Shown: positions 1 through 64,000 of the stretch, piece after piece
Numbering within the stretch: position 1 is the stretch's first letter
Layout of the letters: each line of letters begins with the position of its first letter
Origin: Anaerotruncus sp. G3(2012)
GTDB lineage: Bacteria; Bacillota; Clostridia; Oscillospirales; Ruminococcaceae
Reading direction: 5' to 3'
Length of the DNA: 64,000 bases
Assembly: GCF_000403395.2 (NCBI RefSeq)
Contig: NZ_KE159675.1
Span: 128,325 to 192,324, forward strand
The notes under the pieces: generated by a model
Seen by the model: the letters and a program-made list of their open reading frames with translations, nothing else
What the model was told of the DNA's origin: nothing
The model's database searches: none
Position numbers and translations under genes: made by a program

Positions 1-313
1 CCCAAAACTAAAGTTTTATTCAACTCTTTTGCTTTAGCCAGAGCTTGCCCAAAACCAAAGTTTTACTCGATTTTTTTCAAAAAATCGCGGGGTCGAGGGG
101 CGGAGCCCTCGACGCGCTCCGCAGAGCGCGGAACGCTTTATCCTGAGAAGCGCATTTTTCGGGTGAATTGCCGCCCGAAGGGCGGCAAGAGGGGGCTTTT
201 TGCAAGAGAAAAAGCCCCCTCCCGGTTTGGTGACCCGTATTAAGATTATAAACGAAAGATCGCCGCATTTCATCACGAAATACGGCGTTTTTTACCTGCG
301 ATTCTATTTTTGT
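1..313 (+). repeat. Intergenic repeat family 1, copy 1 (head + tail modules)
   Basis: This gene-free stretch is almost entirely repeat. Positions 54-123 carry the head module (AAAGTTTTACTC, then a T-rich/A-rich hairpin, then GGGGTCGAGGGGC). Positions 125-224 carry the tail module (GCGGAACGCTTTATCCTG ... GGGTGAATTGCCGC) and end in a large hairpin. Positions 1-20 look like the start of a second, truncated head. The same modules recur near 27.4, 31.1, 39.4, 48.8, 52.1 and 63.3 kb. Open frames here are not credible genes. Confidence 0.8.
190..220. terminator. Tail-module hairpin, terminator-like
   Basis: AGGGGGCTTTTT pairs with AAAAAGCCCCCT around a 7-nt loop. It lies downstream of the leftward gene ending at 314, so it can terminate that transcript. 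The same stem recurs in six other intergenic regions of the window. Confidence 0.65.
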
Positions 314-571
314 TTAGCAGGCAATCCAGTCTCCAACCCATTCCCCTTTAGAATAATTATAAAGGCGACGATAGATATGTCCATCTATGGTTTTATAAAC
401 CCACTCAATCTTATCTTTGCGGGGCTGGATGCTTCCTCCATCTATACCTGAGTTTTTAATTGTAGAGATCTGCGGGGCAGACCAGCCTGCAGCAGACACT
501 TGTATTCCCATAAAAGAAATAGCAAGCACAGAAGCAGAAAAAACAGCCAGCATTTTTTTACGAAGGTTCAA
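314..571 (-). CDS. Small secreted protein, function unknown
   Basis: An 85-residue protein with a Sec signal peptide: charged NLRKK start, hydrophobic stretch at about 7-22, and a VSA-A cleavage site near residue 27. The mature part is short and aromatic, with WVYKTIDGHIYRRLYNYS followed by WVGDWIAC. I recall similar small exported proteins in Clostridia but no assigned function. I chose a TTG start because GAGGTG sits 7 nt upstream. This start overlaps the end of the M56 peptidase gene by 14 nt, implying translational coupling. It is probably the third gene of a blaI-M56-peptide operon. Confidence 0.6.
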   Translation of the reverse strand: MNLRKKMLAVFSASVLAISFMGIQVSAAGWSAPQISTIKNSGIDGGSIQPRKDKIEWVYKTIDGHIYRRLYNYSKGEWVGDWIAC

Positions 572-1709
572 GTTGTGTCACCTCATCAATAGATTTATAA
601 ATTGGCATATCTGAAACTATATTACGACTATCATAAGCTATTCCCCAATAAACTCCGTCAATATAGACATCATATTGCCCATCATCTCTTAAAACAGAAA
701 ATATATTTTCTGAACTTAACGGTATAGAGTCCGCGAGTTCTGGATATTCTGGCTCCAATATAAAAGAAAAAGCGCCAATCAGAAGCGCTGCACACACAAG
801 CATACTTGGTACAAGATGTCGCTGACGCGCTTCTTTGGTCTGCCGATTGCTCATTGACAGCAACTGGAATCGCTGTTTCACTGGAGCCTCTTTTGCTGTT
901 GCAAACGCTAAGGCACAGTTGGAAAGCGGCGAATCAACACTGATCCTTGCGACATCCACCAGACACTGCATATAGTCATTGGTTTCTTTGTCGCTCATAT
1001 ACTGGGTAACCACTTCATCAGCATGAAGCTCTAAGACTTTTGCAAGCTGACTCCTGAGAAGCGATGTAATTGGATTCCACCAATACACCGCACAGACAAA
1101 TTCACAAAATATCTTGACCCAGGCATCATGGTTATCATAATGTGCGATCTCATGCCGGAGGACATGCGACCATTCCTCAATGGAAAGCTCCATGTCAGGT
1201 ATCGCGATGACTGGGTATCGCCATCCAACCATCATCGGAACTTTAACCAGAGGAGAACATATCAGTTGGAAGGTTGCAATTCCCTTGGAACGCTTTTTGC
1301 ATAACCCAACCAACGCTATTTTTGCTTCCGCAGGACAAGGAACCGCCGTTTTGCGTATAGCTCCTTCAAGCTGCAAAAAAGGAAACATCGACCGCGAAAA
1401 GCAGATAACCGCACCGATTAGCCAGATTGTGACGAGAATCACTCCCGGGGATACCGCTATTTCCCCAAATACAAGTGGGGTAATCAGGAAATCCCGTAAT
1501 GCAGGCAGGCCCCATCCAAGATAGATACTGGTTTCAAAGCCAAGCTCAAACGGAATCACCATGCGGATCATAGCAATCATCAGAAACCAGATAATCACTC
1601 TCGAACCGGTATAAACAAGCCACTCGTCCTTTTGTAAAAACCGCCAGACCAAGTAAATCAGCAGACTGCCGAAAAAAATAATGCTCATCAAACCGGTTGC
1701 TGAAATCAT
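558..1709 (-). CDS. BlaR1/MecR1-type M56 family membrane metallopeptidase
   Basis: A 383-residue integral membrane protease of the M56 family. These normally sense an outside signal and cleave the partner BlaI-type repressor. The zinc motif HEIAH is at about residues 186-190, followed by a downstream ELHADE segment typical of the family. Several hydrophobic segments precede it, and one more near residue 310 leads to a short outside tail of about 60 residues. The penicillin-binding sensor domain of BlaR1/MecR1 is absent, so the ligand is probably not a beta-lactam. The start at 1709 follows the blaI stop by a single base. A longer in-frame start at 1769 would overlap blaI and has no better ribosome site. 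Confidence 0.88.
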   Translation of the reverse strand: MISATGLMSIIFFGSLLIYLVWRFLQKDEWLVYTGSRVIIWFLMIAMIRMVIPFELGFETSIYLGWGLPALRDFLITPLVFGEIAVSPGVILVTIWLIGAVICFSRSMFPFLQLEGAIRKTAVPCPAEAKIALVGLCKKRSKGIATFQLICSPLVKVPMMVGWRYPVIAIPDMELSIEEWSHVLRHEIAHYDNHDAWVKIFCEFVCAVYWWNPITSLLRSQLAKVLELHADEVVTQYMSDKETNDYMQCLVDVARISVDSPLSNCALAFATAKEAPVKQRFQLLSMSNRQTKEARQRHLVPSMLVCAALLIGAFSFILEPEYPELADSIPLSSENIFSVLRDDGQYDVYIDGVYWGIAYDSRNIVSDMPIYKSIDEVTQLEPS

Positions 1710-1710
1710 C

Positions 1711-2118
1711 TTAAGAGTCCGCCTCGAGTTTCTCCCGATGCTGGTGAACAAGCTCCTCCAGCTCATCAATCGTCTTTCTGTCTACATCTTCTTCCAGGAG
1801 TCTGGAAACGATTTGTGTCGTAGGCAGCTTGGGGCTGATGTCTTTGAACTGTTTGATGAAAAGCTCGGTCGTATACACTTCGGGATCCACATTGGGTCTA
1901 TACCGACGGGAAAGAACGGTTCCACTGTGGACAATGTCCGCGATCTCGATCATCCCGGCATTCAGAAGATTTTTCAGAACCACATTTACGGTGTTGATGC
2001 TTGTAGAACTGATCCTGGCAATCTCAGACGCAAGATAAGGCGTATCGCTTTTCCACAGCAGGGTCATGACCTCCATTTCCCTGCGGCTCAACTGAATTGG
2101 ATTTCTAATTTGGGGCAC
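1711..2118 (-). CDS. BlaI/MecI/CopY family transcriptional repressor
   Basis: A 135-residue winged-helix repressor. Residues 7-75 match the BlaI fold, with LSRREMEVMTLLW at the start, the recognition helix around SINTVNVVLKNLL, and a wing near SRRYRP. A C-terminal dimerisation/cleavage region follows. The start is GTG, with AAAGGAG 7 nt upstream. It is the first gene of an operon with the M56 peptidase (1-nt gap) and the small secreted protein, and it presumably represses its own promoter at about 2167-2194. The signal is unknown because the partner lacks a beta-lactam sensor domain. Confidence 0.9.
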   Translation of the reverse strand: MPQIRNPIQLSRREMEVMTLLWKSDTPYLASEIARISSTSINTVNVVLKNLLNAGMIEIADIVHSGTVLSRRYRPNVDPEVYTTELFIKQFKDISPKLPTTQIVSRLLEEDVDRKTIDELEELVHQHREKLEADS

Positions 2119-2166
2119 AGCACATCTCCTTTCTTTTTTCCTAAAACGGAATTTACTTTATAAATA

Positions 2167-2194
2167 ATTATAATACAAAAAAATAGAAAGTCAA
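2167..2194 (-). promoter_or_regulatory. Sigma-A promoter of the blaI operon
   Basis: On the minus strand TTGACT and TATAAT are separated by 16 nt, about 50 nt before the blaI start. The surrounding sequence is AT-rich. I do not see a clear TACA/TGTA BlaI operator. Confidence 0.7.
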
Positions 2195-2283
2195 TAGTTC
2201 TGAGGGAAATTTTTATCCGTTTTTTGAAAAAGCGGGTATCTGCCCCCGAAAAGTACGACGCGGGCTAAAAAAGCCGCGGCAAA

Positions 2284-3276
2284 TCAAAACGGAACCGGAA
2301 GGAGAAAGCCGGGGGTAACGATCAGGATTGCCGCGCCCGCCGCGAACGAGACCCCGTTGGCAACAAGCGCATAGATAACTGCCAGCCAGCGGCGCGCCGG
2401 TTCTCCCGCCGGACGGTACCGGGGCAGCAGAAACGCATAGGCAGTCGCTTCGAGCAGAAATACCAGAAATTCCAACAGAACATATTCGACCATCAGCAGC
2501 AGGCCGCCCGCATGATAGGCGGTCAGATTGAGCAGGAGGTTCAAAATCCCCTGGGTGACAAGGTTAGCCGCCAGAACAATGCGTATCTGCTGTCTGGCGC
2601 GGTAACAGAACAGAACCGCAACCACAAGTTCGATCGCGATGGTTGCAGCCATCCGGCAGAAAAACGAAACAATCTGCCAGAGATAACAATACGATCTTTG
2701 CATTGAAAATTCGCCGATTTTTGTCTCGCCCGGCGACAGCGAAAGATCGTGCAGATCAGCGGTGAACAGGCTGTCAAATGCGTACCGCTCATAGCTTTCG
2801 GCGCTCACCACAAAAGCATCCTGCTCGGGAAAATAGAGCAGAAGTTTAAAACGGGCAGGCGGAAAATAGCCCCAGGTAAACGAGGAGGTCTCGGTACAGT
2901 CCTGAAAATATTGCAGGAAGTACCAGCCATCCGGACCCTCAAACGCTACAAATTTTTCCCAGATTGGGTATTCCGGGTCTTCAGGCGTATAGCGCGGATT
3001 GTCTGGAAACTCCTCCAGCGCGGTATACGGCCCGCAAAACGGCTCGGGAGAAAGGAGCGTAGCCATGTACCGTTGCCCTTCCAGCCCCTCGAACCGGATG
3101 CGGGTTGAGGCCTTCGGCCCCATATCTGCCGAAATTCCGGTCGACAAGAGAAGAACAGCCAGAACCATGCAAAGGACCGCCGTAACCGTCCTTCGAAAAA
3201 ACCATCTGGTTTGGGCGGGACCACCTTTTTTTCCCTGGCGCAGAGAAACCGTTAAAGCGCCATCAGACCTGTTCAT
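2284..3276 (-). CDS. Putative membrane protein with an extracytoplasmic domain
   Basis: A protein of about 330 residues that I do not recognise by name. It has one N-terminal membrane segment (about 28-48), then a region of about 150 residues outside the membrane that is rich in aromatic residues and prolines. About five hydrophobic segments lie in the C-terminal half, including one containing LAANLVTQGILNLLLNL. The gene begins inside the end of degV. ATG at 3276 has AGGA just upstream, and GTG at 3288 is an alternative, giving a 14-26 nt overlap. Translational coupling to degV is likely, but a functional link is not shown. Confidence 0.7.
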   Translation of the reverse strand: MNRSDGALTVSLRQGKKGGPAQTRWFFRRTVTAVLCMVLAVLLLSTGISADMGPKASTRIRFEGLEGQRYMATLLSPEPFCGPYTALEEFPDNPRYTPEDPEYPIWEKFVAFEGPDGWYFLQYFQDCTETSSFTWGYFPPARFKLLLYFPEQDAFVVSAESYERYAFDSLFTADLHDLSLSPGETKIGEFSMQRSYCYLWQIVSFFCRMAATIAIELVVAVLFCYRARQQIRIVLAANLVTQGILNLLLNLTAYHAGGLLLMVEYVLLEFLVFLLEATAYAFLLPRYRPAGEPARRWLAVIYALVANGVSFAAGAAILIVTPGFLLPVPF

Positions 3277-4198
3277 AGTCCTGTTCACGTGCGCGGGTAT
3301 TCAACCGCTTCTTGCCCCGGACGATCAACCCCACGACTTTAGGCCCGGCATTGATGACGATTGCCGCACCCGCTTGCCAGAGCGCCTTGGGGGAATGGCC
3401 AAACCGTTTGGAAATCGCCTTGCTCATCTCCTCCCCGCACTCGGCGGCCGAGCCGTAGACCACGACGGTCGGGGCTTTTTTATCCGCGCAGTTGGCGTAT
3501 CCCACCTCTGCCAGACGGGTGATGAGGTTTTTGTCGCCGCGCACCTTTTCAATTACCGTAGTTTTTCCGTCTATGATCGAGATGATCGGGCGCAGACCCA
3601 GCACCTCCCCCACAAAGGCCGCTGCTGCGGGCACCCGCCCGGACTTTTTCACATAGGCCAGGGTGTAGGGGGCAAAATAAATCTCAACGGTCGAAAAAAA
3701 GTCGTCCAGATAGGAGACAATATCCTCTGCCGTTTTGCCGGCCTTGACCATCTTGGACGCCTCAACCAGCGGGTAGCCATAGCCCAGGGTATAACTGCCG
3801 GAGTCCAGAATTGTGATCCGCAGCCTGTCCTGCGCGTCCGGATGCTCCTCGAAAAAGGTCTTTTTTGCAAAAACCGCCGCTTCAAACATATTTGAACCTG
3901 CGGAGGTGATCGTCGTATTGATGATATCGGTATAGCCCTGTGCATAAGCGTCCTCATACGCCTGCTGGTAGGTCAGCGACAGGATGTGGCTGGTGACTGG
4001 CAGCTCCTTTGCTGCGGACAGCCTTTCGTAAAATTCCGGGATCGTGAAATCCACCCGCTCGTAATAGCCCTTCCCGTCGATCGTGATCGGGATCGGCAGC
4101 ATCACGATGCCGCCTTCGGTCAGGTCCTGATCGCTGATGTCGCTTGCAGAGTCGGTCATCAGCAGAATCTTCTGGTTGTGTGCTGTTTTTTTTGCCAT
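3263..4198 (-). CDS. DegV family fatty-acid-binding protein
   Basis: A 311-residue DegV-fold protein. Family members bind a fatty acid and, in some Firmicutes, deliver it to the FakA kinase. The N-terminus shows LLMTDSASDISDQ, the usual start of the family. The ligand-binding elements TSA at about residues 100-102 and the segment YVKKSGRVPA are present. The length is normal. AGGAG lies 8-9 nt before the ATG. It follows trmL by 10 nt in the same direction. The specific lipid partner cannot be told from sequence. Confidence 0.9.
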   Translation of the reverse strand: MAKKTAHNQKILLMTDSASDISDQDLTEGGIVMLPIPITIDGKGYYERVDFTIPEFYERLSAAKELPVTSHILSLTYQQAYEDAYAQGYTDIINTTITSAGSNMFEAAVFAKKTFFEEHPDAQDRLRITILDSGSYTLGYGYPLVEASKMVKAGKTAEDIVSYLDDFFSTVEIYFAPYTLAYVKKSGRVPAAAAFVGEVLGLRPIISIIDGKTTVIEKVRGDKNLITRLAEVGYANCADKKAPTVVVYGSAAECGEEMSKAISKRFGHSPKALWQAGAAIVINAGPKVVGLIVRGKKRLNTRAREQDYEQV

Positions 4199-4208
4199 AT
4201 CTGTTCTC

Positions 4209-4709
4209 CTATCCGTTCCATTCGTATTTGGTCAGCTTGCCCGCATTTTGCAGTTCGGGAAACTCCCACTGGCGCAGCGCCTCATAAACCGCCACCGCCA
4301 CCGTATTCGAGAGGTTCAGGCTGCGTGCCCCCGCGATCATCGGCAGACGTACGCAGCATTCCGGATTTGCATGGAGAAGTTCCTCGGGGAGCCCCCGGTC
4401 CTCCCGGCCAAATACAAGGTAGGTGTTGTCCGGATACTGCGGCTCGGTATAGGTCTGCTGTGCTTTGGTGCTGAAATAATAAAATCTTCCCTCATTTTGC
4501 GCAAAAAATGCGGCCGATGAGGGATAGGTCGTGATGTCCAACAGATGCCAGTAGTCCAGCCCCGCGCGTTTGAGTTTGGCATCGGTGATCTCGAAGCCCA
4601 AAGGCCCTACCAGGTGCAGGCGTGCACCGGTCGCTGCACAGGTGCGCGCGATGTTGCCGGTATTCTGCGGAATCTGCGGCTCAATCAGAACAATGTTTAA
4701 GGTCGGCAT
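4209..4709 (-). CDS. trmL: tRNA (cytidine/uridine-34-2'-O-)-methyltransferase TrmL
   Basis: A 166-residue SPOUT-fold enzyme that methylates the ribose of the wobble base in certain tRNA-Leu species using S-adenosylmethionine. The N-terminal signature IPQNTGNIARTC, the central YLVFGREDRGLPEE and the C-terminal LNLSNTVAVAVYEALRQ (trefoil-knot SAM site) are all present. The start at 4709 has GAGG 8 nt upstream. An ATG three codons earlier overlaps that ribosome site and is less likely. Length and motifs match the family well. Confidence 0.93.
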   Translation of the reverse strand: MPTLNIVLIEPQIPQNTGNIARTCAATGARLHLVGPLGFEITDAKLKRAGLDYWHLLDITTYPSSAAFFAQNEGRFYYFSTKAQQTYTEPQYPDNTYLVFGREDRGLPEELLHANPECCVRLPMIAGARSLNLSNTVAVAVYEALRQWEFPELQNAGKLTKYEWNG

Positions 4710-4943
4710 GTTTTCCATCCTCGCGGTACAGAGTTCTGGCTGGCGCTCCCAGCCAGAGCCCTCGGTCTGTTTTCTCTACTTTACCATTTTGTGCCCGAGG
4801 AAGTCAATATCGTACAAGCGCTTCTTTCCTGCAAATTGACGTCCTGTGAACAGCATAGGGGAAGCTTCTGCCGTTATCTGCCCGCCGGGTCGACAACACA
4901 GATTTTCTCGAAGGATATTTTTCCACATCATCAAAAATACTTG

Positions 4944-4972
4944 TTGAAAGAATGTGCAAACTATGATAATAT
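4944..4972 (+). promoter_or_regulatory. Sigma-A promoter for the gene at 5002
   Basis: TTGAAA and TAATAT are separated by 17 nt, about 30 nt before the start codon. The GGAGG site of the gene follows directly. Confidence 0.6.
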
Positions 4973-5001
4973 TTTAAAAAATATACATAGGAGGTAGGGA
5001 A

Positions 5002-6177
5002 ATGGAGAAGCAAAGCGGTTCAACACAAAAATGGTATCCAAAAAATATCCGGATCATCTTATCTCTTCTGCTCTTTGTTTCTGTAGGTCTTATTTTGATG
5101 TGGGAGTGCAGCGGATGGAACCCAACGTCTAAAGCGGTCATATCAGTATTGGGGAACACGGCGGCGGACGTGCTCGGCTGGGGATTGCCTGCGTTGCTTT
5201 GGCTGTTGGCTGCAATCGGAATATTGTCCCTTCTGAAAAAGGGAAAAAGGCTGGATGGGAGCCGGTTTAAAAGGCTTTCATGCGCCGGATTGTGTGTGGC
5301 CTCCTGCTCTTTTCTGGCCTGTGCACCTGCCCCTCTGGGGGTCGAAAGGCAAGTGCCGGAACATCTGCCGGCCGCAGCAACTGTCAGTTCCCTTTCCCTA
5401 GCAGAGAGGGAATCCGGATCGCAAGCGCCCGAACCGGCCTTAACAAAGCGGTTGAATGTCAGCCAGGCAATCCTGAAAGAGATGGAGCCGGACAGGCTGT
5501 CTTTGGAACTTGCACTTTATAAAGCCGCGGAAAAAGCCAATGCTGCAAGCATAGACAAAATTGAGGTTACCGTCTCGGCAAAAGACAAATTTGCCGTTGA
5601 TACAGAGCTGGCAATTCTTCAAAACGATATGAAAGCGGCGAAATGGGCGGCGGTTACGCTCTATAACACCTTTGCAGAGATAGAGGGGTACCAGGTTTCC
5701 CTCTATACGTTTGCAGTGTCTGCCAACCAGACTCCGCTTTGGACGATCTCCAAAACAGATGATGACGAGAAATTCAGCATTGCAAGCGTGACGCAGGATG
5801 GGGCAGCAACGACGTTTACCGCGCAGGAATTGGAGCAGGAACGTGCAGGGGCTGTATCTTCCGGCCAATCGGAATCGCCTGCGCGGGAGCCTGCCGTACA
5901 GAAACAACCGGTTCCTGCTGCACCGGCCCCTGCGGTCACATCCCCGCCGGCGGACAACAGCTGGACCGCTGACCTTGATAAAAACGCATCCGACACCAAT
6001 GAGGTCACCGGGCCGTTGGATCAAACCGCTTACTGGGTACCACGCGGAAAATCCTATCATTTTTCTTCCAACTGCACCACGCTGAAACGCTCCAAAACCA
6101 TTCTGAGCGGGAGCCTACAGCAGGCGTTGTCCGCCGGAAAAGCGGACCCCTGCAACCTGTGCGCAGGAGGCAGATAA
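5002..6177 (+). CDS. Membrane-anchored protein with a C-terminal Cys-rich YHFxxNC motif
   Basis: A 391-residue protein with three hydrophobic segments in the first 110 residues (about 17-33, 50-77 and 92-107). A long variable region rich in Pro, Ala and Ser follows. The last 45 residues form a compact module: YWVPRGKSYHFSSNCTTLKR, then the final DPCNLCAGG. This module resembles the small Ada-like or nuclease-tail Cys motif found at the ends of many Clostridial surface proteins, where it probably binds a metal. Expression is from its own promoter with a good GGAGG site. A hairpin at 6188 ends the transcript. I cannot assign a function. Confidence 0.75.
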   Translation: MEKQSGSTQKWYPKNIRIILSLLLFVSVGLILMWECSGWNPTSKAVISVLGNTAADVLGWGLPALLWLLAAIGILSLLKKGKRLDGSRFKRLSCAGLCVASCSFLACAPAPLGVERQVPEHLPAAATVSSLSLAERESGSQAPEPALTKRLNVSQAILKEMEPDRLSLELALYKAAEKANAASIDKIEVTVSAKDKFAVDTELAILQNDMKAAKWAAVTLYNTFAEIEGYQVSLYTFAVSANQTPLWTISKTDDDEKFSIASVTQDGAATTFTAQELEQERAGAVSSGQSESPAREPAVQKQPVPAAPAPAVTSPPADNSWTADLDKNASDTNEVTGPLDQTAYWVPRGKSYHFSSNCTTLKRSKTILSGSLQQALSAGKADPCNLCAGGR

Positions 6178-6187
6178 CGGACAGAAT

Positions 6188-6223
6188 AAAAATACCGCCG
6201 GTTGCAAAACCGGCGGTATTTTT
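6188..6223. terminator. Bidirectional terminator between convergent genes
   Basis: A perfect 16-bp stem (AAAAATACCGCCGGTT / AACCGGCGGTATTTTT) with a GCAA tetraloop lies between the gene ending at 6177 and the leftward gene ending at 6247. Confidence 0.9.
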
Positions 6224-6246
6224 GATCGTCTGAGACCTGCAGCGGG

Positions 6247-7332
6247 TCAGAAGCTGGGGGAACGGTCCAGAAGCTCCTCGAAGATTCCGGCGAGAACATA
6301 GGGGGTATCGTCCGGGAAAATCGAATCCCCGGCCTTCATATCTCCGCCTGAGTCTTCACTAATCAGCTCCCCAAATTCGGTCAGGTTCCCATCGTTTCCG
6401 ACCTGATCGCGGACGTCAAACAGCATTTCGTCGCCCACTGAAAGCATAAGCGGCATGAACGCGCTGTCTGAAACCATGATGCAGAGAAGGAACGGCTCTT
6501 CCTCGAGCACCGAATCTTCACCGCCTGCAACCGTCCCAGGCAGGTAGATATACACCCCATCGGTATAAACATCATCCGCGAAGAGGGCCGCCTCTACCCA
6601 GCCATAGTTTTGCTGGAGGACTGCTACCGTAATTGGCTGGAGAACCTCGTCAAAAAAGAGCTGGAAAGAACTGAGCGGGTCGATATACTCGGTATCCGGC
6701 TGGGATTCTTCCCAGAAGTGCTCCAGCTCCTCGGGCTGGGATCCCGCCCAGTCAGTCGCGATCTCTTCCGGAGCGGGGGCACTAGCCGCTTCCGAGTGGA
6801 GCTGTTCGTTCTCCTGCGCGTATGAGAACACCAACGACAATCCCACAGGCAGCAGAGTGAAAAAGATCATGACGATGACCACAGTAAGCAGGCATCCAAC
6901 CAGAGGAGGCTTTCTGAGCGGCTTATCCAGCTTGGACGCGGATTGATATTTTTTTCCGTGGGCAAACCGCCGGGCAGTTTCTTCATGGTAGTAGTGGCTT
7001 CCCTGAAATACGCTCTGGTCGAACTCGTCAGAGATGTCGTACCGGTCCCGGTCGGGGGCAGGCTCGTCCTTGCGGTCACGCTCCCGTTCGATCTCCTGGT
7101 TTCTCCGACGGATGGTGCAGATCGCGCAGACATCATCAATGTAGCTTCCGGGAAGTTCCTTGCCGCAGTCATGGCAGTGCTTTTTTGGCATCCCCGGACG
7201 GATGCAGTCGTCATCCGGAACAGTGGACACCGGTTCCGTGGCTTTGGGCGTCTGCTCCGGGTGTTTGATCCCACAATAACAGCAATAAAGGCTGTCCTCC
7301 GGGATTTCCCGTCCGCACTTTCTGCAAAACAT
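6247..7332 (-). CDS. Double zinc-ribbon membrane protein
   Basis: A 361-residue protein beginning MFCRKCGREIPEDSLYCCYCG, a classic zinc ribbon with four Cys in two CxxC pairs. A second ribbon follows at about residues 50-70 (CHDCG ... CAIC). A charged linker then leads to one membrane segment at about residues 145-172 (LVGCLLTVVIVMIFFTLLPV). The remaining 190 or so residues are acidic and probably outside. The start at 7332 is set by GAGG about 9 nt upstream and by the zinc ribbon starting at once. It lies 61 nt downstream of the corrinoid protein gene. Ribbon-plus-membrane proteins are common in Clostridia and mostly uncharacterised. Confidence 0.78.
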   Translation of the reverse strand: MFCRKCGREIPEDSLYCCYCGIKHPEQTPKATEPVSTVPDDDCIRPGMPKKHCHDCGKELPGSYIDDVCAICTIRRRNQEIERERDRKDEPAPDRDRYDISDEFDQSVFQGSHYYHEETARRFAHGKKYQSASKLDKPLRKPPLVGCLLTVVIVMIFFTLLPVGLSLVFSYAQENEQLHSEAASAPAPEEIATDWAGSQPEELEHFWEESQPDTEYIDPLSSFQLFFDEVLQPITVAVLQQNYGWVEAALFADDVYTDGVYIYLPGTVAGGEDSVLEEEPFLLCIMVSDSAFMPLMLSVGDEMLFDVRDQVGNDGNLTEFGELISEDSGGDMKAGDSIFPDDTPYVLAGIFEELLDRSPSF

Positions 7333-7393
7333 ACAAATCAACCTCATTTCAGCGCTGCCCCCATCGGGAAACAGCGCGCAAAGATTCGCGCTG

Positions 7394-8029
7394 CTACTCG
7401 CAGAAGCGCAGCGCAACCTCGGCAGCGGTCGCTGCGTCGGGGGTATAGCTGTCCGCACCGATCGTGTCACAGTAGCTTTGGGTAACCGGTGCGCCGCCGA
7501 TCATCACCTTGACATTCCCGGCAAGCGGCGATTCCCTGACCAGGTCAACGACCCGCTTCATTTCGGGCATGGTGGTCGTGAGCAGCGCGGAACAGGCAAT
7601 GATTGCCGCACCATGTTCCTGTGCTGCGGACAGGTATTTTTCGGCAGGCACATCCACCCCTAGGTCGATGACCTTCAACCCTTTGCCTTCAAACATCATC
7701 TTTACGAGATTTTTTCCAATATCGTGCTGGTCGCCCTTGACAGTGCCGATCACCACGGTGCCCTTCGATTCCACCCCCGCATCAGCGAGCAGCGGTTTCA
7801 AAAGCCCAAGGCCGGCGTTCATCGCGCGGGCGGCAAGCATCACTTCAGGGATAAACACCTTGTTTGCCTTGAATTTTTCACCGATCACATTCATGCCGGC
7901 CAGCAGCCCATCGTTTAAAATCTGGTCGGCGGAGATTCCCGCGTCTATCGCTTTTTGAATCTGCTGTTTGACAGCGGGTGCGCGCCCCTGCTGCAACAGT
8001 TTGCTCAGATCCTCCAACAGTCCCTCCAA
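7394..8029 (-). CDS. Cobalamin-binding corrinoid protein of a methyltransferase system
   Basis: A 211-residue corrinoid shuttle protein. An N-terminal helical cap (residues 1-85) is followed by a Rossmann-like B12 domain. The cobalt-ligating motif DQHDIG lies at about residues 100-105 within GTVKGDQHDIGKN. The downstream SALLTTTMPEM and IGGAPVTQ segments bind the nucleotide tail. I chose a TTG start at 8029, preceded by GGGGG. An upstream ATG at 8170 would add 47 residues encoded by repeat-like DNA that do not match the family. No methyltransferase or reductive activase gene is adjacent, so the substrate is unknown. Confidence 0.88.
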   Translation of the reverse strand: MEGLLEDLSKLLQQGRAPAVKQQIQKAIDAGISADQILNDGLLAGMNVIGEKFKANKVFIPEVMLAARAMNAGLGLLKPLLADAGVESKGTVVIGTVKGDQHDIGKNLVKMMFEGKGLKVIDLGVDVPAEKYLSAAQEHGAAIIACSALLTTTMPEMKRVVDLVRESPLAGNVKVMIGGAPVTQSYCDTIGADSYTPDAATAAEVALRFCE

Positions 8030-8399
8030 AATAAGCCCCCCTGAAAACAGATTTTGTCCCCCGAATGCAACAGCAAATGCGTTTGGAACCCGACGCCTCA
8101 CAGACAGAGGGGTACCCCTCGATTCCGCAGCCTTTGCAAAGGCCGAAAACGTCTGGTCCCGATTATTCACCCTCTGCCAAAGCAGCGGGCGTTCGGATCA
8201 CTTCTAAAAACATCATACCCCAAAACCGGTCAAAATTCAAGACTGCGCCAAAAATCGCCTTGAGAGGAAACGGGACGGAAACCCACCGGCACAGCGGTTT
8301 CCAATATCGTGAAAGATTCGTAAACAAACGGGAGAATTCATAGAATATTCATAAACGGCCGGTAGAATGGGGGGCAGATCAAAAAAAGGAGGATGATCC
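8030..8399. other. 370-nt intergenic region with a repeat fragment
   Basis: The gap lies between the divergent corrinoid and M23 peptidase genes. Positions 8096-8160 resemble the repeat fragment at 39504-39540 (ATTCCGCAGCCTTTG.AAAGGC...AACGT.TGG). I see no RNA gene. An AT-richer part at 8310-8355 presumably holds the promoter of the rightward gene, but no clear sigma-A pair is present. Confidence 0.5.
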
Positions 8400-9194
8400 A
8401 TGGAGAAACCTGCGGTCAAACAGCAAGCGACGACAGCAGGGAAATCGACAAAACGACTGAAAAAATACATAGCGTCAGCAGGTGCAGGGATGGCATTCCT
8501 GCTGCTCTGCGCGTTTTCTCCCAAGATGCAGGCCGAAGCACTTACGCCGCCCGCACAGGAGACCAAAACCGTGACCGTTACCGAAAAAATCCCGTTCGAG
8601 ACGACCTATGTCGACCTGCCAAACACCTACCGAGGCTATACCGAGCTGGTGAGCGAAGGCGTGATGGGCGAGCGGCAGGTCGAGGCGCAGGTGATCTATG
8701 AAGGGGATCAGGTGGTAAGGGTGGTTTCGATCAAGACGACGGAAACCGGCCGGCCGGTCAACCAGGTGGTCCGCCGCGGGACCAAGCTGCTGCGTACCCC
8801 GACGGCGGACGGGAGCGTTTGGAAAACCTCGTTTGCAAACCCGCTCAAGACCAGAGGATGGCTGTCAGCGGATTTTTACGACTACCACGGTCACAATGGG
8901 ATCGACCTCGCCGCGCCTTATGGAACGCCGGTCTATGCGGCGGCGGGCGGCACCGTCGAGCTTTCGGGCTGGTACGGCGAGTATGGACGGTGTGTTATCA
9001 TCGGGCATTCGGATGGCAGCAAGACCCTCTATGGGCACAACAGTAAGCTGAATGTGTCGGTTGGGCAGACGGTGAAACAGGGGGAGAAAATCGCGGAAGT
9101 TGGCTCGACCGGGAACTCGACCGGGAACCATCTGCATTTTGAGATTCGGGTGGGAGGGACATTCCTCGATCCGCTCGTTTATATGGATAAGTAA
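8400..9194 (+). CDS. G5-domain M23 family metallopeptidase (cell-wall hydrolase)
   Basis: A 264-residue exported protein. A hydrophobic signal/anchor spans about residues 22-40. A G5 domain at about 54-128 (KTVTVTEKIPFETTYVD ... VVRRGTK) probably binds wall polysaccharide. The M23 LytM domain at 150-262 shows the zinc motifs HNGID (165-169), YGH (211-213) and HLHFE (244-248), all intact. It should cleave peptide cross-links in peptidoglycan. GGAGG precedes the ATG. The gene stands alone between divergent and convergent neighbours. Confidence 0.92.
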   Translation: MEKPAVKQQATTAGKSTKRLKKYIASAGAGMAFLLLCAFSPKMQAEALTPPAQETKTVTVTEKIPFETTYVDLPNTYRGYTELVSEGVMGERQVEAQVIYEGDQVVRVVSIKTTETGRPVNQVVRRGTKLLRTPTADGSVWKTSFANPLKTRGWLSADFYDYHGHNGIDLAAPYGTPVYAAAGGTVELSGWYGEYGRCVIIGHSDGSKTLYGHNSKLNVSVGQTVKQGEKIAEVGSTGNSTGNHLHFEIRVGGTFLDPLVYMDK

Positions 9195-9200
9195 AGCACA

Positions 9201-9236
9201 AAAGGAACGGACGATCCGGATCGCCCGTTCCTTTTT
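9201..9236. terminator. Bidirectional terminator
   Basis: AAAGGAACGGACGATC pairs with GATCGCCCGTTCCTTT (one mismatch) and is followed by T residues. It separates the M23 gene from the convergent glycosyltransferase gene. Confidence 0.8.
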
Positions 9237-10511
9237 CTATTCCGGCCGGCTGTAAATCTCGTCGATGCGCTGCTGGATGCATCTTCCAGCGCGTTCGAGG
9301 CTCAGCTGTTCGGTGACAGATCGTTTGGCGTTCTGGGAGATCTGCTGGTAAAATGCCGGATCCTGCCAGAGCTTCTGCATGGCTTCAGCGGCCTGCTCCA
9401 GGTCTGCATCCGCCCAGCGGTTCCCAGCTTTGTATGGGCCATAATCCTCTTCAATCGGAACCAGCGAATAGTCGATCATGCAGGCGGTTTCCTGGCTCAT
9501 GAATTCGGTATTGGCCGACCAGTTGGTGGCAACCACAGGGGTCCCGAGCAGCATTGCTTCCGCCAGAGCCAGACCGAACCCTTCCGCGCGGTGCAGGGAA
9601 ACGAGCACATCCACACAGCTTACCAGGCTATTCACCTGGACTTTGGTTAAAATATCAGAAATCAGATAGATATTCCGATATCCCTGGAAGCTGGCCCGGA
9701 GCATGTCCAGATCCGCCTGCTGGGGGTTGTTTACCTTGATGACCAGCCCCACCTCCGGATTCTCGACCGGGAAAGCCCGCTTATAGGCGGCGATAACCCC
9801 CAACGGGTTTTTACGCTGGATGGTGCTGTTGCAGTCATACATGGTGAGATAGAGGAACTGGTTTTCCGGGAGGTGGAACCAACTGCGTGAACAGGCGTCG
9901 TCGGTTGGAGCACTGATCGCATAAGGGACTGTTCGAACAGGAAGAGAGGTTTTTTTGCGGATGCTTTCGCTGACAAACTCCGCGGGGGTCCATATTTCGT
10001 CCAGCAGCCCCATGCAGAGACACCACTCATCCGGGAATTCCTCCAGTTCCCAAAGCCAGAAGCCGATGTTATAGTGCTGCGCCCACATAGATGCCGGAAG
10101 CTGAAAGTAGGCGGCAACCAGCTCGGAGGGGTTGATGTGGATGAGATTGATATTGAACGGGACCGTATTGGTGATTTTCGAATCCCATGTAGAATCGGAA
10201 TGGCGCATCTGGCCGATCTGATCGACATTATAGATCGTGAACGCTGCGCCGCTCTGCGCCAGCGCATCCGCAACCAACCGACAGCTCTGTCCCAGCCCGA
10301 TCTCCCCTTTGATGTAACCGATCAGATTGACACCGTCGGGAGCGGCGGAGCGGCAGAACCGGTGCTGGAAGGAAGAGAGCACGACCGCCAGCTTTCTCCG
10401 TGTAGCCCATGGCTGCACCCGCTTGAGGAGCGCAGATGGAACGATTTTTTTTAAAAAAGGCTTGCAGGCGGTTACGATCCTCCACAAAAAACGAAACACA
10501 GAATGATGCAT
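9237..10511 (-). CDS. Glycosyltransferase, GT4-like GT-B fold
   Basis: A 424-residue protein with the two-lobe layout of family 4 glycosyltransferases. The N-terminal lobe has GVNLIGYIKGEIGLGQS (acceptor side). The C-terminal lobe has SLHRAEGFGLALAEAMLLGTP followed by ATNWSANTEFM, the E-x7-E nucleotide-sugar signature. The acceptor and sugar cannot be read from sequence. The manC-gmd-rmd operon is transcribed divergently from the shared 437-nt gap, so GDP-mannose or GDP-rhamnose is a reasonable donor. That is inference. A GGAGG site lies upstream of the ATG. Confidence 0.87.
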   Translation of the reverse strand: MHHSVFRFLWRIVTACKPFLKKIVPSALLKRVQPWATRRKLAVVLSSFQHRFCRSAAPDGVNLIGYIKGEIGLGQSCRLVADALAQSGAAFTIYNVDQIGQMRHSDSTWDSKITNTVPFNINLIHINPSELVAAYFQLPASMWAQHYNIGFWLWELEEFPDEWCLCMGLLDEIWTPAEFVSESIRKKTSLPVRTVPYAISAPTDDACSRSWFHLPENQFLYLTMYDCNSTIQRKNPLGVIAAYKRAFPVENPEVGLVIKVNNPQQADLDMLRASFQGYRNIYLISDILTKVQVNSLVSCVDVLVSLHRAEGFGLALAEAMLLGTPVVATNWSANTEFMSQETACMIDYSLVPIEEDYGPYKAGNRWADADLEQAAEAMQKLWQDPAFYQQISQNAKRSVTEQLSLERAGRCIQQRIDEIYSRPE

Positions 10512-10948
10512 AAAACCTCCATGGAAAAGAGATGGGATTTAGCGGGCCGTATGGGTTGCAATTTCGACCGTGTTCAAGTATAATCATAAGTATATCTGAA
10601 AATTCGCAAAAGCGCAAGCAGCGGCCCATTTGGAACCATTTGTGTGAAAAGGTCTGCCAGTCTGCTCAAAGGCCGCGGCGTTGGGGACAGGGTTCCTGCC
10701 GCCGCGTGTATATGGCGGAATACGCCATCCGGAAAAGCGCTTTTTTGAGGGTGTCCTGGTCCTGGCTGGTCAGAGCGGAGAGAGGGGTTTTGGGTAAAAA
10801 TCCCCCTGATATAAAGATTATGGGACAAACCCTCAAGCGAACCTTTCAACAACCAGGAAGAGAAAAATACAGGTCTGCCCAGGGAAACCCGGGCAAAGCC
10901 GGCTGGTTTTGCCTTTCCGGACAGGCTCAGTAAGTAAGGGGCGTTTTC
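10512..10948. other. 437-nt divergent intergenic region with a long manC leader
   Basis: It holds the promoters for the glycosyltransferase (leftward) and manC (rightward). The rightward promoter at 10556 implies a leader of about 355 nt with several short GC-rich hairpins (for example around 10671-10720). I do not recognise a known riboswitch in it, and I see no credible gene. Confidence 0.5.
10556..10584 (+). promoter_or_regulatory. Sigma-A promoter upstream of manC
   Basis: TTGCAA and TATAAT are spaced by 17 nt. It lies about 365 nt before manC, leaving a long untranslated leader or driving a small RNA. Confidence 0.6.
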
Positions 10949-13073
<2,125 letters not shown>

Positions 13074-13140
13074 AACCGCTGCCTGCGGGCCTTTAATGGC
13101 TGTTTTTAAAATCTGAAAAAGCGTTGGAGGTGGATTTGTC

Positions 13141-14088
13141 ATGAAAGCGCTAATCATTGGGGCGGCAGGGTTTGTCGGGCACTATTTGATCAGCCATCTG
13201 CGCGATGCGTGTAACTGGCAGGTCAGTGCCACCAAGCTCAAACATGAGGAGGTCCCTGGCCAGGGGATCAGCCTGTTTGATCTGGATATTCTGGAGATAG
13301 GGCAGATCAGGACCCTGCTGGAGCAGGTGCGTCCGGATTGTATTTTCCATCTGGCGGCACAAAGCTCGGTCGCCCTGTCCTGGAAGAATCCGGCTTTGAC
13401 AGCGGATGTGAACATCAAGGGGGTTATCAATCTGCTGGATGCGGCCCGCGCGCTGGATTACAGGCCCAGGATCCTGTTGATCGGGTCGGGCGAAGAATAT
13501 GGGCATGTGAAACCGGAAGAAATCCCGATTCAGGAGGAAAACAACCTGCGTCCCGGAAACATCTACGCCGCGACCAAGGCGTGTCAGAACATGATCGGGA
13601 AAATCTATGCGGACGCCTATGGGATGGATATCATCCGGGTACGGGCGTTTAACCATATCGCGCCGGGACAGGCGCCGATCTTTGTGGTTTCGGATTTCTG
13701 CAAACAGGTCGCGGAGATCGAAGCCGGGATCCGGGAACCGGTCATTTCGGTCGGGAACCTCAGCGCTAAACGGGATTTTACGGATGTCCGTGACGTAGTT
13801 CGTGCATACCGGCTTTTGATGGAGAACGGCAGGCCCGGGGAGCTTTACAATGTCGGGAGCGGCCATGCGGTGGCCATCCAGGAGATATTGGACCAGATAT
13901 TGTCCCTGTCGAATCAGAAGATAGAAGTCCGGGTGGACAGCAGCCGGATGCGCCCGGTCGATGTGCCGATCATTGAGGCGGATATTTCAAAGCTGTGTGC
14001 GGATACCGGATGGGAGCGGCAGATTGCACTGGAACAAACCATCCGGGAGATCGTAGAGGATTGGAGAAACAAGGTCAAGGCGGGATAA
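13141..14088 (+). CDS. rmd: GDP-6-deoxy-D-mannose (GDP-4-keto-6-deoxymannose) reductase
   Basis: A 315-residue extended SDR enzyme. The NAD(P) motif GAAGFVG is at residues 7-13 and the catalytic YAATK at 142-146. The segments FNHIAPGQ, VGNLSAKRDFTDVRDV and YNVGSG match Rmd-type reductases better than GDP-fucose synthase (Fcl). The expected product is GDP-D-rhamnose. A GGAGGTGG site precedes the ATG, and the gap after gmd is 67 nt. A terminator follows at 14102. Confidence 0.88.
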   Translation: MKALIIGAAGFVGHYLISHLRDACNWQVSATKLKHEEVPGQGISLFDLDILEIGQIRTLLEQVRPDCIFHLAAQSSVALSWKNPALTADVNIKGVINLLDAARALDYRPRILLIGSGEEYGHVKPEEIPIQEENNLRPGNIYAATKACQNMIGKIYADAYGMDIIRVRAFNHIAPGQAPIFVVSDFCKQVAEIEAGIREPVISVGNLSAKRDFTDVRDVVRAYRLLMENGRPGELYNVGSGHAVAIQEILDQILSLSNQKIEVRVDSSRMRPVDVPIIEADISKLCADTGWERQIALEQTIREIVEDWRNKVKAG

Positions 14089-14101
14089 ACTGTCTTGAAA
14101 G

Positions 14102-14136
14102 AAAAAGGACGCGGAAGAGAAATCCGCGTCCTTTTT
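14102..14136 (+). terminator. Terminator of the manC-gmd-rmd operon
   Basis: The stem AAAAAGGACGCGGA / TCCGCGTCCTTTTT with a 7-nt loop lies directly after rmd and ahead of the convergent gene ending at 14178. Confidence 0.9.
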
Positions 14137-14177
14137 GGTTTTCCGATCGGATATGCCGCCGCAAAGCTGGCTTTTGT

Positions 14178-14552
14178 TCAGTGGCTGCAATTCTTTTTTT
14201 CAAAGAATTCCTGTAGGGAGAACGAACCTTCGGCGGCATAGCCCAGTTTGTTGAGCGAATGGCGCAGTTCTGCCGGAAGCCGGCCGCTCAACCGGGCTGC
14301 TGCGACCCCATTCCGGAGCTGCGCCGCGAACGCCGCGCGCGCCATCCCGTCGATCAATGGGAGGTCGGTGCGCCGGCCAGTGTCCGCCCCTTCAAGCACC
14401 ACGCATCCCTCCTCAAGGGTGAATACGGCGGTTGCGAGCACCTCATCCTTCTGAAAGGCCGCGTAGGCGAACACGTTTTTTCCATCCAGCCCGAAGCTGC
14501 CGCATACCCGCGCGGAAAGCCGCGGATCGGATAATCTGCGAATCTGAAACAT
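14178..14552 (-). CDS. Small protein of unknown function downstream of the pseudouridine synthase
   Basis: A 124-residue protein, mixed alpha/beta in appearance, beginning MFQIRRLSDPRLSARV. The middle contains AYAAFQKDEVLATAVFTLEEG. It vaguely resembles a short GNAT acetyltransferase core, but the acetyl-CoA loop is not clear, so I leave it unassigned. GGAGG precedes the ATG at 14552, which lies 14 nt after the end of the upstream gene, so the two are co-transcribed. The longer reading frame upstream overlaps that gene and is rejected. Confidence 0.65.
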   Translation of the reverse strand: MFQIRRLSDPRLSARVCGSFGLDGKNVFAYAAFQKDEVLATAVFTLEEGCVVLEGADTGRRTDLPLIDGMARAAFAAQLRNGVAAARLSGRLPAELRHSLNKLGYAAEGSFSLQEFFEKKNCSH

Positions 14553-14566
14553 CCTGCACCTCCATC

Positions 14567-15304
14567 CTATTTCGCCGCCGCATTGCGCAGGGCAGCGACC
14601 TCGGAAGGCTTCAGCTCCCGCCAGTGTCCCGGTTGGAGCATCCCCAGCTTGAGCGGGCCGATCGAAGTGCGTTTGAGCCGCGCGACCTCCAGCCCGACTG
14701 CCTCGCACATCCGGCGCACCTGCCGGTTGCGCCCCTCCTGGATTGTGATCTGGAGTACGACCCGGCCCTCTCCCTTCTCGAGCACCAGGACGGTGGCCGG
14801 CAGGGTCATCCGACCGTCGAGCATCACGCCCGCGGCCATCTGCGCCGCCTGTTCATCGGTGATTCCCGGACGGGCGGTCACCCGGTAGGTTTTGGAAATG
14901 TGGTTGGACGGATGCATAATCAGGTTGGCGAAGTTCCCGTCGTTTGTGAGCAGAAGCAGCCCTTCGCTGTTGCGGTCGAGCCTGCCCACCGGGTAGACCC
15001 GCATGGGCAGGTCTTTCACCAGATCGGTGACGCATCTGCGCCCCATCTCATCTGAGGTGGTGGTGACATAGCCGCGCGGTTTATGCAGCATGACGTAACA
15101 GTTTTTCTTTTTGCGCTGGAATACGATCCGCTTTCCATCGACCGCGATGATGTCGCGGTTGGGGTTGACCGGGTTGCCCAGCTGGGCGGGATGCCCGTTG
15201 ACAGTGATCCGTCCGTTTCGGATCGCCTCTTCCGCCTTGCGGCGGGACATGACGCCATGATCCGAAAGTACCTTCTGAATCCGGATGCCTTTTCCCTGTG
15301 CCAT
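14567..15304 (-). CDS. Pseudouridine synthase, RsuA/RluB/RluE family
   Basis: A 245-residue enzyme that isomerises a uridine in rRNA. An N-terminal S4 RNA-binding domain (IRIQKVLSDHGVMSRRKAEE) is followed by the catalytic domain with the conserved Asp in VGRLDRNSEGLLLLTNDG. The EGRNRQVRRMCEA motif near residue 190 is typical of the RsuA/RluB group. A large-subunit RluB-like role is likely but not certain. I chose the ATG at 15304, with AGGT upstream. A GTG at 15325 would add seven residues. Confidence 0.92.
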   Translation of the reverse strand: MAQGKGIRIQKVLSDHGVMSRRKAEEAIRNGRITVNGHPAQLGNPVNPNRDIIAVDGKRIVFQRKKKNCYVMLHKPRGYVTTTSDEMGRRCVTDLVKDLPMRVYPVGRLDRNSEGLLLLTNDGNFANLIMHPSNHISKTYRVTARPGITDEQAAQMAAGVMLDGRMTLPATVLVLEKGEGRVVLQITIQEGRNRQVRRMCEAVGLEVARLKRTSIGPLKLGMLQPGHWRELKPSEVAALRNAAAK

Positions 15305-15390
15305 AAATTTTACCTGTCTTTCCACGGCTCACGCCGTTGATTTTTGTGAGATTCAGGACCTGTGCGCCCCGACGATTTTTGTGGTTCTGG

Positions 15391-15556
15391 CTAGGGGCTG
15401 TTTGAAAAATCGAAATAGCCGTCTTTTTCTACAAAAAGCGGCAGCTGCCGCGTCAAAAATGCGCGGAATACAGCAAGTATTCCTGTGCTTTTTTCCTTGC
15501 AACCGCTCGCTTTTTACGAACCATCCGTCTATTTCTCTATTTTCAAACAAGCCCTA
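15391..15556 (+). repeat. MITE-like element with terminal inverted repeats (family 2, copy 1)
   Basis: The left end CTAGGGGCTGTTTGAAAA is mirrored at the right end, which reads CTAGGGCTTGTTTGAAAA on the other strand. This gives a short, gene-free element of about 166 bp. Its left 90 bp resemble, on the opposite strand, positions 39568-39658, sharing GGGCTGTTT, GAATACAGCAA and other blocks. The CTAG (or TA) at both edges may be a target duplication. No transposase is encoded. It lies in the 371-nt gap between two leftward genes. Confidence 0.65.
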
Positions 15557-15572
15557 GAAAGCGGAATACAAA

Positions 15573-15640
15573 CGTGTTTTCGGCTCTGGCTTCAGGCCAA
15601 AGGCCGCTGGGCCGGTTGGCCTTTGCGCGCTGCCCCACGC
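15573..15640 (+). repeat. Family 1 repeat fragment (side module)
   Basis: The sequence resembles the side module at 27325-27380 and 52026-52083 (CTCCGGCCTAA...GGC...GGTTGGCCTATGCGCGC). It lies directly beside the MITE-like element, upstream of nothing but downstream of the rightward end of the gap. It is diverged. Confidence 0.5.
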
Positions 15641-15675
15641 TCCCGAAGCCCTGTCAGACGCATTACAGGATAGCC

Positions 15676-16857
15676 TTATGTAAACAACCATTCCAAGAGA
15701 GATTCGCGGGGGGAAGGGGTGGTCGCCTCGACCGGCTGTGCGGCGGTCAGCGGCAGCTCGGCGACCGGCTCGCCATTGCAGCAGATGGTCAGATGTCCGA
15801 GCAGGTCCCCCTGCTCGACCGGCGCGAACACAAGCGGTGCGGCAACCGCGCGCACCTCTACCCGATCCCCCTCGAGCAGCGCCATTGCAGGGGGAGGGGT
15901 GTACCGCAGCGCGACAGCCGGTTCGGTCCCGCCCGCAACCGGGAGCTGCAATCCTGTGTGCGGCAGATAGCCCGAAAGGTCGTCCGGGGTGAGCAGGCCA
16001 AAATAGCGGTCGAACAGCCTGCGGTGCTCGTTCCAGTCGTCCGGGCAGCCGAGCGTGACAGCGATCAGCCGTACCCCGTCCCGCTCGGCGCAGGAGACCA
16101 GGCACCGCCCGGAAGCCTTGGTAAAGCCGGTTTTGACGCCGATTGTGCCGGGATATTCCCGCAGCAGGCGGTTGTGGTTGGTGAGCCAGCGGTTATAGGG
16201 CGGGTTGCCATACTGGACTACCGCTTTGCTCTGGGCGCAAATCTCGGCAAAAAGCGGATTTTGCAGTGCCTCGCGGGCGAGCAGCGCCATGTCGTAGGCG
16301 GTGGAGTAGTGGCCGGGGTCGTCCAATCCGGAAGGGGTTGCGAACCGGGTGTCCGCCATGCCGATCTCAGCAGCGCGGGCATTCATCCGCTCAACAAACG
16401 CAGGGATCGACCCCGAGATGCGCACCGCTGCCGCATTGGCGCCGTCGTTGCCAGAGGCAAGCAGCATCCCATAAGCGAGTGCCCGCAGGGAAACGCTGTC
16501 CCCCTCCTGAAGGCCCATCGACGAGCCTTCCACCCGGATGGCATCGCTGTCGACCTGAAAATAATCGTCCAGACCGCCCTGCTCGAGGGTGAGCAGGGCG
16601 GTCATGATTTTGGTGGTCGAGGCCATTGGCAGGCGCAGACCAGCATTCTGTGCAAAGAGCACACGCCCGGTCTGCGCATCCATCAATACCGCGGCCTTGG
16701 CTTTGGTCTGGTAGTCCGGCGTATCCGCAACCGCCTGCACTGCGGCGGGCTTCCCAAAGCCGTCCGGTGTCTGCGCGTGCGCATCAGTCACCCGCACCCC
16801 TGCCAGCAAAAGCAGGAATGCGACCAGCAGGACGATCGACTTTTTCAGCATCTCCAT
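15676..16857 (-). CDS. D-alanyl-D-alanine carboxypeptidase (DacF-type, peptidase S11)
   Basis: A 393-residue penicillin-binding protein that trims the terminal D-Ala of peptidoglycan stem peptides. A signal peptide spans residues 1-27. The catalytic Ser-Lys pair is in STTK at about 80-83, SGN at 135-137, and KTG at 242-244. The first four residues after the active Ser and the GNDGANA segment match S11 enzymes. A C-terminal beta domain of about 100 residues ends in a short amphipathic helix (SLLEWLF). I chose the ATG at 16857 because AAGGTG lies upstream. GTG at 16866 is possible. DacF-type enzymes often sit beside scpAB in Firmicutes, as here. Confidence 0.92.
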   Translation of the reverse strand: MEMLKKSIVLLVAFLLLLAGVRVTDAHAQTPDGFGKPAAVQAVADTPDYQTKAKAAVLMDAQTGRVLFAQNAGLRLPMASTTKIMTALLTLEQGGLDDYFQVDSDAIRVEGSSMGLQEGDSVSLRALAYGMLLASGNDGANAAAVRISGSIPAFVERMNARAAEIGMADTRFATPSGLDDPGHYSTAYDMALLAREALQNPLFAEICAQSKAVVQYGNPPYNRWLTNHNRLLREYPGTIGVKTGFTKASGRCLVSCAERDGVRLIAVTLGCPDDWNEHRRLFDRYFGLLTPDDLSGYLPHTGLQLPVAGGTEPAVALRYTPPPAMALLEGDRVEVRAVAAPLVFAPVEQGDLLGHLTICCNGEPVAELPLTAAQPVEATTPSPRESLLEWLFT

Positions 16858-16931
16858 CACCTGCACCTTGTCATCAAAATATCGTTTGATACCAGTATAC
16901 AGGTCATTTTATGCGGATTCTGTCGGTTCCA

Positions 16932-17345
16932 TTACTGGGGCTTGCCCTCCTGCCCGGCGGAATCGGGCGGATTCTTGTCCTTTTTGGAAAACAGTTCGGA
17001 AACCTTGTCAAACAGCTCGGGCATCAGTGAAACTGCGCGGTCCGCGACGTTCTTGCTGTTGTCGAACTGGAGCAGCCGGACATCCCCGTCCTTGACCACA
17101 AGGAATGCCAGCGGCTGTACCGAGACACCGCCGCCTGCACCGCCGCCGAACAGCTCGCCCTCTTTCTGGGTGGGCAGGTCCGAGCCGCCCGAGCCGAATC
17201 CAAAGCTGACTTTGGAAACCGGGATAATGACCGTCCCGTCCGGGGTGGTGATCGCTTCACCGATCACCGTATTGGCGTCGACGAGCGACCGCAGGTTCTG
17301 CATCGAGCTGTCGAGCAGGCCGTTGATTGGATGTTCATTGTTCAT
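16932..17345 (-). CDS. GerW family sporulation protein (YtfJ), internal start
   Basis: A 137-residue product that would be initiated inside the fused frame. The ATG at 17345 has GGAGG 7 nt upstream. The sequence starts MNNEHPINGLLDSSMQNL and continues with the conserved VIPVSKVSFGFGSGG. The normal GerW length is about 130-155 residues, so this is a complete protein. I list it separately because the ribosome site makes internal initiation likely. Whether the long form is also made is unknown. Confidence 0.7.
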   Translation of the reverse strand: MNNEHPINGLLDSSMQNLRSLVDANTVIGEAITTPDGTVIIPVSKVSFGFGSGGSDLPTQKEGELFGGGAGGGVSVQPLAFLVVKDGDVRLLQFDNSKNVADRAVSLMPELFDKVSELFSKKDKNPPDSAGQEGKPQ

Positions 17346-18002
17346 GGAAATTCCTCCGTCCTTATGATCTGCGGAACTGCCTGCGGTTTTTGCCGCGCGT
17401 GTCCGCCTGTTTCGTTTGAGCGTTTTGGCCAGAAACCGGCCTGCGATATTTCCCGTCCCGAGCAGGGCAAAGAGCGGGAGCATACGGCCATGCAGGGAGA
17501 ATTCCACACTGCCCTGTGAAGCGGTGAAGTCCGGCTGAATCGAGATTTCCTGCTTTTTGAGGCGCAGGAAGTGGTGGGCAGAGGCCAGAATCCCATAGAC
17601 CGCCGCGTTCGTCCGCCCATAGCGGATTCCGGTTTCGGCAGCGTCCCCCTCGGCGACCACCATCTGAAGCCGAACCCGAAGCGGAAAATGCCGGACCAGA
17701 AAACCCGTCCCTTCCGCTGCCGCGGAAAGCAGGTCAGAGAGCAGGCCAGCCATGCCGGGGATTCCGCCGAACTGCTCCCCCAGAGATTTTTTCTTTTTGT
17801 CCGGCGGCTTTTTGCGGGCCTTCTTGGCCTTAACAGGCTTTTTTTCCGGCTTTTGTGGGCCGCCCAACCGGAGCTTGAAAAACGCCCAGCACAGGACGGC
17901 TTCGGCCGTTTCGCCGGTCTGATAGTGCAGCCGGATCGAACAGGGGATCAGCAAACAGACCGTGACCAGGGCCCACAGCCCCAGCAGGATAAAACCGACC
18001 AT
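16932..18002 (-). CDS. DUF2953 membrane protein fused in frame to GerW/YtfJ
   Basis: A 356-codon frame joins two families that are usually separate neighbours (ytfI and ytfJ in Bacillus). Residues 1-210 are DUF2953: an N-terminal membrane segment, a Lys/Pro-rich linker (KKPVKAKKARKKPPDKKKK), then a soluble domain. Residues 220-356 are GerW/YtfJ, with VIGEAITTPDGTVIIPVSKV and a glycine-rich stretch. No stop codon separates them. However, an excellent internal ribosome site, GGAGGAATTTCC-ATG, stands exactly at the start of the GerW part (17345). Both a fusion protein and a separate GerW may therefore be made. GerW proteins take part in spore formation or germination. Confidence 0.8.
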   Translation of the reverse strand: MVGFILLGLWALVTVCLLIPCSIRLHYQTGETAEAVLCWAFFKLRLGGPQKPEKKPVKAKKARKKPPDKKKKSLGEQFGGIPGMAGLLSDLLSAAAEGTGFLVRHFPLRVRLQMVVAEGDAAETGIRYGRTNAAVYGILASAHHFLRLKKQEISIQPDFTASQGSVEFSLHGRMLPLFALLGTGNIAGRFLAKTLKRNRRTRAAKTAGSSADHKDGGISMNNEHPINGLLDSSMQNLRSLVDANTVIGEAITTPDGTVIIPVSKVSFGFGSGGSDLPTQKEGELFGGGAGGGVSVQPLAFLVVKDGDVRLLQFDNSKNVADRAVSLMPELFDKVSELFSKKDKNPPDSAGQEGKPQ

Positions 18003-18191
18003 ATCCGTCCCCCTTTTTGTGCGTCCACGATGTTTGAACAGATGGGTAAAAAGTTAAGATGATGGAATAAATCCGGAAAACCATCCCCAATCGGGCGGAT
18101 GCGGCCCCACGGGAGCAGTTTCACGCAGCCTGGAGGGGAGGAATGTAAGAGGAAGGCACTGGACGCTTATGAGCCTGGCCTGGAACCAGGT

Positions 18192-18716
18192 TTACGCTGT
18201 CCCATCCTCTGTACCTGGCAGGGGCGGAAGCTGTTCCAGGCTTTCCAGACCGAACGTGCGCAGAAAATGTGGGGTCGTACGGTAGGAGAGCGGGCGCCCG
18301 GGCAGGTCGAGCCGGCCGGCTTCCTCCAGAAGCTGTTTTTCAATCAGAGAATTGACCACCCCGGAACTGTCCACGCCGCGCACCTGCTCGATCAGCGCGC
18401 GGGTCACAGGCTGGTTATAAGCGGCCACCGCAAGCACCTCGAGCGCCGCCTGCGAAAGCGGAATGTTGCGGCGCAGTGCGAGCGCGTCCTGAATCACCGG
18501 CGCAAAGGCTTCCAGTGTGGAAAGCTGGAGCCTGTCCCCCAAACGCAGGATCTGGAGCGGTATGCCGGCCTGATCGAGGCTGTCCTGAAGGGCTGGCAGA
18601 TATCGCAGGACGGTTTCCTCATCCGCACCGATCGCCTGCGCGACCCTCGCCGTTTCGACCGGCTCCCCGGCGGCGAACAGCACCGAAAAAATCTGTTTGT
18701 GCGGCAGGTCAATCAT
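18192..18716 (-). CDS. scpB: Segregation and condensation protein B
   Basis: A 174-residue winged-helix protein that, with ScpA and the SMC ATPase, forms the bacterial condensin. It starts IFSVLFAAGEPV and contains the conserved LEVLAVAAYNQPVTRALIEQVRGVDSSGVV (helix-turn-helix). The C-terminal segment YRTTPHFLRTFGLESLEQLP is highly typical. Its start overlaps the end of scpA by 8 nt, so the two are coupled. Confidence 0.95.
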   Translation of the reverse strand: MIDLPHKQIFSVLFAAGEPVETARVAQAIGADEETVLRYLPALQDSLDQAGIPLQILRLGDRLQLSTLEAFAPVIQDALALRRNIPLSQAALEVLAVAAYNQPVTRALIEQVRGVDSSGVVNSLIEKQLLEEAGRLDLPGRPLSYRTTPHFLRTFGLESLEQLPPLPGTEDGTA

Positions 18717-19449
18717 AACTCAGTTCCCCCGTTGTGGATGCGTCAGGGCAGTGGTGGGTCCGATCGAACCGGACCTGCCCGTCCTCCACCGTAATCCGTT
18801 TTGCCTTTACCAGCTCGAGCACCGCCAAGAAGGTCGCCACCAGCTCGCTGCGGTCGGTGCTCGTCTCGAACAGGCTCCCATAGGACGCCCTTCCCGACCG
18901 GTAGAGCCGTTTAAGCAGGTGCACGATCCGGCTGCTGACCGAGACGACCCGCCGCGCAACAATCCCCGAAAACGCCTGCGGGGGCGGGGGCAGACGCCGC
19001 AGACCGCGTCCAACCGCGTCGCGATAAGCGTCACAGAGCAGTTTGACCGGATGAGTCAGACGGTATGCGGTATCGGCCTCAATTTTTTCCGGCGGTCGGA
19101 CAAACCGTCGGAACTGCTGGCCCCGCTCCCCGAGTTCAGCGGCCATCTGCTTGCAGACCTGATATTCGAGAAGCTGCCCCTGCAGTTCGGTTTTGAGCTG
19201 GCGGCTTTCCTCCTCGTGCCTGGGCAGAAGGGAAACTGTCTTGATATAAACCAGGCGGGAGGCCATCTCGAGGAATTCGCTCGCCAGCTCGAGGTCCGCG
19301 TCCTGTGCCGCGCGGATGTACGCCATGTATTGTTCGAGCAGGGCGGAGATCTGCACGTCATAGATGTCCAGCTTGTGCTTGGCGATCAGGTGGAGCAGCA
19401 GATCGAGCGGGCCTTCAAATTCCGCAGTCCGGAACGAAAGCTGTTCCAT
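18709..19449 (-). CDS. scpA: Segregation and condensation protein A (kleisin)
   Basis: A 246-residue kleisin that bridges the SMC head domains. The N-terminus shows FEGPLDLLLHLIAKHKLDIYD, the ScpA hallmark. A helical middle follows, then a C-terminal winged helix containing ATFLAVLELVKAKRI. The start ATG at 19449 shares its A with the stop of the site-2 protease gene (TAATG). The longer frame to 19620 overlaps that gene and is rejected. The order site-2 protease, scpA, scpB is a common Firmicute arrangement. Confidence 0.95.
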   Translation of the reverse strand: MEQLSFRTAEFEGPLDLLLHLIAKHKLDIYDVQISALLEQYMAYIRAAQDADLELASEFLEMASRLVYIKTVSLLPRHEEESRQLKTELQGQLLEYQVCKQMAAELGERGQQFRRFVRPPEKIEADTAYRLTHPVKLLCDAYRDAVGRGLRRLPPPPQAFSGIVARRVVSVSSRIVHLLKRLYRSGRASYGSLFETSTDRSELVATFLAVLELVKAKRITVEDGQVRFDRTHHCPDASTTGELSYD

Positions 19450-20135
19450 TACAGAATAAACCGGGCGATCAGGTTGACCCAGCCGGTCGCGAAGTCCAGC
19501 AGCCGGTAGATCAGCCCGCTCAGGAACGAGAGCGGCCAGTCGAGCAGCGGGGTACCCATGACGATCACCAGCAGGATCATCGGCAGATACCGGCTGTACT
19601 GCGCAATCGTGTATTCCCATTTGGCGGGCAGGAAGTAGGAAAAGATGTTAAAGCCATCAAGCGGGGGGATCGGCAGCAGGTTGAAGACCGCCAGCCCCAC
19701 ATTGATCGAGACCATCATGCTGAGGATTTCAGCGACGATCCCGAGCGGCATGGTGATCGTGGCGCCGGTTGCAATTACCGCGACCGCAAAGAGCTTGTAG
19801 ACAACCATGATAATGAGCGCCAGCAGCAGATTGGCAGCCGGGCCGGCCAGAGAGGTCAGCGCGACACCGGCGCGCATCGAAATCTTCCGGTTGAACCTGT
19901 GGGGCTGTACCGGAACCGGCCTTGCCCAGCCAAACCCGGTGAAAAGCAGCAGGATCGTGCCGAGCGGGTCGAGATGGGCGAGCGGGTTCAGGTCGAGCCG
20001 GCCCTGCTGGTAGGCGGTGTCGTCCCCCAGCTTGTGCGCCATCCAGCCGTGGGCGTACTCATGAACCGGCATCGAGGTGAACAGCACCACGATCCGGGCA
20101 AAGATCTGATACATCGAATAGATCGAAAATCCCAT
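19449..20135 (-). CDS. Site-2 protease family (M50) membrane metalloprotease
   Basis: A 228-residue membrane protease. The zinc-binding HEYAH lies at residues 25-29. The second motif NLLPIPPLDGFNIF near residue 155 supplies the aspartate ligand. About five to six hydrophobic segments are present, and no PDZ domain, so this is the short YwhC-like subgroup. The substrate is unknown. GGAG precedes the ATG. The gene overlaps scpA by one base. Confidence 0.9.
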   Translation of the reverse strand: MGFSIYSMYQIFARIVVLFTSMPVHEYAHGWMAHKLGDDTAYQQGRLDLNPLAHLDPLGTILLLFTGFGWARPVPVQPHRFNRKISMRAGVALTSLAGPAANLLLALIIMVVYKLFAVAVIATGATITMPLGIVAEILSMMVSINVGLAVFNLLPIPPLDGFNIFSYFLPAKWEYTIAQYSRYLPMILLVIVMGTPLLDWPLSFLSGLIYRLLDFATGWVNLIARFIL

Positions 20136-20274
20136 AAAAGTCTCCTGTTCTGTTTGCGTTTCTGCGTTTGAGCGGTTTCTTCCATATTATACTGGCTTTG
20201 CGGGCAAAATACAAGCGATATTCGTAGGAAAAGCCGCTTTGTGCGCAATTTCACAAAAAATTATCAAAAAGCCC

Positions 20275-20303
20275 TTGCATTTCCGGGCCGCATCTGATAA
20301 AAT
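20275..20303 (+). promoter_or_regulatory. Sigma-A promoter of rpmB
   Basis: TTGCAT and TAAAAT are spaced by 17 nt, about 60 nt before the rpmB start codon. Confidence 0.75.
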
Positions 20304-20364
20304 ACTACTGTTGACCTCGAGAGAGAATTACAAAGACTGTCCCGCAAAGAGGAGGTGCAGACAC

Positions 20365-20553
20365 ATGGCAAAATGCGACATCTGCGGAAAAGGTGTTACC
20401 TTCGGAATCAAGGTTTCCCATTCTCACAGACGTTCCAACAGAGCTTGGAAGCCCAATGTACAGCGCGTAAAGGCGATCGTCGACGGTACTCCCCGCCACA
20501 TCCACGCCTGCACCCGCTGCTTGCGTTCTGACAAAGTGCAGCGCGCAATCTGA
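20365..20553 (+). CDS. rpmB: 50S ribosomal protein L28
   Basis: A 62-residue ribosomal protein. MAKCDICGKGVTFG with paired Cys, then VSHSHRRSNRAWKPNVQRVK and the C-terminal CTRCLRSDKVQRA, identify L28 of the four-cysteine, zinc-binding type. GGAGG lies 9-10 nt before the ATG. It is a single-gene unit with its own promoter and terminator. Confidence 0.97.
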   Translation: MAKCDICGKGVTFGIKVSHSHRRSNRAWKPNVQRVKAIVDGTPRHIHACTRCLRSDKVQRAI

Positions 20554-20566
20554 TTTCTGTGCAAAT

Positions 20567-20597
20567 AAACGCCTCTGCTTTTAGCAGAGGCGTTTTT
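20567..20597 (+). terminator. rpmB terminator
   Basis: The stem AAACGCCTCTGC / GCAGAGGCGTTT with a 5-nt loop is followed by T residues, directly after rpmB. Confidence 0.92.
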
Positions 20598-21186
20598 GTT
20601 TACCGTTGCAGGCGCTGGGCTTTCCGGGAAAGGGAGGTCAGAACGCCGCAATTGTTACAACCGGGACCGAACCGATCAGGTTAGCAATCGCTGCCGCTGT
20701 CTGACGGTCGGGTTGAGATGCAGGTATGGTTGGCTGTGCCGCGGCAGTCAGAAAAGCGTTGGATACCGCTGCCTGCGTCAATGGCGTTCCTCTGGCAGGG
20801 ACATAACTGCGGACATGGAGCGCGTCTGTCCGCCTGTCCATTGTTTTGCGGTGTTACGCTGATAAACGATGACACATCACCCCGGATGCTGAAGGGCACA
20901 AAGTGAAGTGCATTGGCTGCAAGCGTCAGGGGGATGGGATCGGCGGAAAGGGGGAACTCAGGGGCCTTCGCCACCGTGGGGACCAGGCCCCTGGAATATC
21001 TTATGTGGAAGCGGATGGAATGCCACAAAGCCGTCAGTTTATGCTGCGCAGGGAAAAGATAAAGTTTCTGTGAATTTTTTCTGCCCTGCCCTGGTTGGAA
21101 CCTGCCCTTTTGGCGGACATGATCGAAAAGACGGGGAGAAACAGCGAATCATCCCGCTTTTTGGGAGGCCGCCCCCGGTCTTCGGT
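20598..21186. other. Gene-poor gap of about 590 nt
   Basis: I find no gene I can support. Two overlapping leftward frames (20638-20841 and 20681-21028) have no ribosome site and show no recognisable protein. They could be remains of a decayed gene, since one frame seems to take over where the other loses sense. No RNA gene is recognised. Confidence 0.4.
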
Positions 21187-21215
21187 TTGACAAAGACCCA
21201 GAAGTTGCATATAAT
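21187..21215 (+). promoter_or_regulatory. Perfect-consensus sigma-A promoter
   Basis: TTGACA and TATAAT are separated by exactly 17 nt, about 95 nt upstream of the 3D-domain gene. It is the only full match to the consensus that I found in the window. Confidence 0.88.
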
Positions 21216-21310
21216 GGGTAGTGCTCTGATATACTAAACACAGGGTGAATTTCCCATCGCCCTATGTCTCGCTGTAAAAATCTGCGGCGAAAAGAAAAAA
21301 GGAGTATTTT

Positions 21311-22354
21311 ATGAGTCGGATTTGGAAAGAGGCCCGCGCATTGGCGGCATTTTTGCGCAGCCGGGCTTTTGCACTGGGCATGTTGTCGGTGGTGCTGGCA
21401 TTTGTGATCTTTCAGATTTCCACCATGACCAACGTTGTCTATGTGACCGATGAGGAGGGGAGCGAGCTTCATTACACAATGGAGAGCGATCCCGGAAAAA
21501 TTTTTGAAACCTATGCGGGCCAGCTGGACCAGAAACAGACTGGGTATCGTGGACTTTCCGGACACTACGCGGAGCTGAACACGACCCGCACCTGCAAAGC
21601 AAGCATCCAGGCAGACGGAGGAATCTCGTTCCATGACGTGCCGGTTGGTACAACAGTGGGCGACCTGCTCTACCAGCAGGGGATCACCTATGACGGGAAC
21701 GACCTGCTGACCCCGGATGCGGACAAACCCATCCTTGATGGGGATCAGATTACGCTTCAGCGTGTCGAATACGAGCGGTATACCGAAGACGAAGAGATCC
21801 CCTATCAGACGGTGCGGAAAAACACCTCCCTGATCCGGCTGGGACGCACGCAAACGATTCAGCAGGGTGCGGAGGGGAGCAAGACCCTTACCTATATGCG
21901 CCGTACGGTAGATGGCCGCAGGGAGGAGGTCCAGCTGCTTGGTGAGAATGTGACCAAGCCCCCGGTGACCGAGCTGATCCTGATCGGGTCGGAGGTGCCG
22001 GTTTCCAATCTGGACTTTGATCTGGAGGTTGACGAGAACGGAAAACCGCTCCATTATTCCCGCCTGCTGACCGACCAGATCGCCACCGGATACAGCGCGC
22101 GGCCGGGTGCGCGGACTGCCAGCGGACGGTACGCGATTCCTGGACATGTTGCGGTCAACCCCAACAAGATCCCCTACGGCTCCAAGCTGTACATCGCCAC
22201 CACCGACAACCGGTTTGTCTATGGGTGCGCGATTGCCGCGGATACCGGTATTGGGCTGATGGCGAATGTGGTGGATGTGGACTTGTTCTACGAGACCTAT
22301 GAGGAGAGCGTCCTCAATGGCCGGCGGATTGTGGACATCTATGTACTTGAGTAA
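21311..22354 (+). CDS. G5 and 3D domain cell-wall protein (YabE/resuscitation-factor-like)
   Basis: A 347-residue exported protein. One membrane segment at about residues 18-37 anchors or exports it. A DUF348-like repeat at about 95-135 (FHDVPVGTTVGDLLYQQGI) and a G5 domain at about 150-215 (YERYTEDEEIPYQTVRK) follow. The C-terminal 3D domain (about 255-345) is a lytic-transglycosylase-like fold. Its Asp residues occur in IAADTGIG and VVDVDLFY. Such proteins cleave or remodel peptidoglycan. It is expressed from a perfect consensus promoter, suggesting constitutive high transcription. Confidence 0.88.
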   Translation: MSRIWKEARALAAFLRSRAFALGMLSVVLAFVIFQISTMTNVVYVTDEEGSELHYTMESDPGKIFETYAGQLDQKQTGYRGLSGHYAELNTTRTCKASIQADGGISFHDVPVGTTVGDLLYQQGITYDGNDLLTPDADKPILDGDQITLQRVEYERYTEDEEIPYQTVRKNTSLIRLGRTQTIQQGAEGSKTLTYMRRTVDGRREEVQLLGENVTKPPVTELILIGSEVPVSNLDFDLEVDENGKPLHYSRLLTDQIATGYSARPGARTASGRYAIPGHVAVNPNKIPYGSKLYIATTDNRFVYGCAIAADTGIGLMANVVDVDLFYETYEESVLNGRRIVDIYVLE

Positions 22355-22383
22355 AGGCCCCAAATGGCCTGCCGAACAATCAA

Positions 22384-22421
22384 AACCGGAGGCCGGGCAC
22401 AATCGTGTCCGGCCTCCGGTT
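22384..22421 (+). terminator. Terminator of the 3D-domain gene
   Basis: AACCGGAGGCCGG pairs with CCGGCCTCCGGTT, extended by CAC/GTG around a small loop, and is followed by ATTTT. Confidence 0.9.
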
Positions 22422-22514
22422 ATTTTAGGACCCATTTCGCATTTTTCAAAAAGGGTTTTCATCCAATTTCCGCATATAACAAAATCCGGCGCTTTTGCAC
22501 CGGACCTTGCCTAT

Positions 22515-22599
22515 TGGTGGGAGGAGATGGATTCGAACCATCGAAGCTGAAAGCAACAGATTTACAGTCTGCCCCCTTTGGCCACTCGGGAACCCTCCC
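22515..22599 (-). tRNA. tRNA-Tyr (GTA)
   Basis: On the minus strand the acceptor stem GGGAGGG pairs with TCCTCCC, followed by A and an encoded CCA. The anticodon loop CTGTAAA carries GTA. A long variable arm of class II tRNAs is present, and the T-loop is TTCGAAT. It lies 15 nt after tRNA-Thr in the same transcript. Confidence 0.96.
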
Positions 22600-22614
22600 A
22601 TGATTCACTTTTGA

Positions 22615-22690
22615 TGGAGCTGGTGGACGGACTCGAACCCCCGACCTGCTGATTACAAATCAGCTGCTCTACCAACTGAGCTACACCAGC
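22615..22690 (-). tRNA. tRNA-Thr (TGT)
   Basis: The acceptor stem GCTGGTG pairs with CACCAGC, with an encoded CCA. The D-arm AGCTCAGTTGGTAGAGC and the anticodon loop TTTGTAA with TGT are canonical. T-loop TTCGAGT. Confidence 0.97.
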
Positions 22691-22735
22691 GGATTCATAA
22701 TCATTCTGAAATATCCTCGTTGGAAACTGAAAGTT

Positions 22736-22764
22736 ATTTTAGCATATCAATCGAGGTTTGTCAA
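22736..22764 (-). promoter_or_regulatory. Promoter of the tRNA-Thr/tRNA-Tyr transcript
   Basis: On the minus strand TTGACA and TAAAAT are spaced by 17 nt, about 46 nt before the tRNA-Thr 5' end. Confidence 0.85.
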
Positions 22765-22931
22765 CAGGTAATGGAAAAATTTTTTTGATTTTATAATCCA
22801 GGCTCCAAACCACCGGGAACCACCCCCGCAGCTATGTCCATTACAGCCGCCGCCTTTCGCCCATAGCGGCTGGTCCGCTTTGGTGACTCTAAGCCCCCCG
22901 ACACGATAGAAGCCAGGAGTCCCTGACCTGC

Positions 22932-23660
22932 TCAGCGCAGATACCAGGGTGCAGGGCTGCTGTTTGTCTCGTCAGGGCATCCGGGCTGTTTTGGCGGGGT
23001 ATATTTTTTGAAAATCCGCTCAAGGAAGAGGGAGGAGAGCAGTGCGGCGGCGGCGGGGACGATCAGCAGCGGCATCCAGTATTGGGGATAGGGGATCGCC
23101 TGGGGGGAAAGCCGGTAGGCGTCGAGCATGGACCGCAGCCCCCTGGCACAGATGAGGATTCCCTGCCCGTTAAGCAGGACGAGGACGACTGTCGAAGGCA
23201 GATGACGTATGGAGAGCAGGAACGAAGCGGAGAACAGCCCCCCGACCCCGAAGGTGAACCGGGAGAGGACCGGGAACAGGTAGCAGGCAGCTCCGGCAGG
23301 AAGCAGGAGCAGCACTCCATATGCGATGCAGAACGCGGTCCATCCACTGTCCGCCCGCGCCATCTGTCGGGTGAGGAGCATCCCGTTGCAGAGCAGGAAC
23401 CCCGCAGCCACCGCAATGGCCGAAGCCGGGATTCCGGTTTTCAGGTTTTCGCGGAACGAATGGAAAAAGGACTGGCCAACGCGCCCCTCCCCACGGCGGA
23501 CACTCTTGACAGCGGCATAGTAGAGGGCGGCTGTGGCAGGGCCTATCGTCACCACCGGGAGCGAGCAAACAAGCCAGGCCAAGCTCAAAAAGAGAAGGTC
23601 GGCGAACTTGCCAACCGCGCGAAAGAGAAAGTTGTCCGGGTTAAAGACCTGATTCAGCAT
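22932..23660 (-). CDS. DUF624 (YesL family) membrane protein
   Basis: A protein of about 242 residues with five or six hydrophobic segments. The start MLNQVFNPDNFLFRAVGKFADLLFLS and the following LVCSLPVVTIGPATAALYY are the DUF624 signature. YesL-type proteins commonly sit beside carbohydrate ABC transporters and two-component systems, and their role is unsettled. I chose the ATG at 23660, where the family begins, although no strong ribosome site precedes it. The longer frame reaches into the neighbouring gene and is rejected. Confidence 0.8.
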   Translation of the reverse strand: MLNQVFNPDNFLFRAVGKFADLLFLSLAWLVCSLPVVTIGPATAALYYAAVKSVRRGEGRVGQSFFHSFRENLKTGIPASAIAVAAGFLLCNGMLLTRQMARADSGWTAFCIAYGVLLLLPAGAACYLFPVLSRFTFGVGGLFSASFLLSIRHLPSTVVLVLLNGQGILICARGLRSMLDAYRLSPQAIPYPQYWMPLLIVPAAAALLSSLFLERIFKKYTPPKQPGCPDETNSSPAPWYLR

Positions 23661-23757
23661 CGGGGAAATCACCAGCCTTTTTGAAAGATGAGCAGCCGTA
23701 TCCGGATTTTTAAGGGCATAGTTCGCATCCGGAGGAAAATTGGGAAGATCGGCTCCA

Positions 23758-24339
23758 TCATCGTGCCCGGAGGTCGAGCAGAAAGAACAGGGCCGACAGG
23801 GTCGCCAAAACCAGAAACGACAGAAGGTCCCAGCGGTCAAGCACAGGGCAACCGAGTATTCCGGAAAGCGTGAGGTTGACAGCCGCACATCCCGGGATGG
23901 CTGTCAGGCAGGAAACCGCAACGGCCAGCAGTTTCCGGTTTCTCCAAAACCGGAACAGTGCAAAAACAATCCACAGAAAGGCGGCTCCGATCACTGCCAT
24001 CCTGCCGCCGGCCGGCAGAATGGAGGCATGGCCCTGTATCAGGAGGTCGAGGCCGTAGAGGAACGGCAGAAGGGAGAGGCTCAAAGCCAGCAGTCCCCAG
24101 AAAATCCCCCGCTGCCCATATAGAACGACCGGGAAAAAGACCAGCCAGACCAACAGGATCGAGAGGGCTGGGAACAGGGACCAGGTGAGCCTTCCGGAGA
24201 TAGACAGGTCACAGACCATAGATACCAGCATCCCGATTAGGAGCAGAAGGGAAAAGAGGAGGGCGGGACGCTGTTTTCCCGCACCGGCTTTCCCCGGGTT
24301 TATCGCACTATTTAACGGATCTGCGTGATGGAAGCGCAT
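23758..24339 (-). CDS. DUF6320-like integral membrane protein
   Basis: A 193-residue protein with about six membrane segments and little else. The segment VCDLSISGRLTWSLFP after the first membrane span resembles the DUF6320 proteins of Firmicutes. In those, a zinc ribbon often precedes the membrane part, and here it is missing. AGGAG lies 9 nt before the ATG at 24339. It lies between the epimerase gene (upstream) and the DUF624 gene (downstream), all leftward. The function is unknown. Confidence 0.62.
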   Translation of the reverse strand: MRFHHADPLNSAINPGKAGAGKQRPALLFSLLLLIGMLVSMVCDLSISGRLTWSLFPALSILLVWLVFFPVVLYGQRGIFWGLLALSLSLLPFLYGLDLLIQGHASILPAGGRMAVIGAAFLWIVFALFRFWRNRKLLAVAVSCLTAIPGCAAVNLTLSGILGCPVLDRWDLLSFLVLATLSALFFLLDLRAR

Positions 24340-24368
24340 AGAAAACATCTCCTGTCAGGGCGATGGGA

Positions 24369-24400
24369 GGGAGCCTTTTTACACAGGCAAAAAGGCTCCC
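24369..24400 (-). terminator. Hairpin after the epimerase gene
   Basis: GGGAGCCTTTTT pairs with AAAAAGGCTCCC around 8 nt. It resembles the tail hairpin of repeat family 1. It lacks a clear T-run outside the stem, so it may only attenuate. Confidence 0.5.
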
Positions 24401-24423
24401 CTTGGTTTCGGCGCGGGTCGCTT

Positions 24424-25644
24424 TTACGCTTTGTCCCCTTCGCGTGCGAGCAGCTCGGTGAGCATGGTGTCGCACATCACCAGCATACGCGGCAGGTGGA
24501 ACGGGCCCTTGAAGGTGCTGCCCTTGCAGGGCGGGGCGGTCGGTTTGCCATCGCGGCGCAGATAGCCATACCACTCGCCGTACTCGGGGTCAGAAAAGAC
24601 CTGCTTGCAGTATGCGAGCGTCTTGTCAAACCACGCAAGGTATTTTTCATCCCCGGTGTCGCGGTAGATCATCAGGCTCGCGATCAGGATTTCGTCGTGC
24701 GGCCACCAGAGCTTCATGTCGTGCTCGTATGACTCGGGCGGCTTTCCAAGGCAGTCGATAAAGTAGAGAAGCCCGCCGTATTCCTTATCCCAGCCAGCCT
24801 CAATCGCAAAATCAAACACCTGCATCGCGTTTTTGTGCAGCTGCTCATCCTTCTTGTGGTTGGCTTCCTCCATCAGGAACCAGCTGCACTCGATGTCATG
24901 TCCTGGGTTGACCACCCGGCCTGCGGTGATGCTGTCCATGAATTCGCCGTTTACGCCCACTGATTCAAGGGTACATTTCAGTTCCGGCTTGAAGTGGTAG
25001 CCGAAGATCGTCTGCACGCACTCGGCGCTGCGTTTGTCATACAGCTCGGCATTCGCAGGGTCGACCCGCCGCATGATCGAGGTGATGTTCAGATAGATCA
25101 TCGGGTCGGCGAGTGCACGTCCCGAGCGGGTTTCAGGGATCGTCTTGGGGCCCAGCCCGGTGGGGTCCTTAATCAGGCCGTTGTTCAGTTGATAGATCAG
25201 CTCATAGGCGTCGCGGGCACGCTTCAGGCAGGTTTCGTCACCGGTTACGCCGTAATACTCGGCATTGCCGATGCAGTAGAATCCCTCAGAGAAACAGTAG
25301 CGGCGCTGGCGCAGCGGCTTGCCGTCCGCGGTGACGGTGAAGTAAAGCCGGTTGCCCGCCTCACGGTTGATGCAGTGTTCCTCCAGGAAATCCAGACAGC
25401 TTTTGCTCGCTGCAAGCCATTCGGGGCGCGCCCCATAGACATGGCAAAGATAGGCGAACGTCCATGCGCAGCGGCCCTGCATCCAGACGCTTTTGTCGGT
25501 CGAAAAAACCTGGCCGGTTCGGTCGAGGCAGGTGTAAACGCCGCCATTCACCTTGTCGAGGCCGTTTTTCAGCCAGAAATCCACACAGCGGTCGAGCTCG
25601 GCCCTGATCCACTCCTGATACCCTTTGAGTTTTGCACTGTCCAT
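24424..25644 (-). CDS. N-acylglucosamine 2-epimerase (AGE/RnBP family)
   Basis: A 406-residue (alpha/alpha)6-barrel enzyme that interconverts ManNAc and GlcNAc without a phosphate group. Family features include YTCLDRTGQVFSTDKSVWMQGR near residue 40, FSEGFYCIGNAEYY, the catalytic-site histidines in NPGHDIECSW, and KLWWPHDEILIA. The length is normal. It differs from the small TIM-barrel NanE of most Firmicutes, which acts on ManNAc-6-phosphate. It faces the ROK-like kinase gene across a shared promoter region, within a sialic-acid gene neighbourhood. Confidence 0.9.
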   Translation of the reverse strand: MDSAKLKGYQEWIRAELDRCVDFWLKNGLDKVNGGVYTCLDRTGQVFSTDKSVWMQGRCAWTFAYLCHVYGARPEWLAASKSCLDFLEEHCINREAGNRLYFTVTADGKPLRQRRYCFSEGFYCIGNAEYYGVTGDETCLKRARDAYELIYQLNNGLIKDPTGLGPKTIPETRSGRALADPMIYLNITSIMRRVDPANAELYDKRSAECVQTIFGYHFKPELKCTLESVGVNGEFMDSITAGRVVNPGHDIECSWFLMEEANHKKDEQLHKNAMQVFDFAIEAGWDKEYGGLLYFIDCLGKPPESYEHDMKLWWPHDEILIASLMIYRDTGDEKYLAWFDKTLAYCKQVFSDPEYGEWYGYLRRDGKPTAPPCKGSTFKGPFHLPRMLVMCDTMLTELLAREGDKA

Positions 25645-25694
25645 TTGAATCTACCCCACTTTCCTAACGTTACGGGTGAAATCTTGTCCTCTCT

Positions 25695-25724
25695 ATCATA
25701 CCCGCCCAACCGGGGTCTCGTCAA
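25695..25724 (-). promoter_or_regulatory. Promoter of the epimerase gene
   Basis: On the minus strand TTGACG and TATGAT are separated by 18 nt, about 50 nt before the start codon. Confidence 0.6.
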
Positions 25725-25746
25725 GAGGACAACCAGAAAAACAGTG

Positions 25747-25776
25747 CAAAATTTACAAAAACCAGTAAAAATTTTG
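25747..25776. promoter_or_regulatory. Candidate operator between the epimerase and kinase genes
   Basis: An imperfect inverted repeat, CAAAATTTAC ... GTAAAAATTTTG, lies 10 nt upstream of the rightward -35 box. A similar AT-rich dyad stands before the ABC transporter operon at 32022, so a shared GntR-type regulator is possible. Confidence 0.35.
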
Positions 25777-25785
25777 CCAAACTGC

Positions 25786-25814
25786 TTGACAGATTTTTTA
25801 AAACTGGGTAGCCT
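25786..25814 (+). promoter_or_regulatory. Probable promoter of the ROK-like kinase gene
   Basis: TTGACA is followed at 17 nt by TAGCCT, a weak -10 box. A weak -10 suits a regulated promoter. Confidence 0.4.
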
Positions 25815-25861
25815 ATAAGGTAAGAACAACCACGCGCCCAGATTGATGAAGGAGGCTGCTT

Positions 25862-27235
25862 ATGAAACATCTTGGAATCGAAATTGACGTCAGAAACCTG
25901 CCGGAGCTGGACCAGGAATTCCTGCCGCTCTACAAATTCAATACCGCTTTTTTGAAAACGGCGAAAAAGCCGGTGAGCGTAGCGGTGGAACGCGCGGGCG
26001 GGCAGATGGCAACCTATCACACATTTATCCACGGGACCCCGGAGATGGCCGAAGCCGACCGCTACTATATCGACCGGCTGATTAAGACTGTCTTGTGGAT
26101 GAAGGGCGGCTTCAAAATCTACATCAGTGGGGACGACGGCATCTGCGAGCAGATGAAGCAGGCGTATGCGCCCGGCGGCAGCCGCGCATTTGATGCGGAT
26201 TTCATGGCGAACGTCTATGAACGCCCGTTTGAGGTGGTGGCCTGCGGTCAGGCGCCTGAGGAGAAGAGCGAATCCAAGCCGGTCGGACGGCATCTGGAGG
26301 GCTGCCGGATCGGGTTTGACGCGGGCGGCAGCGACCGCAAGGTTTCGGCGGTCATCGACGGAGAGCCGGTATTCAGCGAGGAAGTCGTCTGGTTCCCTAA
26401 GACCAATTCGGACCCCGACTACCATTTCGAGGGGATCGTCTCGGCGATGAAGGCCGCAGCGGAGCATATGCCGCGGGTGGATGCGATCGGTGTCTCGTCG
26501 GCGGGCATCTATATCGACAACCGCACAATGAACGCATCCCTTTTCCTCAAGGTGCCCAAGGACCTGTTTGATGCCAAGGTCAAGGACATCTATATCCGCG
26601 CAGCCAAGGAGATCGGCGACGTGCCGGTGACTGTCTGCAACGATGGCGACGTCACCGCGCTGGCGGGCGCTATGAGCCTGAACGAAAACAATGTGCTCGG
26701 CATCGCGATGGGCACGAGTGAGGCGGTCGGCTATGTCGACCAGGATGGCAATATCACCGGATGGCTCAACGAACTGGCGTTCATGCCGGTCGACGCCAGC
26801 CCCAAGGCTATGGAGGACGAGTGGTCGGGCGACATCGGCTGCGGCGTCAAATATTTCTCCCAGGATGCGGTGATCAAACTTGCTCCCGCCGCGGGCATCC
26901 AGCTCGACGAGAGCCTCTCACCCGCAGAAAAGCTCAAAAAGGTGCAGGCGCTCATGGCGGAAGAGGGCAGCCCTGCCGAAGGCATCTATCGCTCGATCGG
27001 CGTATACCTCGGCCATTCGCTGGCATACTACCATCATCTGTACGGCTGCAAGCATGTGCTGCTGCTCGGGCGGGTCATGTCCGGGCGGGGCGGGGATATC
27101 ATCCTGGAGACCGCCAACCGGGTGCTCGCGGACGAATACCCCGAAGCTGCCAAGGAGATCAAAGCCGCGCTGCCGGATGAGAAGGCACGCCGGGTAGGGC
27201 AGTCGGTAGCCGCAGCAAGCCTGCCGGAGATGTGA
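25862..27235 (+). CDS. ROK/BadF-like sugar kinase with an N-terminal extension
   Basis: A 457-residue protein. Residues 1-145 form an N-terminal domain I do not recognise. From residue 150 an actin-like kinase fold starts with GFDAGGSDRKVSAVIDGE (phosphate loop 1) and continues with GVSSAGIYIDN, CNDGDVTALAGAM (catalytic Asp) and GIAMGTSEAVGYVD. The usual ROK zinc motif CxCGxxGCxE is absent. In its place is EWSGDIGCGVKYFS. Given its neighbours it probably phosphorylates GlcNAc or ManNAc with ATP. GGAGG precedes the ATG. It is read divergently from the epimerase. Confidence 0.75.
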   Translation: MKHLGIEIDVRNLPELDQEFLPLYKFNTAFLKTAKKPVSVAVERAGGQMATYHTFIHGTPEMAEADRYYIDRLIKTVLWMKGGFKIYISGDDGICEQMKQAYAPGGSRAFDADFMANVYERPFEVVACGQAPEEKSESKPVGRHLEGCRIGFDAGGSDRKVSAVIDGEPVFSEEVVWFPKTNSDPDYHFEGIVSAMKAAAEHMPRVDAIGVSSAGIYIDNRTMNASLFLKVPKDLFDAKVKDIYIRAAKEIGDVPVTVCNDGDVTALAGAMSLNENNVLGIAMGTSEAVGYVDQDGNITGWLNELAFMPVDASPKAMEDEWSGDIGCGVKYFSQDAVIKLAPAAGIQLDESLSPAEKLKKVQALMAEEGSPAEGIYRSIGVYLGHSLAYYHHLYGCKHVLLLGRVMSGRGGDIILETANRVLADEYPEAAKEIKAALPDEKARRVGQSVAAASLPEM

Positions 27236-27240
27236 GGGGC

Positions 27241-27496
27241 TCTGCCCCTCAACCCCGCCACCTTTGAAAAGGTGGACGAAACTTTTGGTTTTTAAAGTTT
27301 GAAGGAAACGAAAAGCTTTACTCGGTTTTTGCTCCGGCCTAAGGGCCGGCGCTTCACGCCGGCTGGCCTATGCACGCTGCGGCGGCAGCCAAAAAATCGC
27401 GATGAGCGGAACGCCTGATCCTGTGAAGCGCATTTCTGGGTGGCTTGCCGCTGCAAGGCGGCAAGCGGGGGCTTTTTCTCTTGCCAAAAGCCCCTC
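27241..27496 (+). repeat. Intergenic repeat family 1, copy with side and tail modules
   Basis: It fills most of the 315-nt gap between the kinase gene and nagA. Positions 27245-27292 match the CCTTTGAAAAGG...CGAAAC fragment. Positions 27325-27380 are the side module (CTCCGGCCTAAGGGCCGGC...GGCTGGCCTATGC). Positions 27403-27496 are a diverged tail module ending in the shared hairpin. Confidence 0.7.
27468..27494 (+). terminator. Tail-module hairpin after the kinase gene
   Basis: GGGGCTTTTT pairs with AAAAGCCCC across a short loop. It lies between the kinase gene and nagA and would separate their transcripts. Confidence 0.6.
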
Positions 27497-27550
27497 AATC
27501 TGAACTGTAAAAATAGGCTCTCAAACAAAGCGATCTGGAGGTAACCTGTA

Positions 27551-28663
27551 ATGATCATTAAAAATGCCAAAATTTTCACCCCGGAGGGAAGGTTTGAAGA
27601 GGGAAGTATCGCGTTCGATCAGAAGATCACCGGGATTGGGCAGTGCAGCGGAAAAGCGGAGATCGACGCACAGGGCGGCTACGTGATCCCTGGCCTGATC
27701 GACGTGCATACCCACGGCGCAGTGGGCTGCGATGCGAGCGACGGGATCGCAGAAAACCTGCCAAAACTTTCCCGTTATTACGCGCAGCATGGCGTGACCT
27801 CGTTCTGTCCGACCACCATGACCCTCAAGGAACCGGTGCTCAAAACAGCGGTCGAGTCGATCCGCGGGTTCCAGCGTCCGGCGGACGGTGCAAAGGCTGC
27901 GGGCATCCATCTCGAAGGGCCGTTCCTTTCGTACGCCAAGCGGGGCGCGCAGGCGGCGGACAACCTGCATGAGCCGGATGTGGAGATGTTCCACCGGCTG
28001 AACGAGGCGTCCGGCGGGATCGTCCGGCTGGTTACCGTTGCGCCCGAGGAGCCGAACGCAATGGCATTTATCCGGGAGGTCTCGAAGGTGTGCACCGTTT
28101 CGCTCGGGCATTCGACCGCCGATTTCAAGACCGCCTGCGAAGCCTACGAGAACGGCGCGAGCCATGCGACCCACCTGTTCAACGGGATGCCCGCCCTGCT
28201 CCACCGGGAGCCGGGGATCATCGGCGCGGCGCTCGTCTCGGATGCAAGCGTCGAGCTGATCTGCGACGGCCTGCACATCCATCCCGCCGTGATCCTCGCG
28301 GTGCATAAGATGTTCGGAGACCGGCTCACCCTGATCAGCGATTCGCTGCGCTGCGCCGGGATGCCGGATGGGGATTACGAACTGGGCGGACAGCCGATTG
28401 TGGTCAAGGGCGGCCGCGCCACCCTGCTGGACGGCACCCTCGCCGGGTCGTCGATCAGCATGCTCGACGCGCTGCGCAATGTCGTGCGGTTCGGACTGCC
28501 GCTCGAGGCAGCGGTCACAGCCGCGACCCTGCGCCCGGCAAAGGTCATCCGCATGGAGCAGGAGATTGGTTCGCTCGCCGTGGGCAGAAGCGCCGACCTG
28601 CTGCTGCTCGATCCGGAGCTGAATCTCGTGAAAACATTTATTGACGGGCAGGAAATCCAGTAG
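27551..28663 (+). CDS. nagA: N-acetylglucosamine-6-phosphate deacetylase
   Basis: A 370-residue amidohydrolase-superfamily enzyme that removes acetate from GlcNAc-6-phosphate to give glucosamine-6-phosphate. The metal motif DVHTHG is at about residues 51-56. HLEGPFLS, LGHSTADF, ATHLFNGMPALLHR and DGLHIHP follow in order. The terminal SDSLRCAGMPDGDYELGG is typical of NagA. GGAGG lies upstream of the ATG. It supplies the deacetylation step of the sialic-acid/GlcNAc pathway encoded around it. Confidence 0.96.
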   Translation: MIIKNAKIFTPEGRFEEGSIAFDQKITGIGQCSGKAEIDAQGGYVIPGLIDVHTHGAVGCDASDGIAENLPKLSRYYAQHGVTSFCPTTMTLKEPVLKTAVESIRGFQRPADGAKAAGIHLEGPFLSYAKRGAQAADNLHEPDVEMFHRLNEASGGIVRLVTVAPEEPNAMAFIREVSKVCTVSLGHSTADFKTACEAYENGASHATHLFNGMPALLHREPGIIGAALVSDASVELICDGLHIHPAVILAVHKMFGDRLTLISDSLRCAGMPDGDYELGGQPIVVKGGRATLLDGTLAGSSISMLDALRNVVRFGLPLEAAVTAATLRPAKVIRMEQEIGSLAVGRSADLLLLDPELNLVKTFIDGQEIQ

Positions 28664-28681
28664 CCTGCACCCGTCTGCGGC

Positions 28682-28710
28682 CCCCGGTTTTTGCACGCCA
28701 AAAACCGGGG
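28682..28710 (+). terminator. Hairpin between nagA and the amidohydrolase gene
   Basis: CCCCGGTTTTTG pairs with CAAAAACCGGGG around five bases. A weak T-run follows. It probably terminates or attenuates the nagA transcript. Confidence 0.65.
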
Positions 28711-28735
28711 ATTTCTATCAGAAGGAGGGACGACC

Positions 28736-30046
28736 ATGCTCTTTGCCGGGATTGGCCTGCTGGATGAGCGGGGCCAATATCGTGAAAACCAGTTTTTGGG
28801 GGTGCGCGGCAAAAAAATCGAATATATCGGGGCGGAGCCTCCCGAGGAGGACTATGGCGAGCGGTACGACGGCCGGGGCAGGCTGTTGATGCCGGGGCTG
28901 GTCAACGCCCACAGCCACGCCGCAATGACCCTGCTGCGCGGCTACGCGGAGAATCTTGCGCTGGATGACTGGCTGAACACCCGGGTGTTCCCATTCGAGG
29001 CCCGGCTCGCCCCGGAGGATATCTACAATGGCTCGATGCTGGCGATCGCCGAGCTGCTCCGGTTTGGGGTCACGTCGGTGACCGACATGTATTTCGGCGA
29101 GGACGCGGTCTGCCGCGCTGCGCTCGAAAGCGGCATCAAGATCAATTTCAGTTCGTCGATCACCTGTTTTGATGAAAGTGACCTGAAAAATCTGCCCGCT
29201 TACAGGGAGACGCTCCCGCTGATCCGGGAGTTCCATAACGCGGACGATGGGCGGATCCGGATTGATCTGGCGATCCATGCGGAATACACATCGACTCCGA
29301 AAACAGTGGCACAGATGGCGGATTGGGCGAGAGAAACCGGTCTGCGGATGCATCTGCACCTTTCGGAAACCAGATCGGAGCATGAGGCATGCAAGGCGCG
29401 CCGCAACGGGAAAACCCCAGCACAATATTTTGACAGCCTCGGGGTATTCGACGCGCCAACGACCGCTGCGCACTGTGTCTGGGTGGAGGACTGCGACATC
29501 GAGATTTTCAAGGCGCGCGGGGTCACTGCCGCCTGCAACCCGGTGAGCAACCTCAAACTGGCGAGCGGGTTCTGTCCGGTCCCCCGGCTGCTGGGCGCCG
29601 GGATCAATGTCGCGCTCGGCACCGACGGGGCCGCCAGCAACAACAGCCTCAACCTGCTTGAGGAAGCGCGGTTGTTCGCGACCCTTTACAAGGCCGCCAG
29701 CGGCGACCCTACCGCGGTATCCCCCGCGCAGGCGGTCTACGCCGCAACCCGCGCGGGTGCACACTCGCAGGGCCGGGAGGACTGCGGCATCCTGCGGGAA
29801 GGAGCACGCGCCGATCTGGCGGTATTCGATCTGCGCGGCCGGCCGTATTACCATCCCTGCCACGACATGGTGGGCAATCTGATCTATGCCGGACAGGGGA
29901 CCGACGTCTGCCTGACCATGGTGGACGGGAAGGTTCTCTATCGGGACGGGAACTTCCCGACGATTGATCTGGAAAAGGTGGTCCGGGAAGCGGAGCGGTC
30001 CGCTTATCGGATCGCGGGAGAGCTGGGAAAGGAGCATTCGAGATGA
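28736..30046 (+). CDS. mtaD: 5-methylthioadenosine/S-adenosylhomocysteine deaminase-type amidohydrolase
   Basis: A 436-residue metal-dependent amidohydrolase. The zinc ligands NAHSH are at about residues 57-61. The downstream LAIHAEYTS, MHLHLSET, AAHCVW and ALGTDGAASNN segments follow the MtaD/SsnA order, and the last supplies the catalytic Asp. The likely reaction is deamination of methylthioadenosine or related adenosines to the inosine form. Its stop overlaps the start of the nucleoside phosphorylase gene by 4 nt (ATGA), which supports a role in purine salvage. Guanine deaminase activity is less likely. The ATG at 28736 has AGGAGGG upstream. Confidence 0.85.
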   Translation: MLFAGIGLLDERGQYRENQFLGVRGKKIEYIGAEPPEEDYGERYDGRGRLLMPGLVNAHSHAAMTLLRGYAENLALDDWLNTRVFPFEARLAPEDIYNGSMLAIAELLRFGVTSVTDMYFGEDAVCRAALESGIKINFSSSITCFDESDLKNLPAYRETLPLIREFHNADDGRIRIDLAIHAEYTSTPKTVAQMADWARETGLRMHLHLSETRSEHEACKARRNGKTPAQYFDSLGVFDAPTTAAHCVWVEDCDIEIFKARGVTAACNPVSNLKLASGFCPVPRLLGAGINVALGTDGAASNNSLNLLEEARLFATLYKAASGDPTAVSPAQAVYAATRAGAHSQGREDCGILREGARADLAVFDLRGRPYYHPCHDMVGNLIYAGQGTDVCLTMVDGKVLYRDGNFPTIDLEKVVREAERSAYRIAGELGKEHSR

Positions 30047-30861
30047 CGCAGTATCAAAAAGCTGGAGAAGCCGCCGCTGCCCTCCAGGAGCGGCTGGGGA
30101 TGCAGCCGGAAATCGGGATTATTTTGGGATCGGGTCTGGGGGGAATCGCCGGCCAGATCGCGGAAAGACGGGAAATCCCTTATGGCGAGCTGCCGCATTT
30201 TGCCTGTTCGACTGCGCCTGGCCATAAAGGACAATTTGTAGCGGGGGAGTGGTCGGGCAAACGGGTGATCTGTATGCAGGGACGCCTGCATTTCTACGAG
30301 GGACACCCACTGACCGATGTGGTGTTCCCGGTGCGGGTGATGCGCCGGCTCGGGGTCGGGACATTGATCGTCACCAATGCTGCGGGCGGGGTCAATCTGG
30401 AGTATGCCGCAGGCGACCTCATGCTGATCTCGGACCACATCAACCTGATGGGAAAAAATCCGTTGGCCGGGCCGAATGAACCGGAATTTGGTCCGCGGTT
30501 CTGCGATATGAGCTATACCTACACCCCTGCATTGCGGGAGCTGGCGAAATCCGTTGCGGATGAGCTGGGGATTCCGCTGCGGGAGGGGGTCTATCTCGGG
30601 TGTTCCGGCCCAAGTTATGAAACTCCGGCCGAAATCCGGGCGTTCCGGATGCTTGGAGCGGATGCGGTGGGGATGTCCACTGTGCCCGAGGCGATCGCGG
30701 CTTCTCATTGTGGGATGCGTTTGCTGGCGTTCTCGCTGATTACCAATATGGCAGCCGGGGTACTCGACCAGCCGCTGACCGAAGAAGAGGTACTTGAAAC
30801 GGGTGAGCGGCGGGGCAAAGACCTCGAGCGCCTGCTCGCACAGGTGGTGGAACGGCTTTGA
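30043..30861 (+). CDS. punA: Purine-nucleoside phosphorylase
   Basis: A 272-residue trimeric-type PNP that splits purine nucleosides with phosphate. The phosphate loop IGIILGSGLGG is at about residues 25-35. APGHKGQFVAG, MQGRLHFYEGH, VTNAAGGVN and CSGPSYETPAEIRAF are all intact. The terminal VLETGERRGKDLE is typical. The start overlaps the stop of mtaD, so the two are coupled. Together they would take methylthioadenosine or adenosine to hypoxanthine and a pentose phosphate. Confidence 0.95.
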   Translation: MTQYQKAGEAAAALQERLGMQPEIGIILGSGLGGIAGQIAERREIPYGELPHFACSTAPGHKGQFVAGEWSGKRVICMQGRLHFYEGHPLTDVVFPVRVMRRLGVGTLIVTNAAGGVNLEYAAGDLMLISDHINLMGKNPLAGPNEPEFGPRFCDMSYTYTPALRELAKSVADELGIPLREGVYLGCSGPSYETPAEIRAFRMLGADAVGMSTVPEAIAASHCGMRLLAFSLITNMAAGVLDQPLTEEEVLETGERRGKDLERLLAQVVERL

Positions 30862-30871
30862 ACGCCTATCG

Positions 30872-31230
30872 CTTCTCGGGCTTTCAGCCCGAAGCGCGCT
30901 TACGCGCGACGCTCGGGCAGGATGCGCCTTGCGGGCGAGGGGTCAGCGGCCCCTCCCCGCAGGCCCCACCCCGACAAGCTCGGCGAATTTCTTATTTTCT
31001 CAATTTAAAGTTTTACTCAATTTTTTTCAAAAAATTGCGGGGTCGAGGGGCAGAGCCCCCGACGCGCTCCGCACTGCGAGCCGCAGCGAAGCGTTTCGAG
31101 CGCAACCCGCCGAAAGCGGGCTCTTAGCGCGAGATGAGCGCGGAACGCTTTCTCCTGTGAAGCGCTTTTTTCGGGTGAATTGCCGCAAAACGGCAAGAGG
31201 GTGCTTTTTGCAAGTGAAAAAGCACCCTGA
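30872..31230 (+). repeat. Intergenic repeat family 1, the longest complete copy
   Basis: It fills the 397-nt gap between convergent genes. Its order is a leading module (30872-31005, with TTCTCGGGCTTTCAGCCCGAAG and GGCCCCACCCCG), the head module (31006-31075), a variable middle, and the tail module (31139-31230). Positions 30961-31090 are nearly identical to 48710-48838. Confidence 0.85.
31198..31228. terminator. Tail-module hairpin between convergent genes
   Basis: AGGGTGCTTTTT pairs with AAAAAGCACCCT. The stem carries a compensatory pair change (G-C to T-A) relative to the other copies, which suggests the fold is maintained. Confidence 0.7.
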
Positions 31231-31258
31231 TTTTATGCAGTATTGTAACTGTCTGCGG

Positions 31259-31915
31259 CTATGCAAGCCCCCGTACGACCTCCGCGAGTTTCTCCGCCAG
31301 CATCCGATGGCCTTTGCGGGTCAGATGCATACAGTCGATCGTATTAAATTCAGCGTAGGGGGCGGCGTCCAGGAAGTGTGCGTGTTGACGCTCGGCGACC
31401 TGCGCGTAATACCGCGCAAGCTCCCGGGATTTTTCCACACAGCCGCGTCCCATGGTTTCCGAGACAGCAGACTGATAGACCCCTTCGCCAATCGGTGGGG
31501 GCGCAACAATCAGGATATTCGGCTGTTTGCCGCCCCAGCATTCAATGTTGCGGGCAGCGCGCACCAGACGCTCCATCCCGAGCGAGATGCATTCGGCCGA
31601 GACATGGAACCGTTCCTTTGTATCGTTGGTTCCCAGCATTACTACCAGCAGGCTCACCGGCTCGTGGCTTGTGAGGCAGGGAAACAGGTAGCCGAGCGCG
31701 GAAAGCCCTTCGTAAAGCGGATCGGAAAAGACGGTTGTCCGCCCAGACAGCCCTTCCTCAAGCACCAGGTAGTCCTCCCCAAGCTGTTTTCCGAGCAGGC
31801 AGGTCCATCGTTCCTCTTCATTAAAGCGAAGCAGTGGTCCATCCGCACAGTCGTCCGGGCTGGCGCTATAGCCATGGGTATTGGAGTCCCCCAAGCAGAC
31901 AATATGTTTTTTCAC
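31259..31915 (-). CDS. SGNH/GDSL-family hydrolase
   Basis: A 218-residue serine esterase. Block I is CLGDSNTHGY with the catalytic Ser near residue 10. VMLGTNDTKERF supplies the block III Asn, and the catalytic Asp-His is in DCMHLTRKGH near the C-terminus. No signal peptide is present, so it is cytoplasmic. A close relative stands in the hexuronate locus at 58543. Inside the sialic-acid region it may remove O-acetyl groups from imported sugar, which is inference. The start is GTG with GGAGGG upstream. Confidence 0.88.
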   Translation of the reverse strand: MKKHIVCLGDSNTHGYSASPDDCADGPLLRFNEEERWTCLLGKQLGEDYLVLEEGLSGRTTVFSDPLYEGLSALGYLFPCLTSHEPVSLLVVMLGTNDTKERFHVSAECISLGMERLVRAARNIECWGGKQPNILIVAPPPIGEGVYQSAVSETMGRGCVEKSRELARYYAQVAERQHAHFLDAAPYAEFNTIDCMHLTRKGHRMLAEKLAEVVRGLA

Positions 31916-31944
31916 AGAAATCCCTCCAGAAAAAGGTTTTATTT

Positions 31945-31973
31945 AGCATACCATAGCGCGCAGAGGAATGCAA
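31945..31973 (-). promoter_or_regulatory. Promoter of the SGNH hydrolase gene
   Basis: On the minus strand TTGCAT and TATGCT are spaced by 17 nt, about 30 nt before the GTG start. Confidence 0.6.
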
Positions 31974-32021
31974 ACAAAACCGCGCTGGATGCCGGTTAAA
32001 ACAGCCATTTCCAAAATGAAT

Positions 32022-32045
32022 GGAAAATTTTAATATAAAATTTCC
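32022..32045. promoter_or_regulatory. Candidate operator before the sugar ABC operon
   Basis: The near-perfect dyad GGAAAATTTTA-ATA-TAAAATTTCC lies 8 nt upstream of the -35 box. Its position and symmetry suit a regulator such as the FadR-type proteins encoded at 39.7 and 40.5 kb. Confidence 0.45.
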
Positions 32046-32053
32046 TAATTCTA

Positions 32054-32082
32054 TTGATTTTATCACCCGGAAATTATATAAT
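32054..32082 (+). promoter_or_regulatory. Promoter of the sugar ABC transporter operon
   Basis: TTGATT and TATAAT are separated by 17 nt, about 55 nt upstream of the solute-binding protein start. Confidence 0.8.
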
Positions 32083-32137
32083 TTACCTAAGCACATACAC
32101 ACTATGCCAAAAACAGAAATGTAGGAGGAAACTTCCA

Positions 32138-33520
32138 ATGAAACTGAAAAAGACGCTCGCATTCCTGCTGTCGGCCATGATGACGGTTTCGATGACCGCG
32201 TGCGGCGGCAGCTCGTCCGCTTCTTCGCAAGCGCCGGCCAGTTCTGCGGCACCTGCGGAGAGCAGCGCGCCATCCGCGGCAGAGCCTGCCGGCTCTGAGA
32301 TCGAAATTACATGGTGGGCGTTCCCGACCTTTGGTCAGGAGAACGCGGACGACCCGGTAGGTACCTACGAGCAGAAGATTATTGATGCGTTCCAGGACGC
32401 GAACCCCGGCATCAAGGTGAAGCTCGACACGATCGACTTTACCAACGGACCGGAGAAGATCGTTTCGGCGATCGAGGGCGGCAATGCACCGGACGTTCTG
32501 TTCGATGCCCCCGGACGGATCATTGAGTACGGCAACAACGGCAAGCTGGTTCCGCTGGATGACCTGTTCACCGCTGACTTCATCGCGGACGTCAACAACG
32601 ATGCGCTGGTCGAAGCCTGCAAGGGCAAGGGCACCCCGTATATGTACCCGATCAGCTCTTCGCCGTTCTATATGGCGATCAACAAGCAGATGTGGGAAGA
32701 TGCGGGCGCGATGGAGTTTGTAAACCTCGAAGGCGACCGCACCTGGAGCACTGCTGACTGGGAGAAAGCGATTGAGAAACTCGCGGCTGCCGGCATGAAC
32801 CCGGGCACCGTATTCTGCAACGGCCAGGGCGGCGACCAGGGCACACGTGCTTTCATCACCAACCTGTACGGCGCGACCATCGCGAATCCTGAGATGACCG
32901 AGTACACCGCCAACAGCGATGCCGGCGTTCAGGCGCTGACCAAGATGAAAGAGTGGATCGACAAAGGCTGGCTGGGCGACGGCGTTTCCAACACCGCCGC
33001 AAATGACATCGAGCTGTTTGCAACTGGCTTCTCGTCCTTCGCATTCTGCTGGGGCACCAGCACCGCGCTTGCACAGGCCCCCAACATGGAGGCTGCGGGC
33101 GTAACCCCGATCTCCCTGCCGTTCCCGTCTGATGACGGCGTTCCCGAGCTGGAGTATCTGGTCAATGGATTCTGCGTCTTTGACAACGGCGATGCCGCCC
33201 GCGCTGACGCTGCCAAGAAGCTCATCCAGTTTATCTGCGACGATCCCGAGTGGGGTCCGAAGAATGTTGTCCGCACCGGCGCATTCCCGGTCCGTCAGTC
33301 GTTCGCCGAGAAGGATCTGTATGCCGGAAATGAGGAGTATGCGGTCCTCGAGAACTTCACCAAATACTATGCTCCGTACTACAACACCATGGATGGGTTC
33401 GCAAACATGCGCACCGAGTGGTGGAACATGCTCCAGAATGTCATCTCCAACGGAACCGATCCGAAAGAGGCTCTGGACGCTTATGCCGCAGCTTCCAACG
33501 CAGGCATGACTGCTGCATAA
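32138..33520 (+). CDS. ABC transporter solute-binding lipoprotein (carbohydrate, family 1)
   Basis: A 460-residue lipoprotein. The signal peptide ends in the lipobox MTAC, with the acylated Cys at about residue 22. A Ser/Ala/Pro-rich linker precedes the binding domain, which starts EIEITWWAFPTFG, a type seen in family 1 sugar-binding proteins. It captures a sugar outside the cell for the two permeases that follow. The co-transcribed nanA and nagB point to sialic acid or a related amino sugar. GGAGG precedes the ATG at 32138. Confidence 0.92.
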   Translation: MKLKKTLAFLLSAMMTVSMTACGGSSSASSQAPASSAAPAESSAPSAAEPAGSEIEITWWAFPTFGQENADDPVGTYEQKIIDAFQDANPGIKVKLDTIDFTNGPEKIVSAIEGGNAPDVLFDAPGRIIEYGNNGKLVPLDDLFTADFIADVNNDALVEACKGKGTPYMYPISSSPFYMAINKQMWEDAGAMEFVNLEGDRTWSTADWEKAIEKLAAAGMNPGTVFCNGQGGDQGTRAFITNLYGATIANPEMTEYTANSDAGVQALTKMKEWIDKGWLGDGVSNTAANDIELFATGFSSFAFCWGTSTALAQAPNMEAAGVTPISLPFPSDDGVPELEYLVNGFCVFDNGDAARADAAKKLIQFICDDPEWGPKNVVRTGAFPVRQSFAEKDLYAGNEEYAVLENFTKYYAPYYNTMDGFANMRTEWWNMLQNVISNGTDPKEALDAYAAASNAGMTAA

Positions 33521-33553
33521 CAAGCAAAGCTCTAATGACCTGAGAATCCTGCC

Positions 33554-33596
33554 CCTGACCGCCCCTGCGCCCCTTTCCGGTGTGGGGGCGGACAGG
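33554..33596 (+). other. Intra-operon hairpin after the solute-binding protein gene
   Basis: CCTG-A-CCGCCCC pairs with GGGGCGG-A-CAGG around a 19-nt loop. It has no T-run. Such hairpins after binding-protein genes protect the upstream mRNA so that more binding protein than permease is made. Confidence 0.6.
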
Positions 33597-33625
33597 TATT
33601 CCGATCCAAAAGGAGGTAAAGACGT

Positions 33626-34561
33626 ATGGGCCAGTCCAATCCGGCTGCTGCGCCTCAAAAGAATCTGAGCCATGTTTTGCAGCGCAGAGAAACCACTGTG
33701 GCCTATCTGTTTCTGCTCCCGGCGCTGCTCTTTTTTGCTGCATTCGTCATCGTGCCCATGGTCATGGGCGTTGTGACCAGCCTGTTTAACTACACGATGA
33801 AAAGTCCGGTTTCGGCCGAAAGTTTTGTCGGCCTCGGCAACTATATCGAGCTGTTCCAAGACAAGGTATTTCTGCGTTCGATGTGGAATACAGTGGTCAT
33901 TGTGGTGGTATCCGTCCCGGCAGTCACCTTTTTCTCGCTCTGGGTCGGGTCGGCGATCTATCAGAAGACAGGCTGGGTCCGCTCGTTCTTCCGCGGTGTG
34001 TTCTATCTGCCGGTGGTCACGGGAAGCGTAACGGTTGTCGTCGTCTGGAAATGGATGTTCGATTTCCAGCGCGGTATCTTCAACTGGGCGCTCAAATCCT
34101 CCGGCCTGATTGAAAAGAACATCAACTGGCTGGGTGACCAGAGGGTCGCAATCTGGTGCATCCTGCTGATCCTGTTCACCACCTCGGTCGGGCAGCCGAT
34201 CGTCCTCTATGTTGCCGCGCTTGGCAACGTTGACCAGTCCCAGGTCGAGGCCGCCCAGGTGGACGGCGCGACCAAGCTTCAGACCTTCTGGCAGATCAAA
34301 TGGCCGGCGATCAAGCCAACCACCCTCTATGTGCTGGTCATCACGACGATCAACTCGTTCCAGTGTTTCGCGTTGATCCAGCTGCTGACCTCGGGTGGAC
34401 CGAGCAACTCGACCTCGACGGTCATGTACTACCTCTACCGGAACGCCTTCTCGCTCTACCGCTATGGCTACGCCAATGCGATGGGTGTCGTTCTGGCGAT
34501 CATCATTGCGATCTTCAGCGCCCTCCAGTTCAAGACAATGAACACCGGCGTTGAGTATTAA
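33626..34561 (+). CDS. Carbohydrate ABC transporter permease (MalF/UgpA type)
   Basis: A 311-residue membrane protein with six hydrophobic segments. The first is in ETTVAYLFLLPALLFFAAFV. The EAA loop that docks on the ATPase is EAAQVDGATKLQTFWQIKWPAIKP near residue 210. It forms the channel with the next gene. A strong GGAGG site is present. The gap to the next gene is 15 nt. Confidence 0.93.
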   Translation: MGQSNPAAAPQKNLSHVLQRRETTVAYLFLLPALLFFAAFVIVPMVMGVVTSLFNYTMKSPVSAESFVGLGNYIELFQDKVFLRSMWNTVVIVVVSVPAVTFFSLWVGSAIYQKTGWVRSFFRGVFYLPVVTGSVTVVVVWKWMFDFQRGIFNWALKSSGLIEKNINWLGDQRVAIWCILLILFTTSVGQPIVLYVAALGNVDQSQVEAAQVDGATKLQTFWQIKWPAIKPTTLYVLVITTINSFQCFALIQLLTSGGPSNSTSTVMYYLYRNAFSLYRYGYANAMGVVLAIIIAIFSALQFKTMNTGVEY

Positions 34562-34576
34562 GGGAGGGGGAAGTTT

Positions 34577-35398
34577 ATGGGAAAAAAGAAAATAACGCCA
34601 TATGCCGTGATCTCGATGATCCTGCTGGTGCTTGTGGCGCTGGTGTTCATCTTCCCGTTCTACCGGATTATGACCGGCGCGTTCAACGATCCCACCAATG
34701 TCTGGAAGGCGGAGCTGTTCCCCTCCAAACTTACCATGCAGAACTTTGTCCGCCTGTTCAAGCAGCCCGCCTGGAAATGGCTGTATAACAGTGTTTTCAT
34801 CGCGCTGGTCTCGATGATCCTTGTCTGCGGGACCGCATCGCTCGCGGGTTATGCGCTGGCAAAAAAACGGTTCTTTGGGCAGAAGATTGTCTTTACCCTG
34901 TTCATCTGCGCTATGGCGCTGCCCAAGCAGGTCGTGCTTGTCCCGCTGGTGCGGATTATGTCCACCTTTGGCATCTATGACAATGTGTGGGCGGTTATTC
35001 TGCCTACGGTCGGCTGGCCGTTTGGCGTGTTCCTGATGAAGCAGTTTTCCGAGACGATCCCCACCGAGATGCTCGAGGCCGCGCGTATTGACGGTGCGGG
35101 TGAGCTGCGCACCTTCTGGAGCGTTGTATTCCCAGTGGTAAAACCGGGCGTTGGAGCGCTGTCGATCTTCACCTTCATCAACACCTGGAACGATTACTTC
35201 CTCCAGCTGGTCATGCTTACCAGCACCGAGAATCTGACAATCGCGCTCGGTATCGCGCGGCTGCAGTCGGCGGATGTCATTGAATATGGGCCGCTGATCG
35301 CGGGTGCCGCACTCGCCGCAATCCCGATTGTCACCATCTTTATCTGTTTCCAGAAATATTTTACACAGGGTATCACGATGGGCGCAGTCAAAGGCTGA
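34577..35398 (+). CDS. Carbohydrate ABC transporter permease (MalG/UgpE type)
   Basis: A 273-residue permease with six membrane segments. The EAA loop is EAARIDGAGELRTFWSVVFP near residue 170, and the C-terminus FQKYFTQGITMGAVKG is typical of MalG-like proteins. It pairs with the preceding permease. No ATPase gene follows at once. The MsmX-type ATPase at 37.4 kb probably energises it. Confidence 0.93.
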   Translation: MGKKKITPYAVISMILLVLVALVFIFPFYRIMTGAFNDPTNVWKAELFPSKLTMQNFVRLFKQPAWKWLYNSVFIALVSMILVCGTASLAGYALAKKRFFGQKIVFTLFICAMALPKQVVLVPLVRIMSTFGIYDNVWAVILPTVGWPFGVFLMKQFSETIPTEMLEAARIDGAGELRTFWSVVFPVVKPGVGALSIFTFINTWNDYFLQLVMLTSTENLTIALGIARLQSADVIEYGPLIAGAALAAIPIVTIFICFQKYFTQGITMGAVKG

Positions 35399-35549
35399 TT
35401 CCCAATCGCACAAGCCGTCCGCCTCTCCAAGGGGACGAAACCGAGGGGCAGAGACCCCGCTGCCGCTTGCATACGGTGAAATTCTTTTATAAAAACAGAC
35501 CTCACCTGCCGGGGCATTGCCCCCATCCGAAAAGGAGCGTGTATTACCA

Positions 35550-36467
35550 ATGAGAGATTTTTCAAAATACCAGGGCGTTATTCCTGCATTCTATGCCTGC
35601 TATGATGACAATGGGGAGATCAGCCCTGAACGCGTCCGCGCGCTGACCCGGTATTTCATCGGGAAGGGCGTACAGGGCCTTTATGTGGGCGGTTCCTCCG
35701 GCGAGTGTATCTACCAGAGTGTGGAAGAGCGGAAAGCTGTTCTCGAAAATGTGATGGCGGAGGCGCGCGGTAAACTGACGATCATCGCGCATGTTGCCTG
35801 CAACAATACCAAAGACAGCCAGACACTCGCAGCCCATGCGCAGGAGCAGGGGGTTGACGCGATCGCCTCGATCCCGCCGATCTATTTCAAGCTGCCCGAC
35901 CACGCAATCGCAAAATACTGGAACGACATCTCTGCAGCTGCGCCCGAAACGGATTTTGTGATCTACAACATCCCGCAGCTCGCCGGTGTGGCGCTGACCC
36001 TGCCGCTGCTGCGCGAGATGAAGAAAAATCCGCGGGTGATCGGCGTCAAGAATTCGTCGATGCCTGTGCAGGACATCCAGATGTTCCGCGACGAGGGCGC
36101 CGGTGATCTGATCGTCTTTAACGGCCCCGACGAGCAGTTCGTTTCGGGGCTTGCGGCGGGCGCGATCGGCGGCATCGGCGGCACCTATGGCGCAATGCCT
36201 GAGCTGTTCCTCAAGGCGCGCGAGCTGTTCCTCGCCGGGAAGCTGGAGGAAGCCCGTGAAATCCAGAACGAGGTCTGCCGGGTTATCTATCGGCTTTGCT
36301 CGACCCGCGGCAACATGTATGCGGCGATCAAAGCGGTCCTCAAACAGCGGGAGGGGGTCGAAGTCGGCGGCGTGCGCGCTCCGCTCGCAAACCTCGTTCC
36401 GGAGGATCAGGAGATTGTCTCTGCCTGCGCTGCACAGATCGACCAGGCGATCAAAAAATACTGCTAG
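35550..36467 (+). CDS. nanA: N-acetylneuraminate lyase (DapA/NanA superfamily)
   Basis: A 305-residue TIM-barrel aldolase. The GSSGE substrate loop is at about residues 48-52, the catalytic Tyr at 139 in VIYNIP, and the Schiff-base Lys at 167 in RVIGVKNSS. The likely reaction is cleavage of N-acetylneuraminate to ManNAc and pyruvate. Dihydrodipicolinate synthase is the main alternative, but the operon with nagB and a sugar importer, and the nearby epimerase and nagA, favour NanA. AAGGAG lies upstream of the ATG at 35550. Confidence 0.88.
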   Translation: MRDFSKYQGVIPAFYACYDDNGEISPERVRALTRYFIGKGVQGLYVGGSSGECIYQSVEERKAVLENVMAEARGKLTIIAHVACNNTKDSQTLAAHAQEQGVDAIASIPPIYFKLPDHAIAKYWNDISAAAPETDFVIYNIPQLAGVALTLPLLREMKKNPRVIGVKNSSMPVQDIQMFRDEGAGDLIVFNGPDEQFVSGLAAGAIGGIGGTYGAMPELFLKARELFLAGKLEEAREIQNEVCRVIYRLCSTRGNMYAAIKAVLKQREGVEVGGVRAPLANLVPEDQEIVSACAAQIDQAIKKYC

Positions 36468-36482
36468 GAGGATGCCTGTTCC

Positions 36483-37223
36483 ATGAGAATCTATCAAGCT
36501 GAAGATTATGAGGGGATGAGCCGCAAAGCGGCAAACCTGATTTCTGCACAGATGCTGTCCAAACCTGCATCGGTGCTGGGTCTTGCCACCGGATCGACCC
36601 CGGTCGGGACCTACAAACAGCTGATCGAATGGTACCAGAGAGGGGATCTGGATTTCAGCGAAATCCATTCGGTCAATCTCGATGAGTACAGAGGGCTGGC
36701 TCCGACACACGATCAAAGTTACCGCTATTTCATGCAGGCCAACCTGTTCGACCATGTAAACATCAATCCGGAGCACACCAATGTGCCCGACGGCCTTGCG
36801 GAGGATGCGCAGGCCGAATGTTGCCGGTATGAAGCGCTGATCGATTCGCTGGGCGGCATCGACCTTCAGCTGCTTGGCATCGGGCACAACGGACACATCG
36901 GTTTTAACGAGCCGTGTGCAGAATTCCCGAGGGCAACCCACGTGGTCGATCTGACCAAAAGCACGATCGACGCGAACGCGCGGTTTTTCGCGAGCGCGGA
37001 CGAGGTGCCCCGTCAGGCGCTGACCATGGGAATCCGCTGCATCATGCAGGCGCGTAAAGTGCTGGTGGTTGCGAGCGGGGAGGATAAGGCCGAGATCGTC
37101 TGCCGCGCATTCAGCGGCCCGGTGACTCCCGAGGTACCTGCTTCGATTCTCCAGCTCCATCCGGATTTCACGTTGGTAGGTGACCGCGCTGCACTCAGCA
37201 GGCTCATGCAGGTGACCGGCTGA
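36483..37223 (+). CDS. nagB: Glucosamine-6-phosphate deaminase
   Basis: A 246-residue enzyme that converts glucosamine-6-phosphate to fructose-6-phosphate and ammonia. LATGSTPVGTY at about residues 34-44 binds the phosphate. NLDEYRGL at 65-72 carries the catalytic Asp, and GIGHNGHIGFNEP at 132-144 is fully conserved. The gene starts 15 nt after nanA, with AGGAGG upstream. It completes the pathway into glycolysis. Confidence 0.96.
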   Translation: MRIYQAEDYEGMSRKAANLISAQMLSKPASVLGLATGSTPVGTYKQLIEWYQRGDLDFSEIHSVNLDEYRGLAPTHDQSYRYFMQANLFDHVNINPEHTNVPDGLAEDAQAECCRYEALIDSLGGIDLQLLGIGHNGHIGFNEPCAEFPRATHVVDLTKSTIDANARFFASADEVPRQALTMGIRCIMQARKVLVVASGEDKAEIVCRAFSGPVTPEVPASILQLHPDFTLVGDRAALSRLMQVTG

Positions 37224-37420
37224 TCTTCAGAACTGTCCCCCCATTCAGGCCCCGGCCGGCTACTCCATTTCCATAGGCGGGATGGGCCGTAAAAAAGGAG
37301 GAATATTTCCGTTTGGCCGACGGTGCGGCAGTGTGGAGACCTGTCGCAAGGTGTGTGGTGTTTTGCTCTCCATGCATGAAAGGATGTTCGCGGGGGCGGT
37401 ATCCTTACGGCTTGTGCTCA

Positions 37421-38542
37421 ATGGCAGATTTAAGTTTGAGAAACATCAAGAAAATTTATGACAAAAATGTCACCGCGGTCCACGAGTTCAATCTCGAGAT
37501 CGCAGACAAGGAGTTCATCGTTCTGGTAGGCCCCTCCGGATGCGGGAAATCCACCACCCTGCGTATGATCGCCGGGCTGGAGGACATCTCGGAAGGAGAT
37601 CTGCTGATCGGCGGTAAACGGGTCAACGATGTGGAGCCGAAAGACCGCGATATTGCGATGGTATTCCAGAGCTATGCGCTCTATCCTCATATGACTGTCT
37701 ATGAAAACATGGCGTTTTCTCTCAAGCTGCGCCATGTTTCCAAGGACGAGATTGACAAAAAGGTACGGGATGCGGCTGCAATCCTCGGCATTACCGAGTA
37801 TCTTGAGCGCAAACCGAAAGCGCTTTCGGGCGGTCAGCGTCAGCGTGTCGCAATCGGACGGGCGATCGTCCGCGAACCGCAGGTTTTCCTGATGGATGAG
37901 CCGCTTTCCAACCTGGATGCCAAGCTGCGCAACCAGATGCGTGCGGAGATCATCAAGCTGCGCCAGCGGATTGACACGACCTTTATCTATGTCACCCACG
38001 ACCAGACCGAAGCGATGACGCTCGGAGACCGGATTGTGATTATGCGGGACGGCTACATCATGCAGATCGGCACCCCGCAGGAGGTTTTTGACCGTCCGGC
38101 CAACATCTTTGTTGCGGGATTCATCGGCTCCCCGCAGATGAACCTGTTTAACGCCCGCCTCGAAAAAATTGGGGAAGGGTATCAGGTTTCCTGTGCGGGT
38201 GCGACCATCGCCCTGTCGGATCGGATTCAGGCGCGGCTCACCGAAAAACAGGTCGGTGAGAGGGACATTATCCTCGGCGTGCGGCCGGAACATGTCCTGC
38301 TGAAGTCTGAAAAGAGTTCCTACACCATCTCAGCAACCGTAGATGTTTCGGAGATGATGGGCAGCGAGGTTTATCTGCATGTGACCGCTGCCGGCAAGGA
38401 TGCGGTTCTGCGCATCCCCACCACCGAGCTGACCGAAGAACAGCGCGGCGGGTTCAGCTACGGTACCGAAATCCATTTCACCTTCCGCAGCGATCTGCTG
38501 CACCTCTTTGACCCGCAGACCGAAAAGAGTCTGCTGCTCTGA
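37421..38542 (+). CDS. ABC transporter ATPase, MsmX/UgpC type
   Basis: A 373-residue ATPase for sugar importers. Walker A is GPSGCGKST, the signature is LSGGQRQRVA, and Walker B is VFLMDEPLSNLD. A C-terminal regulatory OB domain of about 130 residues (LGVRPEHVLL) follows. MsmX-type ATPases serve several transporters. The canonical start MADLSLRNIKKIYD lies at 37421 but has no ribosome site. A strong AGGAGG stands 11 nt before an in-frame TTG at 37313, which would add 36 Cys-rich residues. The true start is uncertain. Confidence 0.9.
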   Translation: MADLSLRNIKKIYDKNVTAVHEFNLEIADKEFIVLVGPSGCGKSTTLRMIAGLEDISEGDLLIGGKRVNDVEPKDRDIAMVFQSYALYPHMTVYENMAFSLKLRHVSKDEIDKKVRDAAAILGITEYLERKPKALSGGQRQRVAIGRAIVREPQVFLMDEPLSNLDAKLRNQMRAEIIKLRQRIDTTFIYVTHDQTEAMTLGDRIVIMRDGYIMQIGTPQEVFDRPANIFVAGFIGSPQMNLFNARLEKIGEGYQVSCAGATIALSDRIQARLTEKQVGERDIILGVRPEHVLLKSEKSSYTISATVDVSEMMGSEVYLHVTAAGKDAVLRIPTTELTEEQRGGFSYGTEIHFTFRSDLLHLFDPQTEKSLLL

Positions 38543-38550
38543 CAACAAGG

Positions 38551-38581
38551 GCTGTGGGGTGGATAAATCCCACCCCACAGC
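38551..38581 (+). terminator. Terminator after the ABC ATPase gene, first hairpin
   Basis: GCTGTGGGGTGG pairs with CCACCCCACAGC around 7 nt. It lacks a T-run but is followed at once by a second hairpin. Confidence 0.7.
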
Positions 38582-38587
38582 AAAAGG

Positions 38588-38612
38588 ACGCACCCTGTTG
38601 CGCGGGGTGCGT
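38588..38612 (+). terminator. Second hairpin after the ABC ATPase gene
   Basis: ACGCACCC pairs with GGGTGCGT around 9 nt, followed at a short distance by CCTTTTCT. The two hairpins together should end the operon transcript. Confidence 0.6.
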
Positions 38613-38900
38613 TGACCCTTTTCTGGTAAAAAGCAGAAAACATTCAAATAAAAGTAAATATCCGCATTCGCAATGGTTGGATGCCGCCGCAACGGGCCTA
38701 TCGCAATGCCATCCGCTGGCCCCAGTCCGCTTGGGGACAGGCTCGGGCACCGGCTTGCTTTAAAAAAGATTCGTCCGCCTCTGCTCCGGTTTGAAAGTCA
38801 GCGTTTGGTATCGGTTGGCTATGCATGGCTTGCGGGGCAGATGGGCGCGCTCTTGGCTGAAAAGCGCTTTGCGAATGCAGATGAAAAAGGGGCTTTGCGT

Positions 38901-39356
38901 ATGATTTTTGATCTGCTGAAAAATGCCGGGACCTATCAGAATCTGCCTGCGATCTACCGCGCGCTGCAATACCTGCAAACGCTCGACCCCGCAGCACTGC
39001 CCGAATCCCGGGTGGAGATCGACGGAGACCGGATTTTCGCGAATACCGTCCGGCTCACCTCCAAGCCGTTTGAAAGCTGTGTCTTTGAGGCGCACAGGCG
39101 GTATATCGACATTCACTATATTGTCAGCGGGGTGGAGGGGATCGGTGTCGCGTCGGTCGGTGCACTTACGCCGCTCGAGCCGTTCAGCCAGGAAAAGGAC
39201 ATCGGGTTCTATCAGGGGGAGCACCATTCGCTGACCTTCCTGCATTCTGGCGAATTTATGGTCTGTTGGCCTGAAGATGCGCATAAAGTCGCAATCGCGC
39301 AGGATGCTCCCGCGCCAATCATCAAGCTAGTGGCAAAGGTCGCGGTGGAGGAGTAA
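38901..39356 (+). CDS. YhcH/YjgK/YiaL family protein
   Basis: A 151-residue cupin-like beta-sandwich protein. The family features are MIFDLLKNAGTYQNLP at the start, ERRYIDIHYI-like EAHRRYIDIHYIVSG near residue 68, and FMVCWPEDAHKVAI near the end, with the metal-binding His/Glu set. In E. coli the homologue (NanQ/YhcH) opens the sialic-acid ring or equilibrates its anomers within the nan operon, and the same role fits here. The start at 38901 has AAGGGG upstream. A longer frame from 38673 is rejected. Confidence 0.87.
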   Translation: MIFDLLKNAGTYQNLPAIYRALQYLQTLDPAALPESRVEIDGDRIFANTVRLTSKPFESCVFEAHRRYIDIHYIVSGVEGIGVASVGALTPLEPFSQEKDIGFYQGEHHSLTFLHSGEFMVCWPEDAHKVAIAQDAPAPIIKLVAKVAVEE

Positions 39357-39383
39357 GGTTTTGCTTACGGTCTGACCGCTGCT

Positions 39384-39413
39384 AGGGGGCTTTTTGCAAG
39401 GAAAAAGCCCCCT
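39384..39413 (+). terminator. Tail-module hairpin after the YhcH gene
   Basis: AGGGGGCTTTTT pairs with AAAAAGCCCCCT around 6 nt, 27 nt past the YhcH stop codon. Confidence 0.65.
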
Positions 39414-39542
39414 CTTGCCGCCCTTCGGACAGCGATTCACTCTCCAAAAGCGCAAAAGGTTCCGCGCTTTGCGAAGCCGCGGCCAAAGGCCCTGCCTTTG
39501 GAATCCGCAGCCTTTGAAAAGGCTGGCGAAACGTTTGGTTAT
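39384..39542 (-). repeat. Intergenic repeat family 1, inverted copy
   Basis: Read on the minus strand it runs from a CGTTTCGCC.GCCTTTTCAAAGGC start to the tail hairpin. It is the only clear copy in this orientation. It shares GGGCGGCAAGAGGGGGCTTTTT with the copy at 1-313. Confidence 0.65.
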
Positions 39543-39548
39543 GGGAGC

Positions 39549-39658
39549 GGGGGATTGTTTGAAAGCGGAAATGTTTGCTGTATTCTGTGCGTTTTTGATG
39601 CAGCGGGCGCCACTTTTTTGTAGTAAAAGACAGTGGCTTTGATTTCTGAAACAGCCCT
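39549..39658 (-). repeat. MITE-like element (family 2, copy 2)
   Basis: The left edge GGGGATTGTTTGAAAG and the right edge, which reads AGGGCTGTTTCAGAAATC on the minus strand, form an imperfect inverted repeat. The interior matches the element at 15391-15480 over about 90 bp (ACTACAAAAA, GAATACAGCAA). It is about 110 bp long, directly upstream of the tandem GntR genes. No clear target duplication is seen. Confidence 0.6.
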
Positions 39659-39706
39659 TCGACAGGCTAAAGCAGGTTTTTCCACTCGAAACAATATGGA
39701 GGAGTC

Positions 39707-40459
39707 ATGTTCCTGAATTTTGAAGAAAACAAAATCAAAAAGGCATCCTATCCGGATTTGATCTGCGACCAGATCGTAGACGCGATCAAGGATGGGGGGA
39801 TGAAACCAGGTGACCTGCTGCCGCCTGAGAATGATTTTGCAGCGCAGTTTGGCGTCAGCAGGTCTTCGGTGCGGGAGGCATTGGCCGGCTTGGAATATCT
39901 GGATGTCATTGTCGCCCGAAACGGAAGATACTATATCAATGAGGATGTGCAGTCCTTCTACAAAAAGAAGATGTTGTATCACTACCGGATCAACCGGAAG
40001 CATCAGGCAGATGTTTTTCAGGTGCGGTGCCTGCTGGAACGGCAGTTTGCCCTGCTTGCCGCCCAGCGTGCGACCACCAATGACCTGAAGTTTATGCGCC
40101 AGACATTGGCCTCGATCGGGGAACGCCTGGAAAAAAGCGCGGATAGCGAGGGCGGTGCAGAGAAGGGACAAATTTATGGCGCTTATCTCACCGAGGCGTT
40201 TACCAATTTCCACAGTTCTCTGGCGGGGGCTACGCAGAATGCCCTTCTGATCCGCATTTTTGACAGGTTTAAAGACATCATGTTCCCCGAGGTGGAATCG
40301 AACGAGTACACGTTGGAGCTGTTCGGGGACCTCCACCGGAAAGCGCAGGGCATTGTCAAAGGCATTGAAAACCGGGATTACGTGCGGACGGTTTCAGCAA
40401 TGGAAGCCTATCTGGATACGGTGAAACAAGCCTATAATCTTGCGGATGAGGAAGCGTGA
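39707..40459 (+). CDS. GntR/FadR-family transcriptional regulator (first of a tandem pair)
   Basis: A 250-residue regulator. The N-terminal winged helix has LLPPENDFAAQFGVSRSSVREALAGLE at about residues 38-64. The C-terminal FCD-type helical domain is degraded at its metal site: FTNFHSSL keeps one His, but the usual last His is replaced in MEAYLD. It may sense its ligand without metal. A second GntR gene follows after 3 nt. The position at the end of the nan region suggests it controls these genes. Confidence 0.88.
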   Translation: MFLNFEENKIKKASYPDLICDQIVDAIKDGGMKPGDLLPPENDFAAQFGVSRSSVREALAGLEYLDVIVARNGRYYINEDVQSFYKKKMLYHYRINRKHQADVFQVRCLLERQFALLAAQRATTNDLKFMRQTLASIGERLEKSADSEGGAEKGQIYGAYLTEAFTNFHSSLAGATQNALLIRIFDRFKDIMFPEVESNEYTLELFGDLHRKAQGIVKGIENRDYVRTVSAMEAYLDTVKQAYNLADEEA

Positions 40460-40462
40460 GCC

Positions 40463-41155
40463 ATGTTTAAAACAATCGAAAAAGCGTCCGTCCCGGTGCA
40501 GATCGTTAACTACTTTCTGGATTCGATCTCTTCCAACGAGCTGAAAAACAAAGAACGCCTGCCGGCTGAAAGAACCCTCTGCGAACTGATGGGGGTCGGG
40601 CGCAGTACGCTTCGGGAGGCCCTGCGCATTTTGGAGATGATGGGCGTCATCGAGAAAAAGGTGGATGGGACCTATGTCCACATCCAGGAGGAAGCCATTA
40701 TCCGGGATGCGGTTGCGCTGGATTTTGCGGTCGGGATCACCAATTATGCGGAGCTGGTGGAAATCCGAAATTTTATGGAGGTCGAGACAATCGTGCTGGC
40801 GGCCCAAAACCGGTCGGAGGATGACCTGGAAAAGCTGCGGGGTTTGTGTGACAAGATGCATACTTCCCTGAACGACATCGAGCAGTATGCGAACAGCAGC
40901 ACAGAGTTTCATATTTCGATTGCGCGGGCCACCCACAACAGCATTCTCGCGGAGATTTTTGAAGCGATGCGCTATGTCATGTACGATTACCAGAAAAACA
41001 ATATGAGGACGCTGGGAGAAGTGCTCCGCTCCTACCATGAGCATTTGGAGCTGCTCAAAGCACTGGAGCGGGGGGACGCCGCCGAATGCGAGCAGCTTAT
41101 GCGGGTGCATCTCGATTATACCCAGAACCTTTACGAGCGGGACAGTACGGTCTGA
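40463..41155 (+). CDS. GntR/FadR-family transcriptional regulator (second of a tandem pair)
   Basis: A 230-residue regulator with LPAERTLCELMGVGRSTLREALRILEMMG at about residues 33-60 (helix-turn-helix) and an FCD domain. Here the metal ligands look more complete: STEFHISIARATHN, SYHEHLELL and MRVHLDY. It is a paralogue of, and co-transcribed with, the preceding gene. Two different FCD sensors side by side may form a heterodimer or sense two pathway intermediates. Confidence 0.9.
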   Translation: MFKTIEKASVPVQIVNYFLDSISSNELKNKERLPAERTLCELMGVGRSTLREALRILEMMGVIEKKVDGTYVHIQEEAIIRDAVALDFAVGITNYAELVEIRNFMEVETIVLAAQNRSEDDLEKLRGLCDKMHTSLNDIEQYANSSTEFHISIARATHNSILAEIFEAMRYVMYDYQKNNMRTLGEVLRSYHEHLELLKALERGDAAECEQLMRVHLDYTQNLYERDSTV

Positions 41156-41206
41156 AAAAGAGGTTTGTCCGCTGCGGGACCTCCCCATAAACCCGGGCGA
41201 GAGCCG

Positions 41207-41752
41207 CTACTTTTTCTTTCGGAGTTTTAGTTCGATCTCTTTTTGTGCGGCAACCGTTTGAAACAACCCTGCAACAAAGGAACATCGCTTTTTTGCTGAC
41301 AATGCAGAGTGTTCCTGATTGGCCTTGATTTGGCTAAAGATCTCCCGCAGCTCTGGAAGTTCCAGCAGATTTACTGCCACACAAAAGAAATTTTTCCGGC
41401 GGCCATCGTTGAAGTTTGCGAGCAGATGGTTCAGCATCTGCACTTTCTCCTTCTGCTCATGGTTATACTGCTCGATGCCAATCCGCTGCGCTTTTTCTAA
41501 ATCTGCCTTTCGCCGCCTATGCGTGATGAAAGAATCATATTCATCTATGTTTTGGTACTTTTCGCAGGGATAAAGGCCGCATTCAAAACAATATACGACT
41601 GCGTCATGTTCCAGACTGCATTTTGCGATCTTACAGGATTGGTTTCCATTGCCGCATCCCCCGCAATGGTTCCCTAAAAGCATGGGGCATAATCCACAAT
41701 TCAATCCGCAAAGGGAAAACAGCTGGTTTTTTCGTTCAAACCCTCTCATCAT
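41207..41752 (-). CDS. DUF3795 cysteine-rich protein
   Basis: A 181-residue protein whose first 75 residues hold 12 Cys, including CGLNCGLCPMLLGNHCGGCGNG and CFECGLYPCEKYQ. This is the DUF3795 pattern, which probably binds zinc or an iron-sulfur cluster. The second half is helical and charged. AGGAGG precedes the first ATG. It stands alone. Codon use looks more AT-rich than its neighbours, so acquisition by transfer is possible. The function is unknown. Confidence 0.8.
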   Translation of the reverse strand: MMRGFERKNQLFSLCGLNCGLCPMLLGNHCGGCGNGNQSCKIAKCSLEHDAVVYCFECGLYPCEKYQNIDEYDSFITHRRRKADLEKAQRIGIEQYNHEQKEKVQMLNHLLANFNDGRRKNFFCVAVNLLELPELREIFSQIKANQEHSALSAKKRCSFVAGLFQTVAAQKEIELKLRKKK

Positions 41753-41947
41753 AAAATCCTCCTAAGCCAGGATTTTGCCGGTTGATCGGTTTTACAGTGC
41801 GTCACCAGTCAGATGCCATACAGGCCGCGTTATGGCCTGTCGGTATAAAAGCCGGTTGGGACGGATGGCTTTTGCCTGTTTTGCGGCTTTGAACAAACGC
41901 CATGCATCAGGGCTTCCTGTGCATAGCGTTTGTTCTGGTTTTTTCCT

Positions 41948-41978
41948 GCCTGTCCGGCATTCTGCTGTTTGGACAGGC
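41948..41978 (-). terminator. Terminator of the 54-residue membrane protein gene
   Basis: On the minus strand GCCTGTCC pairs with GGACAGGC around 15 nt, followed by AGGAAAAAAC, so it lacks a real T-run. A second dyad lies at 41891-41936 (AACAAACGC / GCGTTTGTT), followed by more sequence. Confidence 0.4.
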
Positions 41979-42000
41979 GGAAACGATCTTCATATGGGCG

Positions 42001-42165
42001 TCAGCCCAGCCCGCAGTCGTGGTAGTCTTTCCACCGTTCGCGATAGGCGCGTTCATCGGCGATCCGATAGATCAGATAGCCGGCAGTGATGCAAAGCACC
42101 AGAATTGAAACCGCAAACGGAAGAAGCAGGGCAAACAGCGAAAAGGATTTTTCCGGACGGTTCAT
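42001..42165 (-). CDS. 54-residue single-pass membrane protein
   Basis: A small gene that is easily missed. It encodes a 54-residue protein starting MNRPEKSFSLFALLLPFAV, with one membrane helix at about residues 9-32 (ending ILVLCITAGYLIY). The charged tail reads RIADERAYRERWKDYHD, then CGLG. AGGGGG lies 7-8 nt before the ATG, and a TTGACG/TATAAT promoter stands 50-80 nt upstream. Both support a real gene. Its position just after the rpsT terminator places it in its own transcript. I do not know a function. Confidence 0.75.
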   Translation of the reverse strand: MNRPEKSFSLFALLLPFAVSILVLCITAGYLIYRIADERAYRERWKDYHDCGLG

Positions 42166-42221
42166 CAAAAAGCCCCCTCAAAAGGATTGTTTTTGTAGAG
42201 ATGCCATTTTATCCTACTGTT

Positions 42222-42250
42222 ATTATAGCCCAAAAGAGGAGATTCGTCAA
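42222..42250 (-). promoter_or_regulatory. Promoter of the 54-residue membrane protein gene
   Basis: On the minus strand TTGACG and TATAAT are separated by 17 nt, about 57 nt before the start codon. Confidence 0.8.
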
Positions 42251-42266
42251 CCCGCACAAAATGAAA

Positions 42267-42297
42267 TAACACCGCCACCAAACAGGTGACAGTGTTA
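42267..42297 (-). terminator. rpsT terminator
   Basis: On the minus strand TAACACTGTCACC pairs with GGTGGCGGTGTTA (two G-U pairs), followed by TTTCATTTTG, 30 nt past the rpsT stop. Confidence 0.8.
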
Positions 42298-42326
42298 CCA
42301 GATACGGTGTTGGCCCAGCCGTCTGC

Positions 42327-42572
42327 TTACTGGGAAACAGTGGCGAGCTTCTTCATCAGCGCGGATTTTCTGTGCGCAGCCGTATTCTTGTGCAGGATCT
42401 TCTTCGCGGCAGCCTGATCGACCTTTTTGATCGCGAGGCGGATCGCATCCGCAGTGCCCTCGGAAGCGGCTTTCTTCATAACAGTCTTGAGATTGGTCTT
42501 GACTGCTTTGTTCTGAAGCGCTTTTTTCTGGTTGACAAGAACTCTCTTTTTCGCAGATTTAATGTTCGGCAT
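42327..42572 (-). CDS. rpsT: 30S ribosomal protein S20
   Basis: An 81-residue, very basic ribosomal protein. MPNIKSAKKRVLVNQKKALQ and the C-terminal KILHKNTAAHRKSALMKKL are the S20 signatures. GGAGG lies about 8 nt before the ATG. It has its own promoter and terminator. Confidence 0.97.
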   Translation of the reverse strand: MPNIKSAKKRVLVNQKKALQNKAVKTNLKTVMKKAASEGTADAIRLAIKKVDQAAAKKILHKNTAAHRKSALMKKLATVSQ

Positions 42573-42657
42573 AGGTTACACCTCCTTGATCTCGGAATCA
42601 CGGTTGGGGCAGAAAGCCGCAACCGATTATGTCGCATCACTTTAGACAGTACAAGTT

Positions 42658-42686
42658 ATGATACCATCTTTTTTCAAAAAAATCAA
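42658..42686 (-). promoter_or_regulatory. Promoter of rpsT
   Basis: On the minus strand TTGATT and TATCAT are spaced by 17 nt, about 85 nt before the rpsT start. Confidence 0.65.
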
Positions 42687-42797
42687 GCCCTTGGCGGAAT
42701 TATTTTACGCTCTCTGCGGGAAAGGATTGGGAATCTTTCCGGACAGGAAGAACGGCGCGGCCAAAATGGCTGCGCCGCGCTGGCGTTCGAAAACGGA

Positions 42798-43031
42798 TTA
42801 AGCCTCGGAAACGAACGGCTGGATTTCCGACATCAGGTCGGGGCAGTCATCCGAATAGATCTCCATCTTGATCGGCTTTGCCAGATCGAGCGAGAAGATC
42901 CCCATGATGGATTTTGCGTCGACCGCATACCGGCCGGACATCAGGTCCATGTCAAAATCATATTTGGATACGATGTTTACAAAATTTTTCACGTCATTGA
43001 TTGTGTCAAGTTTAATTACGAGCGTTTTCAT
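42798..43031 (-). CDS. HPr-like protein lacking the active-site histidine
   Basis: A 77-residue protein with the HPr fold. The regulatory-serine loop KSIMGIFSL is present, with Ser at about residue 41 (Ser46 of HPr). The segment where HPr carries the phosphorylated His15 reads DTINDVKNFV and contains no His at all, so it cannot pass phosphate in the sugar PTS. A role as a regulatory partner, as for Crh in Bacillus, is a reasonable guess. It is driven by its own strong promoter. Confidence 0.8.
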   Translation of the reverse strand: MKTLVIKLDTINDVKNFVNIVSKYDFDMDLMSGRYAVDAKSIMGIFSLDLAKPIKMEIYSDDCPDLMSEIQPFVSEA

Positions 43032-43090
43032 CTTGTTGTCCTCCTTACGTGACGAGAGTTGTTGTTTCTTTCTGTTTTTACCACAATTAC

Positions 43091-43119
43091 ACTATATCAG
43101 CGAGATTTATTTTCGTCAA
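43091..43119 (-). promoter_or_regulatory. Promoter of the HPr-like gene
   Basis: On the minus strand TTGACG and TATAGT are separated by 17 nt, about 60 nt upstream of the start. It is back to back with the mtaB promoter, with 7 nt between the -35 boxes. Confidence 0.8.
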
Positions 43120-43126
43120 CTGCTAA

Positions 43127-43155
43127 TTGTAATTCTTCATAAAATTCATTATAAT
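43127..43155 (+). promoter_or_regulatory. Promoter of mtaB
   Basis: TTGTAA and TATAAT (with an extended TATAATGG) are separated by 17 nt, about 85 nt upstream of mtaB. Confidence 0.8.
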
Positions 43156-43238
43156 GGGCGTAGGATTCCAAGTTTGCCAAAGATGAATTTGTAATAGTTG
43201 CACAATAAAAAACAGTCGAATTTAGACGGAGTGTATAA

Positions 43239-44531
43239 ATGAGGATTGCTTTCTACACCTTGGGCTGCAAGGTCAACCAGTATGAAACACAGATTTTGAC
43301 CCAGATTTTTGCTGCGGATGGCTATGATGTGGTATCCCATACCGACCTGGCGGATGTCTACGTGGTCAATTCCTGCACAGTCACCGCCACCGGCGACCGG
43401 AAAACCCGGCAGATGCTCCGCCAGTTCAAGGCCCGCAACCCCGCCGCCAAGGTGGTGCTTTCGGGCTGTTTCCCGCAGGCGTTCCCCGATGCCGCCGAGC
43501 GTCTCCCCGAAGCGGACGTGATCACAGGCGCACGCGGGCGGGGCAGGCTGGTCGAACTGGTTGCACGCGCGCTGGCGACCGGGGAACGGATCGTCGAAAT
43601 TCAGCCGCACGAGCGCGGGGAAGGGTTTGAACGGATGCAGGCGGGCAGCTTCGCCGAACGGACCCGGGCGTTTGTCAAGATTGAGGACGGATGCGAGCGG
43701 TACTGTGCCTACTGCATCATTCCAACTGCGCGCGGGCCGGTGCGGTCCAAGCCGCCTGAAGACCTGCGGGACGAGCTGCAAACGCTTGCTGCTGCCGGTT
43801 ACCGGGAGGCTGTGCTGGTCGGGATCAACCTTTCCAGCTATGGCAAGGAGCTGGGGCTGCGGCTGATCGACGCGGTCGAAACCGCAGCGGCTGTGGATGG
43901 GATCGAACGGGTCCGGCTCGGCTCCCTGGAGCCGGAACTGCTCACCGGCGAGGACATCTCCCGGATGGCGGCATTGCCGAAGGTCTGCCCGCAGTTCCAC
44001 CTTTCGCTGCAAAGCGGCTGCGATGCAACCCTGTGCCGGATGAACCGGCATTATGATACCGCCGAGTATGCGCGGATCGCCGCTGACCTGCGCCGCCACT
44101 TTGCCAACTGTGCGATCACCACCGACATTATGGTCGGCTTCCCCGGCGAGACCGATGTGGAGTTTGGGGAGTCTCTCGCATTCGCCGAAGCGGTCGGTTT
44201 CGCCAAAGCACATGTCTTCGCCTACTCCCGCAGGCCGGGCACCCGGGCAGCGGATATGCCCGGACAGATTTCCAAAGCGGTCAAGGAGGAGCGCTCCCGG
44301 CAGATGATCGCGCTCACCAGCCGTACACGCGCCGCTTTCCTGCAAGGTCAGATCGGGCAGGTGGTTTCGGTGCTGTTTGAAAGCCGGACGCCCGACGGGA
44401 TGTATGAAGGGTATGCCGAAAACTATACGCCGGTGCGGGTCGGCGGGCCGGACAACCTGTGCGGGCAGATCCGCCGTGTCCGTATCGAGGCCGCGCTGGA
44501 CGGTTGGTGCCTGGGCGCGCTTTGCGGTTAG
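43239..44531 (+). CDS. mtaB: tRNA t6A37 methylthiotransferase (MtaB/YqeV type)
   Basis: A 430-residue radical-SAM enzyme that adds a methylthio group to t6A at position 37 of tRNAs. The first cluster is bound by Cys10, Cys46 and Cys77 in the N-terminal domain (FYTLGCKVNQYE, VNSCTV, LSGCFPQ). The radical-SAM cluster is in CERYCAYCIIP at about 152-159. A C-terminal TRAM-like domain follows. Length and motif order are normal for MtaB rather than MiaB or RimO. Confidence 0.94.
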   Translation: MRIAFYTLGCKVNQYETQILTQIFAADGYDVVSHTDLADVYVVNSCTVTATGDRKTRQMLRQFKARNPAAKVVLSGCFPQAFPDAAERLPEADVITGARGRGRLVELVARALATGERIVEIQPHERGEGFERMQAGSFAERTRAFVKIEDGCERYCAYCIIPTARGPVRSKPPEDLRDELQTLAAAGYREAVLVGINLSSYGKELGLRLIDAVETAAAVDGIERVRLGSLEPELLTGEDISRMAALPKVCPQFHLSLQSGCDATLCRMNRHYDTAEYARIAADLRRHFANCAITTDIMVGFPGETDVEFGESLAFAEAVGFAKAHVFAYSRRPGTRAADMPGQISKAVKEERSRQMIALTSRTRAAFLQGQIGQVVSVLFESRTPDGMYEGYAENYTPVRVGGPDNLCGQIRRVRIEAALDGWCLGALCG

Positions 44532-44718
44532 GATCCTTCTTCGAAAGCAGTGTTTCGACCGCCTTTTCTCCAGCCCGGGAGCCGGCATACTGTACCGGTT
44601 GCCCTGCGCCTGCCGCAGCGGCGGAATTCCAGCCTTGAGAGTACCTTTCGGGGTTGATGCCTGGCCAGTAACCAGAAGGCGGCTGTTTGCGGGAGAAAAA
44701 ATCCCTTGGCTATTTGTG

Positions 44719-44746
44719 TTGTTCCAAAACAGTATGAGATTATACA
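44719..44746 (+). promoter_or_regulatory. Possible promoter of purL
   Basis: TTGTTC and TATACA are spaced by 16 nt, 28 nt before the TTG start codon. The remaining 180 nt upstream hold nothing I recognise, and I see no PurR box or purine riboswitch. Confidence 0.4.
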
Positions 44747-44774
44747 CGATTCTATATGGAAAGAGGTTTTGAGA

Positions 44775-47700
44775 TTGAGCGTTTACCGTATCTATGTCGA
44801 AAAGAAACCGGAATTTGCTGTCGAAGCCGCCGGCGTCCTCAGCGACCTGCAAACCGTCCTGATGCTTGACTGTGTCACCGGTGTGCGGGTGGTCAACCGC
44901 TATGATGTCGAGCGGATTGACAAGGCCGACTTTGACAATGCCCGTTTTACCATCTTCTCCGAGCCGCAGGTTGACTGCGTATATGACGAACTGCCCCCGA
45001 TTGCCGAAACCGAGCGGATGTTTGCGGTTGAGTACCTGCCCGGGCAGTTTGACCAGCGCGCCGATTCGTGCGCCCAGTGTATCTCCCTTTCGACCGCCAA
45101 GGAACAGCCGGTTGTGCGCACCGCCCGTATCTACATCCTTTCGGGCAGCATCCCGGACCAGGCGCTTGAGCAGGTCAAGCACTATCTGGTCAACCCGGTG
45201 GAAAGCCGTCTGGCTTCGCTGGAAAAGCCGGACACCCTTGAAACCAGCTACGAGATTCCCACTGTGGTCGAGACGCTGGACGGATTCACCAGCCTTGATA
45301 CGGCAGGCCTGGCTGCGTTCGTGACCCGTTACGGCCTTGCGATGGACACCGATGACATCGCGTTCTGCCAATCCTACTTCCGGGACGAGGAGCACCGCGA
45401 CCCGACTATCACCGAAATTCGGATGATCGACACCTACTGGTCGGACCACTGCCGCCACACTACCTTCCTGACCAATATCGGAAAGGTGCAGATCGACACC
45501 CCCTATATCCGCAAGAGCTTTGAAAAGTATCTGGAGCTGCGGGACCGGCTGTATGTCAAACAGGGCAAGGACAAGCCGATGTGCCTGATGGATCTTGCGG
45601 TGATCGGCGCGAAGGCGCTCAAGGCGGACGGTCTGCTGAACGACCTCGACGAAAGCGACGAAATCAATGCCTGTACGGTCAAAATCACGGTGGATGTGGA
45701 CGGGAAGGACGAGGACTGGCTGCTGCTCTTCAAAAACGAGACCCATAACCACCCCACCGAGATCGAGCCGTTTGGCGGCGCGGCCACCTGTTTGGGCGGC
45801 GCGATCCGTGACCCGCTTTCGGGGCGGAGCTATGTCTATCAGGCGATGCGGGTGACCGGTGCGGCAGACCCGACCGTCCCGCTCTCCCAAACGATGGCGG
45901 GCAAGCTGCCGCAGCGCAAGATCGTCACCACCGCTGCGGCTGGTTATTCCTCCTACGGCAACCAGATCGGCCTCGCCACCGGGCATGTTGCCGAGGTTTA
46001 CCACCCGGGCTATGCGGCCAAGCGGATGGAGATCGGTGCGGTGCTCGGCGCAGCACCGGCAAAGAATGTGGTCCGGGAGTGCCCCGATCCGGATGACGTG
46101 GTGATCCTGCTCGGCGGGCGCACCGGTCGGGACGGCTGCGGCGGCGCGACCGGCTCTTCCAAGAGCCACACGATGGATTCCCTCGAGAGCTGCGGCGCCG
46201 AGGTGCAGAAGGGCAACGCGCCGATCGAGCGCAAGCTCCAGCGCCTGTTCCGCAACGGGGAAGCCACCCGTCTGATCCGGCGGTGCAACGATTTCGGTGC
46301 GGGCGGCGTCTCGGTCGCGATCGGCGAGCTGGCCGACGGGTTGGAGATCAACCTCGATGCGGTCCCCAAAAAGTATGACGGCCTGGACGGCACCGAGCTG
46401 GCGATCTCCGAGTCGCAGGAGCGGATGGCAGTTGTGGTCGCGCCCGGCAACGTTGACCGGTTTATCCAGTTCGCCCACGAAGAAAACCTCGAAGCGACCG
46501 TTGTCGCGAAGGTCACTGCCCTGCCGCGCCTGGTCATGTACTGGAACGGCAGCCGGATTGTAGACCTTTCCCGCGCATTCCTCAACTCCAATGGTGCGCC
46601 CAAACACACCGACATCGAAATCGAGGCCCCAAAAAGCTGGGCGCGTCCCCGCTCGAACGCCCCGCTCGTACAGAAATGGCGCGAGATGATGGAAAACCTC
46701 AACGTCTGTTCCCAGAAGGGATTGGTCGAACGGTTCGATTCGACGATCGGGGCAGGCAGCGTGCTGATGCCGTTCGGCGGCAAGACCCAGCTTTCCCCCG
46801 CGCAGGCGATGGTTGCCAAGCTCCCGGTGCTCGGCGGGGAAACCACCACCTGTTCGGTCATGGGCTGGGGATTCAACCCCGACCTTTCAGCGGCCAGCCC
46901 GTATCACGGCGCGATCAACGCGGTGGTCGAGTCGGTTGCAAAGGTGGTCGCGGCAGGCGGCAGCCATACCCACTGCTGGCTGACCTTCCAGGAGTATTTC
47001 GAGCGCACCAAGGGGGACCCGAAACGCTGGGGCAAGCCGCTTTCGGCTCTGCTCGGCGCGTTGGAGGCGCAGCTTGGGCTGGGGATCGGTTCGATTGGCG
47101 GCAAAGATTCGATGTCCGGCAGCTTTGAAAATCTGGATGTCCCGCCGACCCTTGTCTCGTTCGCGGTTTCTACCACCCGCACCGACCGGGTTGTTTCGAC
47201 AGAATTTAAACATGCAGGAAATAAAGTGTATATTATTACTCCTTGTTTCGACGAAAATAAGGTCCCGCAGTTCGACAGTGTGCGCGAAGTGTTCGGGACA
47301 GTCGAAAAACTGATCGCGGAAGGGAAGGTCGCGTCGGCTTGGACGATCGGGTATGGCGGCGTCTGCGAGGGCATCACGAAGATGTGTCTGGGAAACCGGC
47401 TCGGGTTCGATTTCTCGGCCACCTTTGATGACGCGGCACTCTTCGAGCCTCTCTGCGGCGGGTTCATCCTGGAATCGGCGGAGGACCTGCCCAACCTGCC
47501 CTGTATCGGTACAGTCAGCCCCGAATACCTGATCCACTATGGATTTGACCGGATCGACTTGAACGACATTCAGGAAATTTGGGAGAAAAAATTACAATCA
47601 GTATTTCCTTATCTGCTCAAAACCCCCGAAAAACCGGTACCGGAATATTCCTTCGCTGTTTCGGATAGAATGCAGGCAAAGGCAAAAATCGCAGCGCCGC

Positions 47701-48491
47701 GGGTGCTGATCCCGGTGTTCCCTGGCAACAACTGCGAGTATGACACCGCGCGGGCATTCGAGCGTGCGGGCGCACAGGCGGAAATCTTCATTGTGCGCAA
47801 TCTCACTGCCGCTGACATCGAGGAGAGCGTCGCACAGTTTGCCCAGCGCATCGCGCAGAGCCAGATCATCGCGATCCCGGGCGGGTTCTCGGGCGGTGAC
47901 GAGCCGGACGGTTCTGGCAAGTTCATCACCGCATTCCTGCGCAATCCCCGGATTAAAGATGCAGTGCACGATCTGCTCAAAAACCGCGACGGCCTGATGT
48001 GCGGCATCTGCAACGGCTTCCAGGCGCTGATTAAACTCGGGCTGGTCCCGTATGGTGAGATCCGCGACATGGACGAGAGCTGCGCGACCCTGACGTTTAA
48101 CACGATCGGCCGCCACCAGTCGGGTCTGGTGCGCACCCGCGTAGCATCGAACAAATCGCCCTGGTTAGCGGGGATGCAGGTGGGGGATATCCATACGGTC
48201 GCAATCTCGCATGGGGAGGGACGGTTTGTCGCACCGCAGAGGCTGATCGACCAGCTCGCCTCGAACGGGCAGATCGCGACCCAGTATGTCGATCTCGAAG
48301 GCAGGCCGAGCCTGGATATCCGGTATAACCCCAACCATTCGTTTGACGCGGTTGAGGGGATCACCAGCCCGGACGGACGGGTATTCGGCAAGATGGCGCA
48401 TTCCGAGCGGTATGCCAACGGTACGTTCCAGAATGTGCCGGGCGAAAAGTTCCAGGATATTTTCGGGAACGCAGTCCGGTACTACCGGTAA
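44775..48491 (+). CDS. purL: Phosphoribosylformylglycinamidine synthase, single-chain
   Basis: A 1238-residue purine-synthesis enzyme that converts FGAR, glutamine and ATP to FGAM. The N-terminal PurS-like domain, two AIR-synthase-type ATP domains (for example TYWSDHCRHTTF, KNETHNHPTEIEPFGGA, GGKDSMSGSF) and the C-terminal glutaminase are all present. The glutaminase nucleophile is Cys1079 in CGICNGFQ, with SHGEGRF downstream. Clostridia often carry this long form in place of separate PurS, PurL and PurQ. The start is TTG at 44775, with AGAGG 8 nt upstream. It stands alone, away from other pur genes. Confidence 0.96.
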   Translation: MSVYRIYVEKKPEFAVEAAGVLSDLQTVLMLDCVTGVRVVNRYDVERIDKADFDNARFTIFSEPQVDCVYDELPPIAETERMFAVEYLPGQFDQRADSCAQCISLSTAKEQPVVRTARIYILSGSIPDQALEQVKHYLVNPVESRLASLEKPDTLETSYEIPTVVETLDGFTSLDTAGLAAFVTRYGLAMDTDDIAFCQSYFRDEEHRDPTITEIRMIDTYWSDHCRHTTFLTNIGKVQIDTPYIRKSFEKYLELRDRLYVKQGKDKPMCLMDLAVIGAKALKADGLLNDLDESDEINACTVKITVDVDGKDEDWLLLFKNETHNHPTEIEPFGGAATCLGGAIRDPLSGRSYVYQAMRVTGAADPTVPLSQTMAGKLPQRKIVTTAAAGYSSYGNQIGLATGHVAEVYHPGYAAKRMEIGAVLGAAPAKNVVRECPDPDDVVILLGGRTGRDGCGGATGSSKSHTMDSLESCGAEVQKGNAPIERKLQRLFRNGEATRLIRRCNDFGAGGVSVAIGELADGLEINLDAVPKKYDGLDGTELAISESQERMAVVVAPGNVDRFIQFAHEENLEATVVAKVTALPRLVMYWNGSRIVDLSRAFLNSNGAPKHTDIEIEAPKSWARPRSNAPLVQKWREMMENLNVCSQKGLVERFDSTIGAGSVLMPFGGKTQLSPAQAMVAKLPVLGGETTTCSVMGWGFNPDLSAASPYHGAINAVVESVAKVVAAGGSHTHCWLTFQEYFERTKGDPKRWGKPLSALLGALEAQLGLGIGSIGGKDSMSGSFENLDVPPTLVSFAVSTTRTDRVVSTEFKHAGNKVYIITPCFDENKVPQFDSVREVFGTVEKLIAEGKVASAWTIGYGGVCEGITKMCLGNRLGFDFSATFDDAALFEPLCGGFILESAEDLPNLPCIGTVSPEYLIHYGFDRIDLNDIQEIWEKKLQSVFPYLLKTPEKPVPEYSFAVSDRMQAKAKIAAPRVLIPVFPGNNCEYDTARAFERAGAQAEIFIVRNLTAADIEESVAQFAQRIAQSQIIAIPGGFSGGDEPDGSGKFITAFLRNPRIKDAVHDLLKNRDGLMCGICNGFQALIKLGLVPYGEIRDMDESCATLTFNTIGRHQSGLVRTRVASNKSPWLAGMQVGDIHTVAISHGEGRFVAPQRLIDQLASNGQIATQYVDLEGRPSLDIRYNPNHSFDAVEGITSPDGRVFGKMAHSERYANGTFQNVPGEKFQDIFGNAVRYYR

Positions 48492-48508
48492 TCAGCGGGT
48501 TTGAAAAA

Positions 48509-48877
48509 CGAAAGTTTTACTCAATTTTTTTCAAAAAATTGCAGGGTCGAGGGGCAGTGGGACAGCGGAAGTCTGGTTCCAGACCAGACTTCCAGGCGCA
48601 AAGCGCCTTCCTCGGGTCTTCTCGGGCTTTCAGCCCGAAGCGCGGCATACGCCGCGACGCCCCTGCGGGCTGTCTTGCGGGTTAGGGGTCAGCGACCCCT
48701 CCCCGCAGGCCCCACCCCGGCAAGCTCGGCGAATTTCTTATTTTCTCAATTTAAAGTTTTACTCAATTTTTTTCAAAAAATTGCAGGGTCGAGGGGCAGA
48801 GCCCCCGACGCGCTCCGCACTGCGAGCCGCAGCGAAGCGGCAAGAGGGGGCTTTTTTACTTGCAAAAAGCCCCCCTC
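48509..48877 (+). repeat. Intergenic repeat family 1, composite copy
   Basis: It fills most of the 443-nt gap after purL. It contains a truncated head (48509-48556), an unrelated insert with the dyad GAAGTCTGGTTCCAGACCAGACTTC, the leading module (48617-48750), a full head (48751-48820) and a shortened tail joined at GCGG (48838). Positions 48710-48838 nearly equal 30961-31090. Confidence 0.85.
48845..48876 (+). terminator. Tail-module hairpin downstream of purL
   Basis: AGGGGGCTTTTTT pairs with AAAAAGCCCCCCT around 6 nt. It precedes the next gene by about 60 nt. Confidence 0.65.
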
Positions 48878-48934
48878 GCCTCGGAAAAAGGCTTATGTGC
48901 CAAGGCCGGAAGACATAAAAGAAAGGGGTTTTTT

Positions 48935-49630
48935 ATGAGGAGAACAAAGTCCGGGCAGGTTCTTTTGGCGCTGCTTGCGGCAACAATACTCGGTGTGGCT
49001 GGATGGCTGGTCTGGCGCTGGTATCCGGTGGTTCAAGGGCTGATGGAGCCGGAAAAGATGGACGCTTTCCGGGAGCGCCTGCAATCTTTCGGCTTGATGG
49101 GGATACTCCTCCTGATCGGGGTGCAGGTTTTACAGGTCATCTCGGGCCTGATCCCGGCACTGCCGGTTCAGATCGCCGCCGGGGTCACCTATGGTGCACT
49201 GGGCGGTTTGGCGATCTGCGCCAGTGGGGTGTTTTTGGGGAGTGCGCTTGTTTTTATACTCGTCAAACGGTTCGGGCAGCCGGTGGTTGACCGGATGTTT
49301 CCTCCGGAAAAACAGCGGCGTCTCGCCTTTTTGCAGGACAGCGACCGTCTCCAAATCCTCGTTTTTATCATCTATCTGATCCCGGCCATGCCCAAAGACC
49401 TGCTGACCTATCTTGCCGCGCTCACCCCGCTCGAGCTGCCGCGGTTCCTGCTGCTGACAGTGACTGCGCGCATCCCCACCATGTTGGCGAACACCTTTGC
49501 CAGCAGTGAGCTGCTTGAGGGAAATTATCTCAGCTCGGTAATCGCGTTCTGCATCACTGGTACGCTGGGGCTGGTTTGTATGCTGTCCAGAAAACGGATG
49601 ATAGCTTGGATGCAGAAAAGCAGGAATTGA
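48935..49630 (+). CDS. TVP38/TMEM64 (DedA-like VTT domain) membrane protein
   Basis: A 231-residue membrane protein with about five to six hydrophobic segments. The core VTT motif region includes GLIPALPVQIAAGVTYGALGG near residue 75 and IPAMPKDLLTYLAALTPL near residue 150. These proteins are thought to move lipids across or within membranes. AAAGGGG lies upstream of the ATG. It is followed by the feoAB promoter, which starts at its stop codon. Confidence 0.88.
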   Translation: MRRTKSGQVLLALLAATILGVAGWLVWRWYPVVQGLMEPEKMDAFRERLQSFGLMGILLLIGVQVLQVISGLIPALPVQIAAGVTYGALGGLAICASGVFLGSALVFILVKRFGQPVVDRMFPPEKQRRLAFLQDSDRLQILVFIIYLIPAMPKDLLTYLAALTPLELPRFLLLTVTARIPTMLANTFASSELLEGNYLSSVIAFCITGTLGLVCMLSRKRMIAWMQKSRN

Positions 49631-49655
49631 CAAACGACCGGAAAAGGTCTATTAT
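49627..49655 (+). promoter_or_regulatory. Promoter of feoAB
   Basis: TTGACA and TATTAT are separated by 17 nt. The -35 box overlaps the stop codon of the upstream gene. The transcription start should fall near 49662. Confidence 0.85.
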
Positions 49656-49660
49656 GTAAG

Positions 49661-49713
49661 CGTCAGCTAACAGATTGAAAAAATTTTTTGCGAAAAAGTT
49701 AGCCTGGGCTAAC
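49661..49713. promoter_or_regulatory. Candidate iron-dependent (DtxR/IdeR-type) operators
   Basis: A perfect dyad, GTTAGCC-TG-GGCTAAC (49698-49713), closely resembles the DtxR/IdeR iron box. A half-site-like GTCAGCTAAC (49662-49671) lies at the predicted transcription start. A repressor loaded with iron would block feoAB here. Confidence 0.7.
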
Positions 49714-49736
49714 ATATCGAGAGGTGGAACAGAGCG

Positions 49737-49976
49737 ATGACATTGGACCGTTTGAAGATTGGGCAGAGCGGTATTATCCTGCAGGTGGGCGGAAGCGGCG
49801 CACTGCGGCGGCATCTGCTCGACATGGGATTAACCCCGAAAACCAGGGTCATGGTACGCAAGGTCGCGCCGATGGGTGACCCGATCGAACTGCACCTTCG
49901 GGGATATGAGCTGACCCTGCGTCTTGAGGATGCAAAGGAGATTGAAATTGAAGAGATCAAGGAGGCAGCCAGATGA
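49737..49976 (+). CDS. feoA: Ferrous iron transport protein A
   Basis: A 79-residue SH3-like cytoplasmic protein needed for FeoB activity. The features are MTLDRLKIGQSGIILQV, RRHLLDMGLTPKTRVMV and the hydrophobic C-terminal strand YELTLRLEDAKEIEI. GAGAGG precedes the ATG. It overlaps feoB by 4 nt (ATGA). Confidence 0.94.
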   Translation: MTLDRLKIGQSGIILQVGGSGALRRHLLDMGLTPKTRVMVRKVAPMGDPIELHLRGYELTLRLEDAKEIEIEEIKEAAR

Positions 49977-51976
49977 TTTTTGCATTGGCGGGCAACCAGA
50001 ACTGCGGGAAGACCACCCTGTTCAACCAGCTCACCGGGTCGAACCAGCATGTGGGGAACTTCCCCGGCGTGACGGTTGAGCGCAAGGATGGGCAGCTCCG
50101 GGGCCATAGAGATGTGACGGTGGTTGACCTGCCGGGCATCTACTCGCTTTCCCCCTACACCAACGAGGAGATCGTCACCCGCGACTTCCTGTTGAGCAGC
50201 CATCCGGACGGGGTCATCAATATCCTTGATGCGACCAATATCGAGCGCAACCTCTACCTCAGTATGCAGCTCATCGAGCTGGGGATTCCGATGGTGATTG
50301 CGCTCAATATGATGGACGAGGTCCGCAGCAACGGCGGGACCATCAAAATCAAAGCGATGGAGCGGGAGCTGGGAGTGCCGGTCTTCCCGATCTCTGCGGT
50401 CAAAAACGAGGGGATCGACGAGATGGTGGAACGGGCTATCTCGATTGCGCAGTCCCGCACCGCGCCCAAACGGCAGGATTTCTGCATCGGTGCGGTACAT
50501 AGGGCGATCCACGCGATTGCGCATCTGGTCGAGGATCATGCCGAGCGGATCCATGTACCGGCCCGGTTCGCCGCCACCAAACTGGTCGAGGGGGATGCGC
50601 CGATGCTCGAACTGCTCGCGCTCTCGGCAAACGAACAGGATATGGTGGAGCACAGCGTCACCGAGATGGAAGGGGAGCTGGGCACCGACCGGGAAGCCGC
50701 TATGGCGGATATGCGGTATACCTTTATCGAACGGCTGTGCGCGGATACGGTGGTCAAGCCGCGCGAGAGCAAAGAGCATCTGCGCAGCGTCCGGATGGAC
50801 AGCCTGCTGACCCATAAATATCTGGCCATCCCGATCTTTCTGCTGATTATGCTGCTGATCTTCTACCTCACCTTTGGCCTGATCGGCAGTTTTCTGAGCG
50901 ACCTGCTCGCCTATGATATCGACTGGGTGACCAGCGCCGTAGACCGCGCACTCACCGCCTATGGGCTAAATCCGGTGGTGCATTCGCTGCTGATCGACGG
51001 TGTATTTGCCGGGGTTGGCTCGGTGCTCTCGTTCCTGCCCACCATCGTTGTGCTGTTCTTCTTCCTCTCGATGCTCGAGGACAGCGGCTACATGGCGCGG
51101 GTCGCGTTCGTGATGGATAAACTCCTGCGCAAAATCGGGCTTTCCGGCCGCTCGTTTGTGCCGATGCTGATCGGGTTCGGCTGCTCAGTGCCTGCGATCA
51201 TGGCGACCCGGACCCTCTCCTCCGAGCGGGACCGCCGTATGACCATCCTGCTTACCCCGTTTATGTCGTGCAGCGCCAAGCTGCCGATCTATTCGATGTT
51301 TACCCTCGCATTTTTCCCCGATCATCCGGCGCTGGTCATGATCCTGCTCTATGCGGGCGGGATGCTGGTCGGCGTGTTGAGCGGGCTTCTGCTCAAGAAC
51401 ACTGCGTTCCATGGCAAGCCGGTCCCGTTCGTGATGGAGCTGCCCAACTACCGCCTGCCGGGGGCGAAAAACGTCTGCCTCCTGCTTTGGGACAAGGCGC
51501 GCGATTTTTTGACCCGGGCATTCACCGTCATCTTCCTGGCCACCATCGTGATCTGGTTCCTTCAGACGTTCGATGCCCGGTTCAATGTGGTGGCGGACAG
51601 CGGGCAGAGCATGTTAGCGGGAATCGGGCGGTTTATCGCGCCGGTGTTTACCCCGCTCGGCTTCAACGACTGGCGCGCGTCCACTGCGCTGATTACCGGC
51701 TTTTCCGCGAAGGAAGCGGTTGTCAGTACCCTTGCGGTACTGACCGGCGGCAACACCGCCACCCTGCCTGCTACCCTTTCCCAGATGTTCAGCCCGTTGG
51801 CGGCCTGCGCATTTTTGACATTCACCCTGCTCTATTCCCCCTGTGTTGCGGCGATCGCAGCGGTGCGGCGGGAGCTGGGCGGCAAACATGCCGCGATTGT
51901 AGCGGGATACCAGTGTGGGGTTGCATGGCTCGCCGGATGCATGGTTTACCAGTTCGGAAGCCTGCTATTCCGGTAA
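49973..51976 (+). CDS. feoB: Ferrous iron transporter B
   Basis: A 667-residue iron(II) permease. The N-terminal G domain has G1 GNQNCGKTT at residues 7-15 (Gln replaces the usual Pro), G3 DLPG at 52-55 and G4 NMMD at 112-115. A helical spacer is followed by about eight membrane segments with the two Gate motifs (VPMLIGFGCSVPAIMATRTL and a later GFSAKEAVVSTLAVL). The length is typical. The operon is probably iron-repressed through the dyad at 49698. Confidence 0.96.
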   Translation: MIFALAGNQNCGKTTLFNQLTGSNQHVGNFPGVTVERKDGQLRGHRDVTVVDLPGIYSLSPYTNEEIVTRDFLLSSHPDGVINILDATNIERNLYLSMQLIELGIPMVIALNMMDEVRSNGGTIKIKAMERELGVPVFPISAVKNEGIDEMVERAISIAQSRTAPKRQDFCIGAVHRAIHAIAHLVEDHAERIHVPARFAATKLVEGDAPMLELLALSANEQDMVEHSVTEMEGELGTDREAAMADMRYTFIERLCADTVVKPRESKEHLRSVRMDSLLTHKYLAIPIFLLIMLLIFYLTFGLIGSFLSDLLAYDIDWVTSAVDRALTAYGLNPVVHSLLIDGVFAGVGSVLSFLPTIVVLFFFLSMLEDSGYMARVAFVMDKLLRKIGLSGRSFVPMLIGFGCSVPAIMATRTLSSERDRRMTILLTPFMSCSAKLPIYSMFTLAFFPDHPALVMILLYAGGMLVGVLSGLLLKNTAFHGKPVPFVMELPNYRLPGAKNVCLLLWDKARDFLTRAFTVIFLATIVIWFLQTFDARFNVVADSGQSMLAGIGRFIAPVFTPLGFNDWRASTALITGFSAKEAVVSTLAVLTGGNTATLPATLSQMFSPLAACAFLTFTLLYSPCVAAIAAVRRELGGKHAAIVAGYQCGVAWLAGCMVYQFGSLLFR

Positions 51977-52007
51977 GAACCCAGTTTCAGCGCCTATCCT
52001 ACATCCA

Positions 52008-52193
52008 GAGTTTAAAGTTTTACGCGATTTTTTGCTCCGGCCTAACAGCTGGCGCTTTGTGCCAGTTGGCCTATGCGCGCCGCTCTTAGCGCGAGATGAG
52101 CGCGGAACGCTTTATCCTGTGAAGCGCATTTTTCGGGTGAATTGCCGAGAAGCGGCAAGAGGGGGGCTTTTTGCAAGTGAAAAAGCCCCCCTC
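52008..52193 (+). repeat. Intergenic repeat family 1, side + tail copy
   Basis: It fills the gap between convergent feoB and mscL. A short head start (TTTAAAGTTTTACGCGATTTTTTG) leads to the side module (52026-52083), then CTCTTAGCGCGAGATGAGCGCGG, which is shared with 31130-31142, and the tail module (52098-52193). Confidence 0.8.
52160..52192. terminator. Tail-module hairpin between feoB and mscL
   Basis: AGGGGGGCTTTTT pairs with AAAAAGCCCCCCT around 7 nt. It can serve both convergent genes. Confidence 0.75.
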
Positions 52194-52230
52194 CCTATGA
52201 AGGATACAAAACAGACTTCCGGAACCGTGG

Positions 52231-52656
52231 TTATTCGGCGTTCTGTTCCTTGAGCAGGTCGCGGATCTCTGTGAGCAGAACAATATCCGCCGGAGGTGCG
52301 GCGGGTGCTTTTGGCTGTTCCTCCTTTTTCCGGCGGAACCGGTTGAGCAGCTTGACCATCGTAAATACCACCAGCGAGATCAGCAGGAAGTTGACCACCT
52401 GCTGCAAAAAGCTCCCGTAGAGAACCGCCACTTCGGGATTTTCCCCGGAGGCCGCGGAAAGCACCAGTTTATAGCCGGAAAAGTCCAGCCCGCCGATCAG
52501 CCAGCCGAGGAATGGGGTCACAATCTCCTTCACCAGGGAATTGACAATGCTGGTGAAGGCGGTACCGATGATGACACCGACTGCCATGTCCACGACGTTG
52601 CCGCGCGAGATAAATTCTTTGAATTCTGCAATCAATGTTTTTGTTTTCTGTTCCAT
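52231..52656 (-). CDS. mscL: Large-conductance mechanosensitive channel
   Basis: A 141-residue pentameric channel subunit that opens under membrane tension to release solutes. The N-terminal amphipathic helix FKEFISRGNVVDMAVGVIIG leads into TM1, and the constriction residues are normal. A periplasmic-side loop and TM2 (VNFLLISLVVFTMVKLLNR) follow. The cytoplasmic helix bundle is at the end. AAAGGAG lies upstream. It is a single gene. Confidence 0.96.
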   Translation of the reverse strand: MEQKTKTLIAEFKEFISRGNVVDMAVGVIIGTAFTSIVNSLVKEIVTPFLGWLIGGLDFSGYKLVLSAASGENPEVAVLYGSFLQQVVNFLLISLVVFTMVKLLNRFRRKKEEQPKAPAAPPADIVLLTEIRDLLKEQNAE

Positions 52657-52715
52657 TTTTCTGCTCCTTTATAGGTTGTTTTTTTCCAGTATAGCAGATT
52701 TTAGACAAAAGTCCA

Positions 52716-52744
52716 TTGCAACAGGGGAGATTTCGTGGGATAAT
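52716..52744 (+). promoter_or_regulatory. Promoter of fbp
   Basis: TTGCAA and GATAAT are separated by 17 nt, about 134 nt upstream of the fbp start. The leader between holds a dyad near 52795-52825 (AAAGCCATCAGACGC...GCGTGCTTGATGG). Confidence 0.6.
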
Positions 52745-52877
52745 AGAGACAGCATACTGAAAAACCAATCCCTGTTTTTCAGTGGAGGCAAAAAAGCCAT
52801 CAGACGCATTTTGCGTGCTTGATGGACACATGGTAAACCGAAGACGGCAGAATTTATAACAGTCAGGGGGCGGTCCG

Positions 52878-54854
52878 ATGAACGAACAAACCGGCCAGCA
52901 AAAAGACCTGCGCTATCTGCAGCTGCTTTCGCGCCAGTATCCCAATGTACAGGCGGCGAGCAGCGAGATCATCAATTTACAGGCGATCCTGAACCTTCCC
53001 AAGGGAACCGAGCATTTCATGTCCGACCTGCATGGGGAATATGAGGCATTCCTGCACATCATGAACAATGCATCCGGCGCGGTGCGGGAAAAGGTGGACA
53101 TCCTGTTTCAAAACATGGTGACCAGTGAGGAGCGCGCCCAGCTCGCTACGCTGATCTATTATCCGGAGGAAAAGCTGGAAGAGATTGCGTCTCAGGTGGA
53201 GGACATCAACGAGTGGCACAAGATCACGCTCAACCGGCTGATCGAGATCTGCCGGCTGGCCTCCTCCAAATATACCCGTTCCAAGGTGCGCAAAGCGCTG
53301 CCGAAGGAATATGCCTACATCATCGACGAGCTGCTCAACACCAACTACGAGGTACATAACAAAAAAGAATATTACGAAAACATCATCTCGACGATCATTG
53401 CCACCGACCAGGCCGAAAATTTTATCATCAACATGTGCAGGGTCATCAAAAAGCTGGTGGTGGACCATCTGCACATCGTGGGGGACATCTTCGACCGCGG
53501 CCCGCGCGCGGACATTATCATGGATTCGCTGATCGGGCACCACTCGGTTGACATCCAGTGGGGCAACCACGATGTGCTCTGGATGGGCGCAGCCACCGGA
53601 AGCCGGACCTGTATCGCAACGGTCCTGAACAACTCGATCACCTATAACAACCTTGAGGTGATCGAAACCGGGTACGGGATCAGCCTGCGGCCTCTGGCGC
53701 TTTTCGCCAATGAGATTTACGCGGACTGCGACACCTCCTGCTTCAAGACCAAACACATCGGCGGCGGGAGCTACAGCGACAAAGAGAACGGCCTGGGTGC
53801 ACGAATGCACAAGGCGATTGCGGTAATCCTGTTCAAACTTGAGGGGCAGACGATCCTGCGCAACCCCTCCTTCCGGATGCAGGACCGGCTGCTGCTCGAC
53901 AAGATCGACTTTGAAAAGGGGACGATCCGTCTCGGGGACACCGAATATCCGCTGCTCGACCGGGATTTCCCAACCATCCTCCCCTCGGCGCCGTATGAGC
54001 TTTCCAAAGAGGAAGCCGAGCTGATGGATCAGCTCAAATACTCGTTCCTGCGCAGCGAGAAGCTCCAGCGGCATATCAAATTCCTCTATTCCAAGGGCGG
54101 CCTCTATAAGTGCTACAACGGCAACCTGCTCTTCCATGGGTGTATCCCGATGGATTCGGAAGGGAATTTCCTCAAATTCAGCATCGGATGCAAGGAGCTT
54201 TCCGGCCGGGCGTTTCTCGACCATGCCGAGTCGGTCGCGCGGCAGGGGTATTACGCCAAACCCGGCACCCCGGAGAAGCAGTTCGGGAAGGACTTCCTCT
54301 GGTTCCTCTGGTGCGGACGCAACTCGCCGCTTTTTGGACGGGACCATATCGCTACCCTCGAACGGCGGCTGGTGGCGGATGAGTCGACCTGGGCGGAGCC
54401 GAAGAACCCCTACTACTCCTACTACAACGATGAAGAGGTCTGCGAGCAGATCCTCAAAGAGTTCGGGCTGGAAGGGCCGCACTGCCACATCATCAATGGG
54501 CATGTCCCGGTGAAATCAAAGGATGGAGAAAACCCGGTCAAGGCGCATGGACGGCTGATCGTGATTGACGGCGGCTTCTGCCGCGCCTACCAGCCGACCA
54601 CCGGCATCGCGGGGTATACCCTGATCTACAATTCGTGGGGAATCCGGATTTCGGCGCATGAGCCGTTCAGCGGGGTGCAGAATGCGATCCGCAACAACAA
54701 GGATATTTTCTCCACTTCAGTGATCTTCGACCGGATGGAATCCCGCATCCGGATCAATGAGACCGATAATGGTGCTCTGCTTCAACAGCGCATTGATGAT
54801 CTGAAATGGTTGCTTCTCGCCTACAAGACCGGTGAGATTAAAGAAGAGCATTGA
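52878..54854 (+). CDS. fbp: Fructose-1,6-bisphosphatase, class III
   Basis: A 658-residue gluconeogenic phosphatase of the metallophosphoesterase superfamily, restricted mainly to Firmicutes. The metal-binding motifs are SDLHGEYEAF near residue 49, GDIFDRGP near 209, QWGNHDVLWMGA near 232 and NGHVPVKSKDGE near 545. The length matches the family. It uses fructose-1,6-bisphosphate and feeds hexose synthesis. It is a single-gene unit with a leader and a strong terminator. Confidence 0.97.
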   Translation: MNEQTGQQKDLRYLQLLSRQYPNVQAASSEIINLQAILNLPKGTEHFMSDLHGEYEAFLHIMNNASGAVREKVDILFQNMVTSEERAQLATLIYYPEEKLEEIASQVEDINEWHKITLNRLIEICRLASSKYTRSKVRKALPKEYAYIIDELLNTNYEVHNKKEYYENIISTIIATDQAENFIINMCRVIKKLVVDHLHIVGDIFDRGPRADIIMDSLIGHHSVDIQWGNHDVLWMGAATGSRTCIATVLNNSITYNNLEVIETGYGISLRPLALFANEIYADCDTSCFKTKHIGGGSYSDKENGLGARMHKAIAVILFKLEGQTILRNPSFRMQDRLLLDKIDFEKGTIRLGDTEYPLLDRDFPTILPSAPYELSKEEAELMDQLKYSFLRSEKLQRHIKFLYSKGGLYKCYNGNLLFHGCIPMDSEGNFLKFSIGCKELSGRAFLDHAESVARQGYYAKPGTPEKQFGKDFLWFLWCGRNSPLFGRDHIATLERRLVADESTWAEPKNPYYSYYNDEEVCEQILKEFGLEGPHCHIINGHVPVKSKDGENPVKAHGRLIVIDGGFCRAYQPTTGIAGYTLIYNSWGIRISAHEPFSGVQNAIRNNKDIFSTSVIFDRMESRIRINETDNGALLQQRIDDLKWLLLAYKTGEIKEEH

Positions 54855-54884
54855 AGGTTTTTAGAGACAATGTCCGCAGAAATT

Positions 54885-54920
54885 AAAAAAGGATTGGCGC
54901 GGCTGCGCCAATCCTTTTTT
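54885..54920. terminator. Terminator between fbp and the convergent lipoprotein gene
   Basis: AAAAAAGGATTGGCGC pairs perfectly with GCGCCAATCCTTTTTT around GGCT (16 bp). It can act in both directions. Confidence 0.95.
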
Positions 54921-54930
54921 AATGTGGTGG

Positions 54931-55623
54931 TTATGCCTCCATGGAAAACGGGGACTGCCCGGAAAAGACGATGCCATCTTCTTCGAACAGGCCAAAGCAG
55001 GTGCGTCCCGCGCTGTCGGTGAAGCGGATAGCCTCCATTGAGCGGCCGGTCTCAGGATCATCCAGCCGGACCCGGTTTGCAGAAATCGAGGACAGGTCGA
55101 GGGAGGTCCCTTCCAGCCCGGCAATGATCGCTTTCAGATTGGCATTGAGATCGTAAGGATACGGCGTCTCTGCCGCTTTGAGGTTGCACAGGCTGTTCCC
55201 GTCATACGAGAGTACGAAATAACCGGACCCGCCGTCCGGGCTGGAAAAGCCACAACAGTAGATCTCCTGGTGGGTGGCGATTGACCGCAGTTCCGGGTCA
55301 AGAATGTCGTATCGGGTGAAGCTGTCGAATGCCCAGGCGGGGCTGGCAGCCGAAAACCCGGCGGCATCGGTCCAATGGCGAATGAGCCGGGAGAAAATCT
55401 TTTTGTGCAGCATCTCGAATGCGTGGGAGTCCTGCCCCTCATAGTAGGAGCTGAACAGGGTTTCCATCAGGGCTGCTTCGGACACAGATTCCCCGCTGGC
55501 TGCGGAGACAGGGGCTGCCGTACCCGGCAGGGTGCCGGTCACTGAACCCTGAGACACTGCGCATCCGGACAGGGAAAACACCAACAGCAGAGCTGTGATC
55601 GCAGTTCTGTTCCAACGGTTCAC
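54931..55623 (-). CDS. Lipoprotein of unknown function
   Basis: A 230-residue lipoprotein. The signal peptide ends in the lipobox LSGC, Cys at about residue 21. A Ser/Ala/Gly-rich linker precedes a mature domain with YYEGQDSHAFEMLHKKIFSRLI and EIYCCGFSSPDGGSGYFVLSYDG. I do not recognise the family. I chose GTG at 55623, which overlaps the TGA of the upstream acetyltransferase gene (GTGA). TTG at 55629 is also possible. The two genes are therefore coupled. Confidence 0.72.
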   Translation of the reverse strand: MNRWNRTAITALLLVFSLSGCAVSQGSVTGTLPGTAAPVSAASGESVSEAALMETLFSSYYEGQDSHAFEMLHKKIFSRLIRHWTDAAGFSAASPAWAFDSFTRYDILDPELRSIATHQEIYCCGFSSPDGGSGYFVLSYDGNSLCNLKAAETPYPYDLNANLKAIIAGLEGTSLDLSSISANRVRLDDPETGRSMEAIRFTDSAGRTCFGLFEEDGIVFSGQSPFSMEA

Positions 55624-56165
55624 GTACAAACACCCCCATCACTTGCGGTCGGTGGTTCCCAACTTTTTTCACGTTTATTCCCCAGATAGCCACCGTCGTC
55701 AAACGATTCTACCCAGACAAATCCATGCGCTTCGTAGTACCGGTTCAGCTTTTCGTTCGACCTTACACAGTCCAGCCGCAGACAACAGCAGTTCTGCCTG
55801 CGTGCAAGCGCTTCACAGCATCGGAGGATCTCGCTGCCCGCACCCTTTGCAGTGGGTGCGGCGACCAGATTGTGAAGATAGCGTGCAGGCTGGTTCTCTT
55901 CCCAGCGCGGGTCCGAATCGGTCAATACGACAGCCCCAGCCACAGCACAGTCGTGGCTTTGCCTTAAAACGAAAAGCCGGTGTTGTTTTCGGGCTTCCTC
56001 ATAATACTGTCTGGGGAAAACCTCCCAGTAAATTTGCCTGTCCCACTGGTCGATTCCGCGCTCTTCCATCCACTGGATGCGGGCATCAATCAACCCAAAG
56101 ACGGCTTCCATATCCTCCGGCTGTGCCGGCTCAAAGGAGAAACCCTGCTTTTGCATTCGGTTCAT
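55620..56165 (-). CDS. GNAT family N-acetyltransferase
   Basis: A 181-residue acetyltransferase. The fold starts SFEPAQPEDMEAVFGLIDAR. The acetyl-CoA-binding strand and loop LHNLVAAPTAKGAGSEILRCCEA lie near residue 100, followed by CLRLDCVRSNEKLNRYYEAHGFV, typical of the GNAT C-terminal half. The substrate is unknown. AGGGAGGGG precedes the ATG at 56165. The much longer frame upstream is rejected because it lies opposite or outside conserved sequence. Confidence 0.87.
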   Translation of the reverse strand: MNRMQKQGFSFEPAQPEDMEAVFGLIDARIQWMEERGIDQWDRQIYWEVFPRQYYEEARKQHRLFVLRQSHDCAVAGAVVLTDSDPRWEENQPARYLHNLVAAPTAKGAGSEILRCCEALARRQNCCCLRLDCVRSNEKLNRYYEAHGFVWVESFDDGGYLGNKREKSWEPPTASDGGVCT

Positions 56166-56325
56166 ACCCCTCCCTTTAGAAGCTGCTGTTAATCTATTGG
56201 AAAGCATTCGATATAGAATGGAAGCACCTGAAAACAACCAGCTGCCTCCAAGCGCTTCCATTATAACAAACGATCCTGAGAATGGCAAGACTGGGGCTGT
56301 CCGCACGCAGACGCTCCCACAACGG

Positions 56326-56991
56326 CTAGAGGATGCCGTATTTGGCAAAAGCGGCGGTAGCTGACATCCCATCCTCAATCGCCTTGCGGACGGTCTTTTC
56401 CCCCGCGGCTTTCTCCAGAGAGAGCATAATGACCTTTTCAGAGATCCCTGCGGGGATGCACAGGACCCCGTCAACATCTCCGAAGAGGACATCCCCATTT
56501 CGGATGGTGACCTGCCCGACCTCGATGGTGCAGCGATACTGCACGACCTGGGTGCGGACGCTCGAATCCTGTGCATAGCAGCCGCAGCTGAACACAGGCC
56601 AGTTCTGTTCAAGGATCTGCGGGGTGTCCCGATGCCAGCCGTTCACGACAGCGCCCACCGCCCCCCGCACTCTCGCGGTTGCGGTCAGCAGTTCTCCCCA
56701 GTAGGCGCACCGCCTGGTTCCTCCGGCAGCAATGTAGATTTCGTTTTTTTCCAACTGGTCCAGCGCCTCGGTCAGGTAGCCAAACGGCTTCTCCTGCGCC
56801 TCGTAGACATCGGTCATCAGGACGGTCATCGCCTTGCCGGCGAGCTTCATATCGTCGCGCATCGGCCGGATCTCCTGCGGCAGGAACTGATGTACGTATC
56901 CCATCTGATCCAGAATATCCCCCACCACAGGGGTATATAACCGTTCACGCATCAGGGCAAACATCTCGTCCTCATTTTTCCAGACAGCCAT
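56326..56991 (-). CDS. RraA-like family protein (putative aldolase)
   Basis: A 221-residue protein of the RraA/HMG-aldolase fold. Features are [19 protein letters not shown] near residue 20, [18 protein letters not shown] near 107 (metal/substrate loop) and [14 protein letters not shown] near 167. Many members are 4-carboxy-4-hydroxy-2-oxoadipate or related aldolases in sugar-acid breakdown, and some inhibit RNase E. Here, next to the hexuronate locus, an aldolase or sugar-acid role is more likely. GGGGGG lies upstream of the ATG. Confidence 0.85.
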
Positions 56992-57145
56992 CGGCTGGTT
57001 CCCCCCTTTTTTAGAATCTGTTCTATCTCTTTTACGGAAGGCTTTTTGCGGTGAAAAAACCCCTGCCTGCCATCCTCCAGACAGTAGCTCTCTTTACGGG
57101 AGGGCGTGTCCCACTGCCTGGGAAAAGGCAGGCAAACCTTTTGGG

Positions 57146-58546
57146 CTAAAGCCCGAAATATTCCTTTGCGTTCAGCCAGCAGATGCGCTCGACCAGCATA
57201 CCGAGAGTCTCTCTGTCGTCGGGGTACTGCCCGTTTTCCACCCAGGACCCGATCAGGTTGCAGAGAATGCGGCGGAAATATTCATGTCTGGGGTAGGACA
57301 GGAAGCTGCGGCTGTCGGTCAGCATACCGATAAACCGCCCCAGAATCCCCTCGTTTGCCAATATCCGCATCTGGGCTTCCATTCCGTCCGCGTGGTCCTG
57401 GAACCACCAAGCGGAGCCCATTTGGATTTTGGATGCGGCACTGGAATCCTGGAAGTTCCCCAGCATGGTGGCGATCACCAGATTATCCGCATCGTTCAGC
57501 GAAAACAGGATGGTCTTGGGAAGCTGGCCGGAAAACTCCAGGCTGTTCAGGAGCCCGCACAGCTTGGACGCGACCGGGAAGTCGCCCACCGAATCGAACC
57601 CGGTGGATTCGCCCAACGCCTTCACGGCTTTGGTATTGCAGTTGCGCAGCGCGTTCAGATGAATTTCCATTGCCCAGCCCCGCCTGGCGTACTCGCGGCC
57701 CAGCCAGAGGAGCAGTTCGGTCTGATAGCCCTCGACCTCTGCTGCCGACAGGGCAGCGCCGGACAGCGCTTTCCGGAAGCTGTCCGCAGCCCGTTCCGGC
57801 CCCACTGGCAAAAATGGCATTCCCTGCACGCCGTGGTCGCTGGCCACACAGCCTGCCTCGGCAAATGCGTCCATCCGGATGCGGAGCGCCTTTGTCAGGC
57901 TGTCCCAGTCGGAAATATCCACGCCAGCGGACGCTCCCAGGCGGTTCAGATACTCCCTCCAGCCGGGCTTCTCGATGCCGAGCGCGTTGTCCGGACGGTA
58001 GGCGGGCAGGATTTTGGTGTCAAGACCCTTTTCCTGCGCGATCTGCGCATGGTACGCCAGCGTATCCGCAGGGTCCTCGGTGGTGCACAGGGCGTACACA
58101 TTGGACTGCCGGATAAAATGTTGGGGCGTATGCTTCCCATCCGAAAGGATCCGGCAGGTCTCTTCCCAGACCTGCGGCGCCGTTTTGGGGTTCAGCGGCT
58201 GGTTGATCCCGAAATACCGCTGCAGCTCCAGATGGGTCCAGTGGTAGACCGGATTCCCGATGGCGTAGGGCAGCGTCTGGGCGTAGGCCATGAATTTGTC
58301 GTAATCACTGGCATCCCCGGTGATATACAGCTCGTCGATCCCGTTGCCCCGCATCGCGCGCCACTTGTAGTGGTCGCCCAGCAGCCAGAGCTGCGTCAGA
58401 TTCTCCGCCGGACGGTTCTCGCAGATCTCTTTTGCGCTCAGGTGGCAATGGTAGTCGATGATCGGCTGATTCTCGGCGTACTGGTGGTACAGAGCCTTCG
58501 CTGTTTCGCTTTGCAGCATGAAATCCTGATCCATAAACGGTTTCAC
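57146..58546 (-). CDS. uxaC: Glucuronate (uronate) isomerase
   Basis: A 466-residue TIM-barrel enzyme that converts D-glucuronate to fructuronate and galacturonate to tagaturonate. YHCHLSAKEICENR near residue 35 carries metal-binding His residues. Later motifs include HFIRQSNVYALCTTEDPADTL, HGVQGMPF and DSRSFLSYPRHEYFRRILCN at the C-terminus. The length is normal. The start is GTG at 58546, overlapping the TGA of the SGNH hydrolase by 4 nt, with GGAGG upstream. It is the first catabolic step for hexuronates imported by the TRAP system. Confidence 0.96.
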   Translation of the reverse strand: MKPFMDQDFMLQSETAKALYHQYAENQPIIDYHCHLSAKEICENRPAENLTQLWLLGDHYKWRAMRGNGIDELYITGDASDYDKFMAYAQTLPYAIGNPVYHWTHLELQRYFGINQPLNPKTAPQVWEETCRILSDGKHTPQHFIRQSNVYALCTTEDPADTLAYHAQIAQEKGLDTKILPAYRPDNALGIEKPGWREYLNRLGASAGVDISDWDSLTKALRIRMDAFAEAGCVASDHGVQGMPFLPVGPERAADSFRKALSGAALSAAEVEGYQTELLLWLGREYARRGWAMEIHLNALRNCNTKAVKALGESTGFDSVGDFPVASKLCGLLNSLEFSGQLPKTILFSLNDADNLVIATMLGNFQDSSAASKIQMGSAWWFQDHADGMEAQMRILANEGILGRFIGMLTDSRSFLSYPRHEYFRRILCNLIGSWVENGQYPDDRETLGMLVERICWLNAKEYFGL

Positions 58547-59190
58547 GCGGGCGCACCTCCTTCAAACGCTTCACGGATGATCTTTTCCAGGGCTTTTGCC
58601 AGCGCGAACTGGTCCTCGAGTTCCATATGCAGCTTGTCCTTGTCGCTGGGGCCTGCGACCGTTGCAGCGTCCAGATACAGCCATCCGTGGGATTTGGCCT
58701 GCGCTTCAAAATAGGGGGCGAGCTGCTTGGACACCCCGACCGCAGATGGCGCAAAGCCGGTAAAAATGCTGTTTTCAATCCCCTCTTTGAGGTGGATGGG
58801 GCTGACCAGCAGGACCCTGGGCGTGGGGTACTCGGGGCCGTAATCATAAATTTCGGCCAGGCGTCCCAGCGCCGCCGCCCCCTGTGCAATGTCAACCGGC
58901 AGCAGGTTGAACCGCTGCTTCATGTCGTTGGTTCCCAGCATGATGATAACGAGATCAAGCGGGCGGTGGGTCCGGAGCGCAACCGGGAGCTGGGACCGTC
59001 CGTTTTTGTCCGGTTCCAGGAAATCCTCCATCACGGTGGTGCGGCCTCCGCAGCCCTCTTCGATCACATGGAATTCCTCCCCAAGCAGGTCCTGGAGCAC
59101 GCTGGTCCATCTCTTGTGCAGCGGCCACCGCCCACCCGCAGGGTTGGAACCAAAGGTATTAGAGTCTCCAAAGCATAAAATGTTGATCAT
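58543..59190 (-). CDS. SGNH/GDSL-family hydrolase in the hexuronate operon
   Basis: A 215-residue esterase similar to the one at 31259. Block I is CFGDSNTFG with the catalytic Ser near residue 10. VIMLGTNDMKQRF supplies the Asn of block III. The expected terminal Asp-x-x-His of SGNH esterases (present as DCMHLTRKGH in the relative) is not obvious here. The last part reads DKDKLHMELEDQF, with an Asp and a His four residues apart. No signal peptide is present. It probably de-acetylates an imported uronate. It is coupled to uxaC and follows the TRAP genes by 48 nt. Confidence 0.87.
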   Translation of the reverse strand: MINILCFGDSNTFGSNPAGGRWPLHKRWTSVLQDLLGEEFHVIEEGCGGRTTVMEDFLEPDKNGRSQLPVALRTHRPLDLVIIMLGTNDMKQRFNLLPVDIAQGAAALGRLAEIYDYGPEYPTPRVLLVSPIHLKEGIENSIFTGFAPSAVGVSKQLAPYFEAQAKSHGWLYLDAATVAGPSDKDKLHMELEDQFALAKALEKIIREAFEGGAPA

Positions 59191-59238
59191 AAGATTGATA
59201 CCTCTTTCTTTCGGAGCCTGTAAGCATCGCCGGCTGGC

Positions 59239-60534
59239 TTACCCGACGGCGCCATAGAACAGGTTCGGCAGGAACATGACCAGATTGGGGACAAACACCA
59301 GCAGGAGCATTTCCAGAAAGATCGCGATAAAAAACGGCATCGCGGATTTGGTGTATTCGTCCACAGGGCAGTCGAGGATTGCGCAGACCGGGTAAATGGC
59401 CGAACCGACCGGAGGCGTGAAAACCCCCATTGTAACGATGGTCGCCATCAGGATGCCGAAATGCACCGGGTCGAAGCCCACCTTCTGCACCATGGGCAGG
59501 AAGATCGGGGTCAGCAGCAGGAAGTTGACGTTGCTGTCGAGGAACATGCCCAGAATAAACAGCCACATCAGGATAATAATCATCAGGAGCTGGGGCTGGC
59601 TGGTGATGCCGAAGATCAGGTTGGCGAGCGCCTGCGGCAGCCGGCAGTAGGTGACCGCATAGCTGAACGGGCCGGACATGGTAATCAGCAGCATGACCGC
59701 CGCAGTGTCGATAACCGCGGTTTTCATCGCGTTCCAGAATTTTTTCCAGGTCAGCTCCCGATAGACCAGAGCGCCGATCAGGATGGCGTAGACGATGCAG
59801 AATGCGCCTGCCTCGGAAGGGGTGAAGAAGCCGAACCGGATTCCCACGATCAGGATCACCGGGAAGATCAGCGCCCAGATCGAATTGCGCAGGTTCACCA
59901 GGAATTCGGACAGGGTGATGCGGGGCAGCTCCTTGTTGGGAATGTCAAACTGGTTGCGCTTGCAGGTGATGGTAACGGTCGCCATCAGAAAGATCATCAT
60001 GAGGACGCCGGGGATGATGCCGGCGGCAAACAGGCGCCCGATCGACACCTCGCCGACAAAACCGTAGATAATCAACCCGAGCGAGGGCGGGATGGTGGCG
60101 GTAATCATGGAGGTCAGGCTGTTGACGGCGACAATGTATCCCTTGTTGTACCCGCGTTTCTGCATCTCGGGGCCGAGCAGGCGGGTTTCCATCGCGGCGT
60201 CAGCGGTGGCGGAACCGGAGATGCCGCCCATCATCGTGCTCATGATGACCGAGACCTGCGCGACACCGCCCCACATACGGCGGGTCAGGGCGGAAGCGAA
60301 TTGCAGGATGCGCTGGGTGATGCCCGATTCGTTCATCAGCGTGCCCGCGAAAATAAAGAACGGGACCGCAAGGAACGAATAGGACTGGGTCTGGGCAACG
60401 ATACGCTGTACCACGATGCTGAACGGCAGGTCGGCTGTAGAGGCGAAAAAGGCCACCCCGGCGAGCCCGACGACAAATGCCACCGGCATACCGATGATTA
60501 ACAGAATCACGAAGGCAAGAACCAATAAGGTCAT
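59239..60534 (-). CDS. TRAP transporter large permease (DctM)
   Basis: A 431-residue membrane protein with about 12 hydrophobic segments, the sodium-coupled channel subunit of a TRAP transporter. It begins MTLLVLAFVILLIIGMPVAF, has the conserved GGISGSATADAA in the middle and FTPPVGSAIYPVCAILDC near the end. It overlaps dctQ by 4 nt. Confidence 0.95.
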   Translation of the reverse strand: MTLLVLAFVILLIIGMPVAFVVGLAGVAFFASTADLPFSIVVQRIVAQTQSYSFLAVPFFIFAGTLMNESGITQRILQFASALTRRMWGGVAQVSVIMSTMMGGISGSATADAAMETRLLGPEMQKRGYNKGYIVAVNSLTSMITATIPPSLGLIIYGFVGEVSIGRLFAAGIIPGVLMMIFLMATVTITCKRNQFDIPNKELPRITLSEFLVNLRNSIWALIFPVILIVGIRFGFFTPSEAGAFCIVYAILIGALVYRELTWKKFWNAMKTAVIDTAAVMLLITMSGPFSYAVTYCRLPQALANLIFGITSQPQLLMIIILMWLFILGMFLDSNVNFLLLTPIFLPMVQKVGFDPVHFGILMATIVTMGVFTPPVGSAIYPVCAILDCPVDEYTKSAMPFFIAIFLEMLLLVFVPNLVMFLPNLFYGAVG

Positions 60535-61043
60535 GCGGTTTCCCCTCCCTCCAGCGGCTGAACCTTTTCCTCAACCGGTGCATTGAATTGTTTGATCTTG
60601 GAGATGATGTCGAGCACATCCGAAACGCTCATAAAAATGGACATCACGGGGAGTGCCAGCGTAACCCAGGAATAGCTGATTTTGAGGGTCTGGAACGAAC
60701 GCTTCCAGCTTTCGGCGCTCAGGCGGAACCCATAGATGATGAAGATGATCAGCGCGCCAAGGATCAGGAAGTCGATCACCAGCGCGAGGGCCCGCTGTAC
60801 CTTAATCGGGAGCCGCCGGGTCACAAGGTCCAGCCCCAGGAATTTGCCGTGGCGGAACGCCACGTCCGCGCCGATCAGCGTGGTCCAGCAGAGCATGAGC
60901 TGTGCAACGTCGATGCTCCATGCCAGAGGACGCCCCAGATTGCGGGCGATCGCCGAAATAAAGACCAGTGCGATCATCGCGCCGAAGCCGATGTTGCAGA
61001 GGGTCTCCTCTATCCAGCAGAAACCGTGGTAGAGTTTTTTCAT
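60531..61043 (-). CDS. TRAP transporter small permease (DctQ)
   Basis: A 170-residue protein with four hydrophobic segments. The features are EETLCNIGFGAMIALVFISAIARN near the start and ADVAFRHGKFLGLDLVTRRLP in the middle, both typical of DctQ. I chose the ATG at 61043 because AGGTGG sits 8 nt before it. GTG at 61055 overlaps that ribosome site. Confidence 0.92.
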   Translation of the reverse strand: MKKLYHGFCWIEETLCNIGFGAMIALVFISAIARNLGRPLAWSIDVAQLMLCWTTLIGADVAFRHGKFLGLDLVTRRLPIKVQRALALVIDFLILGALIIFIIYGFRLSAESWKRSFQTLKISYSWVTLALPVMSIFMSVSDVLDIISKIKQFNAPVEEKVQPLEGGETA

Positions 61044-61103
61044 CTGTCTTACCACCTCTCAGAAAAGTTTCGGGCAGTGTGAAAAAGTCCTGTACCATTG
61101 ATT

Positions 61104-61143
61104 GGACGGAAGCCGTACACCCAGGAGCCTACGGCTTCCGTCC
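61104..61143 (-). other. Intra-operon hairpin between dctP and dctQ
   Basis: GGACGGAAGCCGTA pairs perfectly with TACGGCTTCCGTCC around 12 nt. It is a strong stem without a T-run. Like the hairpin at 33554, it probably stabilises the binding-protein message and lowers read-through to the permeases. Confidence 0.75.
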
Positions 61144-61172
61144 ATTTTTAGGAGGACATGTTATCTGCCGAG

Positions 61173-62237
61173 TCAGGCAACAGATGCCATCTCGGACTGG
61201 ATGCGGTCGCGCAGGTCAACCATGTTCAGGTCGGTGTAGGCTTTCTCAGCCGCGGCTTTGAATGCGTCTATATCCACATCCTCATTTACGGTCAGGCCGT
61301 ATTTTTCGGTCATTTCCTTCTCCCAGTCGGCGCAGATCTGGTTGGTTTTCTCCTGGAACTCGACGCCAACCTCATAGAAGGTATCCTCGAACAGCTTCTG
61401 ATAGTCTGCGGAGAGGCTGTCCCGGAAACCGGTGCCGGTTGCGGCGCAGCCGATCAGCTGGAAATGCTCGGTGCGGTTGATCGTGTTCACAACCTCCCAC
61501 AGGCGGGTGGCGTAGAACGAAGAGGTCTGAACCTCCGCGCCGTCCAGTGCGCCCTGCTGGATCGAGGTGTAGACCTCGGACCAGCTCATCGGGGTGGCAA
61601 CTGCGCCCAGGTCGTTGATCGAGGTGGTGCAGATCTCATTGCCGATGGTGCGGATCCGCTGCCCGGAGAGGTCCGCCGGCTGGTTGACCGTCTTGTTCAG
61701 GCAGAAGTTGCGGGCGCCGGAATACCAGTTGGAGGTAACCAGCCAGACTCCATGCTCGTCAGCAAACTCCTTCGCCCACTCTTCATACTGGCTGGTCTGC
61801 ATGATCTTATTCAGGCCGGTGTAGTCGTCCATCAGGTAGGGCATGCCCAGGATGCCGAAATCCGGGATATAGCTGGCCAGGCGGCTGGGGTCGGTGACAG
61901 TCAGGACCGCCGCCCCCTGGAGCGCCTGCTCGATCATGTCGTCGGTATCTCCCAGGGAGGAACTGAAGAACAGTTCGGCAGTGAAGTTGCCATCTGTAGC
62001 AGCGGCCAGCTTTTCAGATACGGCAATCAGGGACTGCGACTGGAGATCGGTTTCGCTCTGGGTATTTCCGAAGCGGACGGAAACCTTTTCTGCGGAAGGC
62101 GCCGCTGCGGAGCTCTGGCTTCCTGCACTGGGTGCAGCACTGGACGCGGGGGTGCTGCTGGTGCTGCTCGAGCCGCCGCATGCAGTCAGGGATGCAGTCA
62201 TAGCAAGGGCAAGTCCGAATGCGAATACTTTTTTCAT
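61173..62237 (-). CDS. TRAP transporter solute-binding protein (DctP family)
   Basis: A 354-residue lipoprotein with lipobox LTAC (Cys near residue 20) and a Ser/Ala linker. The DctP family region shows VSVRFGNTQSETDLQSQSL at its start, then LNKTVNQPADLSGQRIRTIGNEI, which carries the Arg that binds the substrate carboxylate, and GALDGAEVQTSS. It delivers a sugar acid, probably a hexuronate given uxaC downstream. GGAGGAG lies upstream of the ATG. Confidence 0.94.
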   Translation of the reverse strand: MKKVFAFGLALAMTASLTACGGSSSTSSTPASSAAPSAGSQSSAAAPSAEKVSVRFGNTQSETDLQSQSLIAVSEKLAAATDGNFTAELFFSSSLGDTDDMIEQALQGAAVLTVTDPSRLASYIPDFGILGMPYLMDDYTGLNKIMQTSQYEEWAKEFADEHGVWLVTSNWYSGARNFCLNKTVNQPADLSGQRIRTIGNEICTTSINDLGAVATPMSWSEVYTSIQQGALDGAEVQTSSFYATRLWEVVNTINRTEHFQLIGCAATGTGFRDSLSADYQKLFEDTFYEVGVEFQEKTNQICADWEKEMTEKYGLTVNEDVDIDAFKAAAEKAYTDLNMVDLRDRIQSEMASVA

Positions 62238-62290
62238 GGATATTCTCCTCCTTCATTTTGTTTCGTACAAATCAACGGGCCGCTGAGGCC

Positions 62291-62319
62291 ATTATAACAT
62301 GTTAGTATGTCAGTTGGAA
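62291..62319 (-). promoter_or_regulatory. Promoter of the dctPQM-SGNH-uxaC operon
   Basis: On the minus strand TTCCAA and TATAAT are separated by 17 nt, about 50 nt before dctP. Confidence 0.7.
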
Positions 62320-62327
62320 TACACCAA
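62314..62327. promoter_or_regulatory. Candidate GntR/UxuR-type operator
   Basis: The dyad TTGGAATACACCAA overlaps the -35 box of the dctP promoter. FadR-subfamily hexuronate regulators bind TTGGT-n-ACCAA-like sites. The GntR gene just upstream is the obvious candidate. Confidence 0.5.
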
Positions 62328-62370
62328 ATTATTTTCTCCTATTTTGACAAAAGTATACACGTTAATTTGT

Positions 62371-62411
62371 AAAAAAAGCACTTCATCCGCTCTTTTCGGA
62401 TGAAGTGCTTT
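62371..62411 (-). terminator. Terminator of the GntR regulator gene
   Basis: On the minus strand AAAGCACTTCATCCG pairs perfectly with CGGATGAAGTGCTTT around 7 nt, followed by a T-run. It separates the regulator from the dctP operon. Confidence 0.95.
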
Positions 62412-62430
62412 GGGGATTTCAACCAATATT

Positions 62431-63132
62431 TCAGTCGGACAGCTTCTGTTTGAAGTAATCCGGGTAAAGCTCCATAAGCGACCGCTCCTGTACCCACAGC
62501 TGCTGGAGATGGCTGCGCAGAAGCTGCTGGGCGCGCTCTACATCCCGCTGTTCCACACAGTCCACCAGCCGGGAATGTTCCTCGATCGCGTTAAAGGCGA
62601 TGTTCCCTTCCCAGGCGGTAATCAGCCGGATCCGGTCGTAATGTCCGTTGACCTGGCGCACGATGTCTGCGCTCAGCTCCTCATGTGTAGTCTCGAATGC
62701 CAGCTGGTGGAACTGGTCGTCCAACTCCTTGTATTCCAGGCAACGGCCGTTCTGCATGGCGTCTTTCTGAAGCAGGATATTATTCCGCATATCCGCAATC
62801 GTCTGCTCAGAAGCGGCGGGGACAAACCTGCGCAGGTTTTCCACCTCCAACGCTTCCCGGATAAACCGCTCCTGATAGACCCGGTCCAGATCAATCAGGG
62901 CGACTGCGGTCCCCTTTTGGGGCGCCACATCCAGCAGGTTTTCCCCCTGAAGCCGGATGAATGCCTCCCGCACAGGGGTGCGGCTTACCCCGAGAAGGCC
63001 GGCGATCTCCTGCGTAGAAATGATGGTGCCGGGCTTCAGCACCATACTGAGAATCTCATCCCGCAGGGTGCGGTAGACCTTTTCCTGTGCACTATCCACT
63101 TTCACCATATACTGCCTGAGTATCTCCGCCAT
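62431..63132 (-). CDS. GntR/FadR-family transcriptional regulator of the hexuronate locus
   Basis: A 233-residue regulator. The winged helix shows ISTQEIAGLLGVSRTPVREAFIRLQGE at about residues 38-64. The FCD domain carries the metal/ligand set in LDDQFHQLAFETTHEE, EHSRLVDCVEQRD and RSHLQQL. It is transcribed in the same direction as, but separately from, dctPQM-SGNH-uxaC, and it probably represses those genes until a uronate binds. AGAGAGG precedes the ATG. Confidence 0.9.
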   Translation of the reverse strand: MAEILRQYMVKVDSAQEKVYRTLRDEILSMVLKPGTIISTQEIAGLLGVSRTPVREAFIRLQGENLLDVAPQKGTAVALIDLDRVYQERFIREALEVENLRRFVPAASEQTIADMRNNILLQKDAMQNGRCLEYKELDDQFHQLAFETTHEELSADIVRQVNGHYDRIRLITAWEGNIAFNAIEEHSRLVDCVEQRDVERAQQLLRSHLQQLWVQERSLMELYPDYFKQKLSD

Positions 63133-63170
63133 GCCAATTCATCCTCTCTCCACCCCCGTTTTCCGATCCA

Positions 63171-63225
63171 GGGGCTGTATGAAAAATCGAAATCACTGTT
63201 CTTTTCTAACAAAAGCAGCGTTTTG
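63171..63225 (+). repeat. Fragment of the MITE-like family 2
   Basis: AGGGGCTGTATGAAAAATCGAAAT matches the left end of the element at 15391. The right half is not recognisable. It is probably truncated by the family 1 repeat that follows. Confidence 0.5.
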
Positions 63226-63235
63226 GGCACAATCG

Positions 63236-63342
63236 CCAGTTCTCGGCGTGGGATCGTGCGGAACACTTTCTCCTGTGAAGCGCTTTGGAGGTGCCAGCCA
63301 AGTGGCGGCAAGGGGGCTTTTTCTCTTGTAAAAAGCCCCCTG
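63236..63342 (+). repeat. Intergenic repeat family 1, tail-only copy
   Basis: GCGGAACACTTTCTCCTGTGAAGCGC and GGCGGCAAGGGGGCTTTTT match the tail module. The middle is shortened. It ends at the hairpin below. Confidence 0.7.
63312..63342 (-). terminator. Tail-module hairpin after the DUF4340 gene
   Basis: AGGGGGCTTTTT pairs with AAAAAGCCCCCT around 7 nt, 17 nt beyond the stop of the leftward gene ending at 63359. Confidence 0.65.
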
Positions 63343-63358
63343 TATCGGAAACAGGCTG

Positions 63359-64000
63359 TCAGCCGCCCGAAAGCGAGTGAAATGCGTTTATCAAATCTGT
63401 CACAACTGTCGCATAGGTTGTAAATTCCGCGGAGCCATTTAGAAACACCGCATACTGGCGGTCGGAAACCGCGTAAAATTCCAGGATGTCCTCCTGTCCG
63501 GAACGCAGGGTAAAAACCAGCGTCAGGGCAGGCTGAGATTGAATGGTTTCTTCGCCGGTCAGAGCCGCAGCGGCCGGGATTGTATCAATCCGGTTGTAGA
63601 AGGCGAGGGTTTCCAGATAATCCATCTGGCGCCCCTCCACCGTGGCGGTCAGGGCGGTGGATTCCCCGGATACCTCGAGCGAAACCAGATGCCCTTCATA
63701 TTTCGCACTCAGGCGGGAGAGGTCAGCGACACTTCGGGTGTAAATGCTGCTCCCGATCAGGTCCATGAAGCCGGCTTCCAGAAACTGTACTTTTTCTGCG
63801 GGAATCTCGCTGACCAGCATACCGTCCAGCGCGGCGCAGTAGTAGGTGTCCGGGTCTTTCCGGACAAAGCCGCAGCGGTATTCCTTTCCGTCCAGGGTGA
63901 GCTCCAGCGTGTACTCCGGCTGGTCCAGGCCGTACTGGGACAATGGGACATCGCTGCTGACGAACCGTTCGGGGGAAAGCGCCCTGAGCGGGACCAGAAC
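63359..64000 (-). CDS. DUF4340 domain protein, partial (N-terminus beyond the window)
   Basis: The frame is open to the window edge, so only the C-terminal 213 residues are seen. LSQYGLDQPEYTLELTLDGKEY at the start of the visible part and the following VRKDPDTYYCAALDGMLVSE pattern match DUF4340. Such proteins commonly accompany ABC-2 exporters and gliding-type auxiliary proteins in Clostridia, and they are likely anchored outside the membrane. A TTG or ATG near 63950 is not needed as a start, because coding sequence continues upstream. Confidence 0.75.
   Translation of the reverse strand, partial: VLVPLRALSPERFVSSDVPLSQYGLDQPEYTLELTLDGKEYRCGFVRKDPDTYYCAALDGMLVSEIPAEKVQFLEAGFMDLIGSSIYTRSVADLSRLSAKYEGHLVSLEVSGESTALTATVEGRQMDYLETLAFYNRIDTIPAAAALTGEETIQSQPALTLVFTLRSGQEDILEFYAVSDRQYAVFLNGSAEFTTYATVVTDLINAFHSLSGG

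Follow-up and report, generated by a model that had tools for sequence, protein, structure and literature searches.

A modular family of hairpin-rich intergenic repeats in Anaerotruncus sp. G3(2012) and related bacteria of its order

Intergenic gaps of Anaerotruncus sp. G3(2012), and of other bacteria of the same order, carry a family of modular, palindromic repeats that code for no protein. We consider it reasonably likely (a probability of about 0.6) that this is a BOX-like repeat, whose complete copies were mobilised as MITEs, then recombined, and were kept mainly in gaps next to a gene end. The family was recognised in the window (the whole 64-kb stretch of DNA analysed here), where seven intergenic gaps were found to carry common hairpin modules, using a combination of a repeat finder and direct reading.

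Results

Copies in the window

Shared modules in seven gaps had been claimed by a reading made from the letters of the window alone (below, the sequence-only reading), and we located modules at all seven. The copies are listed here with their coordinates in the window. Head A and head B are two head types that are equivalent in their hairpins; the hairpins, unit u and the side module are described in the sections that follow.

57–220, plus strand: copy at 0.1 kb, with head A (57–90), hairpin 2 from 91, the CGCA-loop hairpin, the tail from 128 and the palindrome (187–219).
27236–27285, minus strand: head B (27253–27285) and hairpin 2 (27236–27254), directly past the gene end at 27235.
27312–27495, plus strand: copy at 27.4 kb, with head A carrying the side module (27331–27372) within the hairpin-1 loop, the tail (27406–27431) and the palindrome (27465–27495).
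30859–31228, plus strand: copy at 31.1 kb, with a partial unit u (30859–30971), head A (31007–31040), hairpin 2 (31041–31059), the tail (31140–31165) and the palindrome (31196–31227).
39381–39536, minus strand: copy at 39.4 kb, with a head B variant (about 39504–39536), hairpins 2 and 3, a tail-like part and the palindrome (39381–39412).
48511–48877, plus strand: copy at 48.8 kb (the copy cited in the sequence-only reading), with head A (48511–48544), unit u (48554–48717), a further head A (48753–48786), hairpin 2 (48787–48805) and the palindrome (48842–48874).
52014–52193, plus strand: copy at 52.1 kb, with the left arm of head A (52014–52032), the side module (52034–52075), the tail (52102–52127) and the palindrome (52158–52190).
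63258–63341, plus strand: copy at 63.3 kb, with the tail (63258–63283) and the palindrome (63308–63340) only.

Full head A is present at four window sites, and head A left arms start at 27312 and 52014. The tail starts at 128, 27406, 31140, 52102 and 63258, and the final palindrome at 187, 27465, 31196, 39381, 48842, 52158 and 63308. At about 44575–44650 there is also a degenerate stretch that resembles the side module, opposite which the sister species has a well-kept head with a side module; this stretch is perhaps an eighth, decayed copy. Separately, the window contains a malK-I RNA motif at 37245–37426 (plus strand, 122.9 bits).

The hairpin core

The core (about 79 bases) consists of the head with hairpin 1 (loop TTCA), followed by hairpin 2 (loop AGA or AGC), hairpin 3 (loop CGCA) and then GAAA. 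The head begins AAAGTTTTAC, and the 42 cores that we aligned begin AAAG(T/C)TTTAC or a near variant of it. While the loops are constant, the stems vary yet stay complementary, and this plan is often common to heads of different genera. Considering the 149 heads with 75 readable downstream bases, 63 are followed by a perfect CGCA-loop hairpin of at least 5 pairs, as compared with 1 of 2980 shuffles; the remaining 86 have no CGCA-loop hairpin under this strict perfect-pairing rule.

In the 42-copy core alignment, 98.3% of cells pair (34–56% in slid controls) and 12 pairs change on both sides. Among 500 shuffles, none reached the observed percentage of paired cells, the number of both-side cells or the covariation score, and 2 reached the number of both-side pairs. 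Further pair types (25) were not above shuffles, as 478 of the 500 reached this number. Since a hairpin 3 with 6 pairs or more was the criterion for including a row, this choice favours pairing in helix 3; no such criterion applied to helices 1 and 2. Mispairs in hairpins 2 and 3 comprise 45 G-T and 15 A-C (both groups summed, with related copies that are not independent of each other).

The view that no named family matches these repeats held in both places where we looked. Across 4227 Rfam covariance models, the window matched only malK-I and two tRNAs, leaving the repeats unmatched at the gathering score, and five other repeat loci yielded six matches, none of them at the gathering score. 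No description of this hairpin family was found among the top matches of a literature search, which covered open-licence papers only and is weak evidence of absence.

Unit u and the side module

Unit u (about 164 bp, with many hairpins) gave 77 matches, 61 of them unique, in the genus sequence that was searched. The stretch at 48509–48770 of the window folds with a z-score of −6.1. Across 29 aligned copies of the unit, 93.9% of cells pair (38–50% in slid controls), and there are 17 both-side pairs, a number reached by 0 of 500 shuffles; further pair types were again not above shuffles (363/500). Pairing fails in 13–14 rows at one pair each of helices 1 and 4 and at three pairs of helix 3, partly due to misalignment, and the mispairs are G-T in 11 and A-C in 15 cases. 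The unit stands in tandem with the head at a period of about 240 bp, with 0, 1 or 2 units between heads, and is also found without a head at four loci (L044 and L046–L048).

The side module (about 60 bp) lies within the loop of hairpin 1. Nine split heads were examined, and four of these are clean loop insertions, three in forward orientation (L191, L076 and the window copy at 27312) and one inverted (L193). The others are neighbouring heads, other inserts or chance. In genome G121, an insert of about 200 bp interrupts the hairpin-1 loop of one head copy.

The final palindrome

The final hairpin has the form GGGGGCTTTTT-loop-AAAAAGCCCCC, with an A+T-rich apex and without a T-run downstream. 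It had been described as a terminator hairpin, a description that our scans do not support: the terminator scan of 48400–49000 returned 0 sites (shuffles average 1.6), and none of the palindrome copies listed has a T-run behind it. The same scan gave no terminator-like site at 6000–7000 of locus L098 either. Given the empty scan of 48400–49000, the window palindrome was rejected as a typical intrinsic terminator.

Spread across the genome and its relatives

Copies are numerous in the genome from which the window was taken (3.62 Mb). Allowing up to 3 mismatches, the 33-bp head A pattern was found 67 times and head B 40 times, and the exact palindrome 57 times, with 0 matches for each reversed control; 67 heads and 57 palindromes against none are far beyond chance. 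With the cited copy as the query, at least 94 local matches were obtained (40 of 175 candidates scored), and at least 109 stretches in genome contigs contain the 34-bp head exactly. The 80 head loci listed are from records of Anaerofilum, Candidatus Faecivivens, Gallacutalibacter, Avoscillospira, Caccousia, Anaerotruncus, Ruminococcus UBA946, Bacterium 1XD42-1, and uncultured Oscillospiraceae or Clostridia.

We counted 4–110 heads in each of eleven other genomes, which had been chosen as head carriers (ten from the exact-head listing and one, G120, via locus L153). Over these and the window's own genome, the palindrome is present in 3/12 (57, 68 and 3 copies), as is head B (40, 43 and 2 copies). 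Two of the genomes belong to the window's genus and also appear in the search of relatives, namely G120 (Anaerotruncus sp. S30_Bin7, the sister species, there G005) and G126 (Bacterium 1XD42-1, there G007). A covariance model of the core (R1) matched 49/246 relatives, own genome included, in seven families of the order. When the phylum was sampled evenly, 4/398 genomes (own included) were matched, all of the same order. Both of these searches used stricter filters, by which weak matches are lost. Within the genus, the core is patchy, with R1 matches in 7/10 other genomes (G001–G010).

Restriction of the modules to this window had been named as the outcome that would speak against a repeat family; instead, the head occurs 67 times genome-wide and R1 matches 49/246 relatives, and the search of this genome and related ones returned many copies, in gene gaps, from multiple genera of one order. 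The 34-bp head had no exact match in viral contigs, and window positions 31000–31235 had no match in plasmid and phage records. A virus, plasmid or phage origin was rejected on these grounds. Heads of Candidatus Faecivivens (L084, L090, L104, L111, L113, L115, L120, L123 and L155) have a common conserved stretch of about 50 bp directly upstream, which indicates that the family has another leading end there. The gene gaps of G121 (L231–L250) contain other kinds of hairpin repeat as well, such as those around GCGGGACACACAGGTCCCGCCCTACG.

Placement among genes

Gene calls were made with a codon model and have approximate starts. In each of three samples, all heads fall outside the called genes. 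The samples comprise 464 kb of the own genome with 18 heads, G121 with 22, and the named loci with 98 (the last partly overlap the G121 sample). The original description of a modular, mosaic, protein-free intergenic family is supported. For the named loci, 19 edge heads were dropped, and the remaining 79 are divided into 40 in convergent, 36 in tandem and 3 in divergent gaps, as compared with 51, 163 and 55 of all 269 gaps. Convergent gaps are thus enriched (p = 8e-8) and divergent gaps avoided (p = 2e-4). In tandem gaps, head orientation agrees with that of the genes in 16 cases and opposes it in 20 (p = 0.62). The G121 sample gave a significant result (10/22 convergent, 0/22 divergent), and the own-genome sample a similar trend that is not significant (4/17 and 0/17). 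Many heads lie no more than tens of bases from a same-strand stop codon.

MITE-like ends

We found 15 left ends (GAACCTGTTTnnnATCT-like, with at most 5 mismatches) attached directly to a head in sequence of the own genome and of G120. Nine of these pair with an inverted right end beyond the palindrome, which gives elements of 211–690 bp, and 6/9 of the two-ended elements have identical TTA or TAA flanks (mean of 3.0 upon re-pairing, p = 0.004). For the other six left ends, a right partner is missing, and one of the six appears to be a chance match. The two-ended elements all lie outside the window, where none of the seven copies has clean ends, and the heads listed from other genera are without these inverted ends, so the evidence for MITE mobility is limited to the window's genus.

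We inspected 24 loci with IS5-type transposases (30 and 31 matches listed), and no GAACCTGTTT-type ends were among the top inverted pairs there. At 6/24, we found TAGGGCTTGTTTGAAAAAT ends, which match a further window feature:

63171–63192, plus strand: the 'leading module', left end of a separate IS5-type MITE, outside the hairpin family.

This MITE is complete at 15393–15556 (about 165 bp). Its two ends, GGGGCTGTTTGAAAAATCGAAA and TATTTTCAAACAAGCCCTA, resemble those of the 851–857-bp IS5-type elements at 6/24 of the transposase loci inspected. The leading module, which the sequence-only reading had counted among the parts of the family, was accordingly removed from it. That reading had also held that the modules would lose their standing as a repeat family if they were parts of a known transposon. 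This condition applies in part, as complete copies in the genus have transposon-type ends and identical 3-bp flanks, and the leading module is part of an IS5-type MITE; at the 24 loci inspected, no IS matched the ends of the hairpin family. Past the unit at L024, and at 1–160 of L201, another small MITE-like repeat (ends AGAACCTGTATTCATAATC and GGTTGTGAATACGGGTTCT) adjoins hairpin elements.

Comparison with the sister species

Long matches between G120 and the window are mostly 83–91% identical, with one at 76%. The 31.1 kb site in G120 has no head, unit or tail, and a similar palindrome is present; the 39.4 kb site has nothing alike; the 27.4 kb site has a short version of the head without side module or palindrome; and the 48.8 and 63.3 kb sites have different module mixes. 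For the 52.1 kb site, the flanks are on separate contigs in G120, which could reflect either a rearrangement or a break in the assembly. Near 35.4 and 57.0 kb of the window, there are elements in G120, and the window has a hairpin-2-like remnant or none.

Shuffling of modules by recombination, as had been suspected, was observed at one locus, L036 of the own genome and L153 of G120. L036 has two units and L153 has one. The block from hairpin 2 to hairpin 3 also differs, being another version common in the genus, with both arms changed together. This pattern is an exchange of a whole block rather than an accumulation of compensating mutations. As both arms were swapped at once, covariation is limited as a proof of RNA selection in this family. 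The flanks of this locus show 2 differences in about 460 bases, although the two species are mostly 83–91% identical, and the locus therefore seems to have been shared recently.

Discussion

In the reading that we favour, the core comprises the head hairpin and two constant-loop hairpins, and the add-ons of the genus are the loop-nested hairpin of about 60 bp, the unit of about 164 bp, the tail and the terminal palindrome. Complete copies would move, or have moved, as MITEs, with a putative transposase acting in trans that recognises the inverted ends and inserts the element at TTA or TAA with a 3-bp duplication. The copies would then recombine mutually, which would change the number of units and replace hairpin blocks as a whole, as seen at one locus. 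Persistence, which the distribution places mainly in gaps holding a gene end, is presumably greatest there because copies do the least harm, and the location may be due to selection against the disturbance of promoters. Any use by the host as hairpin-rich gene boundaries is putative. One point against this explanation is the near-identity of the head across the order, which is not accounted for by neutral drift of dead copies.

An RNA-level explanation was initially favoured by the heads that lie directly past stop codons: a structured RNA domain at transcript ends, transcribed past the stop codon, would protect, process or regulate the message. It is consistent with the covarying stems in both core and unit u, the fold z-score of −6.1 for 48509–48770 and the many heads within tens of bases of a same-strand stop codon. 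However, the explanation was weakened by the tandem gaps, where heads have no strand preference (16 with, 20 against), and orthologous genes are without the element in the sister species. The asymmetry of mispairs, as a test of RNA against DNA, had a mixed outcome, since G-T exceeds A-C in hairpins 2 and 3 (45 versus 15) but not in unit u (11 versus 15). In addition, further standard pair types are not above shuffles, and both arms of two hairpins were replaced jointly, so that covariation need not mean RNA selection. We consider the RNA domain unlikely, though far from negligible. About as unlikely is an undescribed hairpin-cassette system that acts across the order on the core (about 79 bases), in which a recombination or transposition protein recognising the loops places new hairpins in them, inverts hairpins there and exchanges them whole; in such a system, the arms would remain complementary while the sequence of the hairpin is replaced.

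That the copies are bidirectional transcription terminators with their surroundings, multiplied because they end convergent genes, would fit the enrichment of heads between convergent genes, the similar palindrome that the sister species keeps at the 31.1 kb site where the other modules are absent, and some G121 copies that end in a GC-rich stem and then 4–5 T. It is nonetheless improbable considering that neither 48400–49000 nor L098 6000–7000 has a terminator-like site, that the palindromes of the copies listed are without a T-run, and that copies are alike over hundreds of bases, beyond what a terminator needs. Least probable is that these are REP/BIME elements which owe their spread to a Y1 (RAYT-type) transposase. 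Small palindromes in many intergenic copies with composite structures are what such elements look like, and the own genome has one Y1 transposase. Yet Y1 matches were found in 22/49 core-positive and 76/197 core-negative genomes (Fisher p = 0.42; overlap tallied by hand, with a model that detects RAYT and other Y1 enzymes alike), and the Y1 model had no match in several genomes where 19 core matches were scored (e.g. G006, G040 and G054). The REP-RAYT reading was rejected for this lack of co-occurrence over 246 genomes.

Turning to known repeats, the excerpted text of PMC3049150 describes pneumococcal BOX, RUP and SPRITE as over-represented in convergent gaps, with MITE-like ends and duplications, clusters and mutual insertion. 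Our BOX-like reading refers to the features of BOX (Streptococcus pneumoniae) given in these excerpts, namely that it is modular and hairpin-rich, with a variable number of internal units, MITE-like ends and a place in convergent gaps. The likeness meant here is one of build and not of descent, the counterpart here being two units versus one at one locus, and the present family differs in its host group and modules, its three constant-loop hairpins, its occurrence in several families of an order and its loop-nested module. Many extragenic palindromes and mosaic composites are shared with REP/BIME and REPIN, as described in excerpts of PMC3733652, PMC2817692 and PMC3116915. Unlike REP/BIME in those excerpts, the family has no association with Y1, its head starts with AAAGTTTTAC and not GTAG or CGTC, and its units are larger. 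IS5-type MITEs are similarly short and non-coding, with inverted ends and a short duplication, and this genome has both IS5-type transposases and a neighbouring MITE whose ends match those of an IS; by contrast, the GAACCTGTTTnnnATCT ends are unmatched to an IS here, and the interior is a shuffled hairpin mosaic instead of a shortened IS. Finally, a Porphyromonas gingivalis MITE with an internal minisatellite (excerpts of PMC4596501) also has a tandem unit inside a MITE; the unit here is distinguished by its length of about 240 bp, a head of its own and its multi-hairpin fold. The general kind, small modular interspersed repeats, is known; what seems new is the order-wide constant-loop core together with the loop nesting.

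If our reading is right, an unreported repeat family fills gene gaps of many gut bacteria in one order, with a nearly invariant head kept across genera. The copies would be a natural record of how hairpin modules came to lie within loops, were inverted, and were exchanged with the two arms together, and would serve as a warning that block exchange, and not RNA selection, can be the source of covariation in repeats. They could also provide typing markers, and point to assembly breaks and rearrangements in such genomes.
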